From a virus: a DNA stretch of 64,000 nt. The stretch is taken from the IMG/VR virus record IMGVR_UViG_3300036792_000176, positions 1-64,000 of that record; one strand, written 5' to 3'. The notes beneath the pieces are model-generated. The model had not been told where the DNA came from. It searched no databases and was given only the letters and a program-made list of their open reading frames with translations. How positions within the stretch are numbered: position 1 is the first letter of the stretch; each line of letters starts with the position of its first letter. Position numbers and translations under genes: made by a program. Positions 1 to 64,000 of the stretch are shown here, one piece after another.

Positions 1-387
1 GCCGAATGATGAGCTGAGGTCCCTCCGTAGTTCAATCTCGGTGAAAGGAGGGCCCTCGTTCACGGGCTGCATGATGTAATTGCCGGTCGGGATCACCACA
101 GGGGAAGGGAGTAGTGATCCCGACACGACGAGGGTGGGCTGGGCGGCCATCTCCAGCTCGTCCAGGTAGAGCTTCCAGGGATATGTGTACTGGTAGTTAG
201 GCCAGTCCCATTTGTACGTGGCGTCCGTGGGGTAGAACTTGCGCTGTGCTATCGACTCTACTGAATCAGTGGCAGCTATGATCTGCCGATCAACCTGCTG
301 TGATGAGTAGGCTGCGACCTTGACGTCGAGGGCGCGCATGACCTCTTCGCGCGTGCAGTAGCACGGCTGCTGTACTGTGGACGCCAT
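1..387 (-). CDS. Head-to-tail connector (gp6-like), 5' part only
   Basis: The reading frame starts at the ATG at 387 and is still open at the window edge, so only about 129 N-terminal residues are seen. The segment has a helical start (REEVMRALDVK), a stretch reading SIAQRKFYP, then a Trp/Tyr-rich WDWPNYQYTYPWKLYLDE and a GPPFTEIEL strand. This order is typical of HK97 gp6-like adaptors that form the ring under the portal. Its place after portal, protease and capsid genes fits. Family assignment is inference from this pattern; the C-terminus is missing. Confidence 0.6.
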   Translation of the reverse strand, partial: MASTVQQPCYCTREEVMRALDVKVAAYSSQQVDRQIIAATDSVESIAQRKFYPTDATYKWDWPNYQYTYPWKLYLDELEMAAQPTLVVSGSLLPSPVVIPTGNYIMQPVNEGPPFTEIELRRDLSSSFG

Positions 388-464
388 ACCTGTCCCTTGC
401 TTTCTTGGCGATTACCCCTTGCGGGGTGGGTCTGGCTAAGTATTCAGTTTTGTGACTAGCTACT

Positions 465-1160
465 TCAGGACTGTCCGCGCTTCTGTGCGATGTCGGCCCG
501 AGCAGCCTGTATCTGCTCGTCGAGCGAGCTGTCAGCCGACGCCTCCTTGAGGAGATCCTCGGCTGCGTCGTATTCGCCGTTGTCGAATGCCTCGCGAGCG
601 AGGTGTAGAGCGGCCTTGGCGTCGGCAGAGACCTGGTTTGCCCTGGCTATGTCAGCCTTGGACCGAGGAGGCCGCCTAGTAGTATCCGGTGTAGCTTGAG
701 TCGCTTTGGCTGATTCCTCCGAAGAGTCCGGCTGGGGGACTTGGTCTTGTCCAGTCTCGGGGGAACTGCCAGAAGTCGAAGGGGCAGTAGAGGACTGGGC
801 TGGCTTCGACTGTTGGTCCTGTGAGGAGAGGCTCTCCGCAGATTGGGCAGGCGATTGGGTCGACGGATCCGTTCCCTGGGGATTGGAGCCACTCGGTCCT
901 TGCTTCCTTTCGGATGTCGAGGAGCTGGTACCAGCTGATGGCGAATCGCCTCCATCCAGAATGTGTAGGTCGCCGTGATCCTGCGCCTCGAGCGCGTCCG
1001 GCTCGAACTCCTGATCCTTCTCGTCCTGCTCGACCGTGCTCTCATCAGCAGGGAGGCGCGGAGGAATCTGGGCATGATCCTTGTGACCCTGACGCCGGAA
1101 GAGAGGCGGCTCTCTGTTCGTGTCAGCGTTGGTTACACTATCGTTGGTTATGCGCGGCAT
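465..1160 (-). CDS. Low-complexity Ser/Gln/Pro-rich virion-region protein
   Basis: The 231-residue protein is mostly disordered in composition: residues ~70-160 are rich in S, Q, P, T and D. The last ~65 residues (ADAKAALHLAREAFDNGEYDAAEDLLKEAS) look like a TPR-like helical hairpin. It overlaps the upstream zinc-ribbon gene by 13 bp, so the two are probably translated together. No enzyme motif is seen. It could be a head or tail assembly accessory protein; function unknown. Confidence 0.6.
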   Translation of the reverse strand: MPRITNDSVTNADTNREPPLFRRQGHKDHAQIPPRLPADESTVEQDEKDQEFEPDALEAQDHGDLHILDGGDSPSAGTSSSTSERKQGPSGSNPQGTDPSTQSPAQSAESLSSQDQQSKPAQSSTAPSTSGSSPETGQDQVPQPDSSEESAKATQATPDTTRRPPRSKADIARANQVSADAKAALHLAREAFDNGEYDAAEDLLKEASADSSLDEQIQAARADIAQKRGQS

Positions 1161-1462
1161 AACTGCCCCCAGCTTTCGTCGTTGCCGTCTTTGGCATTCT
1201 TGCTCTTCATCATGGCGGGAGACGGGGTAGCGGGCTTCCCCGTCGGGGGCGGGTCGGCCGGTACGTCGGGGGCGGGGTCGGAGCTCGGAGCCTCGGAGGT
1301 TTCGGCGTCCGCCGGTACTTCGGTACCCCCTTCCGCTTCCGAGGCGCTTATTTCGGAGCCTAGCGCCTCGGCCGTCTCTGATGGCTTGTCAGTGAAACAC
1401 TGCGGACAGAACAGCTCACTGCTTATGATGTTCTTGCACCCGCAAGATTCGCAATCCCACAT
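1148..1462 (-). CDS. Small zinc-ribbon protein with disordered tail
   Basis: The N-terminus carries CESCGCKN followed by CPQC, i.e. a CxxC-x(n)-CxxC zinc ribbon within the first 25 residues. A long Ala/Glu/Pro/Ser-rich tail follows to residue 104. It sits in the head-gene operon and overlaps the next gene by 13 bp. Zinc binding follows from the cysteine spacing; the role is unknown. Confidence 0.6.
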   Translation of the reverse strand: MWDCESCGCKNIISSELFCPQCFTDKPSETAEALGSEISASEAEGGTEVPADAETSEAPSSDPAPDVPADPPPTGKPATPSPAMMKSKNAKDGNDESWGQLCRA

Positions 1463-1470
1463 CTCTACCC

Positions 1471-1968
1471 CTACGCAGCCGTTATTGTCGCGCCACTGTC
1501 ATACGCGAAGTACGTGACAGAGTAGACGATCGCCCCGGTGTTGGTCGCGCTCGTCTGGACGATTATTGCTCCGGCGGGAACGAGCGCAATTCCACCACTC
1601 TGGATCGGTACCGAAATGGTATTCCCCAGAATGACACCAGAGGCTGAGCTGACGATCAGGGCACTAGTCTGCGCCACCGGAAGCGCCAGCGATGTGCCGA
1701 CCGTTATGCCGCTGATTGATGTAGCGGTGCAGAGTGACGTTGGAGCGGCGGACCCGCCGGTCGGCGTATTGCCGACCGACAGGGTACACGCCTGGCTCTG
1801 CACGACCGTCGTGACCACAGCTGTCAGGCTGGTGATCACAACTCGGCCACCGACCACATTGAATATGGTCTGTGGCGTATTCAGGGCCGGCAGGGTCTTG
1901 GCCCCGCCGGTCACCAGAGCTCCGTAGTTCGCCTCTCGAACCTGCAGAGGCAATGGGTTGGCGGACAT
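1471..1968 (-). CDS. Beta-rich virion protein, paralog A (165 aa)
   Basis: Ala/Gly/Thr/Val-rich protein with alternating hydrophobic strands. Segments GGRVVITSL, CTLSVGNTPTGGSAAP, a central region, and TNTGAIVYSVTYFAYDSG line up with the two genes upstream (1968-2711 and 2721-3200). Its start overlaps the stop of the upstream paralog by one base, consistent with coupled translation. Composition and position behind the capsid gene suggest an outer-head fibre or decoration protein. That role is inferred. Confidence 0.6.
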   Translation of the reverse strand: MSANPLPLQVREANYGALVTGGAKTLPALNTPQTIFNVVGGRVVITSLTAVVTTVVQSQACTLSVGNTPTGGSAAPTSLCTATSISGITVGTSLALPVAQTSALIVSSASGVILGNTISVPIQSGGIALVPAGAIIVQTSATNTGAIVYSVTYFAYDSGATITAA

Positions 1969-2711
1969 CAGGACACCTGCGCCAGAACGCCCACGCCGGG
2001 GCTGTTGTCAAGCGGCACATAGGTCATGTACCACTTAACAGTTCCGGTGTTGGTCGCCGTGGTTGTCAGGGTTATGTTGCCCACAGGGACTATGAACCCG
2101 CAGTCCTTCGGCACGCTCATCCCGCCGCTGGCGGCTATCTCCAGAGCAGCGCTTCCGGTCCACGTCCATGTCGGCGCGGCGGACCCGGCCCATGCGATAT
2201 TGCCATGAGCCGGAACCGTGTACGTCGCAGGACTCCATGGGGTGGTACCCACAGGCACGCCGTTGACGGTGACGCCGGTCAGCACGCCACCAGCCATCGC
2301 GACGTCCACAGACCCATGGTACGTGTTGACGGCAGGAACACCTGTCGCAGGAACGGCCGGTGTGACCAGCGCACCACCAGCAGCACCCGCGGCTGCTGGC
2401 GCTGAGATCATCGTTCCTGCAGCCAGCGACGTGACCAGAGTCGGGCCGCCGATACCGGGAGTAGCTGCAGCCCCGACGGTAGGAGCCATGCCGATCGACA
2501 GGCTGGTGACCGTTGACGACATCGCTGACGCAACGATCCCAACTAGCGACGTGACGAGGATAGCCCCGCCGCTAACCTTGAACAGCGTGCTCGTTCCGGT
2601 TGCAGGAAGAGCGAGAGGACCCTTGACGACCTGGGCGCCAGCGACGATTGCCCTGAGCTGGTACCCAGGGATCTCGTTGACATCCTTGAGTGGATTTCCG
2701 GTAGTTGCCAC
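1968..2711 (-). CDS. Beta-rich virion protein, paralog B with insertion (247 aa)
   Basis: This shares the framework of its neighbours: PGYQLRAIV near the start, GGAILVTSLVG, LSIGMAPTVGAAATPGIGG, and a closing TNTGTVKWYMTYVPLDN. Compared with paralog C it has about 75 extra residues (roughly 130-205), rich in T, W and G, which read like an added beta-sandwich loop or domain. Probably arose by tandem duplication. Likely exposed on the virion; no direct evidence for the ligand. Confidence 0.6.
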   Translation of the reverse strand: MATTGNPLKDVNEIPGYQLRAIVAGAQVVKGPLALPATGTSTLFKVSGGAILVTSLVGIVASAMSSTVTSLSIGMAPTVGAAATPGIGGPTLVTSLAAGTMISAPAAAGAAGGALVTPAVPATGVPAVNTYHGSVDVAMAGGVLTGVTVNGVPVGTTPWSPATYTVPAHGNIAWAGSAAPTWTWTGSAALEIAASGGMSVPKDCGFIVPVGNITLTTTATNTGTVKWYMTYVPLDNSPGVGVLAQVS

Positions 2712-2720
2712 GACGAGCTC

Positions 2721-3200
2721 CTAGCTGAGAGAAGCGCCGTTGTCGAGCGGAACGTACGTGAAGTACCACGAGATGGCTCCGGTCGGAGCAGCGCTGCTGC
2801 ACTGCAAGGTGATCGTTCCTGCCGGCACCACGAACGGCGTCGGAAGGAAGACGGCATTGCCGGGACTGGCACCGACGACCAGGAGGCCCCCGACGCCAGC
2901 AGAGACAAGCGGGACCATCCAGGTACCGACAGCCGCACTCGTGATAGCGGTAGCGCCCGCGATGCCCGCCGGAGCTGCCGCCCCGACGGTGGGTGCCGTG
3001 CCGATCTCGAGGGTCGTTGTGGTTCCGGTGATGACCGTGGACACCTTGCCGACCATGGACGTGACAAGAATCGCGCCATTGTTCACGGTGGCAAGCGTTG
3101 ACGATACGCCGCTCGACTGCGGCAGTGCCGTAGCCGCCTTGATGAGCTGAACCCCGAATGCGACAGTTCGGAGCTGGTAGCCCTGGATGATCACCGACAT
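2721..3200 (-). CDS. Beta-rich virion protein, paralog C (159 aa)
   Basis: Starts MSVIIQGYQLRTVAFG, matching the GYQLRAIVAG start of paralog B. It continues with NGAILVTSMVG, LEIGTAPTVGAAAPAGIAG and ISWYFTYVPLDNG. It is the shortest of the three tandem copies and probably the closest to the ancestral unit. It is separated from paralog B by only 9 bp. Probably a capsid-surface or head-fibre protein, inferred from context. Confidence 0.6.
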   Translation of the reverse strand: MSVIIQGYQLRTVAFGVQLIKAATALPQSSGVSSTLATVNNGAILVTSMVGKVSTVITGTTTTLEIGTAPTVGAAAPAGIAGATAITSAAVGTWMVPLVSAGVGGLLVVGASPGNAVFLPTPFVVPAGTITLQCSSAAPTGAISWYFTYVPLDNGASLS

Positions 3201-3201
3201 G

Positions 3202-3717
3202 TCAGGACGCCAGGATCTCGAGGTTGGCCGGAGCCCTCTGCGGAGTCAGGTCCGAGAGGATCACGGTCACGAGGCCCGTGCTCGAACCGGTCACGGTGAT
3301 CTGGATGTAGCTGTTCGGGTCCGAGAGCTGCGACGTGAACACGTGGAACACGGCCAGCGTCGCGGTGACCGGAGCGTTCGTGCTGGCGGTCGCCAGCTGG
3401 ATTGCGCTCAGTGCTCCGGGGCCACCACCCGGACCACCGGTCAGGTACGGCGCGACGGCCGGGTTGTACGTCTGCTTCTGCCACGCCGTGGCACCGACCA
3501 GACCGGTAGACCAGTAGACGTTCTTGATGACGTTGACGGCCGTCAGGCCGCCAGTGAAGCTGGACGCCTCGTTCACCGTGAACGTGTTGCCGGTCGACGC
3601 GAGGCTCGACGTAGAGCACACGATCATCGCGGACGACGCGCCACGCATCTTGAAGGACTGGTTCGCGGCCACCGGGATGATGTTCGCGTTCCTGCCCAGT
3701 ACTTCCATACCTGCCAT
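3202..3717 (-). CDS. Putative head decoration or minor structural protein
   Basis: The 171-residue protein is rich in S, T, A and V with predicted beta strands (FKMRGASSAMIVCSTSS, TATLAVFHVFTSQL, YIQITVTGSSTGLVTVILSDL) and a GGPGGGPG loop in the middle. It does not share the GYQL/YVPLDN framework of the next three genes. It lies directly after the capsid gene cluster and ends 2 bp before the paralog C start. No known family recognised. Confidence 0.55.
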   Translation of the reverse strand: MAGMEVLGRNANIIPVAANQSFKMRGASSAMIVCSTSSLASTGNTFTVNEASSFTGGLTAVNVIKNVYWSTGLVGATAWQKQTYNPAVAPYLTGGPGGGPGALSAIQLATASTNAPVTATLAVFHVFTSQLSDPNSYIQITVTGSSTGLVTVILSDLTPQRAPANLEILAS

Positions 3718-3798
3718 GACTTACCTCTCTTGCCGGGGTTTCAATGCCGGCAGATTCGGCCTACAACCGCGGAATTGCGGGGACGGCCTGGGGTTACT

Positions 3799-4077
3799 TC
3801 AGACTCCGCCAGCAGATGCAGACGGATTGACGTACGGAGCGAACACCTGAATGTTCAGGCTCGGTGTGCCGGGATTGGGGCCCGTACCTCGGTGCCCGCT
3901 AGCAGACACCGAGTACGGGATCACCTTGCCGTTCACATCTGACGGTGCATCCTCGAGGAAACCGAGGATCAGCTGAAGAGCGTCCTGTCCATCTTCCGAC
4001 ATGTGCGCGTTCGTCTCGCTCTTCAGGGAGGCCACTGTCTCCTCGAGCGTGCCGGAGGCGCTAAACGAGAAACTCAC
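3799..4077 (-). CDS. Small capsid-adjacent protein (decoration candidate)
   Basis: The frame is open further upstream into the capsid gene, but the GTG at 4077 is preceded by CAGGAGCAGC (good Shine-Dalgarno, 5 bp spacing), giving 92 residues. The sequence begins VSFSFSASGTLEETVASLKSE and ends in an Asn/Pro/Ser tail. It lies 35 bp after the major capsid gene, where decoration proteins are often encoded. Function is inferred from position only. Confidence 0.55.
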   Translation of the reverse strand: MSFSFSASGTLEETVASLKSETNAHMSEDGQDALQLILGFLEDAPSDVNGKVIPYSVSASGHRGTGPNPGTPSLNIQVFAPYVNPSASAGGV

Positions 4078-4111
4078 CGCTGCTCCTGTATCTATTGTGG
4101 CGGGGTGGGGA

Positions 4112-5512
4112 CTAGCGCGAGGCCAGCTGGACGAACGGGGACAGGTTGGGGCCACCGTTGTGCGGCGTGATCGAGCTCTGGATCCAGGGTCGACCGTCGA
4201 GGCGCTCGATGACACGGAACGCCGTCTTGTCGTTCTGGAACCGGTACTGCTCGCTCGAGGCCGACTGCATCATCTGCCGGTCACCGATCAGGTAGTACGA
4301 GAAGTCCACGAAGCTGATGTCGCCGCTGGTGCCGAGCTGCGGGGTCTTCTCCGTGAAGTGGACCGGACGGCCCAGGATGGTGATCGGAGGGGTCGCCGCA
4401 CCAGGGTTGGTGTAGTTGCCCATCCAGACCGGGCCACCGCCGGTGCCCACCGAGAGCGCCATGGTGGCCAGCTCGGGGAAGGTATCGATGGAGGCGATCC
4501 ATACCGCGTTGCCGAGAGCGGTGGGGAGCATGCGGGCGAACATCCCGATGATGTTCTCCCAGACGATCGTCTTGGTCGCCTGGCCCGACTGGGCGTTGAC
4601 CGCGACCGACGCCGGGCAGTTGACGAAGCCGAGCGGCTCGCCGACGCCGGTGCCGTTCATGAACGCCACGTCCTCGTACCAGGCGATCGCCCGGGGGAAG
4701 ATGGTGTCGAAGAACGAGGAGAACGCGGGCGCATCCGCGAGGAGCTCGTTCGGGACCTCGGCGTAAGCGGTGAGCTTCTTGGCGTCGAGCACGACCCGTC
4801 CGAAGGTCGCCTGCGACTCGACGAGCTGCGCACCCTCTTCCGTCCAGTAGCAGACGACGCCACCGAACACGGACGACACGTTGCTCGTAGTGTCGATCAT
4901 GGGGATCGGCACGCGAAGCGAGTCCATCGGGATGACCTGCGCACGCGGCCGCACGATCGCGGTCTCGAGCGCAACCTCGAGGATGTCCGAGCGCAGACGC
5001 TCCGGGATCAGGAAGCCACCGTCGGCGGGGACCTCGGATCCGTAGCTGTTCTGGATCTTCAGCGCGGTGTCGCGCTTCCGGCGCAGGGTCTCGGAGTTCT
5101 TCAGCGTCTCGAACTTGGGCCAGATGGCCTGGAAGAACTCGGCGCTGGTCTCGAACTGGCTGTCGGCACCCTGCTCAGCCTCGAGGCGGGCACCGTAGCT
5201 CGCCTTGTTGTAGGCAGCACCCTTGCCGTGCGACACCCGCCGATTGTTCTCGGCGACCGACATGCTGGGGAGCGCGTTGCTGAAGTTCAGACGGCTGCCG
5301 CCCATGCCGTTGTCACGGGCGAACTCCGCCATCGTGATCTGGACCTGGTCCTTGACCTGGCGGGCAAGGTTGTTGTCCTTCTCCCACTGCTTCTTGGCGT
5401 AGACATTGATGAACTCCTTGAACTGACCAGGCTCAGCCATCATGTTGCGGACTCGGCCGGTGTCAGCGAGAAGCTCCTCGAGCCCCTCCATTGTGTCCGG
5501 GATCGTAGGCAT
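4112..5512 (-). CDS. Major capsid protein, HK97 fold
   Basis: Forms the icosahedral shell. The start ATG at 5512 overlaps the protease stop (TAATG), with GAGAGG upstream; an in-frame ATG 10 codons earlier lacks this coupling. The 466 residues have a helical N-terminal delta-like region (1-~120), then GSEVPADGGFLIPERLRSDILEVALE, where the N-arm of HK97-type capsids usually meets the core. After this come the E-loop/P-domain segments (WTEEGAQLVES, FGRVVLDAKKLTAYAEVPNELLAD) and NGTGVGEPLGF. Gene order protease-capsid supports the call. Confidence 0.9.
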   Translation of the reverse strand: MPTIPDTMEGLEELLADTGRVRNMMAEPGQFKEFINVYAKKQWEKDNNLARQVKDQVQITMAEFARDNGMGGSRLNFSNALPSMSVAENNRRVSHGKGAAYNKASYGARLEAEQGADSQFETSAEFFQAIWPKFETLKNSETLRRKRDTALKIQNSYGSEVPADGGFLIPERLRSDILEVALETAIVRPRAQVIPMDSLRVPIPMIDTTSNVSSVFGGVVCYWTEEGAQLVESQATFGRVVLDAKKLTAYAEVPNELLADAPAFSSFFDTIFPRAIAWYEDVAFMNGTGVGEPLGFVNCPASVAVNAQSGQATKTIVWENIIGMFARMLPTALGNAVWIASIDTFPELATMALSVGTGGGPVWMGNYTNPGAATPPITILGRPVHFTEKTPQLGTSGDISFVDFSYYLIGDRQMMQSASSEQYRFQNDKTAFRVIERLDGRPWIQSSITPHNGGPNLSPFVQLASR

Positions 5513-6996
5513 TAAAGAATTCCTCTCATAGTGCGGGCCCACATTTCAACTTCTTCGTCCGTCGGAACCCAGTCTGCCGAGTCCTCGGAACCACTCGCCC
5601 ATGCCTTCGCATGAGCCTTCAGGTGCGCTTCCGCAGCGCTCTTGTTGGTCAGACCTTGGGTCTGGTTGAGCCGCCCAAGGGCAGCGGTTACTCCAGCCTT
5701 GTTAGGCGGAGATCCTGGGTGCTTGTGGTGCGGGAGCGCGTGCGCCGCCTCGGTTGAGGCATCACCGCTCCTGCTACCAGCACAGATTGCCGACAGCGCC
5801 GAAGCCGGGTTGTCGCTGTTGGCCGCGGCTGACATAGCCGCGCTCCCGTCCCACGCCGTGTTGTCGAACGATGTGGCATGGAGATCGACGTGAGACCGCA
5901 GATACACCCGGTGCTCCTCGTCGGCCTCGTTCCTGGCTGGCGCAGCCCAGTAGTCGTGGTCTGTATCGCCAGCCGCCGTAGCATCGTTGTCGCCATCATG
6001 ATCCGGGTCGGCATGCCCGCTCATGTCATGGTGCACATGATCGTGAGTGTGAGGACCGTAGTCGTCCTCTCCCTCGTCGTGGGCGTGCCGATGCATGTCA
6101 TCGTGGCTGTGACCGTGGGAGTGTGTCACATGCGTGTGATCGTGAATGGCGTCGCCATCGTGATCGTGCGCGTGACCGTGGATGCCGTCGTCGTCGTCCG
6201 GATGCCCGAACGCCGCGTGATTGTGCATGTGCCGACCAGTCATCGGTTCATGCGTCACGCTCGTCGAGCTGTGGTACGGGTGCAGCGCAGCATCCGTCAC
6301 AACCGGCGCCATTGTCGCAGTACCCGTGGACGATGTGGTTATCGAGTTGGTCAGCGTGGCTTCCTGGCGGTCCTCGACAGACCCCTTGGAGTCCTGGCGC
6401 GTCTCGGCCACCTTGCCGTGAACGATGATCGAGTCCGCGAGGCCCGCGTCGATAGCCTCCTGCGCGGTGTACCACTTCTCGCCACGCATGATCTCACGCC
6501 AGGCCGCTACCGTCCCGCCGGTCTTCTCGGCGTAGATGGATGCGATGTTGTCGCTGGCATCGTCCAGCATCTCGGCCATCTCGCGCATCTCGGCCGCGTT
6601 GCCAACGGCCATCGACATGCCGTCGTGCACCATCAGCCTGGCATTCTTGGCGATGAGCACCCTGCGGCCAGCCATGGCGATGACGCTGGCTATCGACGCC
6701 GCGAGCCCGTCGATGTAGACGTCGACGTCTCCGCGTGCCTGCAGGCAGTTGTAGATCGTGATGCCGTCGTACACCTCGCCGCCAGGCGAGTTGATGTGGC
6801 AGTCAACGGGTCCGCTGATGTCGGCCAGCTCACGCGCCAGGTCGTTAGCGCTCAGCCCAAAGAAGCCAATCTCGTCGTAGATGTAAAGCTGTGTCGGTCC
6901 GGTGGCCAGGTTCTTGATGCGGTACCACTGAGGAGCCTTGCCCGTAGACAGGGCCATGATCTTCCTGGCCGTGAGCCAGGGTCTGTTACTGCTCAT
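5512..6996 (-). CDS. ClpP-like prohead protease with His-rich insert and scaffold-like tail
   Basis: Processes the capsid during maturation. Residues ~35-200 form a ClpP/SppA-like serine protease: INSPGGEVYDG oxyanion loop, GLAAS with nucleophile Ser101, and MVHDG with His124. Residues ~256-334 are exceptional: about 25 His alternating with Asp/Gly/Thr, suggesting metal binding. The C-terminus (ALPHHKHPGSPPNKAGVTAA, then LNQTQGL and AEAHLKAHAKAWASG) is a conserved tail seen in actinophage maturation proteins and may act as scaffold. It overlaps the portal stop by 4 bp and the capsid start. Confidence 0.85.
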   Translation of the reverse strand: MSSNRPWLTARKIMALSTGKAPQWYRIKNLATGPTQLYIYDEIGFFGLSANDLARELADISGPVDCHINSPGGEVYDGITIYNCLQARGDVDVYIDGLAASIASVIAMAGRRVLIAKNARLMVHDGMSMAVGNAAEMREMAEMLDDASDNIASIYAEKTGGTVAAWREIMRGEKWYTAQEAIDAGLADSIIVHGKVAETRQDSKGSVEDRQEATLTNSITTSSTGTATMAPVVTDAALHPYHSSTSVTHEPMTGRHMHNHAAFGHPDDDDGIHGHAHDHDGDAIHDHTHVTHSHGHSHDDMHRHAHDEGEDDYGPHTHDHVHHDMSGHADPDHDGDNDATAAGDTDHDYWAAPARNEADEEHRVYLRSHVDLHATSFDNTAWDGSAAMSAAANSDNPASALSAICAGSRSGDASTEAAHALPHHKHPGSPPNKAGVTAALGRLNQTQGLTNKSAAEAHLKAHAKAWASGSEDSADWVPTDEEVEMWARTMRGIL

Positions 6997-8468
6997 ACCA
7001 TCTCCAGCTCTCGACCATCGGTCATCCTCTGAATTGTGAATGCATCCTTTATCACGCCCGCGTATTCCATCACGAGCATGTCACTCATCTCGGCGGACAG
7101 CTTGTCGCCCGAGCTATCCGGCGTCACCTCGGGCATGCCGCCTATGTCGCCTGCCTGCGGATCCAGCTTCGGGCTCTTACCGGCCTCGATAGCAGGAACT
7201 GTCTGAGATGGTCCGCCGGCAGCAATTGCAGGTGCAGGAGGTCCGACCCAGCGCATATCCGGAAGGCCGACGCACTGCAGTACGTCGTCCGGGTGCCAGC
7301 CGGCAGTTGCCAGGATAACGGCTGCCTTCGACTTGGCAGTCAGCTCGTCATTCGCGTCATTCGAGCTGGTCGGAGTAGGATCGTCGAAGTCCATCTCGCG
7401 ACCGACGCCTGTCGATCCGAACATCGGCAGGTACATGTAGTTCAGAACGGTACGCAGGCGCTTCAGGCGCGGGATCTCATGCCAGCTTGTGTGGACTTCC
7501 TCGGCCGTCTCCGCGTTAGCACGGTTGACATCCTGGCTGTTCCCAAGCATCGCCTGGTGAATGCGATAAGCTTCCCGGATGACATCCCGAGAAAGATTGC
7601 GCAGCTCAACAAACTGCATATCATGCATAGTGTAGGTGTTTGGATCCCATGTGGCACCCTGCTCAAGAACGCCAACACGATGGCCACGTGCAACCCCCTG
7701 GTGCTGCTCACGCCAGCGGTTCGTGAACTCTCGGAACTCAGTATCGCTCAGGCGCTTAGCAAACGTAACGATACCGCCGGGCGTCGCAGAGTTCAGGAAG
7801 AAGTTGCGGGACCACTCGGCCGTGTACTTGGCCGAGTCTATGTCCGCGAGGAGGGACTGGATGGCGGACAGACCACGGTACATATCGATCGGATTCGGGT
7901 ACCGTAGCTGGATCACCTCGCTGGGCAGAAGCGGAACCTGCTCACCGTTTGGCCCGGAGTAAACCCAGCCAGCCAGGAACTTCTCTCGGTCCGGTACAGG
8001 CTCCATCCTGTCAGGACGAACCGGCCACATCTCAAGAGGGACGCCAGTACCGCTCTCACCCCGGTTCAGAACCCAGTACCACTCTCCGACCAGCTCCATG
8101 AACTGCCAGCCGATTTCGCGGAACTGCTCGCCAGTCATGTAGGGGTTCGGACGGTTCCACAGTTCCAGCGCCCAGTGCCGTAGCACTTCAGGCCGCTGGT
8201 CGGATCCCATATCGTGCTTGGAGTACCGAACGCGACCGTCCGTGTTCTTCTGGTACATCTTCCAGCCGCCGGTCGCCTGAGCCCCGGTGCTCAGAAGCTG
8301 AATGATTGCGTACAGCGTCCCTGTACCGCTCATTGTGTTCAGCTGGGTGAAACGGTCCTGCAGGCCAGATCCGTACAGATTGCCGTTGCGCGTGTTCCAG
8401 CTTGAGTTGAACGGGATCGGGCTGGAGCCGGTCCTGGCTCCTAGCGCCCTTATCAGGGACTTTGTCAC
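6993..8468 (-). CDS. Portal protein (HK97-type)
   Basis: 491 residues; forms the dodecameric DNA-entry ring and docks terminase. It has the usual N-terminal helix-rich start, WNRPNPYMTGEQFREIGWQF, EMWPVRPDRMEPVPD, YPNPIDMYRGLSAIQSLLAD (clip/wing region) and SWHEIPRLKRLRTVLN. The C-terminal ~100 residues are Pro/Ala/Ser-rich. Position between large terminase and protease is standard. Overlaps the protease start by 4 bp (ATGA). Confidence 0.88.
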   Translation of the reverse strand: MTKSLIRALGARTGSSPIPFNSSWNTRNGNLYGSGLQDRFTQLNTMSGTGTLYAIIQLLSTGAQATGGWKMYQKNTDGRVRYSKHDMGSDQRPEVLRHWALELWNRPNPYMTGEQFREIGWQFMELVGEWYWVLNRGESGTGVPLEMWPVRPDRMEPVPDREKFLAGWVYSGPNGEQVPLLPSEVIQLRYPNPIDMYRGLSAIQSLLADIDSAKYTAEWSRNFFLNSATPGGIVTFAKRLSDTEFREFTNRWREQHQGVARGHRVGVLEQGATWDPNTYTMHDMQFVELRNLSRDVIREAYRIHQAMLGNSQDVNRANAETAEEVHTSWHEIPRLKRLRTVLNYMYLPMFGSTGVGREMDFDDPTPTSSNDANDELTAKSKAAVILATAGWHPDDVLQCVGLPDMRWVGPPAPAIAAGGPSQTVPAIEAGKSPKLDPQAGDIGGMPEVTPDSSGDKLSAEMSDMLVMEYAGVIKDAFTIQRMTDGRELEMV

Positions 8469-8469
8469 G

Positions 8470-8763
8470 TCAGCTACCGACCTTTAGCTCGAAGGCAATC
8501 AGGAGGATGGCAGCCGTTATCAGGCCAGCCTTGGCATTCCACATCCATGAGGCCCAGTCGGCACAAACGAACGCCGCTATCGTGTATGTGTGCTCTGCAG
8601 CATGCTTGAGCGAAGGGAGAACGGCAACCCTGAAGAAGCCACGGGTGCTGTCCCATGAATCCGATGCACGCTTCTTCGCGCGCACCTTCCAGTGAACCCG
8701 GCCGGACTTGAACCCGTTGACGGGCTGGTACACGTGGCGAGGAGGGGTCCTTGTGAATGTCAC
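8470..8763 (-). CDS. Small membrane protein, one C-terminal TM helix
   Basis: 97 residues. The first ~50 are basic (KVRAKKRASDSWDSTRGFF); a hydrophobic stretch (AKAGLITAAILLIAFEL) near the C-terminus looks like one membrane helix, with a weaker one at ~55-68 (YTIAAFVCADWASWMW). Its start overlaps the upstream stop by 4 bp. It could be a holin or an assembly-site membrane protein; neither is proven. Confidence 0.55.
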   Translation of the reverse strand: MTFTRTPPRHVYQPVNGFKSGRVHWKVRAKKRASDSWDSTRGFFRVAVLPSLKHAAEHTYTIAAFVCADWASWMWNAKAGLITAAILLIAFELKVGS

Positions 8764-8960
8764 TCTTCCTCCCCCTTAACGTGCTTCCGCATGTAGTGCG
8801 ACTCGTAGAGCGGGATGATCCTGCGCACTCTCTTCCGGCCACCGGCTGTCCAGCTGACGCCACATTGCTCTGGGCAGTACACCTTAATCCTCCCTCGTAC
8901 CGGAGGAGGTATCTGAATGTCCCCTGGCAGCCGATTCACCTTGCGTGGCTGCTTCCCCAT
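8760..8960 (-). CDS. Basic hypothetical protein (66 aa)
   Basis: Very basic protein (MGKQPRKVNRLPGDIQIPPP, GGRKRVRRIIPLYESHYMRKH). It has two Cys (CPEQC) and no recognisable fold. Its stop overlaps the next start by 4 bp, which supports it. The first 77 bp overlap the 3' end of the gene at 8884-9264 in another frame, so both strands of evidence have to be weighed; the ATGA junctions on both sides favour two real genes. Confidence 0.5.
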   Translation of the reverse strand: MGKQPRKVNRLPGDIQIPPPVRGRIKVYCPEQCGVSWTAGGRKRVRRIIPLYESHYMRKHVKGEEE

Positions 8961-9264
8961 CTACAATCGCCTGCCTTACAAGAGCGTCCTTCGCGTCGAC
9001 CAGCCTCTGCAGGCCGATCGTGAGCTGAGGGCCATCACAGAGAGTATTTAGCATCCCTATCGCTAGGATGCATACCCTAGCGCTAGTCTGCCTTATATTT
9101 CCAGCAGCAAGATGATCGTATGACATGAGCCAACGCATCTTCTCCTGGACTGCCGGATGCCTGGTGGCAACTAGTTCATGGTTGCACTCCATGCATATGC
9201 CGGGGCCGCCACACCGTGCCTTCGGGGCGTCTTCTGGCGCATTTACCCAGCCATGGCTAGTCAC
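8884..9264 (-). CDS. Possible Acb2/Tad1-type hairpin protein (anti-defence candidate)
   Basis: 126 residues with an N-terminal Cys cluster (CGGPGICMECNHE), then two long helices. The second half reads LNTLCDGPQLTIGLQRLVDA followed by KDALVRQAI. It resembles the P-x-(n)-S/T-x-x-L-x-x-L-x-x-A-hydrophobic-A-I helix of small phage cyclic-nucleotide sponges (Acb2-like). That match is by eye only. The start overlaps the upstream stop by 4 bp. A plain helical-hairpin protein of other function is equally possible. Confidence 0.5.
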   Translation of the reverse strand: MTSHGWVNAPEDAPKARCGGPGICMECNHELVATRHPAVQEKMRWLMSYDHLAAGNIRQTSARVCILAIGMLNTLCDGPQLTIGLQRLVDAKDALVRQAIVDGEAATQGESAARGHSDTSSGTRED

Positions 9265-9557
9265 TCCTCGACACCTCCCCTAGCTTGAACTACCCGGAAT
9301 GGCTCGTCTTCATCTTCGTCCGTGGGGCGTAGAACGGTTATCTCGGCAACATCGTCAACGAAAGCGATATTGCTAGTGCCCTTGGTGATCTCCCGCCACA
9401 TATCCGACATATGCCTACCATCTGCCATGCTTATGCGACGGTTGAGCGTCACGACGAGGGTATCGCCTGGCTTGACGATGGCGGCCATTCTTGGCATGAT
9501 GTCATCGACGAAGCTCACCTTCAGCTTCACTTGTGTTTCGTACGGAATGTTGGCCAT
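9261..9557 (-). CDS. Hypothetical protein in terminase operon (98 aa)
   Basis: Alternating hydrophobic pattern (VKLKVSFVDDIMPRMAAIV, GDTLVVTLNRRI, SNIAFVDDVAEITVLRP) suggests a small alpha/beta fold; the tail is acidic. It overlaps the large terminase by 31 bp and the next gene by 4 bp. No family recognised. Confidence 0.55.
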   Translation of the reverse strand: MANIPYETQVKLKVSFVDDIMPRMAAIVKPGDTLVVTLNRRISMADGRHMSDMWREITKGTSNIAFVDDVAEITVLRPTDEDEDEPFRVVQARGGVEE

Positions 9558-10972
9558 AAAGCCACGAAGCTCCTGTATAGCGCGCGGATGCCGAAGTCTC
9601 GGTCGGCAATTACGTACCTCATTGCGTCGCAGCCGTCGTCGTCAACCTTGGACGGCTCCTCCTTGCCCTTATCGGACCACACGTAGCCAGGGATCTCCTC
9701 CAGCGTGCACGTAGGCCGTGAGCCCTCGACAAGCTCAGGGTCGCGCTCCACCACAGCGTCGGCAAGGAGGTAGATCCGGGGCCGACCGTCACCCTCCGGC
9801 CGTAGCCGCCTCTGTATGGCCTCAATGCCCTCGGTCACCGCCTTATGCGCAGGCTGCACGGTCATCTCGATCTCGCGCTCGAGTACGGCACGACCCTCGG
9901 CATCGTGGTCCGCGACCACCGTAGTCGGCCTAGGCTCTAGCCACTCTCGCTCGCAGCCTTTGTCCCTGAGCAGAGTCTTGTCGTGATTGCATCCCGCCTT
10001 GCGGCAGGGGGCCACGATATCCATCATCTGCTGCGCATGCTGGTCGACAGTACGATGCGTGTGGTATATCTCTCGGTACAGGTACATCCGGCCATCCGGA
10101 TCCTCGCACCAGCTCTGGAGGACGAATGGGTGGACATATCCAAAGTCAACTGACCAGTAACGCGGCCAAGCGAATGGTATGCCGAATGCGTCTAGAGGTT
10201 CGTCAGGAGAATGGAGTGTTGCAAATGCATCGCGGGAGAGAACATGGAAGGCATTAGAAAACTCCTCGTAAATGACTCCCTCTGCAGCAACCCAATTGCC
10301 TCGTCGTAGTCTCTGATAACGAACACCGGTGAGATTGTCAAGCTTGGAGATGTAGTCTCTTCCTCGCTCTGTGATCTTCCCGGTGCCGTCGAAGAGGATG
10401 GGGTTGTCTTCATGCCTGCTCTCCAGCATAACCGTACGGCCGTCGTCACAGCGGCGCTTCAGCCAGTGTGTCGGGAAAGATGGGTTGCAGTCAGCCAGGA
10501 GCTGCTGGAAGCTAATCCTCCAGTTTCGGAGGCGAGTCGTGAGGCTCTCCCAGTCGTTCTCGCTTAGCTCCGTTGCCTCTTGCACATAGATAATGTCGTA
10601 CTCGGATGACATTATCTTGTCGATCTTGTCGAGACCGCCGATAGCGATCACGGACCCGTTTCGATACTTGTACTGAGGCGGCTCCTGAGCGGATCCCCCA
10701 TAGAACCATACCTCCCCAGAGTCGAGCGCTTCTCTCGCCACGAATCTCTGCCATGTAACAAGGGCGGTAGAGGACAGTGTAGTCGCAGTCTTGCGGCATA
10801 TCAGTCCGCGCATCCCAGGGTTTACCAAAGCCATCAAGTGGATCTTCTCGAGGCATGCTCGGCTCTTCCCGGTTCCGGCCGGTCCTGCTAGTAGCACCTC
10901 GGCATCGCGTGCCTTCATTGCAACGCGGCAGGCTTTACGCGGCCCGTACCTGTGCACAGCCTGGGTAGGCAT
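9527..10972 (-). CDS. terL: Terminase large subunit
   Basis: Packaging motor: ATPase plus genome-cutting nuclease. ATPase domain: Walker A GPAGTGKS at residues 30-37, Walker B-like YDIIYVQEATE at 125-135 with catalytic Glu in QEA, and coupling motif LADCNPS. Nuclease domain: SVDFGY (first Asp), VADHDAEG (second) and DDDGCDAMRYV (third), the RNase H-like acidic triad. Length 481 is normal. The small subunit lies 2 kb upstream, separated by six small genes, which is less usual than direct adjacency. Confidence 0.92.
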   Translation of the reverse strand: MPTQAVHRYGPRKACRVAMKARDAEVLLAGPAGTGKSRACLEKIHLMALVNPGMRGLICRKTATTLSSTALVTWQRFVAREALDSGEVWFYGGSAQEPPQYKYRNGSVIAIGGLDKIDKIMSSEYDIIYVQEATELSENDWESLTTRLRNWRISFQQLLADCNPSFPTHWLKRRCDDGRTVMLESRHEDNPILFDGTGKITERGRDYISKLDNLTGVRYQRLRRGNWVAAEGVIYEEFSNAFHVLSRDAFATLHSPDEPLDAFGIPFAWPRYWSVDFGYVHPFVLQSWCEDPDGRMYLYREIYHTHRTVDQHAQQMMDIVAPCRKAGCNHDKTLLRDKGCEREWLEPRPTTVVADHDAEGRAVLEREIEMTVQPAHKAVTEGIEAIQRRLRPEGDGRPRIYLLADAVVERDPELVEGSRPTCTLEEIPGYVWSDKGKEEPSKVDDDGCDAMRYVIADRDFGIRALYRSFVALWPTFRTKHK

Positions 10973-11304
10973 TAGATCTGCCTCCAGACATTACCACGGT
11001 CCAGATATCCGTGCCAGTAATACCCCTCGGCCGCTACGCCACAGCCGATAGACGCGCGCACCTCAACAGACCCGTCCTCGAACTCCTCGAACGTCCATGG
11101 TGGCTCGTACACTGCATGGAGACCACTACCCTGGTCCTTGTGGTCGTACAGTGTTTCACCCCGGTGAATCGGAAGCAGGAACCATACAACCCGCCCCTCA
11201 TGTTCATCAGCCCCCAGCTGTATAGGGTGCGGACCGGAGTAATCGCCAGCCTGAGTTATATCGTCGAGCGTCGGTACGCGCCGAGCCGGAGTGAGGGTAA
11301 CCAT
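10972..11304 (-). CDS. Hypothetical protein upstream of terL (110 aa)
   Basis: Contains a run of short strands (GRVVWFLLPIHRGETLYDH, FEDGSVEVRASIGCGVA) and ends HGYLDRGNVWRQI. Likely a small beta-barrel fold. It shares one base with the terL start and its first 49 bp overlap the gene upstream. No known domain recognised. Confidence 0.55.
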   Translation of the reverse strand: MVTLTPARRVPTLDDITQAGDYSGPHPIQLGADEHEGRVVWFLLPIHRGETLYDHKDQGSGLHAVYEPPWTFEEFEDGSVEVRASIGCGVAAEGYYWHGYLDRGNVWRQI

Positions 11305-11621
11305 GTAACGGGCACCGAGATGGGTTTCAGGTGCTCGTTGATGTAGTCGCGTAGGGTCTCGTTACGGTAGTCGGCGGTCTGGACTTCCCTGCATCGATTT
11401 ATGCCATCAACGCTCGGATCGAACACATGACTGCCGCAGCACATTATGCAACGAACCTCGATGTGGCTCGCCACGAATGCCTGCATGCTATCCTTTACCT
11501 CGCCAGCAACGCCAAGATCGTCCATTGGGCCGTACGCCATGCACATGTCATGCATGGCACAGTCGTCTGCGACTACGCACTGCTGGAAGAAGTAGCAGTC
11601 ACCGTGCTCTTTTCCCATCAT
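11256..11621 (-). CDS. Cys-rich hypothetical protein (121 aa)
   Basis: The N-terminal half has many Cys (CYFFQQCVVADDC, MHDMCMAYG) and a later RCIMCCGSHVF (CxxCC), consistent with metal binding. The final ~20 residues overlap the next gene by 49 bp. Overlaps the upstream stop by 4 bp. Role unknown. Confidence 0.5.
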   Translation of the reverse strand: MMGKEHGDCYFFQQCVVADDCAMHDMCMAYGPMDDLGVAGEVKDSMQAFVASHIEVRCIMCCGSHVFDPSVDGINRCREVQTADYRNETLRDYINEHLKPISVPVTWLPSLRLGAYRRSTI

Positions 11622-12013
11622 ACCGCCACCTCCGATGTGCTCCGGAAGATGGCTGAAACGTACGAGTCATCGCAGGCCGCGAGGCGCTGGAGTACGCGCT
11701 GCCGGGTATGCCCCAGAACGCCCTCGCGCATCATAGCGTCCTCGATGGCTAGCGCTAGCGGGCCGATGATCGGAGGCGGTAGCTGTACCACTGGCCGATT
11801 CAGGGCGTCACCGTTACCCTGCCGAGCAAGGTAGGCCGGCAGACACCGCGGGCACATGAGAGCCTGCTGGGTCCCTCTGGTCTTCAGAACCCAGTCCTTG
11901 TTGTGGCCCTCGCAGAATGCGAATTCAGACTGCTCAACAGAGCACTGATGGATCCTGACAGCCTTCTGCTTGCATTTCGGCGTATCGCACCAGACGCCAT
12001 CCTCGGTCCTCAC
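11618..12013 (-). CDS. Zinc-binding hypothetical protein (131 aa)
   Basis: The first 60 residues hold CDTPKCKQKAVRIHQC, FAFCEGHNKDW and MCPRCLPAYL, a set of Cys/His pairs suited to two zinc sites. The rest is helical (LALAIEDAMMREGVLGHTRQ). Such proteins are common in actinophage packaging operons. Function unknown. Confidence 0.55.
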   Translation of the reverse strand: MRTEDGVWCDTPKCKQKAVRIHQCSVEQSEFAFCEGHNKDWVLKTRGTQQALMCPRCLPAYLARQGNGDALNRPVVQLPPPIIGPLALAIEDAMMREGVLGHTRQRVLQRLAACDDSYVSAIFRSTSEVAV

Positions 12014-12300
12014 GCGACACCTCCGCTGGCACTGCCGGGCTTGGCCAGCTTCTTGCTGCTAGCCTGAGCCTTGCGCTTCTCATCAAGCCAGCGGCCGAAG
12101 TCTGCCTGTAGATCGGGCGGGATCTTGTATAGGTTCACGTGCGCCACGATGGACCCGACAACACCGGATATCACGCCGCCCAGCGATGCGCTCACGTACG
12201 CGGGCATGGCGCCATGGAACAGATATGTCTGAATGGCCCATACGGCTACGCTCGTACCGGCGATGACCAGCCCGGATGCGGCCTGCGTTCCCGCCGCCAT
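12010..12300 (-). CDS. Holin-like small membrane protein
   Basis: 96 residues with two hydrophobic helices, ~8-26 (ASGLVIAGTSVAVWAIQTYL) and ~34-56 (YVSASLGGVISGVVGSIVAH), and a basic C-terminal tail (KRKAQASSKKLAKP). Two TM helices plus a charged tail is the class II holin layout. No endolysin is adjacent, so the holin role is inference. Confidence 0.5.
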   Translation of the reverse strand: MAAGTQAASGLVIAGTSVAVWAIQTYLFHGAMPAYVSASLGGVISGVVGSIVAHVNLYKIPPDLQADFGRWLDEKRKAQASSKKLAKPGSASGGVA

Positions 12301-12953
12301 CAGTCGTCCATCCAGTCATCGTCCGGGAAGTCGCGGCCGGAAAGCCACTCGTACACGACTTCCGATACAACCTGCCTGGCATTGCCGAGCCACGCCACAA
12401 CCCGATCCCATGCCCTGTCGAACAGAGTCGGCGGGATAACCGGCTTCGGCTTGAACGTGTCATGCGGCAGCTCGAATGCGTCGAGGACGCTTTTCTCGAA
12501 CTGAGCCTTCAGATCATCGAGCATGCCAGGAGGTACGAGGAATCCATCCTGAGCCGGGATTATGCCGCCAGGCTGTGGCCCCATCACATCGGAGTAGCGC
12601 GCGGCTATGTAGCTCTGTGCAGCGACATACGGGCCATCCTTGGACTCGTGCCATTTCCTACGCCACTCTTCGAGGGACTTGTCGCTGGCATCGTAGTCGA
12701 ATGGAAGGAAAGATGATGGCTGTGGCGGGGTGTACTGGATGGCACCGACACCATCAGGGAACCAGCTGTGTCCGAACAGAAGGCCAGGCTCGTCCTTCTG
12801 GCGGGCGTCCTCGCCCTGGATATTGGCCGCTACCTTGCCCCAGCCGCCCGATGCGTAGTAGTCGATGACAGACTGTACCCTCTCGGAGGGGGTCTGGTTT
12901 GGTAGCTTCAGGTCTAGCAGATTCTCTCTGCCCTGCTCGTGATCTCGGTTCAC
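12300..12953 (-). CDS. Hypothetical protein (217 aa)
   Basis: Aromatic- and proline-rich protein (FGHSWFPDGVGAIQYTPPQP, YVAAQSYIAARYSDVMGPQP) ending in a Trp-rich acidic tail (EWLSGRDFPDDDWMDD). No recognised domain. It follows the small-terminase gene with a 4 bp overlap and ends at the start of the holin-like gene (TGATG). Confidence 0.55.
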   Translation of the reverse strand: MNRDHEQGRENLLDLKLPNQTPSERVQSVIDYYASGGWGKVAANIQGEDARQKDEPGLLFGHSWFPDGVGAIQYTPPQPSSFLPFDYDASDKSLEEWRRKWHESKDGPYVAAQSYIAARYSDVMGPQPGGIIPAQDGFLVPPGMLDDLKAQFEKSVLDAFELPHDTFKPKPVIPPTLFDRAWDRVVAWLGNARQVVSEVVYEWLSGRDFPDDDWMDD

Positions 12954-13870
12954 GTTAGCGCCTCGATGATGTCGTTGCCGTCGTCCTGCTCGATGACGTA
13001 TCGAACAGTGTTCTTGTCCATATCCTCGTCCTGCTTCGCCTTGCTCGGAGCGAGCTCGTCGCTAACAGCCTTGAGGATGGATAGCTTGGCCCGAAGGAGG
13101 GCCTGATGGCGTCGGGATCCGATCACCATGTTCTTGTCGTCCTCGTTCTGGGCGCGCCAGTTCTTGCGCATTTCCTCAACGACGAGGTCAATGTCCTCGT
13201 AATCGCCCTGCAGCTCGGCGATACGGTTGACGCGCTTGCTGATCCACAGACCGCCGGACTCAACGGCAACCTGCCCCTGAAGCGCCGAGCGGACCTCTGC
13301 GATATCCTCGGCATACGTCTCTGCGAAGTCTCTGATGAACTCGGGGTGTACGCCAACGGACTTCGCGATAGCATCGTGAGACCACTCACCCATGGCAAGA
13401 TCGCGCATGAGGGCCATCCTCGCCCGCCCGCGATATAGCTGGGTCGGGTCGAGTACGCGCCGCTGGATCTTGGGAGGCTCTTCGGCGCTGTCCTCGGCGT
13501 CTTCCACGTCGTCAGGGATGGCATCGGCAAGATCTGCCATGCTCTCCCCGGATGACTCTAGGTCATCGATGTCCACAAGGGGATTGGCTATCCTCGGCGG
13601 CCTCTGGGCCTTGTGGCCGTCCATCGTGTGGAGACCCATGTCGTCGTCATCGCGCGGCGCGCGGCGCTTACGACGGGAGGCTGGAGGGACAGGGGCGTCG
13701 GATTCGACAGGGGCCGAGAATCCCGAGTCGTCGTCCTGGCCGTCCGGCGAGGGAACGGAGGTCTTAGCTGGCCTTTTGGAACTGGTTCGGGTTGTCCGTC
13801 CTCCACGGGCTTCCGTACTGCGCGCTCCGGCTGGCTTTCTGACTCTCCGCTCCGATGCCTCCTCAGCCAT
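12950..13870 (-). CDS. terS: Terminase small subunit
   Basis: Recognises phage DNA for packaging. The first ~130 residues are charged and disordered (many R, D, P). Residues ~150-185 (RDLAMGEWSHDAIAKSVGVH) form a helix-turn-helix. A helical oligomerisation region follows (RVNRIAELQGDYEDIDLVVE and further), then a tail (YVIEQDDGNDIIEAL) of the kind that contacts the large subunit. ATG at 13870 has AGGTGG upstream. It is the first gene of the leftward operon. Confidence 0.72.
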   Translation of the reverse strand: MAEEASERRVRKPAGARSTEARGGRTTRTSSKRPAKTSVPSPDGQDDDSGFSAPVESDAPVPPASRRKRRAPRDDDDMGLHTMDGHKAQRPPRIANPLVDIDDLESSGESMADLADAIPDDVEDAEDSAEEPPKIQRRVLDPTQLYRGRARMALMRDLAMGEWSHDAIAKSVGVHPEFIRDFAETYAEDIAEVRSALQGQVAVESGGLWISKRVNRIAELQGDYEDIDLVVEEMRKNWRAQNEDDKNMVIGSRRHQALLRAKLSILKAVSDELAPSKAKQDEDMDKNTVRYVIEQDDGNDIIEALT

Positions 13871-13909
13871 TTTGCCACCTGTCCCTGAATCCAGCCATCC
13901 TCAGGCACA

Positions 13910-13938
13910 AGTATAGGGCCCAGACAACCCCCGGTAAA
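13910..13938 (-). promoter_or_regulatory. Predicted promoter of the packaging/head operon
   Basis: On the minus strand a TATACT -10 box (13910-13915) lies 17 bp from TTTACC (13933-13938). It sits about 40 bp ahead of the terS ATG, in the only sizeable gap of the packaging operon. The -10 matches the boxes found before many other genes in this window; the -35 is a weak match. Confidence 0.5.
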
Positions 13939-14017
13939 GCGGTTCCGGATAAATCTGTCTTTCTCGGGGGTACCTAGGCGCTTTTCTGGCGGTATCTGCG
14001 CACTTCAGGGCGTTATT

Positions 14018-14072
14018 TAGCCCAGAAAAGCGTATTTCGCCCCGGTATTGGTGCATACGCTTTTCTGGGCTA
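14018..14072. repeat. 18-bp perfect inverted repeat with a third half-copy
   Basis: The 18-bp arms TAGCCCAGAAAAGCGTAT (14018-14035) and its reverse complement (14055-14072) flank a 19-bp spacer. A related half-site (GCGCTTTTCTGGC) lies at 13978-13990. It is between the lectin 3' end and the terS promoter. It may be a terminator for lectin mRNA or an operator pair for terS; the extra half-site favours protein binding. Confidence 0.6.
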
Positions 14073-14099
14073 TTTACTGCATATTGCTATATTCGGATA

Positions 14100-14672
14100 T
14101 TACCGGGTTCTGGCGAAATATCCCGGTCCTTTTAGGGTCGGGACAGAATTGCCGTTGCTCTGGGACAGGCCGAACAGCGTCTCGGCATTGTCGGCGGTGT
14201 ACGAAGGCTGGTACCACACCTGCATCTTGGTTCCGTCGTTCACGCTGTCGTTGACCCGGTCCATGAACATGCCGTTCAAGTCGGCTAGCCCGTAGCCCTG
14301 CGAAGACGGAAAGTTTTCAGCCTGGAACGAATTCCAGATCTGGCTGGCATCACCGTTGCACGTCCAGATCTGAAGCCGGAGTCCGTCCGAGGTCCCGGTC
14401 CCGTCGACGCACTTGCCGTTTTGCATGCGGATCTCGTATCCGCCGGTCACGGGTATCGCCACGAACTCCTGGTTGGCGTTATCCAGGCATGACCACTCCT
14501 GGAGCTGTGTACCGTCATCAGTGCTGTTGAATGGGTCGTCGATACAGTGATCGGTGTTCTGCGAGAAGTAGATGGAGGAGTAGTTAGTCGCATACGCCGG
14601 GCTAGCCAGGACGATCGGGGCAGCTAGAGCGGCCACGCCGATGAACGACATGCAGGCACTTATCTTCTTCAC
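14100..14672 (-). CDS. Secreted ricin-type beta-trefoil lectin
   Basis: GTG at 14672 follows AAGGAG with ideal spacing, giving 190 residues. A signal peptide (VKKISACMSFIGVAALAAP, cleavage after SPAYA) is followed by one beta-trefoil with the (QxW)3 signature: LQEW, LQIW and MQVW, each near Cys or Gly turns. Such domains bind sugars such as galactose or xylan. A secreted lectin is odd inside a phage head operon; it may alter the mycelium surface or phage attachment. A second lectin is at 50155. Confidence 0.8.
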   Translation of the reverse strand: MKKISACMSFIGVAALAAPIVLASPAYATNYSSIYFSQNTDHCIDDPFNSTDDGTQLQEWSCLDNANQEFVAIPVTGGYEIRMQNGKCVDGTGTSDGLRLQIWTCNGDASQIWNSFQAENFPSSQGYGLADLNGMFMDRVNDSVNDGTKMQVWYQPSYTADNAETLFGLSQSNGNSVPTLKGPGYFARTR

Positions 14673-14724
14673 TGGATCTCCTTTTCTATGCCGAGTATCG
14701 ATTTGTGCCATGGCCTCAGACGGC

Positions 14725-15183
14725 TCATGGCTCGAACTGCATGACACTAAGGTCGCCGACCGTGACCTTGTCTGTTCGCCTGTACATCTGCGATCCAGTA
14801 ACCTCGGAGTCGTCGTTATAGGTTGGCAGCATCATCGTCCCGCCAACCCAGTGCGACCTGGGGATAGCCATCTGGGTGCCATCCCAGTATCCGCCACTCA
14901 GGACGATATTGACACTCTCGCTCTTCGGATCGTCTATGCGGTGGTCTCGCTCTTCTATGCCCGCTAGTGCCCGCTCTTCCATCAGGTTTGGGCCAGCCCA
15001 CTGAGGAAAGTGCCCTTCTTCGAATACGAGCGTCAAGGTGCATGTTTTGCTGAGCCTTTTGGGCGCTGATGGATCAGGGTCTTCCATCACTCCCCGTGAT
15101 ACGCTTATGGTCGTGATCTTATCGTCGTCGAATACCAGTGACATACCGTCTGCTATCTTCGGGGTGATACGTATCTCGGTCAT
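14725..15183 (-). CDS. Hypothetical protein (152 aa)
   Basis: Start at 15183 overlaps the upstream stop (TGATG). Strand-rich N-terminus (TEIRITPKIADGMSLVFDDD, ITTISVSRG), then VLSGGYWDGTQMAIPRSHWV. It ends in a strand (DKVTVGDLSVMQFEP). No family recognised. Part of a three-gene leftward unit starting at 16394. Confidence 0.55.
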   Translation of the reverse strand: MTEIRITPKIADGMSLVFDDDKITTISVSRGVMEDPDPSAPKRLSKTCTLTLVFEEGHFPQWAGPNLMEERALAGIEERDHRIDDPKSESVNIVLSGGYWDGTQMAIPRSHWVGGTMMLPTYNDDSEVTGSQMYRRTDKVTVGDLSVMQFEP

Positions 15184-15806
15184 CAGTACCACGTCACCCC
15201 TCGGCCCTCGATGCGACCCTTCAGTATGCGATCTGGAGGAGGGGTGACTGGCAGATTCGACTCTGGCGCGTACTCGCCGCCTCCGCCAACATGCCCGTGA
15301 GATGATCGGAGAGGGCCAGCAACAGCAGCAGCAGCAGCACTTCCCTGGCCGCCCAGCCCCGGCTCCGGGCCAGCGAACCTGAAGCCGCCCCCCTGGCCTC
15401 CTGCGCCGTATGTGTCATTGTGGTCTGTGTAGATTGGGACAGGGTCGCCGATGGCGTTCAGGATCTGGTGCGCCAGCTCGCGGGCCTCCTTGTGCGATAT
15501 AGTAGTCTCCACGATAACCCTGCGATCGTCTGCCTCGTGGATAGACTCTGCGATCTCCTTTTCAGCCCACCAGCTGATTTGCAGCAGACCCGGAGTCCCG
15601 CTCTTGAGCGAGCCGTGAGAGTATGAACACTGGGCCTTCCACTCGGCGCTGGCCATCTCGATGGCGAGGCGCTCTGCAATCTCTGGGAACCTTGCGGTGC
15701 TCGGGAGATCGTTCTTGATCTTCTCCTGGACCTTATGGAACACCTGCTCGTACGAGAGGTATCCATGAGCCGTGTCGATCTCATTTGCCTTCTGGTTGTC
15801 TGACAT
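15183..15806 (-). CDS. Paralog of the 15849-16394 protein (207 aa)
   Basis: The first ~75 residues (YEQVFHKVQEKIKNDLPST, IAERLAIEMASAEWKAQCSY) align with the neighbour upstream (YGEVLQDARKKIGETFPAA, LEKVAMELAEAEWAEQCAYN). The C-terminal third is a Gly/Ala-rich linker (GAGGQGGGFRFAGPEPG) and a Pro-rich end. Function unknown; helical domain duplicated in tandem. A TATACT sequence overlaps the end of the upstream gene but has no good -35. Confidence 0.55.
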   Translation of the reverse strand: MSDNQKANEIDTAHGYLSYEQVFHKVQEKIKNDLPSTARFPEIAERLAIEMASAEWKAQCSYSHGSLKSGTPGLLQISWWAEKEIAESIHEADDRRVIVETTISHKEARELAHQILNAIGDPVPIYTDHNDTYGAGGQGGGFRFAGPEPGLGGQGSAAAAAVAGPLRSSHGHVGGGGEYAPESNLPVTPPPDRILKGRIEGRGVTWY

Positions 15807-15848
15807 CTTCTTCTCTCGGTAGTCTGTGACTGGTGGGCGTCGTTGCCG

Positions 15849-16394
15849 CTAGTATAGCGGGTGATCTTGCTGCAGGTTGGGGGTTTCCGAATACCCGTTC
15901 TCTGCCGGCTCTGGGGATGTCAGCCCTACCTCGCGGATTCGTGCCTTTGCTGCCTTGTTGAGCACCTCGCGAGGGTCTTTGCGTTCTTGTCTTTCCGCGA
16001 GGAGGAAGCTCTCGTCCTTGCCGTTGGGGCCGTGAGCTAGGGCGTCGTTGAGCTGTATGATCAGCTCCTTTATCTCTTTCCTATCGATATCGGTCCAGAA
16101 GAGGTAGTCTTCTTTCATCCCGTTCTGGTCTCGTACCGGCTGGGCGTTGTTCCAGCTTATCTTGACGAAGGGGTGGTAGTGCAGTCTGGCCTCTTCATCG
16201 AGCTCCGAGTGGTTGTAAGCGCACTGCTCGGCCCACTCGGCCTCTGCCAGCTCCATGGCCACCTTCTCCAGGATGTCCGGGGAGCTCTGTGCTGCGGCGG
16301 GGAATGTCTCCCCTATCTTCTTGCGGGCGTCCTGGAGCACCTCGCCGTACGTACGGTAGGGTGTCTGCGGTTTGTCTTCCTTATTCTCGGGCAT
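15849..16394 (-). CDS. Helical hypothetical protein, leaderless (181 aa)
   Basis: Shares a helical domain with the next gene (ELAEAEWAEQCAYNHSELDE). The ATG at 16394 has no Shine-Dalgarno. Instead a TATACT -10 box ends 6 bp before it, so the mRNA should start at or next to the AUG. The tail is charged and polar. Function unknown. Confidence 0.55.
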   Translation of the reverse strand: MPENKEDKPQTPYRTYGEVLQDARKKIGETFPAAAQSSPDILEKVAMELAEAEWAEQCAYNHSELDEEARLHYHPFVKISWNNAQPVRDQNGMKEDYLFWTDIDRKEIKELIIQLNDALAHGPNGKDESFLLAERQERKDPREVLNKAAKARIREVGLTSPEPAENGYSETPNLQQDHPLY

Positions 16395-16400
16395 GCGCGA

Positions 16401-16430
16401 AGTATAGCGCGCGGGAACGGGCTTCCGCTA
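16401..16430 (-). promoter_or_regulatory. Predicted promoter for a leaderless gene
   Basis: Minus-strand TATACT (16401-16406) with TAGCGG (16425-16430) 18 bp upstream. Six bases separate the -10 from the ATG at 16394. It fits the TAGCNN-N17/18-TANNNT pattern seen across this window. Confidence 0.6.
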
Positions 16431-16582
16431 CCCTCTCGCGTATATGCAGTCTCCTGGATTCTGTTTCCAGGGTGTCCGCTATATACGGGATTCCGTGTGT
16501 ATCTGTTTGTATCCATCTTATATCTCCGAGGTATAATAAGAGGGTAAAGTCCGGGTCCATCAAACAAGGAGCAAGGGTCACA

Positions 16583-16846
16583 ATGGAAATTCCTGACAAG
16601 TTCTATCGGCAGTCCGATCCGACGCCGCCTAAGCAGCCGCTTCGCATCTTCGGGGACCACCCCAACTCGTTTGCGATAACGTGGCTGTTCTACGCATTCG
16701 TGATCTTCTGGCCATTCATCTTCTTCCACGGAGTTGCACTGGTTATAGTGCAGACTTCGTGGATCGTGTTCATCCTGGCTGTGCTCATCGTGCGCCACAT
16801 CGTGCTGACGATCAGGGACGGTGCGTGGACCAAGTTATCCATGTAG
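16583..16846 (+). CDS. Small membrane protein, two TM helices (87 aa)
   Basis: ATG at 16583 follows AAGGAG. Residues ~30-50 (FAITWLFYAFVIFWPFIFFH) and ~52-76 are hydrophobic helices; the termini are charged. A TATAAT box at 16532-16537 may drive it. It is divergent from the minus-strand unit and stands alone before the long non-coding region. Holin-like in size, but role unknown. Confidence 0.6.
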   Translation: MEIPDKFYRQSDPTPPKQPLRIFGDHPNSFAITWLFYAFVIFWPFIFFHGVALVIVQTSWIVFILAVLIVRHIVLTIRDGAWTKLSM

Positions 16847-17106
16847 CCAATTTCGCCTCCCGCCGCTGGCGGTAAAAGCCCACTCGTGGAAACGGGTGGG
16901 CTTTGCCATTGGCTCGCATCGCCATTTTCGTCGCTGATGTTACTGGCGGCAGGAATGCAGTTTGCTGGAAAGTGATTTTTACATCTCCAGTAGAAATAAG
17001 TATCCAGGAGCGCTAGCGCTGTTCTTCCAGACAATATGGTAACCATAATACTTGTATACCATGATGTTAACCACGGTTAACGACTGGTCAGGGTTAGGAC
17101 AGATCC

Positions 17107-17225
17107 CTTGGTAGCCATAATGTTAACCAACCTACCGAGTCTGTGTCAGCGATACCTTGGTAGCCATAATGGTAGCGAAACTACCGAGTCTCTGTCGGGC
17201 CGAACACTTGGTAGCCAAGGTAACC
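17107..17225 (+). repeat. ~50-bp direct repeats in the central non-coding region
   Basis: The block 16847-17280 has no gene. It contains three copies starting CTTGGTAGCC at 17107, 17156 and 17207, each followed by ATAAT or AAGG and, in the first two, CTACCGAGTCT. Related pieces (GGTAACCATAAT, GTTAACCACGGTTAAC) lie at 17039-17080. Period is 49-51 bp. Such arrays can be binding sites for a replication, partition (ParB) or regulatory protein. Confidence 0.65.
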
Positions 17226-17297
17226 AGGAGCAACTGGTGACTACGTAAAGTTACAGTGTAACGTTACCATTTCGTTACCCAAAAAGGCCGGTAAGGG

Positions 17298-17326
17298 TAG
17301 CGCCTAGGGGCCCTAGGCGCTATACT
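17298..17326 (+). promoter_or_regulatory. Predicted promoter with palindromic spacer
   Basis: TAGCGC (17298-17303), 17 bp, TATACT (17321-17326). The spacer is the centre of a 21-bp palindrome, GCGCCTAGGG-G-CCCTAGGCGC (17300-17320), which overlaps the -35 and abuts the -10, so a bound protein or cruciform would block it. The motif CCTAGGCGCTATACTTA recurs at the promoter at 21180. Confidence 0.65.
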
Positions 17327-17760
17327 TAAGCTATAGCCCGCCGGTAAGGGGGCGGTAGGGCCCCCGGGCCCGGGGCCCCGCGCCTAGCGCGCGGGGGCCC
17401 GGTCCGGCCCGGGGGCCCGGGGGTAAAGGCCGGTAGGCGCGTACCCCTAGCTAAAAATGAAAGGCCCGGGTACTGCCGGGTAGGGCTTGGTTGCCTACGC
17501 TACTTGAGAACTGAATTTATGACGCCCGTGCTGACGGGCCGGAGTACGGAACCGCGTAGGGAGAGGACTCTACGTAGGCCGTTAATGCCGGGGGACGCCT
17601 AGGTAAACGACTAGGACCCTACCTTTGTATAACCGTAAGTGGGAGTGTTGTGGCGCTCCCGCCCCTACGGTTACCGTGAGGCTAGGCCGATGAATATGGT
17701 AACGGGCTAGCCTACGCGGGTACCGTACGGTACGAAAAACCCTTCAAAAGGAGAATTACA
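17327..17760 (+). other. Long GC-rich structured leader or non-coding RNA region
   Basis: No gene is seen for 430 bp. From the 17321 promoter, transcripts would carry a long leader made of C/G runs (17350-17425), small hairpins (ACGCCCGTGCTGACGGGC at 17522-17539) and a CCGTA...TACGG hairpin at ~17624-17661. A palindrome GTACCGTACGGTAC is at 17720-17733. The first gene (17761) has its own AAGGAG. The region could be an RNA regulator or host-RNA decoy; nothing identifies it. Confidence 0.45.
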
Positions 17761-18156
17761 ATGGGTACCACCGCTCCGAAGACCTCCCCCGCCCCTGCTG
17801 ACGCCCCGGCCCCCGACCTGACGGTCGTCCCGCCGCTGTCCGACGCTGAGGCTGCGCGCGCGGCGCTGAAGGCCGAGCTCGCCGCCGAGATTGAGGCGGA
17901 CCTGCGGGCGAAGCTGACCGCTGAGCTGACCCCGCGCTCCCCGGCCGTGAAGCGTGAGGCCAAAAAGGCGCTCGCCTCGGCGATGATCGCGGCGATGGGT
18001 GACGCCCTGAAGGCGCTGCCCGCCGACCACCCCGCTAACCTGGTCGGCTCGCCCGCTGAGCGCGACCAGATCGTCGCCCAGTGGGTTCACCACTTCCCGG
18101 CCGACCGTGAGACCTGGACCGACCACCTGCCCGCCCCGGTTCGCGCGGGCTGGTAA
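17761..18156 (+). CDS. Short paralog of the 25940 protein (131 aa)
   Basis: Ala/Pro-rich N-terminus with a helical EAARAALKAELAAEIEADLR, then a conserved C-terminal domain. VKREAKKALASAMIAAMGDA is followed by QWVHHFPADRETWTDHLPAP and RAGW. The same block ends the larger protein at 25940-26932 (QWIHHFPANRDEWINHLPRP). The gene follows AAAAGGAG and leads the block of tiny genes. Family not recognised; possibly an abundant early protein. Confidence 0.7.
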   Translation: MGTTAPKTSPAPADAPAPDLTVVPPLSDAEAARAALKAELAAEIEADLRAKLTAELTPRSPAVKREAKKALASAMIAAMGDALKALPADHPANLVGSPAERDQIVAQWVHHFPADRETWTDHLPAPVRAGW

Positions 18157-18234
18157 CTACCGGCGAGTCTGCCTGATCGCCGCCCCCGCCATATGGCGGA
18201 CGGGGGCGGCGGTCGGGTAGGTTACCACGGTAGG

Positions 18235-18263
18235 TAGCCTAAGTACAAAATGTAGGGTATGCT
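18235..18263 (+). promoter_or_regulatory. Predicted promoter inside intergenic element 1
   Basis: TAGCCT (18235-18240), 17 bp, TATGCT (18258-18263). The -35 is the right arm of the repeated hairpin element (18221-18238). The gene it serves starts 37 bp downstream. Confidence 0.5.
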
Positions 18264-18300
18264 TGAACTGTAAGCTCGCCCCCGTCCGAAAGGTAAGAAA

Positions 18301-18507
18301 ATGTACTCCTCGCTTAACTCCGCCGCCGCTGACGCCGCTGAGATTGCGGTTGACGCCGTGATCGTGTCGGCTGACGCCGAGGGCCTGCTCTCCGACTCCG
18401 CTGTCGTCGGGTACCGCGCCTGGTACGCGGTGTACCTCGCTACCGGTAAGTTCGGCGTTGCTAACGCCGCTAGCTACTGGGCTCCCCGCTACTCCGCTGC
18501 TGAGTAG
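18301..18507 (+). CDS. Tiny hypothetical protein (68 aa), duplicated
   Basis: ATG follows AAAGGTAAGAAA. The central part (GYRAWYAVYLATGKFGVANA, then APRYS) aligns with the next gene (GLRIYAAIYLALFKYGQFVA, then AEQYS), so the two are paralogs. Small helical fold. Function unknown. Confidence 0.6.
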   Translation: MYSSLNSAAADAAEIAVDAVIVSADAEGLLSDSAVVGYRAWYAVYLATGKFGVANAASYWAPRYSAAE

Positions 18508-18599
18508 CCTCCCGGCTAACCTGCCTGATCTCCCCGCCCCGTGCGGGGAGGTTGGGTAGGCTACCACGGTAGGTAGCTGTGAAATGAAAGGGGCCCACA

Positions 18600-18854
18600 A
18601 TGCCCAGTACCGAGATGAGCCCCATCGACGTAGCCGAGCAGGTTGGCGGCGACGTGATGACGGCGAGCTACAATGAGGGTCTCGACTGCCAGTCCGACCT
18701 GGTCGGGCTGCGGATCTACGCCGCCATCTACCTGGCCCTGTTCAAGTACGGCCAGTTCGTGGCGGAGTACTACGCCGAGCAGTACTCGGTGAACGACGAG
18801 CCCTACTTCACTGACGCCCATGAGGGTGACAGCGCGTTCGGCCCCCTGAGCTAG
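18600..18854 (+). CDS. Tiny hypothetical protein (84 aa), paralog of previous
   Basis: Shares the Y-A-x-YLA-x-x-K-Y/F-G core with the 68-residue neighbour and adds an acidic tail (NDEPYFTDAHEGDSAFG). Preceded by element 2 and AAAGG. Function unknown. Confidence 0.6.
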   Translation: MPSTEMSPIDVAEQVGGDVMTASYNEGLDCQSDLVGLRIYAAIYLALFKYGQFVAEYYAEQYSVNDEPYFTDAHEGDSAFGPLS

Positions 18855-18930
18855 CGGCTAGCTTCCCCGGTGTCCGGGCTACCCGGACACTCGGGGTGGC
18901 TACCACGGTAGGTAGTCAGGAGAGGAAGAA

Positions 18931-19056
18931 ATGCCAAGTGACATGACTGAACTGACCCTCAGGCAGAAGGCCAGGGCGCTGGTCGCCTTCGGCCTGGCCG
19001 ACGACATCAACGAGGCATACGCCCAGCTGGAGGACATGGGCGAGGACGACGACTAG
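18931..19056 (+). CDS. Very small protein (41 aa)
   Basis: ATG at 18931 follows AGGAGAGGAAGAA and element 3. The predicted peptide MPSDMTELTLRQKARALVAF continues GLADDINEAYAQLEDMGEDDD: a helix with an acidic end. It has its own strong ribosome site and flanking elements like its neighbours, which argues for a real gene despite its size. Confidence 0.6.
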   Translation: MPSDMTELTLRQKARALVAFGLADDINEAYAQLEDMGEDDD

Positions 19057-19138
19057 CGGCCTGCTTTCCCGGGGCTCGGAGCAATCCGAGCCCACGGGAT
19101 GGCTACCCCGATGGTAGTCAGGAGATGGAGAGTAAGAC

Positions 19139-19474
19139 ATGAAGTGCGGATACTGCTCTGATCAAGCGGTGGCCATCCTGACGGCAACGTACATCCGGCA
19201 CCCCAAGCCCACGCCCGTCTGCCAGACGGACCTGGACCGGCTCAACAAGCCCGACAACTTCGACAAGATGCCGACGGTCACGGGCATCGAGCGGGTCTGG
19301 TGCGAGAACCCCGCGCACTCCTCCGATCCGCACTACCCGACCATGACCGGTCGCTACACGGACGCGGACTCCGCTGCCAAGGACCCCAACGAGTGCCACT
19401 GGCCGCACCTGGTGCCGCCGGTCGCCGACCTCCCGGACAGGCCGGAGGGGTACTACCACAGCCCGCTTGGCTAG
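19139..19474 (+). CDS. Cys/His-containing small protein (111 aa)
   Basis: Begins MKCGYCSDQAVAIL (CxxC), with later CQTDL, WCENPAHSSDPHY and ECHWPHL. This Cys/His spacing could bind zinc. Preceded by AGGAGATGGAG and element 4. Unknown role; one of the tiny early genes. Confidence 0.6.
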   Translation: MKCGYCSDQAVAILTATYIRHPKPTPVCQTDLDRLNKPDNFDKMPTVTGIERVWCENPAHSSDPHYPTMTGRYTDADSAAKDPNECHWPHLVPPVADLPDRPEGYYHSPLG

Positions 19475-19547
19475 CGGTCCAGCTTCGGTCCCGCCCCTCT
19501 GGGGCGGTGGCCGTGGCTACCCCGATGGTAGTCAAGGAGAGGAAGAG

Positions 19548-19763
19548 ATGAACACCGAGAAGATCGAGCTCCGCATGACTGCCCTGGAGGCTGACTCGGT
19601 AGCTTACGTCATCATGAGTGCCCTCGGTCGAGTCACGATGCTCGACAGGGAGCGCGTCGACGCCACGGCGGCTGCGAACGAGCTGTTCAGGCAGCTGGGG
19701 TACGGGCACCACACCACACTTCACGGCGAGCGCGTCGAGGACAAGGTCAAGGTCAAGTCCTAG
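19548..19763 (+). CDS. Tiny hypothetical protein (71 aa)
   Basis: ATG at 19548 follows AAGGAGAGGAAGAG and element 5. Helical, with ALEADSVAYVIMSALGRV and an HH pair; ends in a basic KVKVKS. An upstream in-frame start lies inside element 5 and was not chosen. Confidence 0.6.
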   Translation: MNTEKIELRMTALEADSVAYVIMSALGRVTMLDRERVDATAAANELFRQLGYGHHTTLHGERVEDKVKVKS

Positions 19764-19848
19764 CGGCGAGCTGCCCTGGCCACCCGCCCCGTGCGGGTGA
19801 CCGGGGGAGCTACCACGGTAGGTAGCTGAGCAGGAAGGACAACCCCTT

Positions 19849-20061
19849 ATGCGAGTCCAGACCAAGACCGGCCTGCGTGGGACGGTCATCGACACGAGGG
19901 ATGGCGGGGACAAGAGCCTCGTCCAGTTCGACAACGGAACCACCTGGTGGTGGTTCACCGACTGCCTGGAGGCATTCCACGCCTTCGGCATGTGCTGCGT
20001 CTGCCGTGTGCGCACGGCCATGCGCGGCAGCGGGTACTGCCCTACATGTAGGAGGATCTGA
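19849..20061 (+). CDS. Small protein with C-terminal zinc ribbon (70 aa)
   Basis: N-terminal strands (TGLRGTVIDTRDGGDKSLVQF) suggest an SH3-like turn. The C-terminus CCVCRVRTAMRGSGYCPTC gives a CxxC...CxxC ribbon. Stop and next start overlap (TGATG). Possibly nucleic-acid binding; not proven. Confidence 0.6.
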   Translation: MRVQTKTGLRGTVIDTRDGGDKSLVQFDNGTTWWWFTDCLEAFHAFGMCCVCRVRTAMRGSGYCPTCRRI

Positions 20062-20360
20062 TGCAGGTCAAGTTCGAGAACCTCACCCCCACACAGGTCG
20101 CCATGCATATGGCGAACAACTGGAGCGACCCCATGGCAACCGACAGATTCTTCGTCATGGACAAGCTCCCGCTCTGGCCGGGCGATATGGCCCAGATCGG
20201 CCCGTTCACAGTCATCTGCGAGGACACCGAGCTCGACGATGCCAGGTTCACGGTGACCTGGGATGCCGAGCCGTGTATCCACCCCGGCGTGTTCGCCAAC
20301 TCCCAGCCCACAACTCACTGCTGGGCGTGCGACACCGACGTCCCCCGAGAGCTGCTGTAG
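20061..20360 (+). CDS. Hypothetical protein (99 aa)
   Basis: Coupled to the previous gene by TGATG with AGGAGG just upstream. Beta-rich centre (GPFTVICEDTELDDARFTVT) and a late CWACD. Function unknown. A CCCGAGCCG/CGGCTCGGG hairpin and element 7 follow it. Confidence 0.58.
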   Translation: MQVKFENLTPTQVAMHMANNWSDPMATDRFFVMDKLPLWPGDMAQIGPFTVICEDTELDDARFTVTWDAEPCIHPGVFANSQPTTHCWACDTDVPRELL

Positions 20361-20453
20361 GACAACCCTCCTGATACCCGAGCCGACCTTCCCTGCGGCT
20401 CGGGTAGCGGGAAGGCTGCCCATCAGGGTAGCTGTGTCGAGAGAGGACACACA

Positions 20454-20714
20454 ATGCTAGAAGAGCTCCTCAAGGAAGCCAGGACCTGGCTGCTCGACTG
20501 CGGCATGAAGCAGTTCGGGCAGTCCAAGAACGACAAGTTCGTGGCCCTGGCGATCCACACCTACTACGACGGCCGCTGGCCCGCGTTCGTCGCGGCCGAC
20601 CCCGCCATGGACGAGTACACGGCACGGCTGGAGATGGACGCGCGCTGGGGCTGCGCCACGGCCGAGAAGTTCCTGCCCGTTAAGGAGGACGAAGATGCAC
20701 TTCCCAGCACCTGA
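20454..20714 (+). CDS. Hypothetical protein (86 aa)
   Basis: Starts after GAGAGGACACAC. Mostly helical (LEELLKEARTWLLDCGMKQF), with FVALAIHTYYDGRWPAFVA in the centre, loosely like the YLA motif of the 18.3-18.9 kb pair. The stop overlaps the next gene by 20 bp. Confidence 0.58.
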   Translation: MLEELLKEARTWLLDCGMKQFGQSKNDKFVALAIHTYYDGRWPAFVAADPAMDEYTARLEMDARWGCATAEKFLPVKEDEDALPST

Positions 20715-20982
20715 GTGGGGATGGGCCCTGACCGAGAAGGTCGCCATCAGCAGGGTCGGCGACAGCCAGTACCTGATCCTGAGGTTCCCCGAGAACGGCA
20801 GGGACGTCATGCTGGTGACGTTCACGCCCGAGGGCCGGATGTGGCTCAACGGCCAGGACGTCGACGTTGCCGATGACTTCATGGGGTTCATCGGCATGTT
20901 CGACGAGATGAACGCCGACGGCGAGCGCCCCCTGTGGGAGCAGTACATCAGCTACCCGTTCGTAAACGAGGACGAGGAGTAG
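20695..20982 (+). CDS. Hypothetical protein (95 aa)
   Basis: ATG follows AAGGAGGACGAAG inside the end of the previous gene. Strand pairs (QYLILRFPENGRDVMLVTF, EGRMWLNGQDVDV) suggest a small beta sheet; the end is acidic. Function unknown. Confidence 0.58.
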   Translation: MHFPAPEWGWALTEKVAISRVGDSQYLILRFPENGRDVMLVTFTPEGRMWLNGQDVDVADDFMGFIGMFDEMNADGERPLWEQYISYPFVNEDEE

Positions 20983-20984
20983 CA

Positions 20985-21131
20985 GTGGCCAGATACGAGA
21001 TCCACTATAGCAACGATCACTCCGAGGTCGAGCACCTCTGGCGCGCGGAGGACAAGCTGCTGCCGGAGCTCACCCGCATCGTCGAGACCCCGGGTCTGGA
21101 CCTGCTGCTGGTTCGGGCGCACGAGGCGTAA
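20985..21131 (+). CDS. Very small protein (48 aa)
   Basis: GTG at 20985 follows GAGGAGTAGCA, 2 bp after the previous stop. Sequence VARYEIHYSNDHSEVEHLWR then LLPELTRIVETPGLDLLLVR: a beta-alpha-beta pattern. Function unknown. Confidence 0.55.
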   Translation: MARYEIHYSNDHSEVEHLWRAEDKLLPELTRIVETPGLDLLLVRAHEA

Positions 21132-21156
21132 GCGCCTAACGGCCAGCGGATAGGGG

Positions 21157-21185
21157 TAGCGGTGCGCCTACCTAGGCGCTATACT
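21157..21185 (+). promoter_or_regulatory. Predicted promoter
   Basis: TAGCGG (21157-21162), 17 bp, TATACT (21180-21185). The 17 bases CCTAGGCGCTATACTTA are identical to those at the 17321 promoter, so the two may share a regulator. The gene at 21224 starts 39 bp after the -10. Confidence 0.65.
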
Positions 21186-21223
21186 TAGGGTAGGCGTACC
21201 GCCCCCGGGAAAGGACAGCAAGA

Positions 21224-21541
21224 ATGGCTAAGGACAGCAATAACCTCCGTGACGTCAGAGGCGTCGAGCACAAGATCCTACCGGACCGCAACAGCAAGTG
21301 GTGCCACCACTGCGCGGTATGGATGGGGATCAACGAGGACCATGAGTGCGACGTTCATCTCGCAATGGACATCTTCAACTACAACTCAACGGTCGCCGCC
21401 AAGATGGCGCTAGGCGAGGGCATTGACCGGGAGACGGTTGCCGCCTGCCTACGCAGCCTGGCCGACGCAATCGAGACCCAGGACTGCGCCGAGGACATGT
21501 CCCCGATCTACGACAGGACACTCTCCCAGCTTCACGGCTGA
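21224..21541 (+). CDS. Small Cys/His protein (105 aa)
   Basis: Contains KWCHHCAVWMGINEDHEC, a possible zinc knuckle, then a helical half (VAAKMALGEGIDRETVAACL). ATG follows AAAGGACAGCAAGA. Followed by a terminator-like hairpin. Function unknown. Confidence 0.58.
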   Translation: MAKDSNNLRDVRGVEHKILPDRNSKWCHHCAVWMGINEDHECDVHLAMDIFNYNSTVAAKMALGEGIDRETVAACLRSLADAIETQDCAEDMSPIYDRTLSQLHG

Positions 21542-21551
21542 CGGGTTCTAT

Positions 21552-21577
21552 CCTGACGGTTGCTGAGTACCGTCAGG
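21552..21577 (+). terminator. Hairpin CCTGACGG/CCGTCAGG
   Basis: 8-bp perfect stem with a 10-base loop just after the 21541 stop. No T-run follows, so it may only attenuate or process the transcript. Confidence 0.5.
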
Positions 21578-21609
21578 GTGGTGTCCGACAGGACAAGAAG
21601 GAGGAAGAA

Positions 21610-21990
21610 ATGCCTTACGACCACACCCCTGGTTGCGAATGCTACATATGCAAGCCGGATCCGGGACAGGACCCCTTCAAGAACAGCCAGGTCAGCCCGC
21701 CCAGGAGGATCGTGTTCAGGGCAGAGGCGACGAATCACGACTACGTCACCCCAGCCATGGCTGCCAGGCGTGACAAGGCCGCCGCCGAGTTCACGGACCG
21801 CACTCGTCCGCAGGCGGATGTGATCGCCCAGTCCATCCTGGACAGCGACCTGTTCGAAGACATTGACTGCACCGCCCCTCAGGGCAGCGAGGTCGTCTCA
21901 TCGTTCTTCTTCGACGACGAAGAGTACGAGTACGAAGTGACAGTCACCGCAAGGAACAAGACCGAGTACCACATGAACAGGAGCAAGTGA
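21610..21990 (+). CDS. Hypothetical protein (126 aa)
   Basis: N-terminal CECYICKPDPGQDP (CxCxxC) then an acidic strand region (FFFDDEEYEYEVTVTARN). Ribosome site AAGGAGGAAG. The stop overlaps the next ATG (TGATG). Unknown family. Confidence 0.58.
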   Translation: MPYDHTPGCECYICKPDPGQDPFKNSQVSPPRRIVFRAEATNHDYVTPAMAARRDKAAAEFTDRTRPQADVIAQSILDSDLFEDIDCTAPQGSEVVSSFFFDDEEYEYEVTVTARNKTEYHMNRSK

Positions 21991-22346
21991 TGTCAACCCC
22001 CGTCCCGTCCTGGCTGCTTAACGAGCCGGTCATCGTCACGCTGGTGGCCATGAACCCCGATGCCGCCTGCACCGCAGTCCTGATCAACAGGGAGATCGTG
22101 CCGGCCTCGTACAACAGGCCTCACGTGCCAAACTCCACGGCCGTCGTCATCATCTACGGCGAGGGCTTCGTGTCAGTCAACGGTGAGGACATCATGGCCG
22201 ACGAGAGCGACGAGACCATCCAGCGCCTCTGCAGCCTGGCCGACGTCGTGACCATGGCCCCCAACCCCCAGTGCGGCACCTGGGTCCGCACGCAGGACAC
22301 CTACATCCAGGACCACTTCAACGCCGAGGCAGACAGGAACAGGTAA
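21990..22346 (+). CDS. Hypothetical protein (118 aa)
   Basis: ATG at 21990 is preferred over the GTG 3 bp upstream because it forms TGATG with the previous stop and AGGAG is 6 bp away. Strand-rich first half (VIVTLVAMNPDAACTAVLIN, VVIIYGEGFVSVNGED). No domain recognised. Confidence 0.58.
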   Translation: MSTPVPSWLLNEPVIVTLVAMNPDAACTAVLINREIVPASYNRPHVPNSTAVVIIYGEGFVSVNGEDIMADESDETIQRLCSLADVVTMAPNPQCGTWVRTQDTYIQDHFNAEADRNR

Positions 22347-22347
22347 C

Positions 22348-22566
22348 ATGACGAACCCCATCGCAAGGAACATCGCGGTCGCCATCGCTGACGAGTGCAG
22401 CATGTCGTACCACCCCGTGACCGAGGACACCGTCCTCGGTGACATGACCGTCGGTGACGTCGAGCCGGGCGGTGCCAACCGCCCGAACGAGCTGTCAAGG
22501 TTCACCCTACAGGATGACGACTGGCTGTACACGGTGGTTGTCCGGCGCGATCGGCCAGTCCGATGA
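22348..22566 (+). CDS. Tiny hypothetical protein (72 aa)
   Basis: One base after the previous stop; AGGAACAGGTAAC upstream. Ends in a strand DDWLYTVVVRRDRPVR and overlaps the next start by 4 bp (ATGA). Function unknown. Confidence 0.55.
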   Translation: MTNPIARNIAVAIADECSMSYHPVTEDTVLGDMTVGDVEPGGANRPNELSRFTLQDDDWLYTVVVRRDRPVR

Positions 22567-22868
22567 CCGTCATGCGGCAGGTCCTGCCGATCCTGAACTC
22601 CAAGCTGTTCACATGGAGCAGGGAGAGCAAGTCGTACGTGGCCGAGGCATCTGACCTCGGCCTCCGGGCTGGATTCCAGTTCGGTCGGGTGTATGATGAC
22701 TCGATCGACGAGGGATTCACAATGCAGTCCCAGTTCGACCCCAGCGACCACGTGGTCTGCGTGGTCACGGACATCGATACCAAGGAGGGGGACGTCAGGT
22801 TCTGGGTCCTCAAGCCGGTCAGGAACACCGATCGGCTCGACTGGAAAGTAATCATCTTCAACGATTAG
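22563..22868 (+). CDS. Hypothetical protein (101 aa)
   Basis: ATGA overlap with the previous gene. Alternating strands (KLFTWSRESKSYVAEASDLG, DHVVCVVTDIDTKEGDVRFW). A small beta fold; no family recognised. Confidence 0.57.
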   Translation: MTVMRQVLPILNSKLFTWSRESKSYVAEASDLGLRAGFQFGRVYDDSIDEGFTMQSQFDPSDHVVCVVTDIDTKEGDVRFWVLKPVRNTDRLDWKVIIFND

Positions 22869-22877
22869 GAGCAAGCA

Positions 22878-23207
22878 GTGAAGGACGCAGACGCAACACA
22901 GATCAAGCACGGACGCTCCAGGATCTACCTGTACCCAAACGGTGAGATCGTGGTGGTCCAGTCCAACAACCTGAGCAAGCCGCCCATGAACGTGACAACG
23001 GACTGCGACGGCGAGCGTACCAGCTTTACCATCCCGGCTCATTACCCGGACAAGATCGACCCTGAGAACCCGGACACCTGGCGCTACTACTGCCCGGCTC
23101 ACCCGGAGGCCACGGTCGCCGATGCTGTACAGGACGGGGCCGAGATGACATGCGGCCACGCGGTGACGGTGCGCCGCCTATACACCCCAGAGCCCGAAAA
23201 CGACTGA
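22878..23207 (+). CDS. Hypothetical protein with possible zinc site (109 aa)
   Basis: GTG start after AGGAGCAAGCA. Strands in the first third (GRSRIYLYPNGEIVVVQSNN) and Cys/His in the second (TDCDGERTSF, YYCPAHPEAT, MTCGHAVTV). Last gene of this run before the winged-helix gene; the 100 bp between contain no clear element. Confidence 0.57.
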   Translation: MKDADATQIKHGRSRIYLYPNGEIVVVQSNNLSKPPMNVTTDCDGERTSFTIPAHYPDKIDPENPDTWRYYCPAHPEATVADAVQDGAEMTCGHAVTVRRLYTPEPEND

Positions 23208-23308
23208 AACGTGGAGGCGGGCGGACGACGCGAGCGCTTATTCGGTGTCGGACGCCCGTCCTTACGTTCCCAGCTACGTAACGATCATGCACAGAAATGA
23301 GGTGTATC

Positions 23309-23569
23309 ATGGGCAAGCACGGATTCCAGCCATTCAAGCAGCTGGCCATCATAGATGCCCTGGACGATATGTTCGGGAGCACGAAGACCTGGTCCGTGTC
23401 GGACGCAATGTCCGAGCTCGGGAGACGTGGGCTGACAGCCAGTCCCATGACGATGCGCAAGGCAAGGCGCAGTCTGGGCATCCGCTCGGAGCGCGCGCAT
23501 GTAGTCGGAGTCAACGGCATCAGCCACTGGGTGTGGACGATAGAGCCACCCGCTAGCCGTAGCGAGTAG
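23309..23569 (+). CDS. Stand-alone winged-helix DNA-binding protein (86 aa)
   Basis: ATG at 23309 has GAGG 6 bp upstream; an ATG four codons earlier does not. It aligns with the protein at 24990 and the C-terminal ~75 residues of the primase-helicase. Shared features are a Trp in TWSVSDAM, TASPMTMRKARRSLGIRS (recognition helix) and a closing G-x-x-x-HWVWTI. Almost the whole protein is this domain. Likely a repressor or replication-control factor acting at the TTAGC...GCTAA palindromes nearby; the target is inferred. Confidence 0.65.
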   Translation: MGKHGFQPFKQLAIIDALDDMFGSTKTWSVSDAMSELGRRGLTASPMTMRKARRSLGIRSERAHVVGVNGISHWVWTIEPPASRSE

Positions 23570-23609
23570 CCGCAGGTCAGGCAGTGTGCATGCCATGGTT
23601 GCAGGGTCG

Positions 23610-23635
23610 TTAGCGCCGGTAATTACCTAAGCTAA
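23610..23635. promoter_or_regulatory. 26-bp palindromic operator, copy A
   Basis: TTAGC-N3-GGTAATTACC-N3-GCTAA, perfect in all arm positions. It lies 28 bp before the -35 of the promoter for the 23723 gene and just after the winged-helix gene. Two further copies are at 24799 and 24912. Confidence 0.65.
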
Positions 23636-23662
23636 TTAGCGGTGGAAATATACCCTAGGGGG

Positions 23663-23691
23663 TACCCTAACGGCCCTGCAGCCGGTATACT
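23663..23691 (+). promoter_or_regulatory. Predicted promoter
   Basis: TACCCT (23663-23668), 17 bp, TATACT (23686-23691). Downstream of operator A and 31 bp ahead of the 23723 ATG, which has its own GAGAGG site. Confidence 0.5.
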
Positions 23692-23722
23692 AGAGCGTAG
23701 GAGCCCGAGAGGAAGCGGACTG

Positions 23723-23962
23723 ATGAGCGCGCTAGCCGAGTATGAGATTCACGGCCTGACCAGCAGAGGTCGGCCGGTCGCGGTCGGGATGAGGGCAATC
23801 GCAACCCCGACAACTGAGGTGGCTACATACATCCTCAACGAGCGCTACCCGAGTGCAACGTTCGTATCCCTCAAGCGGGTCATTCTGAAGGACAACAAGA
23901 TCGAGAATGTTGACGCCCGCAAGCTGGACGTCAGGCCGATCAGAAGGGCAAGGGTCCGGTGA
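23723..23962 (+). CDS. Hypothetical protein (79 aa)
   Basis: MSALAEYEIHGLTSRGRPVA start, then TEVATYILNERYPSATFVSL, a beta-alpha-beta pattern, and a basic end (RPIRRARVR). An upstream in-frame ATG lies in the promoter and was not used. Stop overlaps the next GTG (GTGA). Function unknown. Confidence 0.58.
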   Translation: MSALAEYEIHGLTSRGRPVAVGMRAIATPTTEVATYILNERYPSATFVSLKRVILKDNKIENVDARKLDVRPIRRARVR

Positions 23963-24114
23963 AGAGCAGGCTGAAGATGTACGACAGGAGCTTCCTGAAC
24001 GGGACGGTGTTCCTGACGATCTGCAACACCAAGCCGATCACCATTTTCGGCATCAACTACCCCGGCAGAGCAATCTACAGCCTGCCCTGCGCTCCGATCA
24101 GGAGGAAGCGGTGA
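23959..24114 (+). CDS. Very small basic protein (51 aa)
   Basis: GTG overlaps the previous stop (GTGA) and its own stop overlaps the next GTG the same way. Sequence VKSRLKMYDRSFLNGTVFLT then GINYPGRAIYSLPCAPIRRKR. The tight coupling on both sides is the main support. Function unknown. Confidence 0.5.
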   Translation: MKSRLKMYDRSFLNGTVFLTICNTKPITIFGINYPGRAIYSLPCAPIRRKR

Positions 24115-24269
24115 AGTACCGCACGATGGGCGTGGACGGCATCTACGGCAGTGATGTCGAGGCCGACACGGACGAGGAGGCCATCAGCAAGGCGACCGCC
24201 ATGGGCTACGATGTGCTGGACGTCACGGACAGCATGCAGGGCCCGCTACTGATAATCGAGGGAGACTAG
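24111..24269 (+). CDS. Very small acidic protein (52 aa)
   Basis: GTG with AGGAGG upstream, coupled to the previous gene. VKYRTMGVDGIYGSDVEADT then EEAISKATAMGYDVLDV: a ferredoxin-like beta-alpha-beta pattern. Function unknown. Confidence 0.5.
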   Translation: MKYRTMGVDGIYGSDVEADTDEEAISKATAMGYDVLDVTDSMQGPLLIIEGD

Positions 24270-24270
24270 C

Positions 24271-24705
24271 ATGAACTACACCCAGGACCTGATCAACATG
24301 ATGCAGGGCAAGGTGACGCGAGGAGAGATGTCCAAGGAGGAGGTCGTAAAAATCCTCCAGTTCGCGCTCACCAACCTGCCGCATGAGGACGTCATCGACG
24401 CCATCAACGCCGAGTGGTACCTGCCCGAGCGGCAGGCGATCGCGGCCGGAATCACAGCCGAGAATGTCGAGACGCACCCCGTGATGCGCAAGGCGATCAA
24501 GGCGGCCGAGGAGGCTTTCCAGGACGATATGACGCCTGCGAGTGCGTACATGGCGATGTTCAAGGCTGCGTTCATCGTCGCCAAACAGCACGATCTCTCG
24601 GACGAAGATGCGACCGTGATAGCAACCTCGGCTGCCACTGACGGGCAGTCTGACTCCGGTGAGGGCTACAAGAACTTCATCGCGCCCCGCAAGAAGCGGT
24701 CATAA
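24271..24705 (+). CDS. Helical hypothetical protein (144 aa)
   Basis: Helix-rich throughout (SKEEVVKILQFALTNLPHED, TPASAYMAMFKAAFIVAKQH) with a polar basic tail (FIAPRKKRS). It starts one base after the previous stop and is followed by a strong hairpin. Function unknown. Confidence 0.6.
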   Translation: MNYTQDLINMMQGKVTRGEMSKEEVVKILQFALTNLPHEDVIDAINAEWYLPERQAIAAGITAENVETHPVMRKAIKAAEEAFQDDMTPASAYMAMFKAAFIVAKQHDLSDEDATVIATSAATDGQSDSGEGYKNFIAPRKKRS

Positions 24706-24736
24706 GCGGATCGTATAACCGCAGGTCAGAGGCACA

Positions 24737-24775
24737 CTGCAGGGATCGTCGGCACTCCGTCGGCGGTCCCTGCAG
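24737..24775 (+). terminator. Hairpin CTGCAGGGA/TCCCTGCAG
   Basis: 9-bp perfect stem 32 bp after the 24705 stop; outer bases GCACA and GTGTGC can extend it past a bulge. The sequence AACCGCAGGTCAG before it recurs in similar form after the winged-helix gene (23569). Confidence 0.55.
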
Positions 24776-24798
24776 CACGTGTGCACCCGCGGAATCCT

Positions 24799-24824
24799 TT
24801 AGCGCCGCTAATTACCTAGGCTAA
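24799..24824. promoter_or_regulatory. 26-bp palindromic operator, copy B
   Basis: TTAGC-N3-GCTAATTACC-N3-GCTAA; one arm base differs from copy A. It is about 165 bp upstream of the second winged-helix gene. Confidence 0.6.
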
Positions 24825-24911
24825 CGATCTCGACGACTGCTGACTCCGATGCATCTGGCTCTGAGATCAGCCCGTCCTCTGCTCCACTCGGGACTCCAGT
24901 GCACGGAATCG

Positions 24912-24937
24912 TTAGCCGAGGTAATTATCCGCCCTAA
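24912..24937. promoter_or_regulatory. 26-bp palindromic operator, copy C
   Basis: TTAGC-N3-GGTAATTATC-N3-CCTAA, a weaker copy with two changed arm bases. It ends 18 bp before the -35 of the promoter for the gene at 24990, a position suited to autoregulation. Confidence 0.55.
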
Positions 24938-24954
24938 CGAATGCCTGGGCCAGG

Positions 24955-24983
24955 TTTGTACCTCCCACGAGGTAAGGTATACT
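24955..24983 (+). promoter_or_regulatory. Predicted promoter for a leaderless regulator gene
   Basis: TTTGTA (24955-24960), 17 bp, TATACT (24978-24983), then six bases to the ATG. No Shine-Dalgarno is present. Confidence 0.6.
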
Positions 24984-24989
24984 AGTTTC

Positions 24990-25310
24990 ATGGACAACGA
25001 ACTCATGTCATTCGAGCAGAGCACCGATCTCAACACCGGCTATGTCGAGCAGACAGAAGAGCCGCGCGCTGCCGGTACGAGGGGCCCGCTCGCTGTCAGA
25101 CAGGCCGAGATACGTGGAGCACTCAAGGCTATGTTCTACATGAAGAGCGTCTGGAGGGCAAATGAGGCCCATGAAACGCTCCAGAACATCGGAATAGTCG
25201 CAAGTCCGAGGGTGATAAACATGGTAAAACGGGAGCTTGGCGTGAAAAGCGTAGCCGTTCACGTCCTTGGAGAACCAGGTGCAAAGCACTGGAATTGGGT
25301 AATGGACTAG
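24990..25310 (+). CDS. Leaderless winged-helix regulator (106 aa)
   Basis: Acidic N-terminal ~33 residues followed by the winged-helix module shared with 23309 and the primase-helicase: SVWRANEAHETLQNIGIVAS, then PRVINMVKRELGVKSVAVHV and a final GAKHWNWVMD, nearly identical to the primase end (GTTGWNWVMD). The ATG is 6 bp from a -10 box and two operators lie upstream, so it probably controls its own promoter. It borders the candidate origin, so a role in initiation is also possible. Confidence 0.65.
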   Translation: MDNELMSFEQSTDLNTGYVEQTEEPRAAGTRGPLAVRQAEIRGALKAMFYMKSVWRANEAHETLQNIGIVASPRVINMVKRELGVKSVAVHVLGEPGAKHWNWVMD

Positions 25311-25730
25311 TGAGAATTTCTTCTGCGTGAGTTAGAAGGTAAAGTTTCCGGACTGTGTCCTTATATACCTACTACTCCCACTACTATAGTTACTGTATAT
25401 CCTTACTTATGATACGCGGGAGGGCCTGCGGCGATACCACTTCACCCAGCCCCCGAAATCATATATGACACCCCAAACATGAGATTTCAGTAGTGGTAGT
25501 AGTGGCGGTAGTAGAGATATAAGGACATCACCCCGAAACTCGTACTCCTTACCCCGCCATACGCCCCCCAACCGGAAGCAATCACGCCCAACCGGAACCA
25601 ACCCGTATCAACCGGAACGAGCACAAATCCACCAGCGATCAACCCTCAGCCATCCGCGCCGACCCGAACAGCCGTACCCGAACTGAACAGCCGTACCCCG
25701 CTACTGCACGTAGGCACCCGCCCCCGAATG
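25311..25730. other. Candidate replication origin (AT-rich, inverted repeat, iterons)
   Basis: No gene in ~600 bp. The left part (25350-25420) is AT-rich for this genome. A 31-bp inverted repeat (25356-25386 and 25497-25527; 27 of 31 positions pair) spans 110 bp. Then CAACCGGAA occurs at 25569, 25589 and 25609, exactly 20 bp apart, and GAACAGCCGTACCC at 25666 and 25685. AT-rich DNA plus iterons next to a replication-type DNA-binding gene is the usual iteron-origin layout. Inference only. Confidence 0.5.
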
Positions 25731-25768
25731 CTAACTCAAAGTAGTCGACGGAAAGGCTCCTATACGGG

Positions 25769-25798
25769 TAGCCATACCGGGTAGCACTACGGTATACT
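25769..25798 (+). promoter_or_regulatory. Predicted promoter
   Basis: TAGCCA (25769-25774), 18 bp, TATACT (25793-25798). It is the only clear promoter ahead of the 25940 gene, implying a leader of ~135 bases that contains a GCCTCCCCCGCCG/CGGCGGGGGAAGC hairpin (25810-25842). Confidence 0.55.
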
Positions 25799-25939
25799 GT
25801 TCATATCGGCCTCCCCCGCCGGTAAGCGGTACGGCGGGGGAAGCTGAGCCAACGGGAAACCGACAGGACACCCCGGCCCCGACAGACCAAACCGCAACAC
25901 CCCAGCCCCACAATGGGCACCAAGAGGAAGAAGAACAAA

Positions 25940-26932
25940 ATGTCCACTGTCATCGAGTGCGAGGGCGCAGGCCAGGCCTGGTCCTACCTCCTCCAGGACT
26001 CCAACGGCAACTCCGTCGACCCCCGGACCGACAACGACACCAAGACCAAGACCACCACCCAGCTCCCCGGCTGCCCGGTCTGCCTGCTCACGGCCAAGGA
26101 CCTCAAGATCAAGGTCAGCCGCAAGAACGGCAAGCTCTCCCCCATCCACATCCCCGAGCACATGGTCGAGGTCCCAGGCGACGAGCTGCTGTTCATGCTC
26201 ATCAACGGCGAGTTCGATGTCCACGTCAAGGGCTGCAACCGGATCAAGGCCCAGCTCAAGAAGAGCGACTACGAGCGCCCCGGCACCGTCCTGGCCACCG
26301 ACCCCCACGACCTGGTCACGCAGCTGTGGGATGACATCATCCCCGAGGCCTGGGTTCAGGAAGAGGACCCGGAGGGCACCCCCGAGGTGCGCGACCCCGA
26401 GACCGACGAGCTGCTCAGCCCGATCAACCCCACCGACGAGTGGCTCGAGAAGCACAACTACTACAGCGCCACCGGCATCCACACCTGCGTCGCCAAGCTC
26501 GGCGGCGAGTGGGCCAACGGCACCGGCGCCAAGGGCAAGGCCAAGTCCAACGGCGGCGCGTCCCGTCAGGCCAAGCGGGACCTGGCGCTGGTCCTCGTCG
26601 AGGCCATGGCGCAGGCGATCAAGGAGCTCCAGGACGACCCGGCCAACGACCCGAACAAGATCATCCCCACCCTGGGATACGAGGAGGCTCGCCAGGTCGT
26701 CGCTCAGTGGATCCACCACTTCCCCGCCAACCGCGACGAGTGGATCAACCACCTCCCCCGCCCCAACCGCTCCGACTGGATCACCGAGTCGGAGGCTGCC
26801 GGCACCCAGACCAGCGACGAGACGGACGACGACACGAACAGCGACGCCGACGCCACCGACGAGGACGAGCTGGACGAGAACCAGAACGACGAGGACACGG
26901 ACCAGGAGGACGAGGACGACGCCGAGGAGTGA
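25940..26932 (+). CDS. Acidic-tailed protein sharing a domain with 17761 (330 aa)
   Basis: ATG at 25940 chosen because AGAGGAAG precedes it; an ATG 27 bp upstream has no ribosome site. N-terminal half with GCPVCLLTAKDLKIKV and ELLFMLINGEFDVHVKGCNR. Residues ~205-290 repeat the domain of the 17761 protein, ending QWIHHFPANRDEWINHLPRP. The last ~45 residues are almost all D/E/N/T. Codon use is extremely C-rich, as for a strongly expressed gene. Followed by a strong terminator. Family not recognised. Confidence 0.7.
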   Translation: MSTVIECEGAGQAWSYLLQDSNGNSVDPRTDNDTKTKTTTQLPGCPVCLLTAKDLKIKVSRKNGKLSPIHIPEHMVEVPGDELLFMLINGEFDVHVKGCNRIKAQLKKSDYERPGTVLATDPHDLVTQLWDDIIPEAWVQEEDPEGTPEVRDPETDELLSPINPTDEWLEKHNYYSATGIHTCVAKLGGEWANGTGAKGKAKSNGGASRQAKRDLALVLVEAMAQAIKELQDDPANDPNKIIPTLGYEEARQVVAQWIHHFPANRDEWINHLPRPNRSDWITESEAAGTQTSDETDDDTNSDADATDEDELDENQNDEDTDQEDEDDAEE

Positions 26933-26967
26933 CCGGCCAGCTCCACAGCCCATCACCCGCAAGGCAC

Positions 26968-27007
26968 GAGAGCCCGGTACGGCCAGAACACTGGCCGCCG
27001 GGCTCTC
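26968..27007 (+). terminator. Strong two-part hairpin terminator
   Basis: GAGAGCCCGG (26968-26977) pairs with CCGGGCTCTC (26998-27007) and GGCCAG with CTGGCC inside. It ends the 25940 transcript. Nothing gene-like follows until 27273; that gap holds many CCCTA/TACC runs and a possible TAGCTT-N17-TACCCT promoter at 27200-27228. Confidence 0.65.
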
Positions 27008-27272
27008 CGGCGTTCAGACGGACGCCAAAACCCGATATCTCACAGACTGCTGAATGGTGGAGCTCCGAAATAAGGCCGATTAGCCGTCCGCCCCTACCGG
27101 TACCCGGTAGGCTAGCCGCGCGGTCCGTACGGCGGAGCTCCCAAAGGATTCAGGGGTATCCACGGGGACCGCCCCGGTAAGCTACCCTACCCGGTACCCT
27201 AGCTTTACCACTCCGGCTGTAGTACCCTACCCCTTAGACCCCCGCCCCTACCCGAGAATAGGGCAGCAGGTT

Positions 27273-27515
27273 ATGAAACTGACAATCAGCATACCGATTA
27301 CTGAGGACATGCCGGCCCTCACAGAAACAGACCGCATCACCTACCCATCCCTCACCGCAACAATGATCCCCACCCAGTCTAACGCTGGCGGCCACCCGCT
27401 GTACGAGTTCACCGGCGAGGAGGCAGAACTCCGCGCATGGCTGGTGAACGAGTACGGCCTGACGAACGCAGAGGCCACAGCGGTCATGTGGCACACTGAG
27501 ACTGACAGGAACTGA
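27273..27515 (+). CDS. Hypothetical protein (80 aa)
   Basis: MKLTISIPITEDMPALTETD start, then EFTGEEAELRAWLVNEYGLT and NAEATAVMW. A weak AGCAGG lies upstream. Beta-alpha pattern; function unknown. Confidence 0.55.
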   Translation: MKLTISIPITEDMPALTETDRITYPSLTATMIPTQSNAGGHPLYEFTGEEAELRAWLVNEYGLTNAEATAVMWHTETDRN

Positions 27516-27521
27516 ACGATC

Positions 27522-27896
27522 ATGAACGTAACCAGCGACGTCAGCTATGACGACCCGGTATTCACCAGTACAACGTACGTCAACCCGAGCAGCGACATCT
27601 TTGGCCGCAGGGTGAGGGCCGACCTGATCGCAGCCACCGTCGTCAAAGACGGGACCATTAAACCCCGATACAACCGATACATCTGGGGAGTCACGTCCAG
27701 CGGCCTCCTGCGGTGCTACCTTGACTGGGACGGGTCCCGGAGCTGGTGTAGCATTGCGCCACAGTCACTCGATGATCACCACATCCCCCTCCCCATCACC
27801 TATCGCAATGCCGCCCAGCGCATCGTTCAGGTGCTCCACCCCCGTACCATGCGCATCCGCGCAATCGACCCCGCCATGATCATCGAGACGCTGTGA
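27522..27896 (+). CDS. Hypothetical protein (124 aa)
   Basis: Strand-rich with many aromatic residues (YIWGVTSSGLLRCYLDWDGS, SWCSIAPQSLDDHHIPLP). Compact beta fold likely. No family recognised. Confidence 0.55.
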   Translation: MNVTSDVSYDDPVFTSTTYVNPSSDIFGRRVRADLIAATVVKDGTIKPRYNRYIWGVTSSGLLRCYLDWDGSRSWCSIAPQSLDDHHIPLPITYRNAAQRIVQVLHPRTMRIRAIDPAMIIETL

Positions 27897-27930
27897 TGAA
27901 CACCCATACACACACTAACAAGAGGACACA

Positions 27931-28149
27931 GTGCCCGAGATAGAGTATGACCGAATCTACGGCTATCACGTCGGCGGCATCAGCATCACATTCGGGAGGG
28001 CCAGGCAGGATGAGAAGCACGGCCCGAGATTCTACGGTGCTGCCCTCAGCGAGGAGCAGCTCAAGCGAGGGCTCGAGACAGGGTTCGGCGCTACCGAGTC
28101 TGAGGCGGTCGCCGACATGTTCAGGCACATCCGCCCGATACACTTCTGA
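27931..28149 (+). CDS. Tiny hypothetical protein (72 aa)
   Basis: GTG after AAGAGGACACA. VPEIEYDRIYGYHVGGISIT then LSEEQLKRGLETGFGATESE: strands then a helix. Function unknown. Confidence 0.55.
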   Translation: MPEIEYDRIYGYHVGGISITFGRARQDEKHGPRFYGAALSEEQLKRGLETGFGATESEAVADMFRHIRPIHF

Positions 28150-28187
28150 CACACAACACACGCAGCACAAGAAAGAAAAGGAGCATC

Positions 28188-29081
28188 ATGGAAAGAGACC
28201 AGATCCCCCACACCGCTGATCGTATCATCCTCACGAACGGGCGGGAGATCGTTCACACCCACCACGCTACAAAGAGCACATGGCACATCGTGCTCGAGCG
28301 GGTAGAGCGCCTGGGCAGGGCACTCACCGACACCGAGATATCCGAGTTCATGCAGAGCGCCCCGGTCGCCCGCATCGAGCACACGGACAGCACATCCCCC
28401 ACCGAGTACTGGCGCGAGCTGGACGAGGACGCCAATACGCCGGACGTCATGGCTCTGCCCACAGACGCAATCAACGACGTCGACGAGGAGCTGGGCCTGA
28501 ACATCAGGAAGCTCACGCCGGAGGAGCTGGAGGCAGACCGCCTAACCTTCGAAGAGTGGCTAGGGCGCACTGGCCGAGGGTCTATGCAGGAGTTCATTGA
28601 CCGGGCCGTGAAGAAGGCCAATGACCGCTGGCGCAGGACCTGGTACCTAGAGACCGGCGGCTGCCCGTGCGAGCAGGGCCCCGAGTGCGGCTGCAGGCTA
28701 TGCCCCCAGTGCGGCCCCAACGGTACCATCGCGCGCAAAGACGCGGGTGAGATCGACAACGAGGCCGAGACGCTAGGAGCCCAGGCAGCCCACGAGGAAG
28801 CAATCCAGACAGGCCACCCCAGCGGCGATGTGTATCTGGAGGACATGCTGGATGACATGGCCCCGACCGCACAGAAGACGACCTACCCCGACTGGGTGGG
28901 CCAGATAGAGGAGGGAATGGCCCGCCCCGGGCCAGGACAGGCCGAGGACAACTACGTCTACCCCATGGAGTGCGGGCACGAGACGGACAGCCCGAAGCCA
29001 CTTGTAACTGGCGCCATCGTACACTGCTCAGTTCACGGACAGACGTACATAGCAAAGGGCGAGGGTGATGGCGACGTGTAG
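28188..29081 (+). CDS. Hypothetical protein with central Cys cluster (297 aa)
   Basis: AAAAGGAGCATC precedes the ATG. The middle (GGCPCEQGPECGCRLCPQCG) has seven Cys in 18 residues, a likely double zinc site. A second pair of Cys/His near the end (MECGHETD, VHCSVHGQ). N-terminal third contains HTHHATKSTWHIVLERVERL. No enzyme motif recognised. Confidence 0.58.
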   Translation: MERDQIPHTADRIILTNGREIVHTHHATKSTWHIVLERVERLGRALTDTEISEFMQSAPVARIEHTDSTSPTEYWRELDEDANTPDVMALPTDAINDVDEELGLNIRKLTPEELEADRLTFEEWLGRTGRGSMQEFIDRAVKKANDRWRRTWYLETGGCPCEQGPECGCRLCPQCGPNGTIARKDAGEIDNEAETLGAQAAHEEAIQTGHPSGDVYLEDMLDDMAPTAQKTTYPDWVGQIEEGMARPGPGQAEDNYVYPMECGHETDSPKPLVTGAIVHCSVHGQTYIAKGEGDGDV

Positions 29082-29712
29082 GCACTGGCCGTACTGCGTG
29101 GGCAACGGCCGTTACTGCTGGAAAGAATGCCCGCCCAATCCAATGCTGGACTCAGACAGGTATCCGGATGAAGTGCAGAGCAGAACAACGGAAGGGTTCG
29201 TGATGGCAGACAACGCATTCATCCTCCTCAGGATGATCCAGTCCTACGCCAAGACGCCAGACCAGAAGGCAAAGGCGAACGACTACTACGGCTACGTCCA
29301 GAGACAGGGGTACAACGCAGACAGACAGGTCGCGGAGCTGGCCAAGGTCCTGCTGACCGGCCTCGTGGACAGCAACTGGCCCTGGTCCCCGACCACAGAC
29401 CGCACAGCCAGGTACGGCGGCCCGCAGGGCGTCAACAGCCCCATCTCCCGTATCGACTGGGGTGCTAAGCCAGAGGAAGAGCAAGACAATGAGACGGTTC
29501 AGCCCGCGCACGACATTCCTGAGCTACGCCGGCAGTACCTGGAGATCATCTCGAGGAACATCACAAACGAGCAGATGTCCCAGGCCAACAAGTACTGGGA
29601 CAATACCATGCCGATACTCATGTCTGAGCTGTACAACATGACAAGGAACGTGTCAAGAAGAGCGGACCTACGTCAGCAGACGACTACCGAGAATACCGAG
29701 ACTACCGGGTAA
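29068..29712 (+). CDS. Hypothetical protein (214 aa)
   Basis: Overlaps the previous gene by 14 bp. A Cys-rich start (MATCRHWPYCVGNGRYCWKE) leads into helices (DNAFILLRMIQSYAKTPDQK) and a polar Asn/Thr-rich tail. Internal ATGs (e.g. 29203, MADNAFILL) are possible alternative starts. Function unknown. Confidence 0.55.
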   Translation: MATCRHWPYCVGNGRYCWKECPPNPMLDSDRYPDEVQSRTTEGFVMADNAFILLRMIQSYAKTPDQKAKANDYYGYVQRQGYNADRQVAELAKVLLTGLVDSNWPWSPTTDRTARYGGPQGVNSPISRIDWGAKPEEEQDNETVQPAHDIPELRRQYLEIISRNITNEQMSQANKYWDNTMPILMSELYNMTRNVSRRADLRQQTTTENTETTG

Positions 29713-29748
29713 GCGGGTACCTAGCCGCGCCTAGCCCTAGCCGTACCC

Positions 29749-29777
29749 TAGCCCTAGGGCCGTGCATACGGTAGGAT
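29749..29777 (+). promoter_or_regulatory. Predicted promoter for a leaderless gene
   Basis: TAGCCC (29749-29754), 17 bp, TAGGAT (29772-29777), six bases, ATG. The stretch GTACCCTAGCCCTAG ... TGCATACGG ... GATATACCTA is repeated upstream of the 32805 gene. Confidence 0.65.
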
Positions 29778-29783
29778 ATACCT

Positions 29784-30086
29784 ATGAACACCCCTAACGG
29801 GCCGAGCCCCGATAACAGCAGGATCGCCCCGACCACTCCAAAGGTACACCTGACGGTGGTCGGGGCGTACGGACGCCACTACGACGACAAGAACGCAGCC
29901 CTCGATGACTGGCAGAACGGGAAGGACTTCCGCATCGCGAGCGTCGGCCCTGACATGGGCCGGTACATGTCTAAGCGAGACACCGAGACCCGCCCCGAGC
30001 TGCACGTCTCGATCCGCTACAAGAGCATGGTGTACATCGTCGACACGGTCACCGGCCAGAGCACCGAAGACGACCACGAGTTCTAG
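29784..30086 (+). CDS. Leaderless hypothetical protein (100 aa)
   Basis: No Shine-Dalgarno; -10 box ends at 29777. Pro/Asn-rich start, then VHLTVVGAYGRHYDDKNAAL and YKSMVYIVDTVTGQ. Small alpha/beta pattern. Function unknown. Confidence 0.57.
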   Translation: MNTPNGPSPDNSRIAPTTPKVHLTVVGAYGRHYDDKNAALDDWQNGKDFRIASVGPDMGRYMSKRDTETRPELHVSIRYKSMVYIVDTVTGQSTEDDHEF

Positions 30087-30096
30087 GAAGGACAGC

Positions 30097-30336
30097 ATGG
30101 CGGGAACGCAGGATGGCGACGAGAGCATCTGGGAAGAGGCGACTCTGAACCAGATGCTCTCTGACCCTGACTTTGAGGCCGAGTTCGGACGCGAGCGAAC
30201 CGAGGAAGAGCAGATCGAGCACGAGATGTTCAAGGCTGCCACTATCCTCTCCGAGCCGAGCACACAGATGAGCGTGGGCCGCGATGAGCCCACGGACCCC
30301 GACGACCCAGACCCCGATATCTGCGAAGAGATTTAG
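30097..30336 (+). CDS. Acidic hypothetical protein (79 aa)
   Basis: ATG after AGGAAGGACAGC. Helical and very acidic (SIWEEATLNQMLSDPDFEAE), ending PDDPDPDICEEI. Possibly a DNA-mimic or adaptor by charge alone; no evidence beyond composition. Confidence 0.55.
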   Translation: MAGTQDGDESIWEEATLNQMLSDPDFEAEFGRERTEEEQIEHEMFKAATILSEPSTQMSVGRDEPTDPDDPDPDICEEI

Positions 30337-30373
30337 CACACAAAATCCCGAGGGGATAAGCAAGGAGAGCCCG

Positions 30374-31522
30374 ATGGGCAAGCAGGTGATAGCCTGTCCG
30401 CTAGACAGGATTGCGGAGCTAGCGGACAGGACGGTGTATGCGACCGAGGAAGCCAAGACGGTCGCCATTCTGGCAAGCGCATCCAGCCACGCGCTGGACG
30501 CTAGCCAGACACAGCCGCGCGTGCTGGTTACCGGGAAGACCGGCCAGTGCGGCAAGAGCACACTGCTGTACTTCGCAGAAAACATATGCCTCAACGGATG
30601 GTCATCAAACCCCACATCCTTTGCCCTCAGGGCAAAGTTCATCGAGGGGCCTGTGACAATTTTCATCCATGAGCTGAGCAAGATATTCGGCGAGAACGGA
30701 CTGCGTGGCGCGACGCACCCGGTGTACCAGATAGCCTGCGACGGCTACTCGGTGAAGGGCAAGCTGAGCCTGTCAAATGGCACAGCTCAGGACATCAGCT
30801 GCTACGGCGTCGCCTTCTTCGCGGGCATCAAGAAGGCCGCTCCAGACGACCTGCGTTCCCGCTGTATCATAATCGAGATGGCCCCGAAGCCGGAGAGCAT
30901 GTATCTCGAGGACATACTGGACGAGGACGTTGAGGCCGAGGCGCTGGAGCTACAAGATGTGCTGCACGCCTGGGTACGCTCCGAGATCAAGAACCTGAAG
31001 GCGTACAACAAGGCGCTGAGGGGAGTTCACCCCCGGCTTACAAGCCGCAAGGCCCAGATATGGGGTCCGCTGTACGCCATAGCTAAGGCCGCCGGTCCCG
31101 TGTGGGTAGCACGCTGGCGGCGCGCGTTCGAGATGCTGGCTCTGGACGACGCGAGCCGCGCGCCGCTTATGCCGGAGCAGAAGATAGTCCGGGACGCCGG
31201 AGCGCTCATCCGCAGTAGGCCGGAGGATTCCGTCGAGCCGTACCTGACTAGCCGCGAGCTGCTGGAGTTCTGCCGCAACGTGGACGAGCGACTCTATCCC
31301 CGGCTCAGCGACTACAAGATGGCCGTGCTGATGGCCCGGGGCCTCGGCAAGACCAACACGCTCACATTCCCCGACCGGCACACGCAGAAGGGCTGGTATG
31401 TCTGCGAGGTCATGGAGATCGTTAAGGAGCAGGAAGCCGCACTCGAGCCCGACGAGGAGGAGATCCCCGAGCCAGACGAGTACGACACATTCTTCGACGA
31501 TGTGGACGAGGAGGTGGCGTGA
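30374..31522 (+). CDS. DUF3631-like P-loop ATPase
   Basis: AAGGAGAGCCCG precedes the ATG at 30374. Residues ~48-65 (RVLVTGKTGQCGKSTLL) are a P-loop with the CGKST form of DUF3631 proteins. Later come IFIHELSKIF (Walker B-like position, without the usual DE), GVAFFAGIKKAAPDDLRSRC and IIIEMAPKP, the sensor/arginine region of that family. C-terminal ~50 residues are acidic. DUF3631 modules are usually attached to primases or helicases; here it is free. Probable helicase or ATPase in replication or defence evasion. Confidence 0.65.
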   Translation: MGKQVIACPLDRIAELADRTVYATEEAKTVAILASASSHALDASQTQPRVLVTGKTGQCGKSTLLYFAENICLNGWSSNPTSFALRAKFIEGPVTIFIHELSKIFGENGLRGATHPVYQIACDGYSVKGKLSLSNGTAQDISCYGVAFFAGIKKAAPDDLRSRCIIIEMAPKPESMYLEDILDEDVEAEALELQDVLHAWVRSEIKNLKAYNKALRGVHPRLTSRKAQIWGPLYAIAKAAGPVWVARWRRAFEMLALDDASRAPLMPEQKIVRDAGALIRSRPEDSVEPYLTSRELLEFCRNVDERLYPRLSDYKMAVLMARGLGKTNTLTFPDRHTQKGWYVCEVMEIVKEQEAALEPDEEEIPEPDEYDTFFDDVDEEVA

Positions 31523-31692
31523 TGCCGGATGATGGAGACAATAACACAGTCGGAGAACTGATAAGGGCTCTGCGCAAGATCGACAGGAGTAAGATCGTAG
31601 TCTTGCAGGGGTGCGACTGCCTTAATGAGTGGGACGGTCGGGTAACAGAGAACGACAAGCCGAACGAGATAGTGCTGAGGATCGACGGATAG
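31522..31692 (+). CDS. Very small protein (56 aa)
   Basis: ATG overlaps the last base of the previous stop (TGATG). Peptide MPDDGDNNTVGELIRALRKI then KIVVLQGCDCLNEWDGRV. Reads as a helix-strand-strand unit. Function unknown. Confidence 0.52.
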   Translation: MPDDGDNNTVGELIRALRKIDRSKIVVLQGCDCLNEWDGRVTENDKPNEIVLRIDG

Positions 31693-31700
31693 GAGAAGCT

Positions 31701-31955
31701 GTGCCAACACCGACTGGCCTGCCAAAGGTGGGCGAGGTCTGGGAGAGCACCAGGAAACTCCCAGGTCAGAAGACAAACGTCCAGCGGTTCGTCGTGCTAG
31801 AGCGCGGGCGTGGCGACTACTGGTCTATGCGCGTGTACATTCCTGGGAAGGGCGTTAGCCTATGGGTCGATCCGGCTTACCAGATGAAGATGGGCGAGCT
31901 GAAGTACATCGGCCCGGCGAATGCTGAGATCAAGAAGAAGCTGGGTCTGAAATGA
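31701..31955 (+). CDS. Small protein, SH3-like pattern (84 aa)
   Basis: GTG after AGGAGAAGCT. VGEVWESTRKLPGQKTNVQR then FVVLERGRGDYWSMRVYIPG: strand-loop-strand order typical of small SH3-like barrels; similar in layout to the first half of the 45804 protein (GQVWRWKGMKCLVQRVAIDG). Stop overlaps next ATG (ATGA). Confidence 0.55.
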   Translation: MPTPTGLPKVGEVWESTRKLPGQKTNVQRFVVLERGRGDYWSMRVYIPGKGVSLWVDPAYQMKMGELKYIGPANAEIKKKLGLK

Positions 31956-32455
31956 GAGTGATCCTCGACTTCTACTTCGACGACCTGGAGCAGCGCTGCC
32001 TGAATCCGAAGTGCGACTTCAGAGTCGGGCCGTACAGCGAGGAGTGGCGCGGTGGCTGCCCCAACTACCTGGCCGAGGAGCGGAGGACATGCAACAGTGC
32101 GCTCGGATTCTTCCGGGCGTTCGGGAACGAGGCACAGCGCAGCGTTCAGGTGAGGCGGGAAGACGCCCGCCTCCCTGGATCGAACTGCAGGCCAGACGTT
32201 ATCTACGGGGAGAGGTTATGGGGTACAACAACGAGGCGATGCACACTGCGATGTCCATTCTCGAGGCCATCGCCATTCCGGAGCTGCCGGCCATGCTCAA
32301 GAAGATGGTGCTGGATGGCACAGCCGAGGTCATCTGGGACCCGCATGTTAGCGGTGTCGTCGGCTTCATCTACCCAGGCACCAACAGGGCCATGTGCGTG
32401 GTGTACGTTAACCGCAATGACTTCGAGCTTGAGGACGAGTTCGAGAACAAGGTAA
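31952..32455 (+). CDS. Cys-containing protein with long 3' overlap
   Basis: Coupled to the previous gene by ATGA. The first ~90 residues look genuine (CLNPKCDFRVGPYSEEWRGG, CPNYLAEERRTC; zinc-like). From 32218 the frame runs inside the next gene for 238 bp, and the translated tail there is Arg/Ser/Pro-rich noise. Either the stop has drifted downstream without selection, or a frameshift joined two reading frames. The useful part is residues 1-~90. Confidence 0.45.
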   Translation: MRVILDFYFDDLEQRCLNPKCDFRVGPYSEEWRGGCPNYLAEERRTCNSALGFFRAFGNEAQRSVQVRREDARLPGSNCRPDVIYGERLWGTTTRRCTLRCPFSRPSPFRSCRPCSRRWCWMAQPRSSGTRMLAVSSASSTQAPTGPCAWCTLTAMTSSLRTSSRTR

Positions 32456-32499
32456 TGCGGTCCGGTACCGACGTCACAATCAAGGAGGATGGCTCGTGA
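32218..32499 (+). CDS. Hypothetical protein (93 aa)
   Basis: ATG after GGGGAGAGGTT. Helix MGYNNEAMHTAMSILEAIAI then strands (AEVIWDPHVSGVVGFIYPGT, AMCVVYVNRND). Alpha/beta fold likely. Overlaps the 3' end of the previous frame and the next GTG (GTGA). Confidence 0.58.
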   Translation: MGYNNEAMHTAMSILEAIAIPELPAMLKKMVLDGTAEVIWDPHVSGVVGFIYPGTNRAMCVVYVNRNDFELEDEFENKVMRSGTDVTIKEDGS

Positions 32500-32693
32500 A
32501 TGAAGGATGCAATCACAGCAAGATAGGGTCGATCGCGTCCATCGAGGAGGGCAGGCACTGTGCATTCATGACGTGCCCGAACTACCGCGAGAAGTGCCCG
32601 TTGCACGCTATCGCGAAGACAGGGGAGGAATGCAACCTGACGATGCGGACCGACGTTACCCTAGCCGACCCGCCGGTACCGCCGGTACCCTAG
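32496..32693 (+). CDS. Small Cys/His protein (65 aa)
   Basis: GTG overlapping the previous stop. CNHSKIGSIASIEEGRHCAF, CPNYREKCPLHA and a later Cys make a probable zinc finger. The last ~12 residues (ADPPVPPVP) run into the CCCTAG-rich promoter DNA and are probably not functional. Confidence 0.5.
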   Translation: MNEGCNHSKIGSIASIEEGRHCAFMTCPNYREKCPLHAIAKTGEECNLTMRTDVTLADPPVPPVP

Positions 32694-32718
32694 CCGTACC
32701 GCGTACGCCCCGGTACCC

Positions 32719-32748
32719 TAGCCCTAGCGGTATGCATACGGGTACGAT
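32719..32748 (+). promoter_or_regulatory. Predicted promoter, duplicate of the 29749 region
   Basis: TAGCCC (32719-32724), 18 bp, TACGAT (32743-32748). The surrounding ~40 bp matches the 29740-29783 promoter, but here a ~50-base leader with AGGAGG follows instead of an immediate ATG. Confidence 0.58.
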
Positions 32749-32804
32749 ATACCTACCGGGCCCCGGGCGATAGGCCAGAGGCCGTCAGGCAAACAGGAGG
32801 AATC

Positions 32805-33284
32805 ATGAGCTACGGAAGATCAAGGCACGTCTTTGGATTCGGCAACAATGCCGACGAGATCGATGACAGCGCGCTAGCTGAGGCAGCGAAGGCATTCAGG
32901 CCTGGCACTAAGCTGCGTGTCCATCCCACGTACACCATCACGGATGTAGGAGGTGCGGCATCTCCTACTCGCTCAATGATGGAAGAGATGGGCGTTGACC
33001 CTACTAAGGTGGCATTCGCGGCGTCCGTCACGGTAAATGAGGTTCTACCCGAGGACGGCCGGTACGTCACGATGTTCATCGGCAGGAAAGAAGAGCCGAC
33101 ACGCCTGATCGGGATCACTGACACAGAGCAGGAGGGCAGGGAGCTGGCGCGCGAGGACTACGTATGGCCCGAGCAGCCTGCGATCAAGTGGGTCAGGCAG
33201 AGGGGGCAGGAGCCGACCCTGGTCACTACAGGAGAGACCGGCGACAGCACCGGTGAGTACCAGATCCACAGGGAGTTTGGGTGA
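32805..33284 (+). CDS. Hypothetical protein (159 aa)
   Basis: ATG after ACAGGAGGAATC. FGNNADEIDDSALAEAAKAF, then TKLRVHPTYTITDVGGAASP and YVTMFIGRKEEPTRLIGI: mixed alpha/beta. No family recognised. Overlaps the next GTG by 4 bp. Confidence 0.57.
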   Translation: MSYGRSRHVFGFGNNADEIDDSALAEAAKAFRPGTKLRVHPTYTITDVGGAASPTRSMMEEMGVDPTKVAFAASVTVNEVLPEDGRYVTMFIGRKEEPTRLIGITDTEQEGRELAREDYVWPEQPAIKWVRQRGQEPTLVTTGETGDSTGEYQIHREFG

Positions 33285-33487
33285 AGGTACTGATCACGAT
33301 AAAAGACACCATCGAGGACGCACGTGAGGTGCGGATGATGGTGAACACAACGAGCGAAGTGTTCATGCACACATTCGCCGATGATGGCGTGATCATCCAG
33401 GACATGGAGATCATCGAGGACGGTCCGCCTGAACCTCCAAAGCCAAAGCGCAGTAAGCGCAAGATCTGTAAGGAGCCGTGGCAGTAG
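33281..33487 (+). CDS. Tiny protein with basic tail (68 aa)
   Basis: GTG (GTGA overlap). Strand-helix start VKVLITIKDTIEDAREVRMM, then a Pro/Lys tail (PPKPKRSKRKICKEPWQ) that could bind nucleic acid. Function unknown. Confidence 0.55.
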   Translation: MKVLITIKDTIEDAREVRMMVNTTSEVFMHTFADDGVIIQDMEIIEDGPPEPPKPKRSKRKICKEPWQ

Positions 33488-33488
33488 C

Positions 33489-33917
33489 ATGAGCATCCAC
33501 ATAGGCTTCACCGGCACGCGCAAGGGCATGACAAGCGAGCAGAATGAGAAGATTCGCTTCACGCTGCAGAGCTTCAGAGACTACCACTTCGGGATGGACC
33601 TGGTATTCCATCACGGAGACGAGCCGCACTCTGACCGCGAGGCCGCCGAGATAGCGCAGAAGATCGGGTATCGGATAAAGCCGCATCCGCCAGCGGCCAT
33701 GACATCAGAGGACCTGCTAAAGAGGAATCGCGAGATCGTGGCCGCTGTCGAGAATCTATTCGCAGCGCCAGGCGGATTTAAAGAGGAGCTGCGGTCTGGT
33801 ACCTGGGCCACTGTTCGCTACGGTAGGCAGGCTGGCCTGGAAGGGCTGATCATTTGGCCAGATGGCTGCCGCTGCCCTCTGTCGGCCAAGGAGCACGTCC
33901 ACGGCGTACGATTCTAG
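33489..33917 (+). CDS. SLOG/Rossmann-like protein (142 aa)
   Basis: Starts MSIHIGFTGTRKGMTSEQNE, the GxTGTR glycine loop of SLOG-superfamily proteins (YspA/DprA/lysine-decarboxylase-like), followed by LVFHHGDEPHSDREAAEIAQ where relatives have HGDxxGAD, then IVAAVENLFAAPGG. This group binds nucleotide-derived ligands. In phages its role is unclear; sensing of nucleotide signals is one idea. Confidence 0.62.
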   Translation: MSIHIGFTGTRKGMTSEQNEKIRFTLQSFRDYHFGMDLVFHHGDEPHSDREAAEIAQKIGYRIKPHPPAAMTSEDLLKRNREIVAAVENLFAAPGGFKEELRSGTWATVRYGRQAGLEGLIIWPDGCRCPLSAKEHVHGVRF

Positions 33918-33925
33918 GAGTAAGC

Positions 33926-34078
33926 ATGCAAAAGGAAGCTTCTGATACACCCCGGTATGTCATATACGATATGCCCGAAGACATTCCGCTGGGAGCATTC
34001 GTGACCCTCCGAAGGATGTCGAAGCAGGAGATCGACGGCGAGGACACCGTCGTCTACGAGTATCTGGGGCACGAATAG
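33926..34078 (+). CDS. Very small acidic protein (50 aa)
   Basis: ATG after AGGAGTAAGC. MQKEASDTPRYVIYDMPEDI then GAFVTLRRMSKQEIDGEDTV. Stop overlaps the next GTG by one base. Function unknown. Confidence 0.52.
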   Translation: MQKEASDTPRYVIYDMPEDIPLGAFVTLRRMSKQEIDGEDTVVYEYLGHE

Positions 34079-34761
34079 TGAAAGACACCTATTACGAGAG
34101 AGAGACATGGGCGACTGTCGACATGATCAACCCGCCGTTGCCCGGCATATCATTCTCCGTAGTGTCAAGAGTGCGAGTCCGTCGCCGTGGGCGAGGCGCG
34201 GCTAAACGACTAATGGCGCAGGTACTCGAAGACGCCGACAGAGAGGGAGTGCCGCTCATCCTCGCGGTCGATCCGGATTACCAAGCCAACCCGGATATGG
34301 ATATCGACCGGCTACGCGCGTGGTACGAGAGGCTTGGCTTCCGCAGAATTATCAGCAACGAGCCTGACTTCCTCCTGCGCAACCCCAAGGTGTACGAGGG
34401 AACCGGCTGGCCACAGAAGCTGGAGTCAAAGCGGGCATACTGCACCAATCCGGCGCATGGCTACGGTGAGCACGACAGGATGTGCGTGCCCCCGGCAGAT
34501 CCTACCAATCCCAACATACGCATGATCCGTGTCCTGTGGGGCCTGTGCGGATACTGCAACGACACGGACGATCACACACACAGTCTTGCCGATTTTGCCA
34601 GGTGGCATCATCAGCGGATGAGGGTCGGCTACTCAGAGAGGAACAAGTGGGCCAACCCGGATGAGGATGGATCCATAGTTATCCACGGAGACATGGAGAT
34701 AATGCTGCTGTCCGATGGCTACCGGAAGGAGCGGAAGGATGGACGCCGAGAGGGAGCGTAG
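34078..34761 (+). CDS. GNAT acetyltransferase fused to a Cys/His domain
   Basis: Residues 1-~100 are a short GNAT fold: acetyl-CoA loop in RVRRRGRGAAKRLMAQVLED (R/Q-x-x-G-x-G/A form), then PLILAVDPD and LRAWYERLGFRRI, the usual last helix-strand. Residues ~120-185 hold Cys/His pairs (AYCTNPAHGYGEHDRMC, GLCGYCNDTDDHTHS) that could bind zinc. The substrate is unknown; a host protein or an aminoglycoside-like molecule cannot be told apart by sequence. Confidence 0.68.
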   Translation: MKDTYYERETWATVDMINPPLPGISFSVVSRVRVRRRGRGAAKRLMAQVLEDADREGVPLILAVDPDYQANPDMDIDRLRAWYERLGFRRIISNEPDFLLRNPKVYEGTGWPQKLESKRAYCTNPAHGYGEHDRMCVPPADPTNPNIRMIRVLWGLCGYCNDTDDHTHSLADFARWHHQRMRVGYSERNKWANPDEDGSIVIHGDMEIMLLSDGYRKERKDGRREGA

Positions 34762-35035
34762 GTACGCCGATAGGCTCAGGAAGCATAACGATATGCTAAT
34801 CATCCTGTCTGGAATGGGCAAAGCCGAGCGCGCCGTAAGATGGATCGTATTCATAACAGCGGCTGTATCGACAACCGTCGGTATATACCTTGCGTTTGAC
34901 CACACCCCGAACATTGGCTACGGCTGGCCTATGATCGTGACCGGCGTAATCATGCTCATCCTGTTCGGGCCGCTCTACGACCAGTTCATGTATCTGTGCA
35001 TAAGAGTGAACGACTGCTGGCCACCGAGAGGCTGA
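34739..35035 (+). CDS. Small membrane protein, two TM helices (98 aa)
   Basis: ATG after GGAAGGAGCGGAAGG inside the end of the GNAT gene. Charged N-terminus (ERERRYADRLRKHN), then TM helices ~31-52 (VRWIVFITAAVSTTVGIYLA) and ~60-85. Holin-like in size; function unknown. Last gene before a bidirectional terminator. Confidence 0.6.
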   Translation: MDAERERRYADRLRKHNDMLIILSGMGKAERAVRWIVFITAAVSTTVGIYLAFDHTPNIGYGWPMIVTGVIMLILFGPLYDQFMYLCIRVNDCWPPRG

Positions 35036-35064
35036 GCCCTGGAGCTCCGAGATACGGACGTAAG

Positions 35065-35096
35065 AGGGCCCGGTAGCCGTACGGCTACCGGGCCCT
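35065..35096. terminator. 32-bp perfect palindrome, bidirectional terminator
   Basis: Arms AGGGCCCGGTAGCCGT and its exact reverse complement meet with no spacer. It lies between convergent transcription units (plus strand ending 35035, minus strand ending 35139), as expected for a shared terminator. Confidence 0.7.
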
Positions 35097-35138
35097 AGGC
35101 GCGCGGCGTAGGGGCGAGCTCCGCCCCGTTTACGCGAG

Positions 35139-35669
35139 CTAGAGGATCATAGGGTTCCATAGGCGGTCGCGTAGGCGGGCTGACTTACGGGCACGACGTA
35201 GCATGGTGATGAGGTGACGGGCAGCATCACGCTTATGCATACTGCCTACAGTATCCTGGTACAGACCCCAGGCCCTGAGACGATCGTCCGTAGCGGTGCT
35301 CTTCGCCATACCGCGCGTCTGCTGCACGATACGCGCGTCATTCAGGAATCTACGATGCCTGGCATACTCGAGCATGGCATTTATGCGAACCGGAGAGAAC
35401 ACGTCATCGTCTGTGAAGGGGTTGTCATTATCGAACTTCTCGGTGACGACGGCCGGTCCTATTCCGTAGTCCAGGCTCTGTACCTCACGGACGGTTCGGG
35501 CGATAATGTCAACCTGGGCACATTCATCGCCGGTAACCTCTCGGCACTCGAAGCGCAGCCATCTTCCGGGGGCATCGCCGTAGATCGACATCCGAGGTAC
35601 CTGTGCTATGCATATCCCAGTAGTTCCGCCAGGATCAAGTGCGACCATGTTCAGATGCGGGGGTGTCAC
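35139..35669 (-). CDS. RuvC-like Holliday-junction nuclease
   Basis: GTG at 35669 overlaps the upstream stop (GTGA), giving 176 residues. MVALDPGGTTGICIA holds the first catalytic Asp of the RNase H/RuvC fold; VVTEKFD supplies the Glu of the second strand; the C-terminal helix GSMHKRDAARHLITMLRRAR supplies the final Asp. Phage RuvC-like enzymes resolve branched replication or recombination DNA before packaging. Specificity not determinable here. Confidence 0.7.
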   Translation of the reverse strand: MTPPHLNMVALDPGGTTGICIAQVPRMSIYGDAPGRWLRFECREVTGDECAQVDIIARTVREVQSLDYGIGPAVVTEKFDNDNPFTDDDVFSPVRINAMLEYARHRRFLNDARIVQQTRGMAKSTATDDRLRAWGLYQDTVGSMHKRDAARHLITMLRRARKSARLRDRLWNPMIL

Positions 35670-35830
35670 ACAGTCACCACGATTACTGCTATCACTGCCG
35701 CTAGTGCGACGACCATGCATGTCATGACGATGCCTAGCATGAAGCCAGCTACAGCAGGAGGGAAGTCCACTCCTGTAGCCATGAATGTAATTGTACGAAT
35801 TCTCTCGTCCAGATCTGCGAGCCGTGTCAT
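35666..35830 (-). CDS. Small membrane protein (54 aa)
   Basis: ATG overlaps the upstream stop (TGATG). Short polar N-terminus (MTRLADLDERIRTITFMATG), then one long hydrophobic helix (VAGFMLGIVMTCMVVALAAV and on). Coupled to the RuvC-like gene. Role unknown. Confidence 0.55.
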   Translation of the reverse strand: MTRLADLDERIRTITFMATGVDFPPAVAGFMLGIVMTCMVVALAAVIAVIVVTV

Positions 35831-35982
35831 CACCGGATCACTTCCTTCCATTCTTCCCATTTCATATTGGGGTGGTCTTGCTCCCAGCGTCTTCGCTTCT
35901 CGAGCTTGCGGTACCGTTTGGCCGTGTAGAGCATGAAGCCACATATTGCAACTAGTAGGTACGGAATCATTTCCGTTATCAT
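35830..35982 (-). CDS. Small membrane protein (50 aa)
   Basis: ATG at 35982 has GGAGG 9 bp upstream. TM helix near the start (EMIPYLLVAICGFMLYTAKR) then a basic/aromatic tail (KRRRWEQDHPNMKWEEWKEV). Together with the next gene it could form a membrane pair; function unknown. Confidence 0.55.
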   Translation of the reverse strand: MITEMIPYLLVAICGFMLYTAKRYRKLEKRRRWEQDHPNMKWEEWKEVIR

Positions 35983-36179
35983 ATCCGAATACCTCCGGCT
36001 AGTGTCTGTGATGAGAGGGTAAGGTAGCCAATTGCATGAGAAGCCATCGCCAGAATCTCGGGTAGTGGCAATGCCCTGCACGAGATATCTACCGGGCAGT
36101 GAAGGTCACCGGAGTACTCGTCATACTGCATATAAACACCGTGAATTCCGCAGAACGGCGATGAAGAGGAGTCGGGCAA
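35979..36179 (-). CDS. Small hypothetical protein, TTG start (66 aa)
   Basis: Uses TTG at 36179 with AAAGGG upstream; the stop overlaps the next ATG (ATGA). FCGIHGVYMQYDEYSGDLHC has a Cys/His set; the second half is helical. The rare start and small size lower confidence. Confidence 0.45.
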   Translation of the reverse strand: MPDSSSSPFCGIHGVYMQYDEYSGDLHCPVDISCRALPLPEILAMASHAIGYLTLSSQTLAGGIRI

Positions 36180-36278
36180 AGTTTCCCTTTCTGCGTATTA
36201 AGGTTTCTCGGGCGGACCCCCGATCGGTACGGTAAGGTAACCGCTAGCTAAGCCCGAGCCCGGAGGTCCTGCCCGATA

Positions 36279-38420
36279 ATGAGTATAGCCGATCGTACCC
36301 GAAACCGCGCGGTTTCGGGCGATTCGGAGGAGCGCCGTGACGCTGCGCTTCTCACTGCAAGGAGGCTAGTTCGCTATGGAATGCCCGTATTTCCAGCAAG
36401 GGTTGATGAAGATGGAAATCCCGACAGAGACGATAGACGATGGGCACGGTGGCAGAGGTACCCTGCAGATATGGATGTACTTGCAGGATACCGCCCCGGC
36501 GACGCACTGGCGGCAGTATGCGGCATCACATTCGATGTCATTGACATCGACCCGAGGAACGGCGGCAAGTTCTCATTCAACAGGATGTCGGATGAGCTCG
36601 GCGACTCGGCTCCAAAAGTGTACGGAATGTCTAAGACGCCGAGTGGCGGAACTCACCTCTACATCGCAGCTCTGGGCATAGGTAGCCATAACGGCTTTAT
36701 GCCGGGAATTGACCTAAAGGGTGGATTCCCAGACGGTAGTGGACGTGGCTTTGTATTCATCCCTCCAACCATCCGTCCGGTCAAAGGACACGATGGCGAA
36801 AACGGTGTCATAACAGGCGGATACGCCGAACAGGGCGTACGCATGGGTACGTACAAATGGCTCGAGCAGATGTCGCCCCCAGGAGGAGACTCATCCTCAG
36901 AGGAGATCTCATCCTACATACTGGCAGCCGTAGAAGGATCGCGAACACAGAGACCTACTGGTCAGCATGGTGCGAGGATAACCGCTAATCGGCTACGGTC
37001 TGACTGTATCAAGGCCGAGGCCGGGGGACAGCGCGCAGCCATGCTCCGTTATGTTCACGAGCTAGAGCGCAAGGGCTACGACAAGAATGACATCCTGGTT
37101 CTACTTCGCAGTCTATGCGCAGATATGCCCGTTTACGATGAGCGTCGCCCTTGGTGGCCTGTAAAAGGTCGCAACCCGGACCGAGAGCTGCTGACGCTGT
37201 TCCATCGTAGCGGGACAGTGATACCGGACGCCACCGATGAAGAGCTAAGCATTCTTGAGGGTCCCAGCGTGGCACAGGTTGTGCCGATGGGACTGACGCC
37301 ATTCTCTGAGATAGACCGCGGTCTCAGCAGCTGGCTCTGGAAAAGATACATCGCTGTCGGTGACATAACCATACTGGACGGAGACGCTGGTAATGGTAAG
37401 TCACTGATAACGCTAGACATCGGCGCTCGCGCAACTCGAGGGCGTGAGATGCCGGATGACTCGGACGGGCCTGATTGCTGCTCTGTCCTGCTGCTAGCGC
37501 CAGAGGACAGCGACAAGGTGACGGCTGGACGTCTAGAGGCCGCGAGCGCGGATATGACGCGGATCTTCAGGCCAGCGCTCACCCTGAGGAAGAAGAAGGG
37601 CAACGATGATCCGAAGGCGTACTCTGGGGATGAGCTAGTAACATTCCCAAAGAGCGTCAATAGGCTCAGAAGATGGATCGTAGCCTACGGCATCAAGCTG
37701 ATCATAGTTGACCCCATCTCTGCGTTTCTGGGCGAGAAGGTCAACAGCAACAACGACGCGAGCGTCCGCCAGGCCCTGGCCCCTCTGAGCGCAATGCTAT
37801 CAGAGGTAGGGTGTAGCGCCATATTCATCCGGCACTACAACAAGGACTCTACCCTCAAGGCGGCGCACCGTGGCGGTGGCTCGGTAGCGTTCGGTGCGGT
37901 ATCCCGCGTACAGCTGATCAGTGGCGAGGTACCGGCCGATAAGGCCGAGAAGTTCCAGTGTGAGGGCAAGGTCTTCGGTATAACGCAGGTGAAGAACAAC
38001 CACCTGAACCGTAGGCCAGGATACACGCTAGCGTATACCATTCAGGACAGTGACGTTGTCGCTGACACCGATGGCAACATGGCCCCTATGGTGCGCTGGC
38101 TCGGAGAGCTCACGCTGAGTGCGGACGAGCTAGCTGGCTCCGAGGTTAAGCCGAGACGCGGGCCAGAGCCGATGGTTCAGGATGAGATATCTGAAGTCAT
38201 CCAGTCCATGTTCGAGCATCAGGAGGTATGGGACGCCAAGGATGCCGTGAACGAGATAAAGGCGGCGGGTATCTCTGCCAACATGAGTACGGTGAACAAG
38301 GTGAAGAAGAAGATGGGTATCCGCAGCGTTCCGAGGCGCACGCGGGGTAAGCCTGGAACAACAGGCTGGAACTGGGTAATGGACGTAAAAATGAAGGTAT
38401 CTGAAGAGGAAGAAGAATAG
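36279..38420 (+). CDS. Prim-pol/RepA-like primase-helicase with winged-helix tail
   Basis: Main replication initiator/replisome enzyme, 713 residues. (1) ~20-200: prim-pol domain with catalytic VIDIDPRNGG and SGGTHLYIA. (2) ~340-560: RecA/RepA-like helicase with Walker A GDAGNGKS (~368-375), Walker B LIIVDP (~474-479) and FIRHYNKD (H-motif). (3) ~632-706: winged helix ending GTTGWNWVMD, shared with the two small regulators at 23309 and 24990. Tail acidic. AGCCCGGAGG precedes the ATG. The wing may bind origin or operator DNA. Confidence 0.85.
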   Translation: MSIADRTRNRAVSGDSEERRDAALLTARRLVRYGMPVFPARVDEDGNPDRDDRRWARWQRYPADMDVLAGYRPGDALAAVCGITFDVIDIDPRNGGKFSFNRMSDELGDSAPKVYGMSKTPSGGTHLYIAALGIGSHNGFMPGIDLKGGFPDGSGRGFVFIPPTIRPVKGHDGENGVITGGYAEQGVRMGTYKWLEQMSPPGGDSSSEEISSYILAAVEGSRTQRPTGQHGARITANRLRSDCIKAEAGGQRAAMLRYVHELERKGYDKNDILVLLRSLCADMPVYDERRPWWPVKGRNPDRELLTLFHRSGTVIPDATDEELSILEGPSVAQVVPMGLTPFSEIDRGLSSWLWKRYIAVGDITILDGDAGNGKSLITLDIGARATRGREMPDDSDGPDCCSVLLLAPEDSDKVTAGRLEAASADMTRIFRPALTLRKKKGNDDPKAYSGDELVTFPKSVNRLRRWIVAYGIKLIIVDPISAFLGEKVNSNNDASVRQALAPLSAMLSEVGCSAIFIRHYNKDSTLKAAHRGGGSVAFGAVSRVQLISGEVPADKAEKFQCEGKVFGITQVKNNHLNRRPGYTLAYTIQDSDVVADTDGNMAPMVRWLGELTLSADELAGSEVKPRRGPEPMVQDEISEVIQSMFEHQEVWDAKDAVNEIKAAGISANMSTVNKVKKKMGIRSVPRRTRGKPGTTGWNWVMDVKMKVSEEEEE

Positions 38421-38428
38421 GTAAACCC

Positions 38429-38458
38429 TAGCCTGCAGTCGCCGAGATAGGGTAGGAT
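38429..38458 (+). promoter_or_regulatory. Predicted promoter for a leaderless peptide gene
   Basis: TAGCCT (38429-38434), 18 bp, TAGGAT (38453-38458), six bases, ATG at 38465. Confidence 0.6.
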
Positions 38459-38464
38459 AGGGGT

Positions 38465-38539
38465 ATGACGTACCGTACCGGGGCGACCCCCGAATACTGG
38501 TGCGACCCCGGTAGGCCGAGAACAGAGGAATACCCATGA
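38465..38539 (+). CDS. Leaderless 24-residue peptide
   Basis: ATG sits 6 bp after a -10 box, without ribosome site. The short frame (begins MTYRTGATPEYWCDPGRP) ends in ATGA with the next gene. It may be a leader peptide whose translation opens the downstream gene rather than a functional protein. Confidence 0.45.
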   Translation: MTYRTGATPEYWCDPGRPRTEEYP

Positions 38540-38670
38540 ACTGGCCGTATGAGGAGTGCGAGGTTTGCGGAGGCGCTCTGATGTTCAACGGCGATGACTG
38601 GATGCACATCAACTCCGGGAAAGACGACACCCTTCACATCCCTTCACCAGACAGGAAGACGAATGCCTAA
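38536..38670 (+). CDS. Very small zinc-ribbon-like protein (44 aa)
   Basis: ATGA overlap with the leaderless peptide. MNWPYEECEVCGGALMFNGD has a CxxC; later HINSGKDDTLHIPSP has His. The stop overlaps the next ATG region by 8 bp. Function unknown. Confidence 0.5.
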   Translation: MNWPYEECEVCGGALMFNGDDWMHINSGKDDTLHIPSPDRKTNA

Positions 38671-38899
38671 GATCGAAATCAAGACGCAGATGACTGCCCA
38701 GCAGCTGATCGATCTCATAATGGCGAGCGGGGCTGACCTGAGCAAGCCTGCACAGATCTTCATCGACCTGGGGAACGACGGTGCCGAGTACTATGGCATC
38801 GGAAAGGTCGAGACCTGCTTCCATCCGGCCAGCAAGGACGACGAGCCCAATCCGTACACGAGCCTCGTTATCGGGCTCGGCGAATTCCACTGCGGGTGA
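38663..38899 (+). CDS. Hypothetical protein (78 aa)
   Basis: ATG after AGGAAGACGA. KIEIKTQMTAQQLIDLIMAS then AQIFIDLGNDGAEYYGIGKV: beta-alpha-beta. Small, function unknown. Confidence 0.57.
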   Translation: MPKIEIKTQMTAQQLIDLIMASGADLSKPAQIFIDLGNDGAEYYGIGKVETCFHPASKDDEPNPYTSLVIGLGEFHCG

Positions 38900-38903
38900 T
38901 GAC

Positions 38904-39359
38904 ATGCCTCGATCAAGCGAGTTCGCCAGGAAAGACCGGCAGCTCACGGGTGCCATCAAGAAGGTGCGCTCCGAGCTGCGCAACATCGTTCTGGACTGGA
39001 ATTCTGGTAGCTATCACGACAAGACTGCCAAGGACAGGAACAACACCCTAGCCACAATGTACGCCGCTGCCGAGCGAGCCCAGTTTGAGGCGTTCGAGGT
39101 TAAGCAGCTGATCGCTAGTTGGAAGGACCTGGAATCCGGCATGCCGGTTACCGCTCCTACGCAGCCCCAGCGAGTCATCCCTCACGCTCCGGAGTGCGAG
39201 GAGTTCGCGCTTACTACCAGGATCGGCAAGCAGCTGGACGAAGAGTTCAATAGCGGAAAGCTCGACGAGGGCACCTACTACCACAGCCTAAACGCTCTCG
39301 TCGCAACGCTACACGAGGCCGAAGAGTGCCCTGGCCGTCACGAGAAGCCTAGGGGCTAA
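38904..39359 (+). CDS. Helical hypothetical protein (151 aa)
   Basis: Four bases after the previous stop. Long helices (QLTGAIKKVRSELRNIVLDW, LATMYAAAERAQFEAFEVKQ) and a CPECEEF-like Cys near residue ~97. Coiled-coil-like; function unknown. Confidence 0.57.
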   Translation: MPRSSEFARKDRQLTGAIKKVRSELRNIVLDWNSGSYHDKTAKDRNNTLATMYAAAERAQFEAFEVKQLIASWKDLESGMPVTAPTQPQRVIPHAPECEEFALTTRIGKQLDEEFNSGKLDEGTYYHSLNALVATLHEAEECPGRHEKPRG

Positions 39360-39361
39360 TT

Positions 39362-39805
39362 ATGCCCGATACACTCAAGAGCCGGAAGGCTGAAATCAGC
39401 CGCGATCTCCGCGCCCGAATAAATCGAGGTGAGGAGATTGCCGGCAGTATCCTCCCTAAGAATCCATTCACCATACAAGTCGTCGGCAAGTCTTTCAGCA
39501 ATCTGCAGGCGAGGATCATCTACTCTGATCAGGCACCGTACTACATAACGGTTACCGAGGGTGATACATTCGCGGTCGATGGATCCGGAAGGACCGAGCC
39601 TGCTGTCAAGACCGAGCCTGCTGTCAGGCCCGACTTCTCGGTCGACATAAGCGAGGCTAAGTTCAGCAACCGTAACGGACTGGACCTAACGTTCTACCCG
39701 CATGGCCCTAGCCATGGCTTTACGATATCAGATATGACGACGGCCGAGCTGGCCGTAGTTCACCGCTACATCGGTGAGTTTCTAGAGGGGCAAAAGAATG
39801 GTTAG
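39362..39805 (+). CDS. Hypothetical protein (147 aa)
   Basis: N-terminal basic helix (KSRKAEISRDLRARINRGEE), strands (FTIQVVGKSFSNLQARIIYS), and a short direct repeat TEPAVKTEPAV at ~79-90. Overlaps the next start by 8 bp. Function unknown. Confidence 0.57.
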   Translation: MPDTLKSRKAEISRDLRARINRGEEIAGSILPKNPFTIQVVGKSFSNLQARIIYSDQAPYYITVTEGDTFAVDGSGRTEPAVKTEPAVRPDFSVDISEAKFSNRNGLDLTFYPHGPSHGFTISDMTTAELAVVHRYIGEFLEGQKNG

Positions 39806-40805
39806 TCTGGACAGCCGCAATTTCCATGCGGATGAGATGGACCTGGACGCGGCACTCAACAAGGTGCGCAAGCTCATCGAGCGGTCGAGCTACCATCAGG
39901 ATCACGGCGAGCAGGATAGGGCTAACGACCTGCTCACACAGGCCGATGCCCTCATGTTCAAGTACTCCATCGACAAGGCGATGGCAGAAGCGGCGAAGCC
40001 CTCTGCCGAGCAGGCAAAGCCCAAGAGGATCAAGGTCGAGATGTGCGGCCCTGGCGACCCGCTGGCATTCGAGATCTCATGCCTGGTCAACGTGGTAGCC
40101 AGGCACTGCCGTTGCATGGCCATCTGGCTCCCCTCAGACTACAGGCCACATGTCTCGGAGATCTTCGGGTACGAGTCAGACGTACGCTACGCCGAGATGC
40201 TTTACACCCAGCTCCTCATGCACATGACTTCGGTCCTCTTCCCCAAGATGGACCCAAGCAAGACGCTCGGCGAGAACTGTTACACCCTTCACAACCAGGG
40301 ACTCAACTGGCTGGACATGGCCGAGCTTGATGGCTGGAAGAAGCTTCCGGCTGCTGACTATCCGGGCGTCAAGGTTCCGTTCACCAAGGACTTTGATTTC
40401 AGCGTATCGCCGTCCACGAAGGTGGGCGGCATCTACAAGCGCGCGTACTACGCTGAGTGCAAGCGCCTTGGCGAGCAGCCTAAGATCGTGCCCGCCTCGG
40501 CAAGCAGGCAGGCGCGTACCGACGCATTCCGAAAGAGTGTGGCCAAGGGGTACGTCAATCGTATCGCAGAGCGTCTCTTCAGGGTCGAGAAGGCCCAGAA
40601 CAAGGTCGGCACAGCACTGGTCCTGGCAGGCCAGAAGGACACGATCGAGGCTATGTTCGCTGAGGCATATCCGCACAGCAAGTCTTCGGTGGACGAGTTC
40701 AAGGCCAAGAGCAACCCCGAGGCGATGCTCAGGGGTATGAGGCGCGCGGACGAGGCCGACCTGAGCGTCGGCGTCGGTGGCGGCAGGGCGAGGGCCATCG
40801 GGTGA
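39798..40805 (+). CDS. DUF2786-domain protein (335 aa)
   Basis: Residues ~15-65 fit DUF2786 (LNKVRKLIERSS, ...DRANDLLTQADALMFKYSID), a helical domain common in phage and Actinobacteria proteins, followed by the larger domain usually attached to it (SEIFGYESDVRYAEMLYTQL, FRKSVAKGYVNRIAERL). The role is unknown; it is often near replication and nucleotide genes. The last ~25 residues are Gly/Ala/Arg-rich. Confidence 0.7.
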   Translation: MVSLDSRNFHADEMDLDAALNKVRKLIERSSYHQDHGEQDRANDLLTQADALMFKYSIDKAMAEAAKPSAEQAKPKRIKVEMCGPGDPLAFEISCLVNVVARHCRCMAIWLPSDYRPHVSEIFGYESDVRYAEMLYTQLLMHMTSVLFPKMDPSKTLGENCYTLHNQGLNWLDMAELDGWKKLPAADYPGVKVPFTKDFDFSVSPSTKVGGIYKRAYYAECKRLGEQPKIVPASASRQARTDAFRKSVAKGYVNRIAERLFRVEKAQNKVGTALVLAGQKDTIEAMFAEAYPHSKSSVDEFKAKSNPEAMLRGMRRADEADLSVGVGGGRARAIG

Positions 40806-41050
40806 CAGTAGAAGAGGTGAGGCGTGTCCAGAAGGTACTCGGCCTCCTAGACACGCACTTGGTATACGTGGATGCGGAAGAGGGATTCTGGATGGCGCAC
40901 ACTCAGCAGGAGCGCGAGAGTGTGCCAGATCTGCATGAGTGCCGCATCCACAGATACCTATGCCGCGAGCCTATCGTGGTTACCGGCTGGTACATAATCG
41001 AGGAAGACGGATCGATCGGAAGGATTGACATGAGAATGGAATCGCCGTGA
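40802..41050 (+). CDS. Hypothetical protein (82 aa)
   Basis: GTG overlapping the previous stop (GTGA). VEEVRRVQKVLGLLDTHLVY then ITVTGWYIIEEDGSI-like strands. Ends with another GTGA overlap. Function unknown. Confidence 0.55.
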   Translation: MTVEEVRRVQKVLGLLDTHLVYVDAEEGFWMAHTQQERESVPDLHECRIHRYLCREPIVVTGWYIIEEDGSIGRIDMRMESP

Positions 41051-41211
41051 TACGCGAGGGATTCGAGCGCCTGTACGCCACATGGGTGTATAACTTCGAC
41101 AGATGGGCGTGGAAGCGGCGCTGGCGCATGATCAAGATGCGCCACAGGGAGTTCACCGATAGGTTCGAGCACTGGTACGAGACTGGCAACTGGTGGTACG
41201 ACCGTGGGTGA
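41047..41211 (+). CDS. Trp/Arg-rich very small protein (54 aa)
   Basis: GTG overlaps the previous stop, and the stop overlaps the next GTG by 8 bp. FERLYATWVYNFDRWAWKRR then MRHREFTDRFEHWYETGNWW: nine Trp in 54 residues and strongly basic. An amphipathic membrane- or nucleic-acid-binding peptide is likely. Too short for routine ORF calls. Confidence 0.5.
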   Translation: MIREGFERLYATWVYNFDRWAWKRRWRMIKMRHREFTDRFEHWYETGNWWYDRG

Positions 41212-41458
41212 ATTCATAGTGGCCATGGCGAAGGAGATTGCATTCATCGTCATGGCCACGACGGTGATCCTTGCCGTCCAGTACCTGATAGTACGATACA
41301 TCCTGAACGGGATCATGGACGTGGTAGACCACACGCACCCCCTGGCTCTATGGCGTCTGCGTCTTCTGTTCTTCCGGCTCAGCGGTCGATGCCGTGAGTG
41401 TCATCTCAGGAACGGCATCCACAGGTTCGGGTGCACCAGAAGACAAGGCGAGGAGTGA
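41204..41458 (+). CDS. Small membrane protein with Cys tail (84 aa)
   Basis: GTG start. TM helix ~10-33 (EIAFIVMATTVILAVQYLIV), basic linker, and CRECHLRNGIHRFGC (CxxC-H-C), a small cytosolic zinc motif. Function unknown. Confidence 0.55.
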   Translation: MGEFIVAMAKEIAFIVMATTVILAVQYLIVRYILNGIMDVVDHTHPLALWRLRLLFFRLSGRCRECHLRNGIHRFGCTRRQGEE

Positions 41459-41460
41459 CT

Positions 41461-41655
41461 ATGTATTTCTGGCCATGGCTTGCAGCACTTCTGTCATCGC
41501 TAGTTGCATGCTTCGTTTTCCTGGCGGCTGCGATGCTGTCGAACCCTGGGTCTAAGAGGGAGAAGTTCATGGCTTACATGTGCGTGAGCTCTTTCCTTGT
41601 ATTCCTGCTGCTGGTGTACATGTCCGCATCTATACACGGGGTAACCTCCAAGTAG
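41461..41655 (+). CDS. Small membrane protein, two TM helices (64 aa)
   Basis: ATG after GAGGAGTGACT. TM helices 5-26 (PWLAALLSSLVACFVFLAAA) and ~40-58 (YMCVSSFLVFLLLVYMSA). One of three consecutive small membrane-type genes. Holin-like; not assigned. Confidence 0.57.
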   Translation: MYFWPWLAALLSSLVACFVFLAAAMLSNPGSKREKFMAYMCVSSFLVFLLLVYMSASIHGVTSK

Positions 41656-41692
41656 ACTGCGCGGCCGGTAGGAGGGTTTCTAGCCGAAACGG

Positions 41693-41721
41693 TAGCGGGC
41701 TCCGGCCCGGTACGGTACGCT
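41693..41721 (+). promoter_or_regulatory. Predicted promoter
   Basis: TAGCGG (41693-41698), 17 bp, TACGCT (41716-41721). Leader of ~30 bases with AGGAGAG before the GTG at 41755. Confidence 0.6.
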
Positions 41722-41754
41722 TTACCTAGCGCCCGAATAGAGTAGGAGAGCCGA

Positions 41755-42528
41755 GTGTTTACCTGCGGCAACTGTCACGAACAGCACGAAACCGCCGACG
41801 AAGGCAGGCGTTGTTACGCATCGGCCCCAGCGCGCGAGATGACGCCCGAGCAGCTGGAATTCATCAACACCCTCCTCGTGGAACGTGACATGACTCCGCT
41901 TCCGCTGGTTCCGAGGCCGAACCTGACGCTGTCGGAGGCTACGGCAGAGATCAAACGCCTGCTGCTGATCAAGGTGCGTGTTGCCGATACCGGCATACCA
42001 GAAGGCTACTACGCAGTCGCATCCATCACCGGGAACAATGACTTTGACTTCTTCCGGATCGATCGCCCAGACAAGGGCAAGTGGGCTGGCTACACATTCG
42101 TCAAGCGCGTCATCGGAGGCCACCCCGACGTAAATGTTAGCAAGGTAGAGGCTCGCAAGGCGATCGCGGCAATACGGCAGGCCGGGATTGATGAGTCCGG
42201 CGAGCTGTACGGCGAGAAGATGAAAGCCTGCTACAAGTGCAACACATCCCTAACCAAACACGCGAGCACCGTGCTTAAGGTCGGCCGCACCTGCGCCGGC
42301 AGAGTCGGCAAGGGCGCGCTCTGGGATTCCATCCAGGCAGAGTTCGAGAAGGAGGGTAAGAATGGCGACGAAGATAGTGCTGCTAGCGGTAGAGGTAGAA
42401 GACCCGACCCCCGCGGAGCAGATCCAGAGCGCAAACCCCGGGCTGTCGGAAGAGACGATCCAGATGTACCAAAGAGTCGCCGACCTTCTCGGCCCCGTGG
42501 GCGAGCCCGCGCTGCGAGAGCTGTGTAA
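41755..42528 (+). CDS. Zinc-finger protein with long 3' overlap
   Basis: GTG after TAGGAGAGCCGA. FTCGNCHEQHETADEGRRCY is a CxxC...H...C finger; the centre (GYYAVASITGNNDFDFFRID, YTFVKRVIGGH) is beta-rich; ACYKCNTSLTKHASTVLKVG near ~160 is a second Cys pair. From 42362 the frame lies within the next gene for 167 bp and the tail becomes Arg/Pro noise. The functional protein probably ends near residue 200. Confidence 0.58.
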   Translation: MFTCGNCHEQHETADEGRRCYASAPAREMTPEQLEFINTLLVERDMTPLPLVPRPNLTLSEATAEIKRLLLIKVRVADTGIPEGYYAVASITGNNDFDFFRIDRPDKGKWAGYTFVKRVIGGHPDVNVSKVEARKAIAAIRQAGIDESGELYGEKMKACYKCNTSLTKHASTVLKVGRTCAGRVGKGALWDSIQAEFEKEGKNGDEDSAASGRGRRPDPRGADPERKPRAVGRDDPDVPKSRRPSRPRGRARAARAV

Positions 42529-42574
42529 CAGTATGTGCAGCGAAAGCAGGAACGAAGGGTACTACAACGGGTAG
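42362..42574 (+). CDS. Hypothetical protein (70 aa)
   Basis: ATG after GGAGGGTAAGA. KIVLLAVEVEDPTPAEQIQS then LSEETIQMYQRVADLLGPVG, ALRELCNSMCS: mainly helical. Overlaps the previous frame by 167 bp; its own strong ribosome site supports it. Confidence 0.55.
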   Translation: MATKIVLLAVEVEDPTPAEQIQSANPGLSEETIQMYQRVADLLGPVGEPALRELCNSMCSESRNEGYYNG

Positions 42575-42600
42575 CATCCGTCGATAACGAGGAGAACGGC

Positions 42601-42735
42601 ATGAACGACAAAAGCCAGTACGTCGGCAACACGATGGGGGCGTCCAACTCTCAGGGTCCCTCGACGCCGAAGTGGTCGAAGGACTGGCAGTTTCAGCTGG
42701 CCAAGCAGTTTGAAGGAACCCGCTGGGACATCTAG
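42601..42735 (+). CDS. Very small polar protein (44 aa)
   Basis: ATG after AGGAGAACGGC. MNDKSQYVGNTMGASNSQGP then KWSKDWQFQLAKQFEGTRWD. Its layout (K-x-W...) is similar to the 42847 peptide (PKGWELALGWEL). Function unknown. Confidence 0.5.
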   Translation: MNDKSQYVGNTMGASNSQGPSTPKWSKDWQFQLAKQFEGTRWDI

Positions 42736-42748
42736 CGTCCCCTGAATG

Positions 42749-42846
42749 TCCTGCTCGTGCGAAAGCCAACGAGTCCCGATGTAGTGGGTACTGCCAAGGC
42801 GAGCAGGGCCTTGAGGGGATGATCCCTCTGGGAGGAGGTGAATGTA
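42749..42846 (+). ncRNA. Structured 5' leader of a 40-residue peptide gene
   Basis: Between two tiny genes, CCTGCTCG (42750-42757) pairs with CGAGCAGG (42800-42807), enclosing GC-GAAA-GC (GNRA tetraloop) and AGTCCC/GGGTACT. A second hairpin GAGGG-GATGAT-CCCTC (42813-42828) ends three bases before a very strong GGAGGAGGTG ribosome site. The multi-branched shape is riboswitch-like or a processing target. No known class matched by eye. Confidence 0.45.
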
Positions 42847-42969
42847 ATGGAAACTAGCGTCGTCGAGAAGAACAACGTCACGATGCAGCAAACGGTGCAC
42901 GGCACGTTCCAGCCCAAGGGCTGGGAGCTGGCCCTGGGCTGGGAGCTGATCCGCAACATGCAGCCGTAG
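42847..42969 (+). CDS. Very small protein (40 aa) under a strong ribosome site
   Basis: METSVVEKNNVTMQQTVHGT continues FQPKGWELALGWELIRNMQP. The GGAGGAGGTG site is the best in the window, so the peptide is probably made in quantity. Preceded by the structured leader. Function unknown. Confidence 0.55.
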   Translation: METSVVEKNNVTMQQTVHGTFQPKGWELALGWELIRNMQP

Positions 42970-43046
42970 TACCCGATCCCGAGTAGTCCTGTTGTGGACC
43001 GGCCGGAGCTTCCCCCTCCGGCCGGTCAGTTAATGGAGGAATAATA

Positions 43047-43289
43047 ATGCTGCTTGAGCAGCGTATCGCTTACTACAACAAGCAGACCGGCCGAGATGAT
43101 TGCAGGCCAGGTCCGCAGGCAAGGAGGGCAAGGCACAAGAGGAAAGGAGGCAGGGCTCACAGCCATGATGGCAACCGCTGCCCGATCTGCCAGCCTCTTC
43201 CGCAGGTCAAGGTGCAGATGCAGAACCAAGAGACGGGAGATCCCAGGAATTGGGTTCAGAACTTGCTGTTGTCGCAGCGGCCGCGATAG
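43047..43289 (+). CDS. Basic small protein (80 aa)
   Basis: ATG after ATGGAGGAATAATA. Highly basic (CRPGPQARRARHKRKGGRAH) with RCPICQP. The centre resembles a disordered nucleic-acid-binding tail. Its end overlaps a candidate membrane peptide in another frame. Confidence 0.52.
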   Translation: MLLEQRIAYYNKQTGRDDCRPGPQARRARHKRKGGRAHSHDGNRCPICQPLPQVKVQMQNQETGDPRNWVQNLLLSQRPR

Positions 43290-43426
43290 TATTTGGCGGC
43301 GGCAGCATCTGGATCGGATGTCTATGGTTCAGGAACCATCTTCACGAGAGGTGGCTACGGAAAGAGCAGAACTCTTACGAGAGACAGAGAGTAACGGGAG
43401 ACAGGAAACAGGAATGGCTACAATAA
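43250..43426 (+). CDS. Candidate small membrane protein, TTG start (58 aa)
   Basis: TTG at 43250 has CGGGAG 9 bp upstream. The frame gives MGSELAVVAAAAIVFGGGSI followed by WIGCLWF, one clear TM helix, then a charged helix (NHLHERWLRKEQNSYERQR). This fills the 125-bp gap between 43289 and 43414 and overlaps the next start by 13 bp. Layout resembles i-spanins or holin partners. Supported by composition only. Confidence 0.45.
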   Translation: MGSELAVVAAAAIVFGGGSIWIGCLWFRNHLHERWLRKEQNSYERQRVTGDRKQEWLQ

Positions 43427-43665
43427 CCAATCGAGAGGACGTCGACAAGCTTATCGACAATGCCGGGGTGTACCCTGGCGACGAGGACAGTTTCACCGGT
43501 CCTGTCGTAAGGATCGTCGAGTACAAGAACCAAGCCGGAGAGACCATATTCGGAGTGGTGTACGAGATCGAGGCTGCCAAGAACATGCTGGACCGGTACG
43601 ATCACCCTTCGCAGTACATTCGTAACCCGAAGGTGATCTGGCGACACGCGGAATGGATCTCATGA
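43414..43665 (+). CDS. Hypothetical protein (83 aa)
   Basis: ATG after GGAAACAGGA. MATITNREDVDKLIDNAGVY then VVRIVEYKNQAGETIFGVVY and NMLDRYDHPSQYIRNPKVIW. Beta-rich centre. Ends in ATGA with the next gene. Function unknown. Confidence 0.56.
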   Translation: MATITNREDVDKLIDNAGVYPGDEDSFTGPVVRIVEYKNQAGETIFGVVYEIEAAKNMLDRYDHPSQYIRNPKVIWRHAEWIS

Positions 43666-43853
43666 GTCGCACATTCGTAATCTCTCTCGACGTGAGCGAG
43701 GGGACGGCTCTGGGGTTTCTACGGGCAACCCAGAAAAGGAAATCCCTCCGGGCCAAGACGGACGACGGCACGGCATTCGACGTGCCGGTCCTGTTCATCT
43801 ACCCGACCGACGATACCGGTCACTGCAGTCAGCATACGGAACAAGAGAAATAA
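43662..43853 (+). CDS. Tiny hypothetical protein (63 aa)
   Basis: ATGA overlap. MSRTFVISLDVSEGTALGFL then AKTDDGTAFDVPVLFIYPTD. Beta-alpha-beta; function unknown. A small CCTAC/GTAGG hairpin with GTTT (43863-43882) follows. Confidence 0.55.
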   Translation: MSRTFVISLDVSEGTALGFLRATQKRKSLRAKTDDGTAFDVPVLFIYPTDDTGHCSQHTEQEK

Positions 43854-43956
43854 CCCCTCAATCCTACCGTAACAGTAGGGTTTCCGGCAAAACACCCCGC
43901 CCCCGTTTTCAGGGAATGGGCACCCCCAGAAAAATCTCCGAGGGAGATAGATTCAC

Positions 43957-44808
43957 ATGACAGCTAGTACCCAGCGAATGATCCTGGTCTCGAACATCCA
44001 CCCCAACCCGAACAACCCTCGTAAAGAGGCCGGGAACGTCACCGAGCTCGCCCGCCAGATCAAGGACCGGGTCGACCAGGGTCTGCCCGCTCTCGTCCAG
44101 CCCATCATGGTGATCCCGGCACCACAGTACGGCGGAGACCACGTCATGATCGAGGACGGGTATCGCCGCTGGGTGGCCGGTAAGAGTGTGGTGCGCGCTC
44201 TTGAGTGCACAGTCAACTACCCGCGTCCGGACGAGGACCTTACCCGGAGGGCTCTGTCAATCGGCCTGGTCACGGCCCTCCACAAGATGGATCTCACCCC
44301 GCTCGAGAAGGCGGATGCGTTCGGTCGTCTGCACAAAGAATTCGGCATGACGCAGGATGCCATCGGGAAACAGTTCGGTATCACCGGTAGCTCTGTCGGC
44401 TACTACATGGCTCTCCTCGATCTGTCCGATAAGTCCAGGGGTGACGTCGCATCCGGGAAGCTGTCGGCGGATCGAGCGATCTCTGCCGTCAGAGAGCACA
44501 GGTCCAAGAATCGCAAGAAGAGCGGCAAGAAGCCTATCGATGTCGGCTGGGAGCCGGATCACTTCAGCGATAGCCATTACCTGGCGAAGAACGCCAAGGT
44601 AATGTGCGACGCTCGCGGGCACGGTAGCCGTCGGCGCTTCGCGGGTGCCTGTCACGCCTGCTGGGAGACGGTCATCCGTCGTGACGAGAATCAGGTCACT
44701 AAGGTGGACTTCCTTACCGCCGGATCGAAGGAGCTCCAGTTCATGCCACCCGCCCCTCTCGAGAACGGCGTCGCTGGCGTGAACGGAACTACGGGCAATC
44801 ACAAGTGA
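43957..44808 (+). CDS. ParB-like protein with HTH and Cys-rich tail
   Basis: Residues 8-90 are a ParB/Srx domain: VSNIHPNPNNPRKE, ELARQIK...GLPALVQPIMV and MIEDGYRRWVA (the CTP/ATP-binding box region). Residues ~131-151 (MTQDAIGKQFGITGSSVGYY) form the helix-turn-helix. The C-terminal ~60 residues carry CDARGHGSRRRFAGACHACW, a possible zinc site not found in standard ParB. Likely a DNA-binding regulator or partition factor; the repeats at 17.1 kb are a candidate target. Confidence 0.75.
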   Translation: MTASTQRMILVSNIHPNPNNPRKEAGNVTELARQIKDRVDQGLPALVQPIMVIPAPQYGGDHVMIEDGYRRWVAGKSVVRALECTVNYPRPDEDLTRRALSIGLVTALHKMDLTPLEKADAFGRLHKEFGMTQDAIGKQFGITGSSVGYYMALLDLSDKSRGDVASGKLSADRAISAVREHRSKNRKKSGKKPIDVGWEPDHFSDSHYLAKNAKVMCDARGHGSRRRFAGACHACWETVIRRDENQVTKVDFLTAGSKELQFMPPAPLENGVAGVNGTTGNHK

Positions 44809-44978
44809 AGCGACTTCGGTACAAGTACTCCCCTGTATACCGCCGGATATACCTATTGTACGGCGAGAAGAATGGGCATGCCGTACTCAAGGGGAAGCGA
44901 GCATGGCGCAAGGTTAACGGCGTTGGATTTAACACCAGGAAGTTCGGTAATCGCATCATCCTATTCCGGCGCTACTAG
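44805..44978 (+). CDS. Very small, strongly basic protein (57 aa)
   Basis: GTG overlaps the ParB-like stop (GTGA). MKRLRYKYSPVYRRIYLLYG then KGKRAWRKVNGVGFNTRKFG: about 19 Lys/Arg. Likely nucleic-acid binding by charge. Confidence 0.5.
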   Translation: MKRLRYKYSPVYRRIYLLYGEKNGHAVLKGKRAWRKVNGVGFNTRKFGNRIILFRRY

Positions 44979-44980
44979 GC

Positions 44981-45009
44981 TAGCGCGCTAGGCCGGTATG
45001 GAGTAGAAT
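44981..45009 (+). promoter_or_regulatory. Predicted promoter for a leaderless gene
   Basis: TAGCGC (44981-44986), 17 bp, TAGAAT (45004-45009), seven bases, ATG at 45017. No Shine-Dalgarno. Confidence 0.65.
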
Positions 45010-45016
45010 AAGGGGT

Positions 45017-45244
45017 ATGGACGTTAATGGCACGCCGCCGGTAATCATCCGGCACGGGATGGGGTCCTGCAGCAGGTGTGGGGCCCCATTCAAGGCTGGC
45101 GACAGGCGCGAGTCTGACCCCTGCTGCTCCGCTCCTGACTGCGAGGCGATCAATGACGTCTCGCACTACGGGTGCCTCCCTCCGGCGCTCAAGAAAATTG
45201 CCGACGAAGAAGCCATGTACACAAACTGGGGCGATCATGCCTAG
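45017..45244 (+). CDS. Leaderless Cys-rich protein (75 aa)
   Basis: GSCSRCGAPFKAGDRRESDP then CCSAPDCEAINDVSHYGCLP: several CxxC/CC pairs, a probable zinc ribbon. Overlaps the next ATG by 8 bp. Function unknown. Confidence 0.57.
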   Translation: MDVNGTPPVIIRHGMGSCSRCGAPFKAGDRRESDPCCSAPDCEAINDVSHYGCLPPALKKIADEEAMYTNWGDHA

Positions 45245-45665
45245 GTATCACTGGGCCAACGTTATAGACGAAGAGTCCAAGAAGGTACGCATCCTCTCCG
45301 AGCAGTGCAAGACATGCATATTCCTGCCCGGCGACAAGATGCTACTCGGGTCACGCCGCATGCACGAAGTGGTCCAGAAAAACCTGGAATCCAACTCCCT
45401 CCTGACATGTCACGCAACCCTTCCGGGCATGCCGGATGACGAGAATTACCAGCCAGCAGTTTGCAGAGGATTCTGGAATCTGCACGGGCTCAAGACAGCT
45501 GCCGGCGCTCTCGCGAAGTCAGTTATCGGAATCATATTCGTAAACCCTCCAGAGAACGGTAAGAAAGATGACGATGCTGGCGCTGCCAATTCCGAGGTAC
45601 GGCGTCCTGCTGTCGAGCGGCAATCTGATGAAGGATCTACGGGGCAAGGTAGCCTGGGGCACTGA
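45237..45665 (+). CDS. Cys-containing protein (142 aa) with 3' overlap
   Basis: YHWANVIDEESKKVRILSEQ, then CKTCIFLPGDKM (CxxC), LLTCHATLPG and AVCRGFWNLHG: four Cys plus His, a pattern seen in actinophage DUFs that may bind Fe-S or zinc. The last ~33 codons overlap the next gene and look unselected. Confidence 0.57.
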   Translation: MPRYHWANVIDEESKKVRILSEQCKTCIFLPGDKMLLGSRRMHEVVQKNLESNSLLTCHATLPGMPDDENYQPAVCRGFWNLHGLKTAAGALAKSVIGIIFVNPPENGKKDDDAGAANSEVRRPAVERQSDEGSTGQGSLGH

Positions 45666-45807
45666 CTTCAAGGGCATATCGTCTGCCAGGATAGTTCTCG
45701 GAGGCAATGTGGTGCTGCTTCGCTACTGCCTATGGTGCGACGACTACCACCAGGACAGCCAGGATGGCTGCGTTAAGTTCCCGGCGCTGATCGGAGACGA
45801 CATATGA
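45568..45807 (+). CDS. Hypothetical protein (79 aa)
   Basis: Weak ribosome site (GGTAAGAAAG). MLALPIPRYGVLLSSGNLMK then ARIVLGGNVVLLRYCLWCDD: strands and a CLWC. Overlaps the previous gene by 98 bp and the next by 4 bp (ATGA). Confidence 0.52.
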   Translation: MTMLALPIPRYGVLLSSGNLMKDLRGKVAWGTDFKGISSARIVLGGNVVLLRYCLWCDDYHQDSQDGCVKFPALIGDDI

Positions 45808-46247
45808 GCAACAGCCCAGACTTCCCGGTCATAAAGGGCCAGGTATGGCGCTGGAAGGGTATGAAGTGCCTGGTACAGAGGGTGGCCATTGACGGCTCCT
45901 GGGCCGACCTCCGGGTGTTCCCGCTGGACTATCCAAGGTCAAAGTACTGGCCGAAGAGGATGGACATTCCATTCCCGGACGAGTTTGTATTCGAACGAGA
46001 GAGCAAGGGGGCCATGCACACATTCCTGGTTACAGTAAAGACGCCAAAAGTACACAGTCACGATCCGTCCAACAAGAAGGTTGGTAAGTGCCCATTCTCC
46101 GATGAGTGCACCGATAGCACAGGCCAGCATCACACCGGCGTTCTCCGGGCCACTGACGACGATATATCTCTCATAAAGAATGGCTCAGGATCCATCAACG
46201 GTGTCGAGTACAGCCACATCACGCGCATAGAGAAGATGCGCCCGTGA
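45804..46247 (+). CDS. Hypothetical protein, SH3-like start (147 aa)
   Basis: VIKGQVWRWKGMKCLVQRVA and DLRVFPLDYPRSKYWPKRMD recall the small protein at 31701. The second half has CPFSDECTDSTGQHHTG (possible metal site). Ends GTGA with the next gene. Confidence 0.57.
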   Translation: MSNSPDFPVIKGQVWRWKGMKCLVQRVAIDGSWADLRVFPLDYPRSKYWPKRMDIPFPDEFVFERESKGAMHTFLVTVKTPKVHSHDPSNKKVGKCPFSDECTDSTGQHHTGVLRATDDDISLIKNGSGSINGVEYSHITRIEKMRP

Positions 46248-46480
46248 AGGCGTCGCTAGACCCGAATGCCCAGAAGCTGATGGATGCCGCCAATGAGGCG
46301 AGGAACATCTCTGATCTACTCAGGATAGCTTCCAGGACGATGGAATTCGACTCTGGCATGAGTCCCACCAAGGAGCATATAGACGCCGCGTACGCATCAC
46401 TGTACAGCATCAGGAAGAGGCTGAGCAAGCTGGTTGCAAATATGGGCGTAGGGATCCCGGGGAGAACGAGTGCGAGCTGA
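46244..46480 (+). CDS. Helical small protein (78 aa)
   Basis: GTG overlapping the previous stop. PNAQKLMDAANEARNISDLL then HIDAAYASLYSIRKRLSKLV: two or three helices. Directly ahead of, and overlapping, the SNF2 helicase, so may be a partner. Function unknown. Confidence 0.55.
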   Translation: MKASLDPNAQKLMDAANEARNISDLLRIASRTMEFDSGMSPTKEHIDAAYASLYSIRKRLSKLVANMGVGIPGRTSAS

Positions 46481-48449
46481 CATCACCACGGACGGTAGGC
46501 ATGTCATCGCGCATATCCCGTACGCTCGCGGAGAGGGGACAGAGTGGGCCAAGAAGGTACCCGGCGCTAAACCGGTGTACGAGAAGGTAGATGGTCTGGA
46601 CAAGGATAAATTCAAGCACTGGTCTTATCCTCTCACCATGGAGACGTGCCGCACCTTCCGGCGCATATTCGGATCAGAGCTTACCGTTCGTAATGCCCTG
46701 TCAGATTGGGCTCGTGCCGCCATAGCTGCAGGCGAGCAGCTTGAGCAGCTACGCGACGGAGCTAGCGCCGCGCTCCCTCGTGTTGAGTCCGAGTCGCCAT
46801 TCCTTCATGCCGCAATGATGGACAGGCCGTACCAGCCTGCCGGCACGGCGTTCATGGTTCTGGCCGGACAGTGCATCCTCGGTGATGAGCCGGGTCTTGG
46901 CAAGACGCTACAGACACTCGGCGCTCTGATCGAGTCTGACAGCAAGGACATCCTCGTCGGCTGCCCGCGCACAGCTACCCGTAACGTATGGGAGCGAGAG
47001 ACGCGGCGCTGGGCACCTAACATCCAGGTGTTCGTTGCCCAGGGTACCCGGGCAGAGCGCGAGGCGGCTATGGACGGCTACGCCGCGTTCCGCAAGAACT
47101 GGCCTGACATACAGTGCATGCTCGTTATCAACAACGAGATGATCAGGGCAAAGCGTTACCAGCAGTGCAAGCTCACCAAGGACTGGAAGAAAGATGGCAA
47201 CCCCTACGCCGCCTGGTCAAAGATAAAGAGGCCATACGGATCCTGCAAGAAAGACCATCCGCACCGCACTGTTGCTGAATATGAGTGGCCGTTCCTATTC
47301 AAGCGTAAATGGGACGCTATCGTCATCGACGAGTCTCACAATCTTCTTGCGTCTACATATAATGTTGGCAGTAAGAGCATCACCCAGGGACGTTACGGTG
47401 CAATGAAGTTGCGCAGACGTCTACGGCCGGAAGGGCTGGCTCTAGCCCTGAGCGGCACGCCATTCCGATCGAAGCTGACGAAGGGCTGGGGTACACTAAA
47501 CTGGTGCCGCCCAGATGTATTCAGATCATACTGGAACTTTGCCGGACATCACTTCGGCGTAGAGCAGGGCAAATACGGACAGGTCGTAGCCGGAGGAGCC
47601 AAGGTACCCAAGCCGGTAGATCAGGAAGCATTCGATGCAATGCTACGACCATACTACCTAGCCCGGACAAAGGAGCTAGCAGCTCCTGACCTGCCACCAG
47701 TGCTGTTCGTCGGCAATCCTCCTGAAAGTGATCCAGAGGGAATGCACGGCATATGGCTTGACATGGACCCGAAGCAGAAGAAGTCGTACCAGAGCATGGC
47801 CGCTCTTGCCGAGGCTAGGCTGAGAGGTGGGCTACTCACGGCTAACGGCACCCTCGCGGAGATAACGCGCCTTAGGCAGTTCGCTACGGCGCACGGCAGG
47901 ATGGAAGGGAACACATTCGTCCCAGACCTGCCCTCCAATAAGGTTGACTGGATTCTTGAGTTCCTGATGGAGCGGGAGGGACACGAGGAGAAAGTCCTTA
48001 TCGCATCCAGCTTCACTCAGATCGTTCACCTTGTGTCTGAATGCATAGAGAAGGAATTCAAGGGAGAGGTGCTACGCCTTACCGGAGCGACAACAGACCG
48101 CGGTCGTGTGGAGATCAAGGATAGGTTCAATGATCCAGATGATGATGCGCGGGTGCTTGTAGTTCAGTCCAAGACGGGCGGAGAAGCCATCACCCTGGAC
48201 GGATGCTGCAGCGACCTTGTGATCATAGACCTACCCTGGACTTCTGACGAGGAGAATCAGCTTGTCGCTCGTATCCATAGGGTGAGCAGAGTACACCAGG
48301 TGATGGTGCATAGACTGTTCAGCCTTGGCTCTGTCGACGGCTGGATGGCAGCATACTCTGACGAGCAGAGGGCTGTCATCGAGTCGAACAAGCCAAAGGC
48401 AAGAAAGAGGACAGCCCTGGAAGCCATAACATGGCACAAAAATTCGTAA
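46470..48449 (+). CDS. SNF2-family DNA helicase/translocase
   Basis: GTG start overlapping the previous gene by 11 bp; 659 residues. Helicase motifs in order: I GDEPGLGKTLQT (~138-149), Ia VGCPRTATRNVW, II IDESH (~286-290), III LALSGTPF (~326), IV VLIASSFTQIVHL, V VQSKTGGEAITLDGC, VI NQLVARIHRVSR. An N-terminal ~100 residues resemble a HARP-like substrate domain. Such enzymes remodel forks or remove bound proteins. ATP-driven dsDNA translocase by family; exact substrate unknown. Confidence 0.85.
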   Translation: MRADITTDGRHVIAHIPYARGEGTEWAKKVPGAKPVYEKVDGLDKDKFKHWSYPLTMETCRTFRRIFGSELTVRNALSDWARAAIAAGEQLEQLRDGASAALPRVESESPFLHAAMMDRPYQPAGTAFMVLAGQCILGDEPGLGKTLQTLGALIESDSKDILVGCPRTATRNVWERETRRWAPNIQVFVAQGTRAEREAAMDGYAAFRKNWPDIQCMLVINNEMIRAKRYQQCKLTKDWKKDGNPYAAWSKIKRPYGSCKKDHPHRTVAEYEWPFLFKRKWDAIVIDESHNLLASTYNVGSKSITQGRYGAMKLRRRLRPEGLALALSGTPFRSKLTKGWGTLNWCRPDVFRSYWNFAGHHFGVEQGKYGQVVAGGAKVPKPVDQEAFDAMLRPYYLARTKELAAPDLPPVLFVGNPPESDPEGMHGIWLDMDPKQKKSYQSMAALAEARLRGGLLTANGTLAEITRLRQFATAHGRMEGNTFVPDLPSNKVDWILEFLMEREGHEEKVLIASSFTQIVHLVSECIEKEFKGEVLRLTGATTDRGRVEIKDRFNDPDDDARVLVVQSKTGGEAITLDGCCSDLVIIDLPWTSDEENQLVARIHRVSRVHQVMVHRLFSLGSVDGWMAAYSDEQRAVIESNKPKARKRTALEAITWHKNS

Positions 48450-49660
48450 GGCAGGTAAGGTACCTTGGGCCTAGTCTGACATTCGTCTCTAGCTCGTATA
48501 ATTTCAGTTCATGGTACTGCGACGCATTGAGGGTGGACGGCTTGCATATAAAAACAGAGTTGATGACAGGCGAGGACACCCTGACCTACCTCGCCAAGAA
48601 TTATGGCGAGCCAGAGCTAGCGGGGCTGGGCACAGGCGATCCGGCCGCGACCGCGCGGCGTAATCTGGAGATTGCATGCCAGTACGGCATATCTGGACAG
48701 CCTGTTGCTGGCGGCCATTACCACGTTCTTTGCTACCGTCCTAAGCGCGGAAAGAACAAAGTTATGTACCGGGTAGAGGATCACACCTCGAGATCAGATA
48801 GAATCGGAAAAGAAAATCTAGCTGATCCCGTGATTAAGGTAGCGCCCCCGACTAAGAGCCGGTATAGTAGGGGTCTCGAGGTAAATGTACGAGAGACCCG
48901 TTCGAATAAGGAGCAGTTTATGCCTACCCGTGGAGCTACCAAGGCCAAGCCCGCAAAGGCCAAGGTCGTCGAGCCGGAGCCGGAGGAGCTTGAGGAGGAG
49001 CTCGACGAGGACGAGGAGCTGGAAGACGAGCTGGACGAGGACGAGGACGAGGACGAGTCCGAAGAGGACGAGGACGAGTCTGAGGACGACGAGGACGACG
49101 AGGACCTGGACGACGAGGCGGACGAGGGCGACGAGGAGGAGGAAGAGGAGGAGGAAGAGGACGACGAGGACGAGGACGAGTCTGCCGTCGACTACACCCC
49201 CTACGCCACCAAGCCGATCACGGACACGATGGCGGACTTCGCCACCTGGATCAACCAGGAGATCTTCGTGCCCGTCGGTTCCTCGATCGAGGAAGTCGGC
49301 GCTGAGGACCCGGTTCGCCTGATCGCCATCGCCGGCACGGCCCGCATGGAGTTCCAGCGCTCGCCGTTCAACATCTCGCAGCGCGAGGCTCGCAAGCAGG
49401 CCAAGCTGGACGCGGCGGCTGCCAAGGCCAAGCCGGTCAAGGAGACCCCGGCCAAGGGCAAGCCCGCAGCCAAGACCGCTCCGCCTGCGAAGGGCAAGCC
49501 GGTCGCCAAGGCCGCTCCCGCCAAGGCTGCCCCGGCCAAGGCCGCTCCCGCCAAGGCGACGGCTGCGAAGCCAGCCGCCAAGGCGACGGCTGCGAAGCCA
49601 GCCGCCAAGACCGGCGGCCGTGCCGTCACCCGCAAGAAGGGCGCTGCGGCTCCCTACTAG
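48431..49660 (+). CDS. Composite frame: small protein joined to an acidic/Lys-Ala-rich protein
   Basis: The open frame encodes 409 residues. Residues 1-~120 (YNFSSWYCDALRVDGLHIKT, HYHVLCYRPKRGKNKVMYRV) form a compact unit. Residues ~135-163 are encoded by DNA that looks like a promoter and hairpin leader. From residue 164 a second protein begins with its own ribosome site (see 48920). Either one long protein is made, or the upstream gene reads through and the second half is mainly made from the internal start. Confidence 0.55.
   Translation: MAQKFVRQVRYLGPSLTFVSSSYNFSSWYCDALRVDGLHIKTELMTGEDTLTYLAKNYGEPELAGLGTGDPAATARRNLEIACQYGISGQPVAGGHYHVLCYRPKRGKNKVMYRVEDHTSRSDRIGKENLADPVIKVAPPTKSRYSRGLEVNVRETRSNKEQFMPTRGATKAKPAKAKVVEPEPEELEEELDEDEELEDELDEDEDEDESEEDEDESEDDEDDEDLDDEADEGDEEEEEEEEEDDEDEDESAVDYTPYATKPITDTMADFATWINQEIFVPVGSSIEEVGAEDPVRLIAIAGTARMEFQRSPFNISQREARKQAKLDAAAAKAKPVKETPAKGKPAAKTAPPAKGKPVAKAAPAKAAPAKAAPAKATAAKPAAKATAAKPAAKTGGRAVTRKKGAAAPY
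48840..48868 (+). promoter_or_regulatory. Predicted internal promoter and hairpin leader
   Basis: TAGCGC (48840-48845), 17 bp, TATAGT (48863-48868), inside an open frame. The leader then folds GGGTCTC/GAGACCC (48871-48899), followed by AAGGAG and the ATG at 48920. Confidence 0.62.
48920..49660 (+). CDS. Acidic protein with Lys/Ala/Pro-rich histone-like tail (internal start)
   Basis: ATG at 48920 has AAGGAG 6 bp upstream and its own promoter; 246 residues. Residues ~15-90 are nearly pure D/E. A globular part follows (TDTMADFATWINQEIFVPVG, LIAIAGTARMEFQRSPFNIS). The tail (~165-246) repeats AKAAPAK/AAKPAAK motifs like Actinobacterial HU/Lsr2-type tails. The acidic-then-basic layout parallels the 57356 protein. 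Possibly a nucleoid-like or ssDNA-handling protein. Confidence 0.62.
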   Translation: MPTRGATKAKPAKAKVVEPEPEELEEELDEDEELEDELDEDEDEDESEEDEDESEDDEDDEDLDDEADEGDEEEEEEEEEDDEDEDESAVDYTPYATKPITDTMADFATWINQEIFVPVGSSIEEVGAEDPVRLIAIAGTARMEFQRSPFNISQREARKQAKLDAAAAKAKPVKETPAKGKPAAKTAPPAKGKPVAKAAPAKAAPAKAAPAKATAAKPAAKATAAKPAAKTGGRAVTRKKGAAAPY

Positions 49661-49667
49661 AAGATGT

Positions 49668-49764
49668 ATCGGCAAGTATCGCCTCCCCGTCTTGCCGATG
49701 CGGCTCCGGAAGGATGTAGCCAACCGGAGCGATAGATCCTGTCCCAACCCCCACCCGGGACAGG
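49668..49764 (+). terminator. Two tandem hairpins after the acidic gene
   Basis: ATCGGCAAG/CTTGCCGAT (49668-49676 with 49691-49699) and CCTGTCCC/GGGACAGG (49738-49745 with 49757-49764). Together they probably end the 48920 transcript. Confidence 0.58.
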
Positions 49765-49769
49765 AGACC

Positions 49770-49870
49770 CCCAGCCCGTATGCAACGCCACCGCCACTGG
49801 ACAGTCCGGGGATCCCTCTTCCTCTGGAGAGCCGGACAGTGCGAGCGGGGCCCGGTGCATACGGGCTGGG
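49770..49870. repeat. 15-bp perfect inverted repeat spanning 101 bp
   Basis: CCCAGCCCGTATGCA (49770-49784) and its exact reverse complement (49856-49870). The 71-bp interior has a GGACAGT direct repeat (49799, 49834). Could be a long RNA hairpin or a pair of binding sites ahead of the 49909 gene. Confidence 0.55.
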
Positions 49871-49908
49871 CCTGGTCCGCCAAACCCCTCAGCCCAAAAG
49901 GACATACC

Positions 49909-50127
49909 TTGCACGCTCCATCACAGCGTCAGACGGAAGAGCTACCGTCCGCAGTAAGCGTACCGCGCTACTACATACCTAAGCATGCCAATCAGCTTGT
50001 CACATTGGAATTGGAACGTCGAGCAGAAATCAGACGCCGGTCTCCCGGCAGGGTGCAGCGCTTCCTCCAATACTTCGCTGCATTCCGCCGGAGGACCAGT
50101 CCTCCTCCTACCGCCACCAGGCGCTAG
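49909..50127 (+). CDS. Candidate basic small protein, TTG start (72 aa)
   Basis: TTG at 49909 has AAAAGGA 6 bp upstream. The frame reads VSVPRYYIPKHANQLVTLEL then ERRAEIRRRSPGRVQRFLQY, helical and basic, ending in a Pro/Thr tail. It fills the otherwise empty stretch before the lectin gene. Longer in-frame starts lie within the inverted repeat and were not used. Confidence 0.45.
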   Translation: MHAPSQRQTEELPSAVSVPRYYIPKHANQLVTLELERRAEIRRRSPGRVQRFLQYFAAFRRRTSPPPTATRR

Positions 50128-50154
50128 GGTCTCAACCGAGAAGGACAAGCAAGT

Positions 50155-51093
50155 ATGCGTACGACAATCCGCCGAGCACTGCTCGGCATCAGCGCTGCGG
50201 CGCTGTGCGCGGTTGGCCTGGCTATCCCGGCCGTCGCGAATGCTTCTGCGAGTGTTGCGGCTACGCCGCTCAGTGTCGCTCTGTACCACAACGGTGACAG
50301 CAAGGCGACATGGGACGCCAGCGGCAACCCGGTTCTTACTGCCGGGACGGACGCCGGAACGTCCGCCCAGGTGCAGATCAAGAATGTGCACGGAACGCAG
50401 CTGCCCACCACCGAGCCGTCGTTCACCGCGTCGGCGTCCGGCGGTGGTGACCCGCGCTGGGTGATCGAGCTGCACAACGGCCAGTACCTGTTCGGCTACC
50501 CGTACCAGCCTGCGGCCACGCGCTGGTCGGTCAACCCGGGTGGCAACCAGAACACTGACTACGCAACAGCTGTCGCGGCTGCCGAGGCTGGCGGGTCTGA
50601 TAACTACATCACCGCCGCGTTCATCGTGGACGATCAGGGCGGCAACAGCCTGGGAGCGGTCACCCTGACCGGCGTCCAGTACAACGGGGAGACCCTGGCT
50701 GCTCCTGTCGTGTTCAGCGGCGGGATCGTGAACAAGAACAGCGGCAAGTGCCTGGACGTGACCGGGGCGTTCGGGACGTTTGCGGCCGGACAGGGCCTGC
50801 AGCAGTGGACGTGCGGCGCGGCGGGCGGCGAGGACCAGCACTTCACGCTGACCACTGAGCCGGACAACTCGTCGTACCTAACCATTGGCGGCCTGTACGT
50901 CACCACGAGCACCCAAGGTGCGCAGATGACCCTGGTGACGGCCCCGACCACAATGGTCAAGTCGGGCCCGTACTACAAGTGGACCTCACTGGTCATGGAT
51001 GTGCGGGCGCGCTCGCTCTCCAACGGCGCGGTCGTTCAGGGCTACGCCCAGCAGGCGACTAACAACAACAACCAGCAGTGGTCGCTCCCGTAA
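50155..51093 (+). CDS. Secreted protein with C-terminal ricin-type lectin domain
   Basis: ATG after GAGAAGGACAAGCAAGT. A Sec signal peptide (MRTTIRRALLGISAAALCAV, cleavage near AVANASA) is followed by a beta-sandwich-like domain (residues ~35-190; WVIELHNGQYLFGYPYQPAA) and a beta-trefoil half (~195-312) with GLQQWTC and NNNQQWSLP, the QxW repeats, and SGKCLDVTGAFG. It is the second secreted lectin in this phage and is isolated between terminators, like a moron gene. Ligand unknown. Confidence 0.78.
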   Translation: MRTTIRRALLGISAAALCAVGLAIPAVANASASVAATPLSVALYHNGDSKATWDASGNPVLTAGTDAGTSAQVQIKNVHGTQLPTTEPSFTASASGGGDPRWVIELHNGQYLFGYPYQPAATRWSVNPGGNQNTDYATAVAAAEAGGSDNYITAAFIVDDQGGNSLGAVTLTGVQYNGETLAAPVVFSGGIVNKNSGKCLDVTGAFGTFAAGQGLQQWTCGAAGGEDQHFTLTTEPDNSSYLTIGGLYVTTSTQGAQMTLVTAPTTMVKSGPYYKWTSLVMDVRARSLSNGAVVQGYAQQATNNNNQQWSLP

Positions 51094-51107
51094 CACCTGA
51101 AGAACCC

Positions 51108-51145
51108 GCCCCGGTCCCTGGCGCTCGAGAGTCAGGGGCCGGGGC
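51108..51145 (+). terminator. Strong intrinsic terminator of the lectin gene
   Basis: 13-bp stem GCCCCGGTCCCTG / CAGGGGCCGGGGC (one G-U), then GATTTTGATT a few bases later. The 190 bp after it (to 51336) contain a TTGACA (51164) without a matching -10 and several short hairpins; no gene seen. Confidence 0.7.
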
Positions 51146-51336
51146 AGCCCCGAAAGATTTTGATTGACAATTGAATAGTGGTGGTCGAGTCGCAGGGTAA
51201 CACCTGGATCCTTGGAGGCGCTCTCTGGGCGAGCGGCGCATGACCGACAGTCCTTTCTGAGGGGTGGGGACTGGCTAGAGCGACTACGGACCAGGGCCAT
51301 CACACTAAATCTTGGGTAGCGATCGAAAGGATTGAA

Positions 51337-51882
51337 GTGACAGAAGTTCTGATGACGGAGGGTGTTCAGCCAGGAGACGTCCTGGCCGTTCACACAGCTA
51401 GTTTCACATCCGGGGCAATCAGGCTCGGGGCAGCCCTCATCGATGAGGAGACGGCTGCTAACCATATCGCTGTCCTTGACCACCAGGACGCGAAGGGCAC
51501 ATGGTGGTGCATCGAGGGCAGGCCGGGCGGCGTCGGGTGGCGGGACGCGACGGGGTATCTGGGCAGCGTGTTCACGATAACCAACCGCAATCAGCCGAAG
51601 ACTCCTGTGCAGCGCACGGCCATAACGTTGGCCATGCGCTCCCTGCTAGGTGTGGGGTATGACTGGGAGGCCATCTTTCAGGATGGCGTGCGTGACCTGC
51701 ACATCCCGGACCCGTGGGCCGAGAAGTGGAAGGGCGAGGTGGCCGGACACGTCGTATGTTCAAGTGCCGCGACAATCGGCTACTACCGGGCAGCGCCCCT
51801 CGAGTACCCCAAGAATGTTGCCCAGCCCCTCGTGCAGCCTGCCGACTGGGTGCAGTTCATCGTTGAGAATCAGTTCCAGTAA
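51337..51882 (+). CDS. NlpC/P60-superfamily (YiiX-like, permuted) cysteine hydrolase
   Basis: GTG after AAAGGATTGAA. Features in permuted-papain order: PGDVLAVHTASFTSGAIRLG, catalytic-type His in NHIAVLDH, GWRDATGY, GYDWEAIF and GHVVCSSAATIGYYRAA with the Cys near the end. This family cleaves peptide or amide bonds in cell wall or lipids. No signal peptide. Could be a lysis or virion-associated enzyme; it follows the lectin gene. Confidence 0.65.
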   Translation: MTEVLMTEGVQPGDVLAVHTASFTSGAIRLGAALIDEETAANHIAVLDHQDAKGTWWCIEGRPGGVGWRDATGYLGSVFTITNRNQPKTPVQRTAITLAMRSLLGVGYDWEAIFQDGVRDLHIPDPWAEKWKGEVAGHVVCSSAATIGYYRAAPLEYPKNVAQPLVQPADWVQFIVENQFQ

Positions 51883-51890
51883 GGGGAGTA

Positions 51891-52316
51891 ATGAGCTATA
51901 CCGTAGGATTCAAGGTCACTAACGGACAGGTCCACGAGGTGACCGTGTCTGGCGGCCTTCCTGATGGAGAGTACCTCATCGGAGGGCACGAGGACCAGCT
52001 CGGTAACAGCATCAACGTCACCCGGAAGCTCCCGACCGGTATGCACGTCGTCGAGGCCCAGCACTACCAGTCCTACCACAACTACGACCCCGACAAGTTC
52101 CAGGTTCCGGTCGAGCCTGTTCGCAGGCCGTACGTAGAGGATGTCAGTCTTCCGGATGCTCCCGTCGTGAGTCCAGCCCGGCGAAAGACGGCCGAGCAGC
52201 CGGTCACTCCGCAGGACCCGAGTGAGGCCGAGCTGTACAACCCTGTGGCCAGCGTCAAGGCTCTGATGGACGATGACGATGACGAGCACGACGGTCCGGA
52301 CAACGCCTGGCGGTAA
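51891..52316 (+). CDS. Hypothetical protein with acidic tail (141 aa)
   Basis: ATG after AAGGGGAGTA. Strand-rich N-terminus (YTVGFKVTNGQVHEVTVSGG, EYLIGGHEDQLGNSINVTRK), Pro-rich middle, and DDDDDEHDGPD near the end. Adjacent to the NlpC-like gene; possibly its partner. Function unknown. Confidence 0.56.
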   Translation: MSYTVGFKVTNGQVHEVTVSGGLPDGEYLIGGHEDQLGNSINVTRKLPTGMHVVEAQHYQSYHNYDPDKFQVPVEPVRRPYVEDVSLPDAPVVSPARRKTAEQPVTPQDPSEAELYNPVASVKALMDDDDDEHDGPDNAWR

Positions 52317-52376
52317 ACAAGCTCCTCGGCTGGCCGTAAGTACAACGCGGACGTAAGTATGGCCAGCCGGGGTCAT

Positions 52377-52450
52377 GGCGGGGTGGAGCAGTTTGGTAGC
52401 TCGCCGGACTCATAATCCGTAGGTCGTCAGTTCGAATCTGGCCCCCGCTA
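52377..52450 (+). tRNA. tRNA with CAT anticodon (Met or Ile2)
   Basis: Acceptor GGCGGGG/CCCCGCT (one G-U), D-stem GAGC/GCTC, anticodon loop CTCATAA (anticodon 52411-52413), T-arm GTCAG-TTCGAAT-CTGGC, discriminator A; no encoded CCA. The first anticodon-stem pair is a mismatch (C-T). CAT may read Met, or Ile if modified by TilS. Confidence 0.85.
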
Positions 52451-52487
52451 CGTGCATCCGCACAATTCCACCCGAGATTGGAATAGA

Positions 52488-53270
52488 ATGGAAGCTACAC
52501 TCAAGGAAGTCATCGAGAAGCCGGTTACCGGCCTCGCTGGCCGTACGCCCAGGGCGCAGTTCGAGATGCCGAGGACCAGCAAGAACAAGAAGGGCAAGGA
52601 GGTGCGCCTGTTCCTGGACGTCTCCGGCTCTGAGCAGGAGCTGGCCTCGCCCGACCTGGACCTCACCAAGGCGCAGGTGATCGAGAACAGCCTGCCCATC
52701 ATCGTCGGCAGGATCGCCAAGTACGACTCCAAGATGGTCGACGAGCAGTCCGGCGGATCTCCCGCCAAGGGAGGCGTGCTCACCTTCGCGTTCAGCTACG
52801 AGGGCGCGTACGAGGGATTCAACAAGGACGAGGCCAAGTTCGAGGACGAGCGCTTCCTGGGTGACATCAGCGAGGCGAACAGCCCCGAGAAGATGGCGCG
52901 CATCCACGCACTCATCGAGATGGGATGCACCACCAACATCGTCCCGGCCCTGGACGCCGCCAAGCTGGCGTACGAAACCGAGTTCCCCAATGGCGATGAG
53001 GACACCGCCATCGTCGACCTGGTGATCACCGACGGCAAGGTCAGTGACCACAAGAAGTTCGAGAACTGGCTCGATGACAACGCCGGTCCGTCGCACGTCA
53101 TCGTCGTGGTCATCATCGGCTATGGCCCCGGGGCGCAGGACGCCAAGAAGCACTACGACCAGATCGCCGACGACAACCGGTACCTCACGGTCGTGTGGCT
53201 CCCGGGCGTCGTCAACCCCGATGAGATCGCCACGGACGTCGAGCTCGCCTGCGGCCTTATCGCCGCCTAG
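52488..53270 (+). CDS. von Willebrand A (MIDAS) domain protein
   Basis: ATG at 52488, 260 residues. After a basic N-terminus, VRLFLDVSGSEQE holds the MIDAS DxSxS (Asp44, Ser46, Ser48); GCTTNIVPALDAAKL and DLVITDGKVSDHKKF supply the remaining MIDAS Thr and Asp. C-terminal strands VIVVVIIGYG and LTVVWLPG complete the Rossmann-like fold. Such phage proteins resemble TerY-like vWA domains. Binding partner unknown. The codon use is C-rich, suggesting good expression. Confidence 0.75.
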   Translation: MEATLKEVIEKPVTGLAGRTPRAQFEMPRTSKNKKGKEVRLFLDVSGSEQELASPDLDLTKAQVIENSLPIIVGRIAKYDSKMVDEQSGGSPAKGGVLTFAFSYEGAYEGFNKDEAKFEDERFLGDISEANSPEKMARIHALIEMGCTTNIVPALDAAKLAYETEFPNGDEDTAIVDLVITDGKVSDHKKFENWLDDNAGPSHVIVVVIIGYGPGAQDAKKHYDQIADDNRYLTVVWLPGVVNPDEIATDVELACGLIAA

Positions 53271-53306
53271 TACTCCTGCCGCGCTAACGACACCGTGAGA
53301 TCGACG

Positions 53307-53346
53307 GGGCAGGACACAACTGAATAAACAACTGAACGTCCTGCCC
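53307..53346 (+). terminator. Hairpin GGGCAGGAC/GTCCTGCCC
   Basis: 9-bp perfect stem with a 22-base loop, 37 bp after the vWA stop and just ahead of the tRNA-like sequence. Confidence 0.6.
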
Positions 53347-53381
53347 GCACCGTGTGGATCACAAGGCCGAGCAGGACACGG

Positions 53382-53450
53382 GGAGAGCTACCTCAGTGGA
53401 AAGAGGACCGGGTTGCCGGGAAGTGACGGGTTCGAGTCCCGTGCTCTCCA
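53382..53450 (+). tRNA. Degenerate tRNA with shortened anticodon arm
   Basis: Acceptor GGAGAGC/GCTCTCC, D-arm CCTC-AGTGGAAA-GAGG and T-arm ACGGG-TTCGAGT-CCCGT are intact. The anticodon region has only 18 bases, CCGG-GTTG-CCGG-GAAGTG, giving a 4-bp stem and 4-base loop. So no normal 7-base loop and no clear anticodon. Likely a broken tRNA, or a tRNA-shaped RNA kept for another use. Confidence 0.5.
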
Positions 53451-53566
53451 CGGCAGGCCAGGGCCTGAAAATCCCTGAATCCTGCAACCGGATGCTAGTC
53501 TGGGGCCGGGTGCGCCGTCGCTCGCTAGCACGATCGGCGGGCACCCGGTTGACTAAGGAGGAATTG

Positions 53567-53917
53567 ATGAGTGACGTACGCGACTCCGCTACCGATCAGC
53601 CCCTGCCTAAGCCTGGCAAGAAGCTTGTCCAGGAGAGGCTTATTGGATTCATACGTGGAGAGCATTTTAGCAACGATGTCTCGTTTGAGATAACAAGCGG
53701 CATAGAGCAGCGCCGAGAGCTGGGGATCAAGAAGTACGGCACTCCCGTTCAGACGTTCAATGGCAGGGATGCGCTTCTTGATGCATGGCAGGAATCTCTT
53801 GACCTGTTGACGTACATTTATCAGCTAGACCTTGAAGAAGGAGGATGGGAGGAAACCCTTCACAGAGTTATAGTGGTAGTAGAGGATCTTGCATATGCAA
53901 GGATACGCAGATCCTGA
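53567..53917 (+). CDS. MazG-like nucleotide pyrophosphohydrolase candidate
   Basis: ATG after AAGGAGGAATTG. IGFIRGEHFSNDVSFEITSG, then LGIKKYGTPVQTFNGRDALL and DAWQESLDLLTYIYQLDLEE. The KYG...NGRDAL-D-x-x-x-E-x-x-D pattern resembles small all-alpha NTP pyrophosphohydrolases of phages, where E/D pairs bind Mg. It would trim host or modified nucleotides. Assigned by pattern, not alignment. Confidence 0.55.
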   Translation: MSDVRDSATDQPLPKPGKKLVQERLIGFIRGEHFSNDVSFEITSGIEQRRELGIKKYGTPVQTFNGRDALLDAWQESLDLLTYIYQLDLEEGGWEETLHRVIVVVEDLAYARIRRS

Positions 53918-54123
53918 TGCCAGTTCCAGAGCGCGTGACGGCATCCGTCCGCCCAGAGATATTCGAGGACCTCCGCAAGAGTGTAGAGAGGAATGGGGTC
54001 TCGCAGACGTATATCATAAACCAGGCTATTAAATTGTACGAGTTTGTTGACTCCGAGATCGCTGCTGGTGCAGACATGATACTGCGCCGAGATGGTGTAG
54101 AGAAGCTTATAGAACTGTTCTAG
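53917..54123 (+). CDS. Ribbon-helix-helix DNA-binding protein (68 aa)
   Basis: TGATG coupling with the MazG-like gene. RVTASVRPEIFEDLRKSVER then GVSQTYIINQAIKLYEFVDS is the Arc/MetJ strand-helix-helix fold. Coupling of an RHH gene and an enzyme gene could mean autoregulation. The stop touches the first base of the next tRNA. Confidence 0.65.
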   Translation: MPVPERVTASVRPEIFEDLRKSVERNGVSQTYIINQAIKLYEFVDSEIAAGADMILRRDGVEKLIELF

Positions 54124-54196
54124 GGGTGTTAGCTCAGCCGGTCAGAGCAGCGGACTCATAATCCGCCGGTCGTGGGTTCGAGCCCCACACACCCCA
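54123..54196 (+). tRNA. tRNA with CAT anticodon (Met or Ile2), second
   Basis: Acceptor GGGGTGT/ACACCCC, D-stem GCTC/GAGC, anticodon arm GCGGA-CTCATAA-TCCGC (anticodon 54157-54159), T-arm GTGGG-TTCGAGC-CCCAC, discriminator A; all stems perfect, no CCA. Two CAT tRNAs in one cluster suggest one is Met and one Ile (AUA). Confidence 0.92.
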
Positions 54197-54312
54197 CAGG
54201 GAAGGAGGAAGCCGTATGTGAGCACCTAGATCACACGCCGTGCCTTGCGTGTCGTGCACCACAGCGACGGCAGCGGCATCCTTCTTCCCGCAAGGTTGCC
54301 ACGGGATCCCAC

Positions 54313-54366
54313 GGGGTAGGCGAGAGTGGCAGGGCATGTCGGTTCGAATCCGGCCCGCCTACCCCA
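54313..54366 (+). tRNA. tRNA remnant: acceptor and T arm only
   Basis: GGGGTAGGC/GCCTACCCC (9 bp) encloses a T-arm GTCGG-TTCGAAT-CCGGC. Between them are only 16 bases (GAGAGTGGCAGGGCAT), so no D or anticodon arms can form. Probably a tRNA that lost its middle, or a tRNA-like minihelix. Confidence 0.5.
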
Positions 54367-54386
54367 CCTAAGTAAGGAGAGGTTAA

Positions 54387-54764
54387 TTGACTGATCAGGT
54401 CCCAGAGAAGATCCCCGCTCCGGAATACGACCCCACAGCCGGTCGGCCTAATCCAGTGCCGGAAACGGTAACCCCTGAGTCGAGGGCGGACGAGGCGGGC
54501 CAGGAGACAATCGCTCCCGAAGTCAAGCACGTCAGCATTCAGGGTGTGGGCGCTACGGCCGGAACCGCTGTGCCAGCAGTCACCCCGGAGAAGCTACAGG
54601 CTGACGTGCAGGACGTCGAGGCGAAGGCAAAGCCGGTCGTAATCAAGCTGGAGCACGCCATCGCGGCCATCGACAAGTTCCAGGTCGAGAACCCCGGCAT
54701 CAGGTCCTGGGTTGTCGAGGGACTCAAGGACGCGCTGACCGCCATCGAGCATCACGAGAGCTAG
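54387..54764 (+). CDS. Hypothetical protein, TTG start (125 aa)
   Basis: TTG after AAGGAGAGGTTAA. Pro/Glu-rich disordered N-terminal half, then a helical end (KPVVIKLEHAIAAIDKFQVE, SWVVEGLKDALTAIEHHES). Function unknown; followed by a terminator-like hairpin. Confidence 0.58.
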   Translation: MTDQVPEKIPAPEYDPTAGRPNPVPETVTPESRADEAGQETIAPEVKHVSIQGVGATAGTAVPAVTPEKLQADVQDVEAKAKPVVIKLEHAIAAIDKFQVENPGIRSWVVEGLKDALTAIEHHES

Positions 54765-54770
54765 CCGATC

Positions 54771-54798
54771 GCCCCGCCTGGGATATCCTGGGCGGGGC
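54771..54798 (+). terminator. Hairpin GCCCCGCC/GGCGGGGC
   Basis: 8-bp stem, 12-base loop, just after the 54764 stop and 22 bp before the next gene. Confidence 0.58.
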
Positions 54799-54819
54799 AG
54801 CACTCGTTAAGGAGCGGAT

Positions 54820-54996
54820 ATGTATTCAAGTCACGAGCTAGCCAGGCGCTTGCTAGAGCTGCCCGACATCGATGTCGTCCTGACGGAAGACGGAGAAGCC
54901 ATAACCGGAGCACACGAGAGCACATACGACGATGGCCAGGCAATAGACGTCGAGTGCATCACTCTCGAGACAGGATCCGAAGAAGAGTCTGAGTAA
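54820..54996 (+). CDS. Very small acidic protein (58 aa)
   Basis: ATG after AAGGAGCGGAT. MYSSHELARRLLELPDIDVV then AHESTYDDGQAIDVECITLE, ending EEESE. It shares its pattern (x-LLELPD-x-x-V) with small phage proteins of unknown role. One base before the nuclease gene. Confidence 0.55.
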   Translation: MYSSHELARRLLELPDIDVVLTEDGEAITGAHESTYDDGQAIDVECITLETGSEEESE

Positions 54997-54997
54997 C

Positions 54998-55996
54998 ATG
55001 GCACCGATCATCCTCCCTATCGTAACCACTAGCGAGCGAACGTGCTTCCGTCGCTGCCCACAGAAGTGGTACTGGCGCTACGTTGATGGCATGGTGCCCA
55101 AGGGAGACGTACCGGATGCTCTCTGGTTCGGCATAGGAGTTCACGAGGCGCTCGCTGCATGGTATCTGAAGGGGAAGAAGCGTGGCCCGCATCCCGCTGA
55201 CACCTTCCTGGAGTGGATCGGTGACGAGCAGCGCCACATTCTCGTGTCCCCGGCCGACCACGAGCGCGCCGACGACGAGCGTGCCAAGTTCGACGATGCC
55301 AGGGAACTCGGTGTGTCCATGCTAGAGGGGTATGTCGAGGAGTGGGGCGAGGATAGCCACTGGCAGGTGCTAGCGATCGAGCGCCCATTCAAGGTGCTGG
55401 TCAAGCACAATGGCGTATCTATCGCTCGCTTCTGGAGTACATGGGACGGCGTGTACCGCGATCTGCGTGACGGCCGCATATACCTCATGGAGCACAAGAC
55501 CGCCTCTCAGATACAGACGTCCTACCTCGAGCTCGATGACCAAGCGGGTATCTACTGGGCGCTAGCCGGTGCTATCCTCCGTAAGGAGGGTGTGCTGAAG
55601 GATCGCGAGGAGATCGCTGGCATACAGTACAACTTCCTGCGCAAGAGCAAGCCTGATGAGCGCCCACGGGACGCGAGCGGCGCGTACCTGAATCAGAATG
55701 GCTCTGTGAGCAAGCGTCAGCCGCCTGAGCGCTACGTCCGGCCGGATCCTATCGAGCGCAGCCCCAGAGAGCGCAAGACTCAGCTCGAGCGTCTCGAGGG
55801 TGAGGTGGTCTGGATGAATGCTATGCGTTGGGGCGATATGCCTGTCATCAAGAGCACCCAGAAGGACTGCACATTCTGCGAGTTCTTCATCATGTGCAAG
55901 GCCCACGAGCGCGGTGGTGAGAACTGGAAGCAGATAGCCAATTCTCAGTTCGCCATTGGCGAAGACCCCTACGACCGATACCGAAAGGCCGCCTGA
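54998..55996 (+). CDS. Cas4/RecB-like PD-(D/E)XK exonuclease
   Basis: 332 residues. Nuclease core: His in GVHEALAAWY, Asp in FWSTWDGVYRDL and IYLMEHKTA (E-x-K, ~165-167), the PD-(D/E)XK triad; then DDQAGIYWALAGAI (QxxxY motif). Cys in TCFRRCPQKW and CTFCEFFIMC fit the Cas4/AddB-type Fe-S cluster. It directly precedes the Sak4-like recombinase, so the two likely form a phage exonuclease-annealing pair. Confidence 0.78.
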   Translation: MAPIILPIVTTSERTCFRRCPQKWYWRYVDGMVPKGDVPDALWFGIGVHEALAAWYLKGKKRGPHPADTFLEWIGDEQRHILVSPADHERADDERAKFDDARELGVSMLEGYVEEWGEDSHWQVLAIERPFKVLVKHNGVSIARFWSTWDGVYRDLRDGRIYLMEHKTASQIQTSYLELDDQAGIYWALAGAILRKEGVLKDREEIAGIQYNFLRKSKPDERPRDASGAYLNQNGSVSKRQPPERYVRPDPIERSPRERKTQLERLEGEVVWMNAMRWGDMPVIKSTQKDCTFCEFFIMCKAHERGGENWKQIANSQFAIGEDPYDRYRKAA

Positions 55997-56000
55997 CAAT

Positions 56001-56029
56001 TTTGCATTACGCTCCGGATACGGTATAAT
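56001..56029 (+). promoter_or_regulatory. Predicted promoter (near-consensus)
   Basis: TTTGCA (56001-56006), 17 bp, TATAAT (56024-56029). Closest in the window to a standard housekeeping promoter; ~20 bases before the 56051 ATG. Confidence 0.58.
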
Positions 56030-56050
56030 AGTAGTGATGAAAGGATGCAG

Positions 56051-56953
56051 ATGGCACCAGTCAAGCGGGGCGCTCGTCGTGGCCGGCCAACCGCTAAGTC
56101 ACAGCGTGAAGAGCCAGAGAGCATGGAGGTTGATGAGGTCGAGGTCGATATTGAGGATCTCGGCTCATTCGCTGAGAGCATCAACATACTGCTCTATGGC
56201 CCTAGTGGTGTGGGGAAGACCGTACTTGCCGGTGGTGCCCCGAACGCTACTTTCTTCTCGACAGAAAAGGGTGTCATTGCGGCTCGCCGAGCAGGCCACA
56301 AGGCTGGGCTGATCCGTGTGCCTACCTGGGAGCACGTCGTGGCAGGCCTCAAGGTGGCAGACGCCAGACTGGGCCCTGAAGACTGGCTTATCGTCGACAG
56401 CATCACGAAGATGCAGATGCTGTACATTCGATGGATCCTCAAGGTCAACAATCAGCGCAACGGCTCTCGTGACCTTGACATCCCTGCCATCCAGGATCAC
56501 CAGAAGTGGCAGAACGGGTACATGCGCTTCATCGACCATATCGTCGATGCGCAGTACAACTCCATACTGATCGCCACGCAGATGATGAAGGAGGACGAGG
56601 AGGGGGAGGACATGATCCTCCCGGCTATCACCGGCAAGGGATACGCGATAGCCGAGTATGTCTGCGCCCAGACAGACGTGAATCTGTACTACAACGTCTC
56701 GGCCACTGCCAGCACCGACGATATGACCATCCGGAGAGCCCTCGCACAACCATATCCCCCTTACCACGCCAAGGACCGGTACAACTGCCTCGGGAAGTTC
56801 GTGGACGTGGAAGAGAACGATTTCGGAGCGATGAATGGAATCATCGGCAGTATCCAGTCAAGCCTCGACGAGCCCGCAAACGACGAGGTACATCAAGTGC
56901 AGCCAGCACAACTCAATCGTCGCACGCGGAAGCGGAATAAGGCTAGTGCATAA
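56051..56953 (+). CDS. Sak4-like RecA-fold recombination ATPase
   Basis: ATG at 56051 has GAAAGG 5-6 bp upstream; the ATG at 56045 lies within that site. After an acidic lead, LLYGPSGVGKTVLAGG (Walker A ~50-57), WLIVDSITKMQ (Walker B ~112-117), then YNSILIATQMMKEDE and the L-loop region. The C-terminus is basic. This family helps single-strand annealing and is usually next to an exonuclease and an SSB, as here. Confidence 0.78.
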   Translation: MAPVKRGARRGRPTAKSQREEPESMEVDEVEVDIEDLGSFAESINILLYGPSGVGKTVLAGGAPNATFFSTEKGVIAARRAGHKAGLIRVPTWEHVVAGLKVADARLGPEDWLIVDSITKMQMLYIRWILKVNNQRNGSRDLDIPAIQDHQKWQNGYMRFIDHIVDAQYNSILIATQMMKEDEEGEDMILPAITGKGYAIAEYVCAQTDVNLYYNVSATASTDDMTIRRALAQPYPPYHAKDRYNCLGKFVDVEENDFGAMNGIIGSIQSSLDEPANDEVHQVQPAQLNRRTRKRNKASA

Positions 56954-57089
56954 GAAGTCTGGCGTGATTTGCACCAGCCAAATGTTCCAGGTCGTCGAGG
57001 TTCCCAAGGTGAACCGAGAGACGGCATTCGCTGAATTTATGGGATGGGATGGCGATGGGCCCGAGCAGCGATCGTCCTCTGCACCCTGA
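56835..57089 (+). CDS. Small protein overlapping the Sak4-like 3' end (84 aa)
   Basis: The frame encodes TRYIKCSQHNSIVARGSGIR, then VHKKSGVICTSQMFQVVEVP, which looks like real protein (Cys/His, strands). It overlaps the ATPase gene by 119 bp. The ATG at 56835 or a GTG at 56947 (no good ribosome site) may be the start. The 3' end again overlaps the next gene. Confidence 0.42.
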   Translation: MESSAVSSQASTSPQTTRYIKCSQHNSIVARGSGIRLVHKKSGVICTSQMFQVVEVPKVNRETAFAEFMGWDGDGPEQRSSSAP

Positions 57090-57355
57090 TGAGAAGCTCG
57101 GGATCACCGAGCATAAGCCCGAGACATTCTTCATCGTGACAAATGGAGGTCCGCATCCAGGAACCAGGGTGACGGATGAGGGCCAGATGCCATGGCCACT
57201 ACCCGGCATCCTAGGCGACTCGGGCGGACGGTACATCAAGATCTCCGAGAGCAATCTCGGTCCGCAGGGCGCTGGCAGCCGTATCGTGCGAAGCGCTCTG
57301 TACAAATGGGAGTCGGATACCCCATCCGGCGTCGTAGAAGGAGAGGCAGGCCAAG

Positions 57356-57363
<8 letters not shown>
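57055..57363 (+). CDS. Hypothetical protein (102 aa)
   Basis: ATG 57055 (57049 also possible), GGGATGGG upstream. FFIVTNGGPHPGTRVTDEGQ then PLPGILGDSGGRYIKISESN. Gly/Pro-rich; function unknown. Overlaps the SSB-like gene by 8 bp. Confidence 0.52.
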
Positions 57364-58225
<862 letters not shown>

Positions 58226-58244
58226 CAATCCCCCTCAAATAGAC

Positions 58245-58279
58245 GTCCGGCCTGGGCTCTCGCGGGGTCCAGGCCGGAC
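58245..58279 (+). terminator. Hairpin GTCCGGCCTGG/CCAGGCCGGAC
   Basis: 11-bp perfect stem, 13-base loop, 20 bp after the SSB-like stop. Confidence 0.62.
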
Positions 58280-58291
58280 CCAGGAGCAGTT

Positions 58292-58615
58292 GTGAATGAT
58301 CTAGTCTTCAGGGAAATACAGCTCAACGGCAAGATTACGGTAGAGCTTCCGGCGCATGTATGGATCGGATTCCTCTACGAGTACTCCTCCTGTGAATGGA
58401 ACGGCATATGCGCCAATAGCATAGTTGGCGCTATCCAGGACGGCATGCTTAGCCCTCTGTACGTCAAGGAGAGGGAGGCGGCCATACAAGAGCATTCGGC
58501 CAAGCACAATTCGATCTTCGCGTCATTCCTTGGCATGCCCCCTGGCGTTCCGCCGAACATCTCCGGGATAACCGACGTCGAGCCGAACGAGGAAAACGGA
58601 GAATCGACAAGTTGA
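58292..58615 (+). CDS. Hypothetical protein (107 aa)
   Basis: GTG after AGGAGCAGTT. LVFREIQLNGKITVELPAHV then WIGFLYEYSSCEWNGICANS. Pro/Gly-rich end. Stop overlaps the next TTG (TTGA). Function unknown. Confidence 0.56.
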   Translation: MNDLVFREIQLNGKITVELPAHVWIGFLYEYSSCEWNGICANSIVGAIQDGMLSPLYVKEREAAIQEHSAKHNSIFASFLGMPPGVPPNISGITDVEPNEENGESTS

Positions 58616-59442
58616 TAGTCGAGGTGATTGGGTGCGGACCGGCCGGTCTGGCAGCAGCTCACGCCGCTAAGGGTCTGGGCGCAGACGTCGTCATATACGC
58701 CCCAAAGGCGATGACACCCCAGCGCGGGCCGCTCCTTATGCAGCGTCCAATACCGGGCATCAACACAGGACACCCCGATGGCACGATACACCAGGTCGTT
58801 ATCAACGGAAGCATCCTTGACTACCGATACAAGCTATACGGTGACATCAACATCGGTATCAACGGGGACATCCTGAAGCCGCACTACCATGCCTGGAAGC
58901 ATAACGAGACGTACGAGACACTATGGGGGATGTACGAGCATCTTGTGGTAGACCGTCGAATCAGGGCTACCGAGCTTGCGTCCATGCATCGCCAATCTGA
59001 TCTCGTTGTGAGCACAGCGAATGCGGAGAGCATGTGTATGCGTGGACATACATTCGTCAGCAAGAGTGTTGCGGTAACGACTAGGGCATCGTTTCTCGAT
59101 CAACCTGATAACACGATCATATTCAATGCCGGGGACAGCCCAGACTGGGTTCGTAGCTCACTTGTCTTCGGCGTAGGATCAACAGAGTGGCCGACAGACA
59201 GAGCGCCATCCGGGTCGCACATCATCCGGAAGCCGGTCAGTACGGACTGCGACTGCTATCCTCATGTTCTCCGTACCGGCCGCTTCGGGAAGTGGCAGAA
59301 CGAGACCTGGGTAGATACCGCTTACTGGGACGCGTACAATGCCGTGTACAGCATAAAGCACAAAGAAGAAAGGTACCTTATCGATGGCATCTCAGGCGGG
59401 TTCACAGGAGCAGGACTGCTCGATCTGTCTACTGATAGCTAA
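58612..59442 (+). CDS. FAD/NAD-binding Rossmann oxidoreductase-like protein
   Basis: TTG overlapping the previous stop (TTGA); 276 residues. Opens with VEVIGCGPAGLAAAHAAKGL, the GxGxxG-x(n)-G dinucleotide-binding motif, then ADVVIYAP. Later RATELASMHRQSDLVVSTAN and a Cys-rich TDCDCYPHVLRTG. It resembles the N-terminal part of FAD-dependent monooxygenases but lacks a recognisable C-terminal GD motif apart from IFNAGDSPDW. It may supply or use flavin near ThyX; inferred. Confidence 0.65.
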   Translation: MIVEVIGCGPAGLAAAHAAKGLGADVVIYAPKAMTPQRGPLLMQRPIPGINTGHPDGTIHQVVINGSILDYRYKLYGDINIGINGDILKPHYHAWKHNETYETLWGMYEHLVVDRRIRATELASMHRQSDLVVSTANAESMCMRGHTFVSKSVAVTTRASFLDQPDNTIIFNAGDSPDWVRSSLVFGVGSTEWPTDRAPSGSHIIRKPVSTDCDCYPHVLRTGRFGKWQNETWVDTAYWDAYNAVYSIKHKEERYLIDGISGGFTGAGLLDLSTDS

Positions 59443-59752
59443 CAGGAGGTACATCGAGCTCCACGAACACGGCGTACTCTTCATACCGAACAATGCGGTC
59501 AAGGAAGGGCATATATGTATCGCCCCTCGCATACATGTCCGTAACGTAATCACCAACCCGGTGATAACCGCCCAGGTGTTCCGGCTCGCTGCCATGCGAG
59601 CGGCGGTACTAGCTCCGGTATGTACCATGAGCACAACGGCCGGTAGTGAGTCGGCAAAGATAATCCCCCATTTCTACATTCACGTGATCCCCTCGACGGA
59701 CGAGGAGATAGCCGAGCAGCTTAAGAAGAGGATCAATGAGTCAGGATCGTAA
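59384..59752 (+). CDS. HIT-family protein lacking the catalytic His
   Basis: CSICLLIANRRYIELHEHGV and LFIPNNAVKEGHICIAPRIH match the HIT N-terminal half. The signature IIPHFYIHVIP should be H-x-H-x-H; here Tyr98 replaces the nucleophilic middle His, while His96 and His100 remain. Nucleotide binding may be kept without hydrolysis. Overlaps the previous gene by 59 bp and ThyX by 17 bp. Confidence 0.7.
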   Translation: MASQAGSQEQDCSICLLIANRRYIELHEHGVLFIPNNAVKEGHICIAPRIHVRNVITNPVITAQVFRLAAMRAAVLAPVCTMSTTAGSESAKIIPHFYIHVIPSTDEEIAEQLKKRINESGS

Positions 59753-60653
59753 CACAGGCAAAGAAGTCGCCCGCTTCGCTGATGTGGCGATGTACCGCGC
59801 GCAGCACAACGAGATGGCAGACCGTGGAGAGGAGGTCGTGCCCAGGGTATACCTCGTTGCCATGACGCCCAACCCCCTTCGCGTAATGGCGGCCGCTGCG
59901 GAGCTGTACGCTGGACGAGTGGTGACCGACCCGGAGGACATCAGCCGAGAGACAGCGCTCAAATGGTTCGGCGACATGACGCGAACCGCTCTGCAGGCCC
60001 CTCTGGAATTCATCGATCTCCACTTCATGTTCGAGGGCGTGACCCGCGCCTTTACCCACCAGCTCGTGCGGCAGCGTACCGCTGTGTACGTTCAGGAGAG
60101 CCAGCGCTTCGCTGTCAAGGACAACGCTATGCTCGAGGTGTCATACCCTCCGTCCATAGCTAAGCTGAACGATGACCACCCAATGCGCGTCGTCTGGGAC
60201 AAGGCCGTAAGCGAAAACTCCTGGGCGTACAACGCCATGGTCGAGGGCGGAATACCGGCTGAGGATGCCCGCGGTCTTCTGCCCACGAACATCACGACAA
60301 GGGTCCACTACAAGACCAACCTGCGCAACCTCGCTGAGCACGCTGGCATGCGCCTATGCTCGCAGGCCCAGTACGAGTGGAAGCAGGTCTGGTTCGGGAT
60401 TCTCGAGGCCATCAACGAGTACGGTCCAGACGATCAGCGGTGGCAGCAGAAGCGTATCGCAAGCCTGTTCCGTCCAATCTGCTATCGCACCGGTAACTGC
60501 GAGTTCCGGGCAGAGACGGACCGGTTCTGCGCAATCCGCGAGCGCGTTATGGCGCATCACGCCCGTGGCGAGGGGCCACAGACGTGGGTCGACATCGACT
60601 CCAGGGAAGCTCTGCGAGAGGGCGCGGCGCGGCTAGCGCCCGACATGACGTGA
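59736..60653 (+). CDS. thyX: Flavin-dependent thymidylate synthase
   Basis: Makes dTMP from dUMP using methylene-THF, FAD and NADPH. 305 residues. Signature RQRTAVYVQESQRF (~112-125) replaces the usual RHR-x2-S-x4-S-x-R; the outer Arg residues and second Ser remain, the His is Gln. FTHQLVRQR before it and NLRNLAEHAGMRLCSQAQYE (the helix with the second substrate site) also fit. Longer than bacterial ThyX (~250). Confidence 0.82.
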   Translation: MSQDRNTGKEVARFADVAMYRAQHNEMADRGEEVVPRVYLVAMTPNPLRVMAAAAELYAGRVVTDPEDISRETALKWFGDMTRTALQAPLEFIDLHFMFEGVTRAFTHQLVRQRTAVYVQESQRFAVKDNAMLEVSYPPSIAKLNDDHPMRVVWDKAVSENSWAYNAMVEGGIPAEDARGLLPTNITTRVHYKTNLRNLAEHAGMRLCSQAQYEWKQVWFGILEAINEYGPDDQRWQQKRIASLFRPICYRTGNCEFRAETDRFCAIRERVMAHHARGEGPQTWVDIDSREALREGAARLAPDMT

Positions 60654-61027
60654 GCAGCAACTACCGACTCATATGCATGTCGCATCACCCCGCAATAACT
60701 GTAGGCGACGACATGGTTATAGATACAGCCATCAGGTCGTGGGAGAAAGGTGACGACCGGATAGTCGGCCACGAGAATTGCGATCTCATGGTGGGACAGT
60801 TCTCGTACCCTCTCGTGAGCGTAGGCTGCTTCGGTATGAGCATGCCGAACTCAGGTTGCAAGGGGCATCATCCGAACATAGCATGGATGGACACGGAGTG
60901 GCTGCGAGTCCTCTCTTATGTGATGGTTATCGATGACGAGACCGAGGGTATGCTACGCCCATTCGTGAATGGCTGCTGGACGCCAAGAAGAATGGATAGG
61001 CTTCAAAATCTCCTCAAGAGGCAGTGA
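60650..61027 (+). CDS. Hypothetical protein (125 aa)
   Basis: GTG overlapping the ThyX stop (GTGA). SNYRLICMSHHPAITVGDDM, then SYPLVSVGCFGMSMPNSGCK and GHHPNIAWMDTEWL. His/Cys-rich; no known family. Conserved-looking pattern of a small alpha/beta protein. Confidence 0.56.
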   Translation: MSSNYRLICMSHHPAITVGDDMVIDTAIRSWEKGDDRIVGHENCDLMVGQFSYPLVSVGCFGMSMPNSGCKGHHPNIAWMDTEWLRVLSYVMVIDDETEGMLRPFVNGCWTPRRMDRLQNLLKRQ

Positions 61028-61314
61028 TGGCAAAGCTTACCAGGTGGGGATTTGCAGATGCACTGGTAAGGGCTGGCGTGTTCTCGAAAGATCAGATTAA
61101 TGACATAAGAAGGGTGGTGATAGACTGCCCTTTTAATGACAACCCGGTCATGTACGTAGAGATGTCCACATCCCCGAAGGTTATGGACGTATTCCTGTCC
61201 CTAGATGGCATCAAGATAGTCGGTATCCCAACGGAGGACATTCCGGGTGAGCCAGAAGGAATCGACATACGAGCCGCACGGCCTGAGCAGGGTGCTGAGG
61301 CACCTTCTGAATAA
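61027..61314 (+). CDS. Hypothetical protein (95 aa)
   Basis: TGATG coupling. LTRWGFADALVRAGVFSKDQ then VVIDCPFNDNPVMYVEMSTS. Helix then strands. The final 68 bp overlap the next gene. Function unknown. Confidence 0.53.
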   Translation: MAKLTRWGFADALVRAGVFSKDQINDIRRVVIDCPFNDNPVMYVEMSTSPKVMDVFLSLDGIKIVGIPTEDIPGEPEGIDIRAARPEQGAEAPSE

Positions 61315-61489
61315 GCACGGGTATGAGGGCATAATCAGTTGTCTGAATAACCTGATGGACAATCCGACGGAACGTTACCTATCGCTATGGCCAGAGGAGG
61401 CGAAAACATATGCCGCAGCTAGAACCAGAAGAGAAGGCTTCAAAGCAATCAATGCCAGCTGGCGGAAAGATCGAACACTTCGCTCTTGA
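61247..61489 (+). CDS. Small helical protein (80 aa)
   Basis: GTG start with GGTGA upstream (weak). LSRVLRHLLNKHGYEGIISC LNNL-type helices, then a basic end. Overlaps both neighbours (68 and 80 bp), so one of the three overlapping genes may be wrong. Confidence 0.45.
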   Translation: MSQKESTYEPHGLSRVLRHLLNKHGYEGIISCLNNLMDNPTERYLSLWPEEAKTYAAARTRREGFKAINASWRKDRTLRS

Positions 61490-61652
61490 GGCCCGTCTGT
61501 ATGTCGAGCTAGATGGTCCGGGCTCACACTCTGATGCAGTCAGGCAAGTAGAGGACAGGCTGTCTCTGGTCATGTATAAGGACGACCCCTCGGTAAGCGG
61601 CCCAAAGATACGTGTCATAAAAATCGAAGAGGTAAGGACCAGAAGGACTTGA
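61410..61652 (+). CDS. Hypothetical protein (80 aa)
   Basis: ATG after GGAGGCGAAAACAT. KIEHFALEARLYVELDGPGS then AVRQVEDRLSLVMYKDDPSV: ferredoxin-like beta-alpha-beta. Overlaps the previous gene by 80 bp and the next by 4 bp (TTGA). Confidence 0.52.
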   Translation: MPQLEPEEKASKQSMPAGGKIEHFALEARLYVELDGPGSHSDAVRQVEDRLSLVMYKDDPSVSGPKIRVIKIEEVRTRRT

Positions 61653-62314
61653 GCAAGATGGACGAGAAAGAACTGTTCATATCGATTGACATCGAGACTG
61701 ATGGCCCCTCCCCCGGGCTGAACAGCATGCTATCCCTCGGGGCAGTAGCATTCACGATGGACACCATCGTGGTGGACAGGTTGTATTCATTCTCGAGGAA
61801 CATCCTACCGATAGATGGAGCATTCGAGGACGCCGATACCATGGACTGGTGGGACACCCAGGGAGATGCCTGGGAAATGTGCCACAAGGACCAGGTAGAT
61901 GCCGTCGACGCAATCGGAGAATTCGCTGGGTGGCTCGAGGACCTATCCGCGTACGGTAAGCTAGTAGCGGTAGCGTGGCCAGCTGGCTTCGACTTCACAT
62001 TCGTTAACTGGTACATGCACCAGTTCTACGGAAAGAACCCCCTCGGATTCGCATGCATGGACATCCGCAGCTACGCGAACGGCCTGTTCGCTGTATCCGG
62101 GTACTACGAGAAGATACCGGAAGGTGATCTGTACAAGATATTCAGCGTCAAGCTGGATGACATAAAGCCACACGTAGCAGTAGACGATGCTCTGCGACAG
62201 GGTCGCCTCCTCCACTCTCTCCTCCAGTACGCCGAGGACCTCAGGCGTAACCCGACAGAGGCTAGGGCCTGGCTGAACACAATGGCACGGGCTAACGGAA
62301 CAGGCTTGGAGTAA
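61649..62314 (+). CDS. DnaQ-like 3'-5' exonuclease (DEDDh)
   Basis: TTG in a TTGA overlap (an ATG three codons later is the alternative). FISIDIETDGP (Asp14, Glu16: Exo I), AWPAGFDFTFVN (Exo II Asp) and KPHVAVDDALRQG (Exo III His and Asp) give the DEDDh set. 221 residues, single domain. Likely proofreading or end-trimming in replication; no polymerase is in this window. Confidence 0.75.
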   Translation: MSKMDEKELFISIDIETDGPSPGLNSMLSLGAVAFTMDTIVVDRLYSFSRNILPIDGAFEDADTMDWWDTQGDAWEMCHKDQVDAVDAIGEFAGWLEDLSAYGKLVAVAWPAGFDFTFVNWYMHQFYGKNPLGFACMDIRSYANGLFAVSGYYEKIPEGDLYKIFSVKLDDIKPHVAVDDALRQGRLLHSLLQYAEDLRRNPTEARAWLNTMARANGTGLE

Positions 62315-63033
62315 TGGCCGAGCCATGCTGTGCCGAGGGTGCATGCTGTTGCATGTCCAACAATAGCGAAAAGGCATGCTTCTGCGTACACAGGAGGATA
62401 GTTACCTCGCAGAGGATCTTCGGCCTGCAGGATATATCAGTAGACATCCCGCTAACCCTGTACCCGGGCGCATTCACGAGATTGTCAGCAATGGGAGAAC
62501 GAGTGACCGAGCACAGCCACCCCCAAACCCTGGAAGCGCATTTCCAGATTGCAATGCTAAAGAACATGGAGTTCGGGAACACCGCTCCGGTTCGTGACGG
62601 CCGATATGTTCAGCTGGGTGCTGGCAAGAAGTTCATCAGGAACTGGGTGAACCTGGACTACCCCGAGTGGGACGCCGAGAAGATGCCGCTGCCGTTCGCT
62701 GACGAGGAAGTAGACGGCATCGCTAGCTACCACACCCTCGACCATATCAAGGCGGTCATCCCTCTCCTCGCGGAGATCCAGCGGGTGCTAGTGCCGGGCG
62801 GATGGTTCGTAAACATCGTGCCGCACTACGACTCGGAGCTATGGCACTCCGACCTTACCCACGTCAGCCAGTTTGGCACCGAGACGTGGCGCAGTATCTT
62901 CAGCACGAGGCACTACAACCACGATGCCGTCGAGGGCCACACAGACTGGCACATGAAGATCAAGTTCAACATGGTGATGGCGGTGACCGAGCGGAACGCC
63001 GTTCTGGTTACAAAGCTAGTCAAGGAGGATTAG
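62314..63033 (+). CDS. SAM-dependent methyltransferase with Cys-rich N-terminus
   Basis: Residues ~95-200 are a class I methyltransferase: GRYVQLGAGKKFIRNWVNLD (motif I), PLPFADEEVDGIASYHTLDH and VLVPGGWFVNIVP (motifs IV-VI). The first 30 residues are Cys-rich (CCAEGACCCMSNNSEKACFC), possibly a metal site. A GTG at 62503 with GGGAG upstream could start a shorter protein, MTEHSHPQTLEAHFQ. Substrate unknown; DNA, protein or sugar. Confidence 0.65.
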   Translation: MAEPCCAEGACCCMSNNSEKACFCVHRRIVTSQRIFGLQDISVDIPLTLYPGAFTRLSAMGERVTEHSHPQTLEAHFQIAMLKNMEFGNTAPVRDGRYVQLGAGKKFIRNWVNLDYPEWDAEKMPLPFADEEVDGIASYHTLDHIKAVIPLLAEIQRVLVPGGWFVNIVPHYDSELWHSDLTHVSQFGTETWRSIFSTRHYNHDAVEGHTDWHMKIKFNMVMAVTERNAVLVTKLVKED

Positions 63034-63034
63034 A

Positions 63035-63541
63035 GTGACTGAGATGGATGACCGAACGATGCAACCAGGACAGCACGAAAGAGGAGGTATCCTGGCAAAC
63101 TTCCATAACGAGGGAAGAAGGAGAGAGGCGGAAAGAGTCGCTCACGACCCGCTATCGGGCGGCAATGTAGGTGTTCCTGCTTTCGAGGACAGCATTGCCA
63201 TTCGCGCCGCCAAACAGTTCATGGATGAGTGCGGCCTAGTGCCAACACCGGATGCCACGGGACAACTGGTGGAGGTGTTCCTCCCGTGCCTTGCGATCAT
63301 GTGCCAGCGTGGCTACGACCCTAACGGAGGCACCTGGCGAAAGTCTGGCCGTCTCGGCGCGCTATCAGACGTCAGGAAGAAGTTCGAGCGTCTGTGGGAG
63401 CGTATGTGGATCAATGGAAAGCGTCACGATGACTCGGCGTTCGATCTCATCAACTTCACCGGCTTTCTTCTGCGCTCTGAAAGGGAAGGGTTCGGGGAAT
63501 GGGGAACCCCTAACCTGGACGGCCTTATGCTCGAGGAGTAA
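63035..63541 (+). CDS. DUF1599/NMAD1-like nucleotide-associated protein
   Basis: GTG after CAAGGAGGATTAGA. GGTWRKSGRLGALSDVRKKF then ERLWERMWINGKRHDDSAFD and LINFTGFLLRSE match the K-x-x-R...D-x-x-x-D-hydrophobic helix of small all-alpha nucleotide-modification-associated proteins. N-terminal ~60 residues are polar. By pattern only. Confidence 0.5.
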   Translation: MTEMDDRTMQPGQHERGGILANFHNEGRRREAERVAHDPLSGGNVGVPAFEDSIAIRAAKQFMDECGLVPTPDATGQLVEVFLPCLAIMCQRGYDPNGGTWRKSGRLGALSDVRKKFERLWERMWINGKRHDDSAFDLINFTGFLLRSEREGFGEWGTPNLDGLMLEE

Positions 63542-63543
63542 CT

Positions 63544-63810
63544 ATGTCTCATATCATTCTGGCGGCAGCGATACTCGTTGTCCTGGGGGTATTCTTGTTC
63601 GCTACCCTCACGCGAGCGATGTCGCGCTCTGGTCTAACTGTCATTACGAGCGGGGACCCGGACTACAAGATGGTCCTGTGTACCGCAAAGGGGTGCAAGG
63701 ACGGGTACATAGTCCTCCGCGGAAGCCATGACATGGTCAGCGCCAATCTGTTCCCGTGCGCGATATGCCATGGAACAGGCCATGTCATGAGGAAGGTGAC
63801 GAATGCCTAG
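63544..63810 (+). CDS. Membrane-anchored zinc-ribbon protein (88 aa)
   Basis: TM helix 3-24 (HIILAAAILVVLGVFLFATL), then CTAKGCKDGY and CAICHGTGH, DnaJ-like Cys pairs. Overlaps the next ATG by 8 bp. Function unknown. Confidence 0.58.
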   Translation: MSHIILAAAILVVLGVFLFATLTRAMSRSGLTVITSGDPDYKMVLCTAKGCKDGYIVLRGSHDMVSANLFPCAICHGTGHVMRKVTNA

Positions 63811-64000
63811 TAGTCCTGAGGACGAGCTGAGGGAAGCTACGATCGGACTCGCCAACTCGTACAACTACGTGTGCTCGTTCGGCAATGCGGACGATTACGT
63901 GAATGAGGAGAACATAACAACCAACACATTCAAGTTCACTCACGATGGCAAGATGTTCAGGGCTACCGTAGTGAAGGAGGGGGATGGTAAAGAAGAAGAA
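63803..64000 (+). CDS. Hypothetical protein, cut by the window end
   Basis: ATG after GGAAGGTGACGA; frame still open at 64000 (66 codons seen). LREATIGLANSYNYVCSFGN then TNTFKFTHDGKMFRATVVKE. Function unknown. Confidence 0.52.
   Translation, partial: MPSSPEDELREATIGLANSYNYVCSFGNADDYVNEENITTNTFKFTHDGKMFRATVVKEGDGKEEE

Follow-up and report, generated by a model that had tools for sequence, protein, structure and literature searches.

In an 88-kb virus record of IMG/VR (IMGVR_UViG_3300036792_000176), seven gaps that separate small early genes each contain an element of two consecutive hairpins in a fixed order. The stop codon of the upstream gene is followed by a GC-rich hairpin unique to each gap (hp1), then by a small conserved hairpin (hp2, consensus GGCUACC-loop-GGUAGYC) and by the ribosome site of the downstream gene. 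Compensatory changes in hp1 relative to the nearest relative of this phage indicate that the hairpins are RNA structures under selection. The explanation that we tentatively put first, at somewhat less than even chances, is that these intercistronic RNA structures partition one early operon transcript into mRNA-like pieces. The early operons of phages of high-GC bacteria hold many tiny genes each, and how these are expressed separately is poorly known. A defined, repeated RNA element with support from compensatory changes, and with related layouts elsewhere, lets termination and processing be tested against each other.

The phage and its early region

The window analysed in this study comprises positions 1 to 64,000 of the virus record (G000). 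Minus-strand structural genes extend to about 16.4 kb. From 17761 onwards, the early and replication genes run rightward; a Prim-Pol/AAA protein, an SNF2-type helicase, a PD-(D/E)XK nuclease, a ParB-like protein and ThyX are encoded further along this region. The virus is a soil phage, likely with an actinobacterial host, because its terminase is closest to those of Thermobifida phages (57% identity) and Streptomyces phages (50%). Its nearest relative is a 94.6-kb viral contig (G001; terminase 91%). When a genome collection was scanned with the terminase, the only result was a distant Chloroflexi MAG contig, which gave no host, and BLASTN of the element region against named phages gave no match. 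Two secreted-looking proteins (window 14100-14747 and 50155-51093) possess, according to their translations, ricin-type lectin-like repeats (GKCVDGTG...LQIWTC), which are unusual in phages. Furthermore, two tRNA genes with the anticodon CAT, called as Met, are located at 52377-52451 and 54123-54197.

The early genes around the elements and the promoter-like sites are as follows.

17312..17328, plus strand: promoter-like repeat CCTAGGCGCTATACTTA upstream of the block (resemblance only)
17761..18156, plus strand: first early gene (131 aa), upstream of the first element
18301..18507, plus strand: tiny gene (68 aa)
18600..18854, plus strand: tiny gene (84 aa)
18931..19056, plus strand: tiny gene (41 aa)
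19139..19474, plus strand: tiny gene (111 aa)
19548..19763, plus strand: tiny gene (71 aa)
19849..20061, plus strand: tiny gene (70 aa), overlapping the next gene
20061..20360, plus strand: tiny gene (99 aa)
20454..20714, plus strand: gene following the seventh element (86 aa)
21171..21187, plus strand: second exact copy of CCTAGGCGCTATACTTA, downstream of the block (resemblance only)

The exact 17-nt repeat at 17312 and 21171 has a TATACT core, and its two copies are probably a phage early promoter. As judged from this sequence resemblance to promoters, the seven elements are presumed to lie within one transcription unit. Positions 17097-17217, upstream of this early promoter-like site, contain a pair of direct repeats of 46 bp (87% alike) as well as a third, partial copy of CTTGGTAGCCA; the copies are spaced 49-51 bp apart and look like operators or an origin. 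The C-terminal segment QWIHHFPANRDEW is common to the first early protein (gene at 17761, segment at 18066-18137) and a 339-aa protein encoded at 25913 (segment at 26692-26764), which suggests a duplicated domain.

Layout of the two-hairpin elements

The elements, e1 to e7 and a further one outside the block (e8), were located at the following positions.

18157-18300, 18508-18599, 18855-18930, 19057-19138, 19475-19548, 19764-19848, 20361-20453, plus strand: the seven element-bearing gaps
18169..18220, plus strand: e1 hp1, GC-rich hairpin of about 20 bp
18220..18239, plus strand: e1 hp2, GGUUACC-ACGGUA-GGUAGCC
18520..18559, plus strand: e2 hp1
18560..18577, plus strand: e2 hp2
18865..18896, plus strand: e3 hp1, inner helix of 9 bp and lower helix of 5 bp with a 1-nt bulge between them on the 3' arm
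18898..18917, plus strand: e3 hp2
19067..19099, plus strand: e4 hp1, bulge as in e3
19101..19119, plus strand: e4 hp2, CCGAU loop
19486..19513, plus strand: e5 hp1
19515..19533, plus strand: e5 hp2, CCGAU loop
19774..19806, plus strand: e6 hp1, compensatory changes relative to two G001 copies
19808..19827, plus strand: e6 hp2
20369..20412, plus strand: e7 hp1, two compensatory pairs relative to its G001 counterpart
20414..20433, plus strand: e7 hp2, divergent copy
21548..21581, plus strand: e8 hp1, two compensatory pairs relative to G001
21582..21595, plus strand: e8 hp2, UGUCC-GACA-GGACA, another hp2 sequence

A preliminary description of this DNA had placed the block at 18221-20432. It was right about the layout and wrong about its extent and about covariation of loops and stems: a unique GC-rich hairpin, a GCTACC/GGTAGY-type hairpin and a ribosome site follow each other in 7/7 gaps, with low folding z-scores, but position 18221 lies inside hp2 of e1 and thus omits its hp1, and the true start is 18157. 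All seven of the copies described were found, the seventh (20369-20433) being divergent (hp2 GCUGCCC-AUCA-GGGUAGC) and reaching an E value of only 0.22 with the covariance model described below. The statement that the elements separate consecutive tiny genes holds for seven gaps but not for the genes at 19849 and 20061, which overlap without an element. The eighth element (21548-21595) shows the same layout outside the range first described.

A scan for tandem hairpins followed by a ribosome site detected 6 sites in the block in comparison to 0.02 in shuffled sequences (n=300); in the whole window, 7 sites were detected in comparison to 0.28 in shuffles, one of them outside the block. None was detected on the minus strand. 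Folding z-scores ranged from -1.9 to -5.6 for whole gaps and from -2.5 to -6.7 for gaps trimmed to the elements (control 75-nt windows: mean -0.18, sd 1.48). The hp2 motif does not occur elsewhere in the 88-kb record. When the elements were compared to the covariance models of Rfam 15, the single match below E 1 was a plant microRNA model (E 0.51, far under its gathering score).

Evidence for selection on RNA structure

The hp1 hairpins act as RNA, because 96/96 base-pair cells are kept in comparison to G001, with 8 compensatory pairs that become apparent only in this comparison. Each alignment was assembled manually from two or three sequences, with the register picked from predicted folds, so that these small counts are to be read as leaning towards structure. 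In e6 and its two G001 copies, 48/48 cells are paired and 4 compensatory pairs occur; the outer pairs are invariant, the mismatches recur and the inner stem differs in all three. The orthologous gap of e8 (26/26 cells) and e7 (22/22 cells) contribute 2 compensatory pairs each. In slid controls of these alignments, ≤59% of the cells pair and ≤1 double change appears. Mismatches and bulges also recur at the same places in hp1 of e3 to e5, as they do in e6 and its two G001 copies.

For hp2, 91.5% of the cells are paired (7-47% in slid controls), and its stem changes mostly preserve pairing, G-U pairs included. Its covariation is weak, since the observed score was reached by 44/500 shuffles. Seven copies, five of this phage and two of G001, were used for a covariance model, which recovered the held-out e1 at E 6e-10. 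Taken together, hp2 is kept in sequence and hp1 in shape only. The preliminary description had seen selection on RNA shape in a co-variation of loop and stem bases between ACGGTA and CCGATG types. This does not hold, as the stems are identical in the copy at 18898 (ACGGTA loop) and those at 19101 and 19515 (CCGAT loop). Its idea of a selected RNA shape survives by way of hp1: the check for compensatory changes, whose absence would have spoken against it, revealed the 8 pairs mentioned above. Its interpretation is therefore supported in this part and not in the loop types that it named.

These data also bear on the question of whether hp2 acts as DNA. Repeats in short gaps before genes, all in one orientation, might be double-stranded DNA operators, like stoperators or the inverted repeats of the ESAS type and of cluster EG. 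The palindrome CTACC-N2-GGTAG, present in four hp2 copies, is similar in form to GATCAACC-N2-GGTTGATC of cluster EG (PMC7302621), and GGTAGC words are also found in the promoter region (17.1-17.3 kb). We consider this the least probable of the explanations discussed here: neither spacing nor sequence is constant, the half-sites being 2 bp apart in four copies, 5 bp in two and at another value in e7, the stem changes mostly keep RNA pairing, G-U included, and the compensatory changes in hp1 are of the RNA type. The reading of hp2 as a promoter was rejected, as hp2 is always accompanied by hp1 and lies at variable distances from the start codon.

As RNA, the hairpins might serve as passive spacers that keep the ribosomes of neighbouring genes apart and the ribosome site unpaired. 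Their location between stop codon and ribosome site and the preservation of structure while the sequence changes would agree with this, which is nonetheless very improbable, since it leaves the sequence conservation of hp2 and the recurring mismatches of hp1 unexplained and elsewhere in this genome gaps and overlaps do without elements. The conserved sequence of hp2 close to the ribosome site, beside an hp1 conserved in shape only, would suit a binding site at which an RNA-binding protein of phage or host origin regulates the translation of all the tiny genes jointly, hp1 acting as insulator between them. This is improbable as well: hp2 does not overlap the ribosome site, its loops are of two types, its seventh copy diverges, and none of the early proteins tested was recognised as RNA-binding.

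Occurrence of the elements in other phages

Among the records searched, the element sequence family is confined to this phage and G001. An exact-motif scan of viral contigs with one hp2 type returned 19 stretches, with the layout in G001 alone, and that with the other hp2 type returned none; protein searches with three conserved early genes identified G001 only. The covariance-model search proposed in the preliminary description was run over 23 other loci and 11 records, and nothing significant was obtained beyond these two phages.

Three further terminase relatives (G002, G003 and G004) have hairpins of different sequence between tiny early genes, with folding z-scores from -1.5 to -5.3. Those of G003 have the form TGAGTCACCGGG-core-CCGGGCAACTCAGCCC; those of G004 (CTAGG-core-CCGGGCNNCCTAGCCC) occur in four copies and nowhere else in its record, and G002 has tandem hairpins of unrelated sequence. 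They represent a recurring layout and not a demonstrated family with common descent.

The strand at the stop codon of the upstream gene is able to pair with hp2 in several relatives, and for G003 and G004 nearly the same energy is predicted for the two resulting folds. The element might therefore be a translation-sensitive switch, in which the stop-proximal strand either pairs with part of hp2 to give one long hairpin or is covered by the terminating ribosome, leaving hp1 and hp2. Processing or termination between two genes would then report translation of the upstream gene. We regard this as quite improbable; the complementarity of the stop-proximal strand to hp2 gave individual p values of 0.07-0.6, with no element significant alone.

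Three minor observations were made on other gaps. In further early gaps of G004 (locus L037, minus strand, about 13400, 12560 and 11430), which alternate with the hairpin gaps, a sequence of the GGCTAGGGG-TAGCCTTACTAG type recurs and has a -10-like box near the start codon; these sites are perhaps leaderless promoters. In a 105-kb viral contig in which no kinship was seen (L082, 6198-6262), one stop-codon-proximal hairpin is followed by GGGCAACTCAGCCCA, as in the G003 form, and this single match may be due to convergence. Streptomyces phage Dagobah (L085, 41556-46745, minus strand) has long hairpins in several tiny-gene gaps with the upstream stop codon in the base. It was not counted as a further case, as most of its folding scores were unremarkable.

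Proposed partition of the transcript or leaky termination

Neither a U-tract terminator nor a sigma-70-type promoter was found on the plus strand of the block. The 8 nt that follow hp2 contain 0-3 U, and the RNA-DNA hybrids downstream of either hairpin have a stability within the random range (energies calculated with nearest-neighbour values). Of the features of a canonical intrinsic terminator, the GC-rich hairpin is thus present, and the U-tract and the weak hybrid are absent. Ordinary terminators are unlikely, because there is no U-tract and the hybrids are as stable as random ones. This bears out the earlier view that the elements are hardly full stops, and agrees with processing or with a leaky formation of 3' ends. 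If seven strong terminators followed each other with no new promoter, the later genes would be silenced.

According to the explanation preferred here, hp1, located directly behind each stop codon, would stabilise and protect the 3' end of the upstream gene's message, and hp2, which closely precedes the next ribosome site, would form a leader hairpin that protects the 5' end of the downstream one. A host endonuclease would cut at or between the two hairpins and separate the pieces, the first candidate being RNase III acting on the imperfect 14-20-bp helix of hp1. We infer the cleavage, the enzyme, the stabilising roles and the formation of one mRNA per gene. The mismatches and bulges at constant places in hp1 resemble imperfect processing helices, and the layouts of other sequence in G002, G003 and G004 count for partition as well. 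Several hp1 helices are below the typical length of an RNase III substrate, which counts against it. No RNase III or RNase E gene was detectable in the five phage records searched, so that cleavage would depend on the host.

The RNase III sites of phage T7 likewise lie between early genes that follow each other on one transcript, and they too are long hairpins with imperfect pairing. They are proven cleavage sites with conserved features of their own, whereas here cleavage is proposed and a second, conserved hairpin is added. The imperfect long hairpin is found in the present elements too, within a transcript whose unity is deduced from the absence of promoter-like sites.

The main rival explanation is that the elements are leaky terminators without U-tract, at which hp1, or hp1 and hp2 together, would halt a fraction of the polymerase, so that expression steps down until the promoter-like site at about 21.18 kb. 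This is possible, if on balance unlikely. When the early gaps of actinophage phiC31 were folded, they gave long, GC-rich, U-less hairpins between small early genes, just as seen here. Several phiC31 gaps continue with a recurring sequence, which we take to be a promoter or operator; here, in contrast, the next feature is another hairpin, with a repeated sequence, and the gaps yielded no promoter-like site. By the title of the 1995 paper of Ingham, Hunter and Smith, U-less hairpins reportedly terminate transcription in the phiC31 early region, a precedent which, by analogy, would count against partition. By that of Czyz et al. 2014, mycobacterial RNA polymerase is said to need a U-tract, which would count against leaky termination. 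The former work is cited in PMC8355165 and PMC5335608, the latter in PMC5335608.

In Streptomyces clavuligerus, structured 3' ends without U-tract outnumber U-rich ones (353 vs 182; PMC8269248), and two-hairpin clusters after stop codons were proposed as terminators in high-GC bacteria (PMC8355165), both of which favour leaky termination. Against it stand the missing U-tract and the ordinary hybrid stability after both hairpins, the very high leakiness that seven terminators in series would require, and the sequence conservation of hp2 beside the ribosome site, for which a terminator would have no use. Sequence alone cannot separate processing from leaky termination, and we prefer partition by processing.

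Comparison to repeats of other actinophages

The elements seem to belong to a kind already known, the intercistronic hairpins of actinophage early operons; the paired form with a repeated hp2 was not found described in a literature search with limited coverage of subscription papers. In Microbacterium phages of clusters EC, EG and EI, too, small intergenic gaps contain short repeats that closely precede start codons. These are single short motifs for which no unique companion hairpin is described (PMC7302621). The SAS and ESAS of cluster K mycobacteriophages are likewise repeated elements, with inverted repeats, just upstream of the starts of non-structural genes. The invariable 13 bp of SAS, GGGATAGGAGCCC, are located at the start codon (PMC3203893) and are absent from all seven leaders. 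For ESAS, the authors judged RNA pairing unlikely, as departures from the consensus generally did not support pairing (PMC3203893). In contrast to these mycobacteriophage repeats, the departures in hp1 keep pairing.
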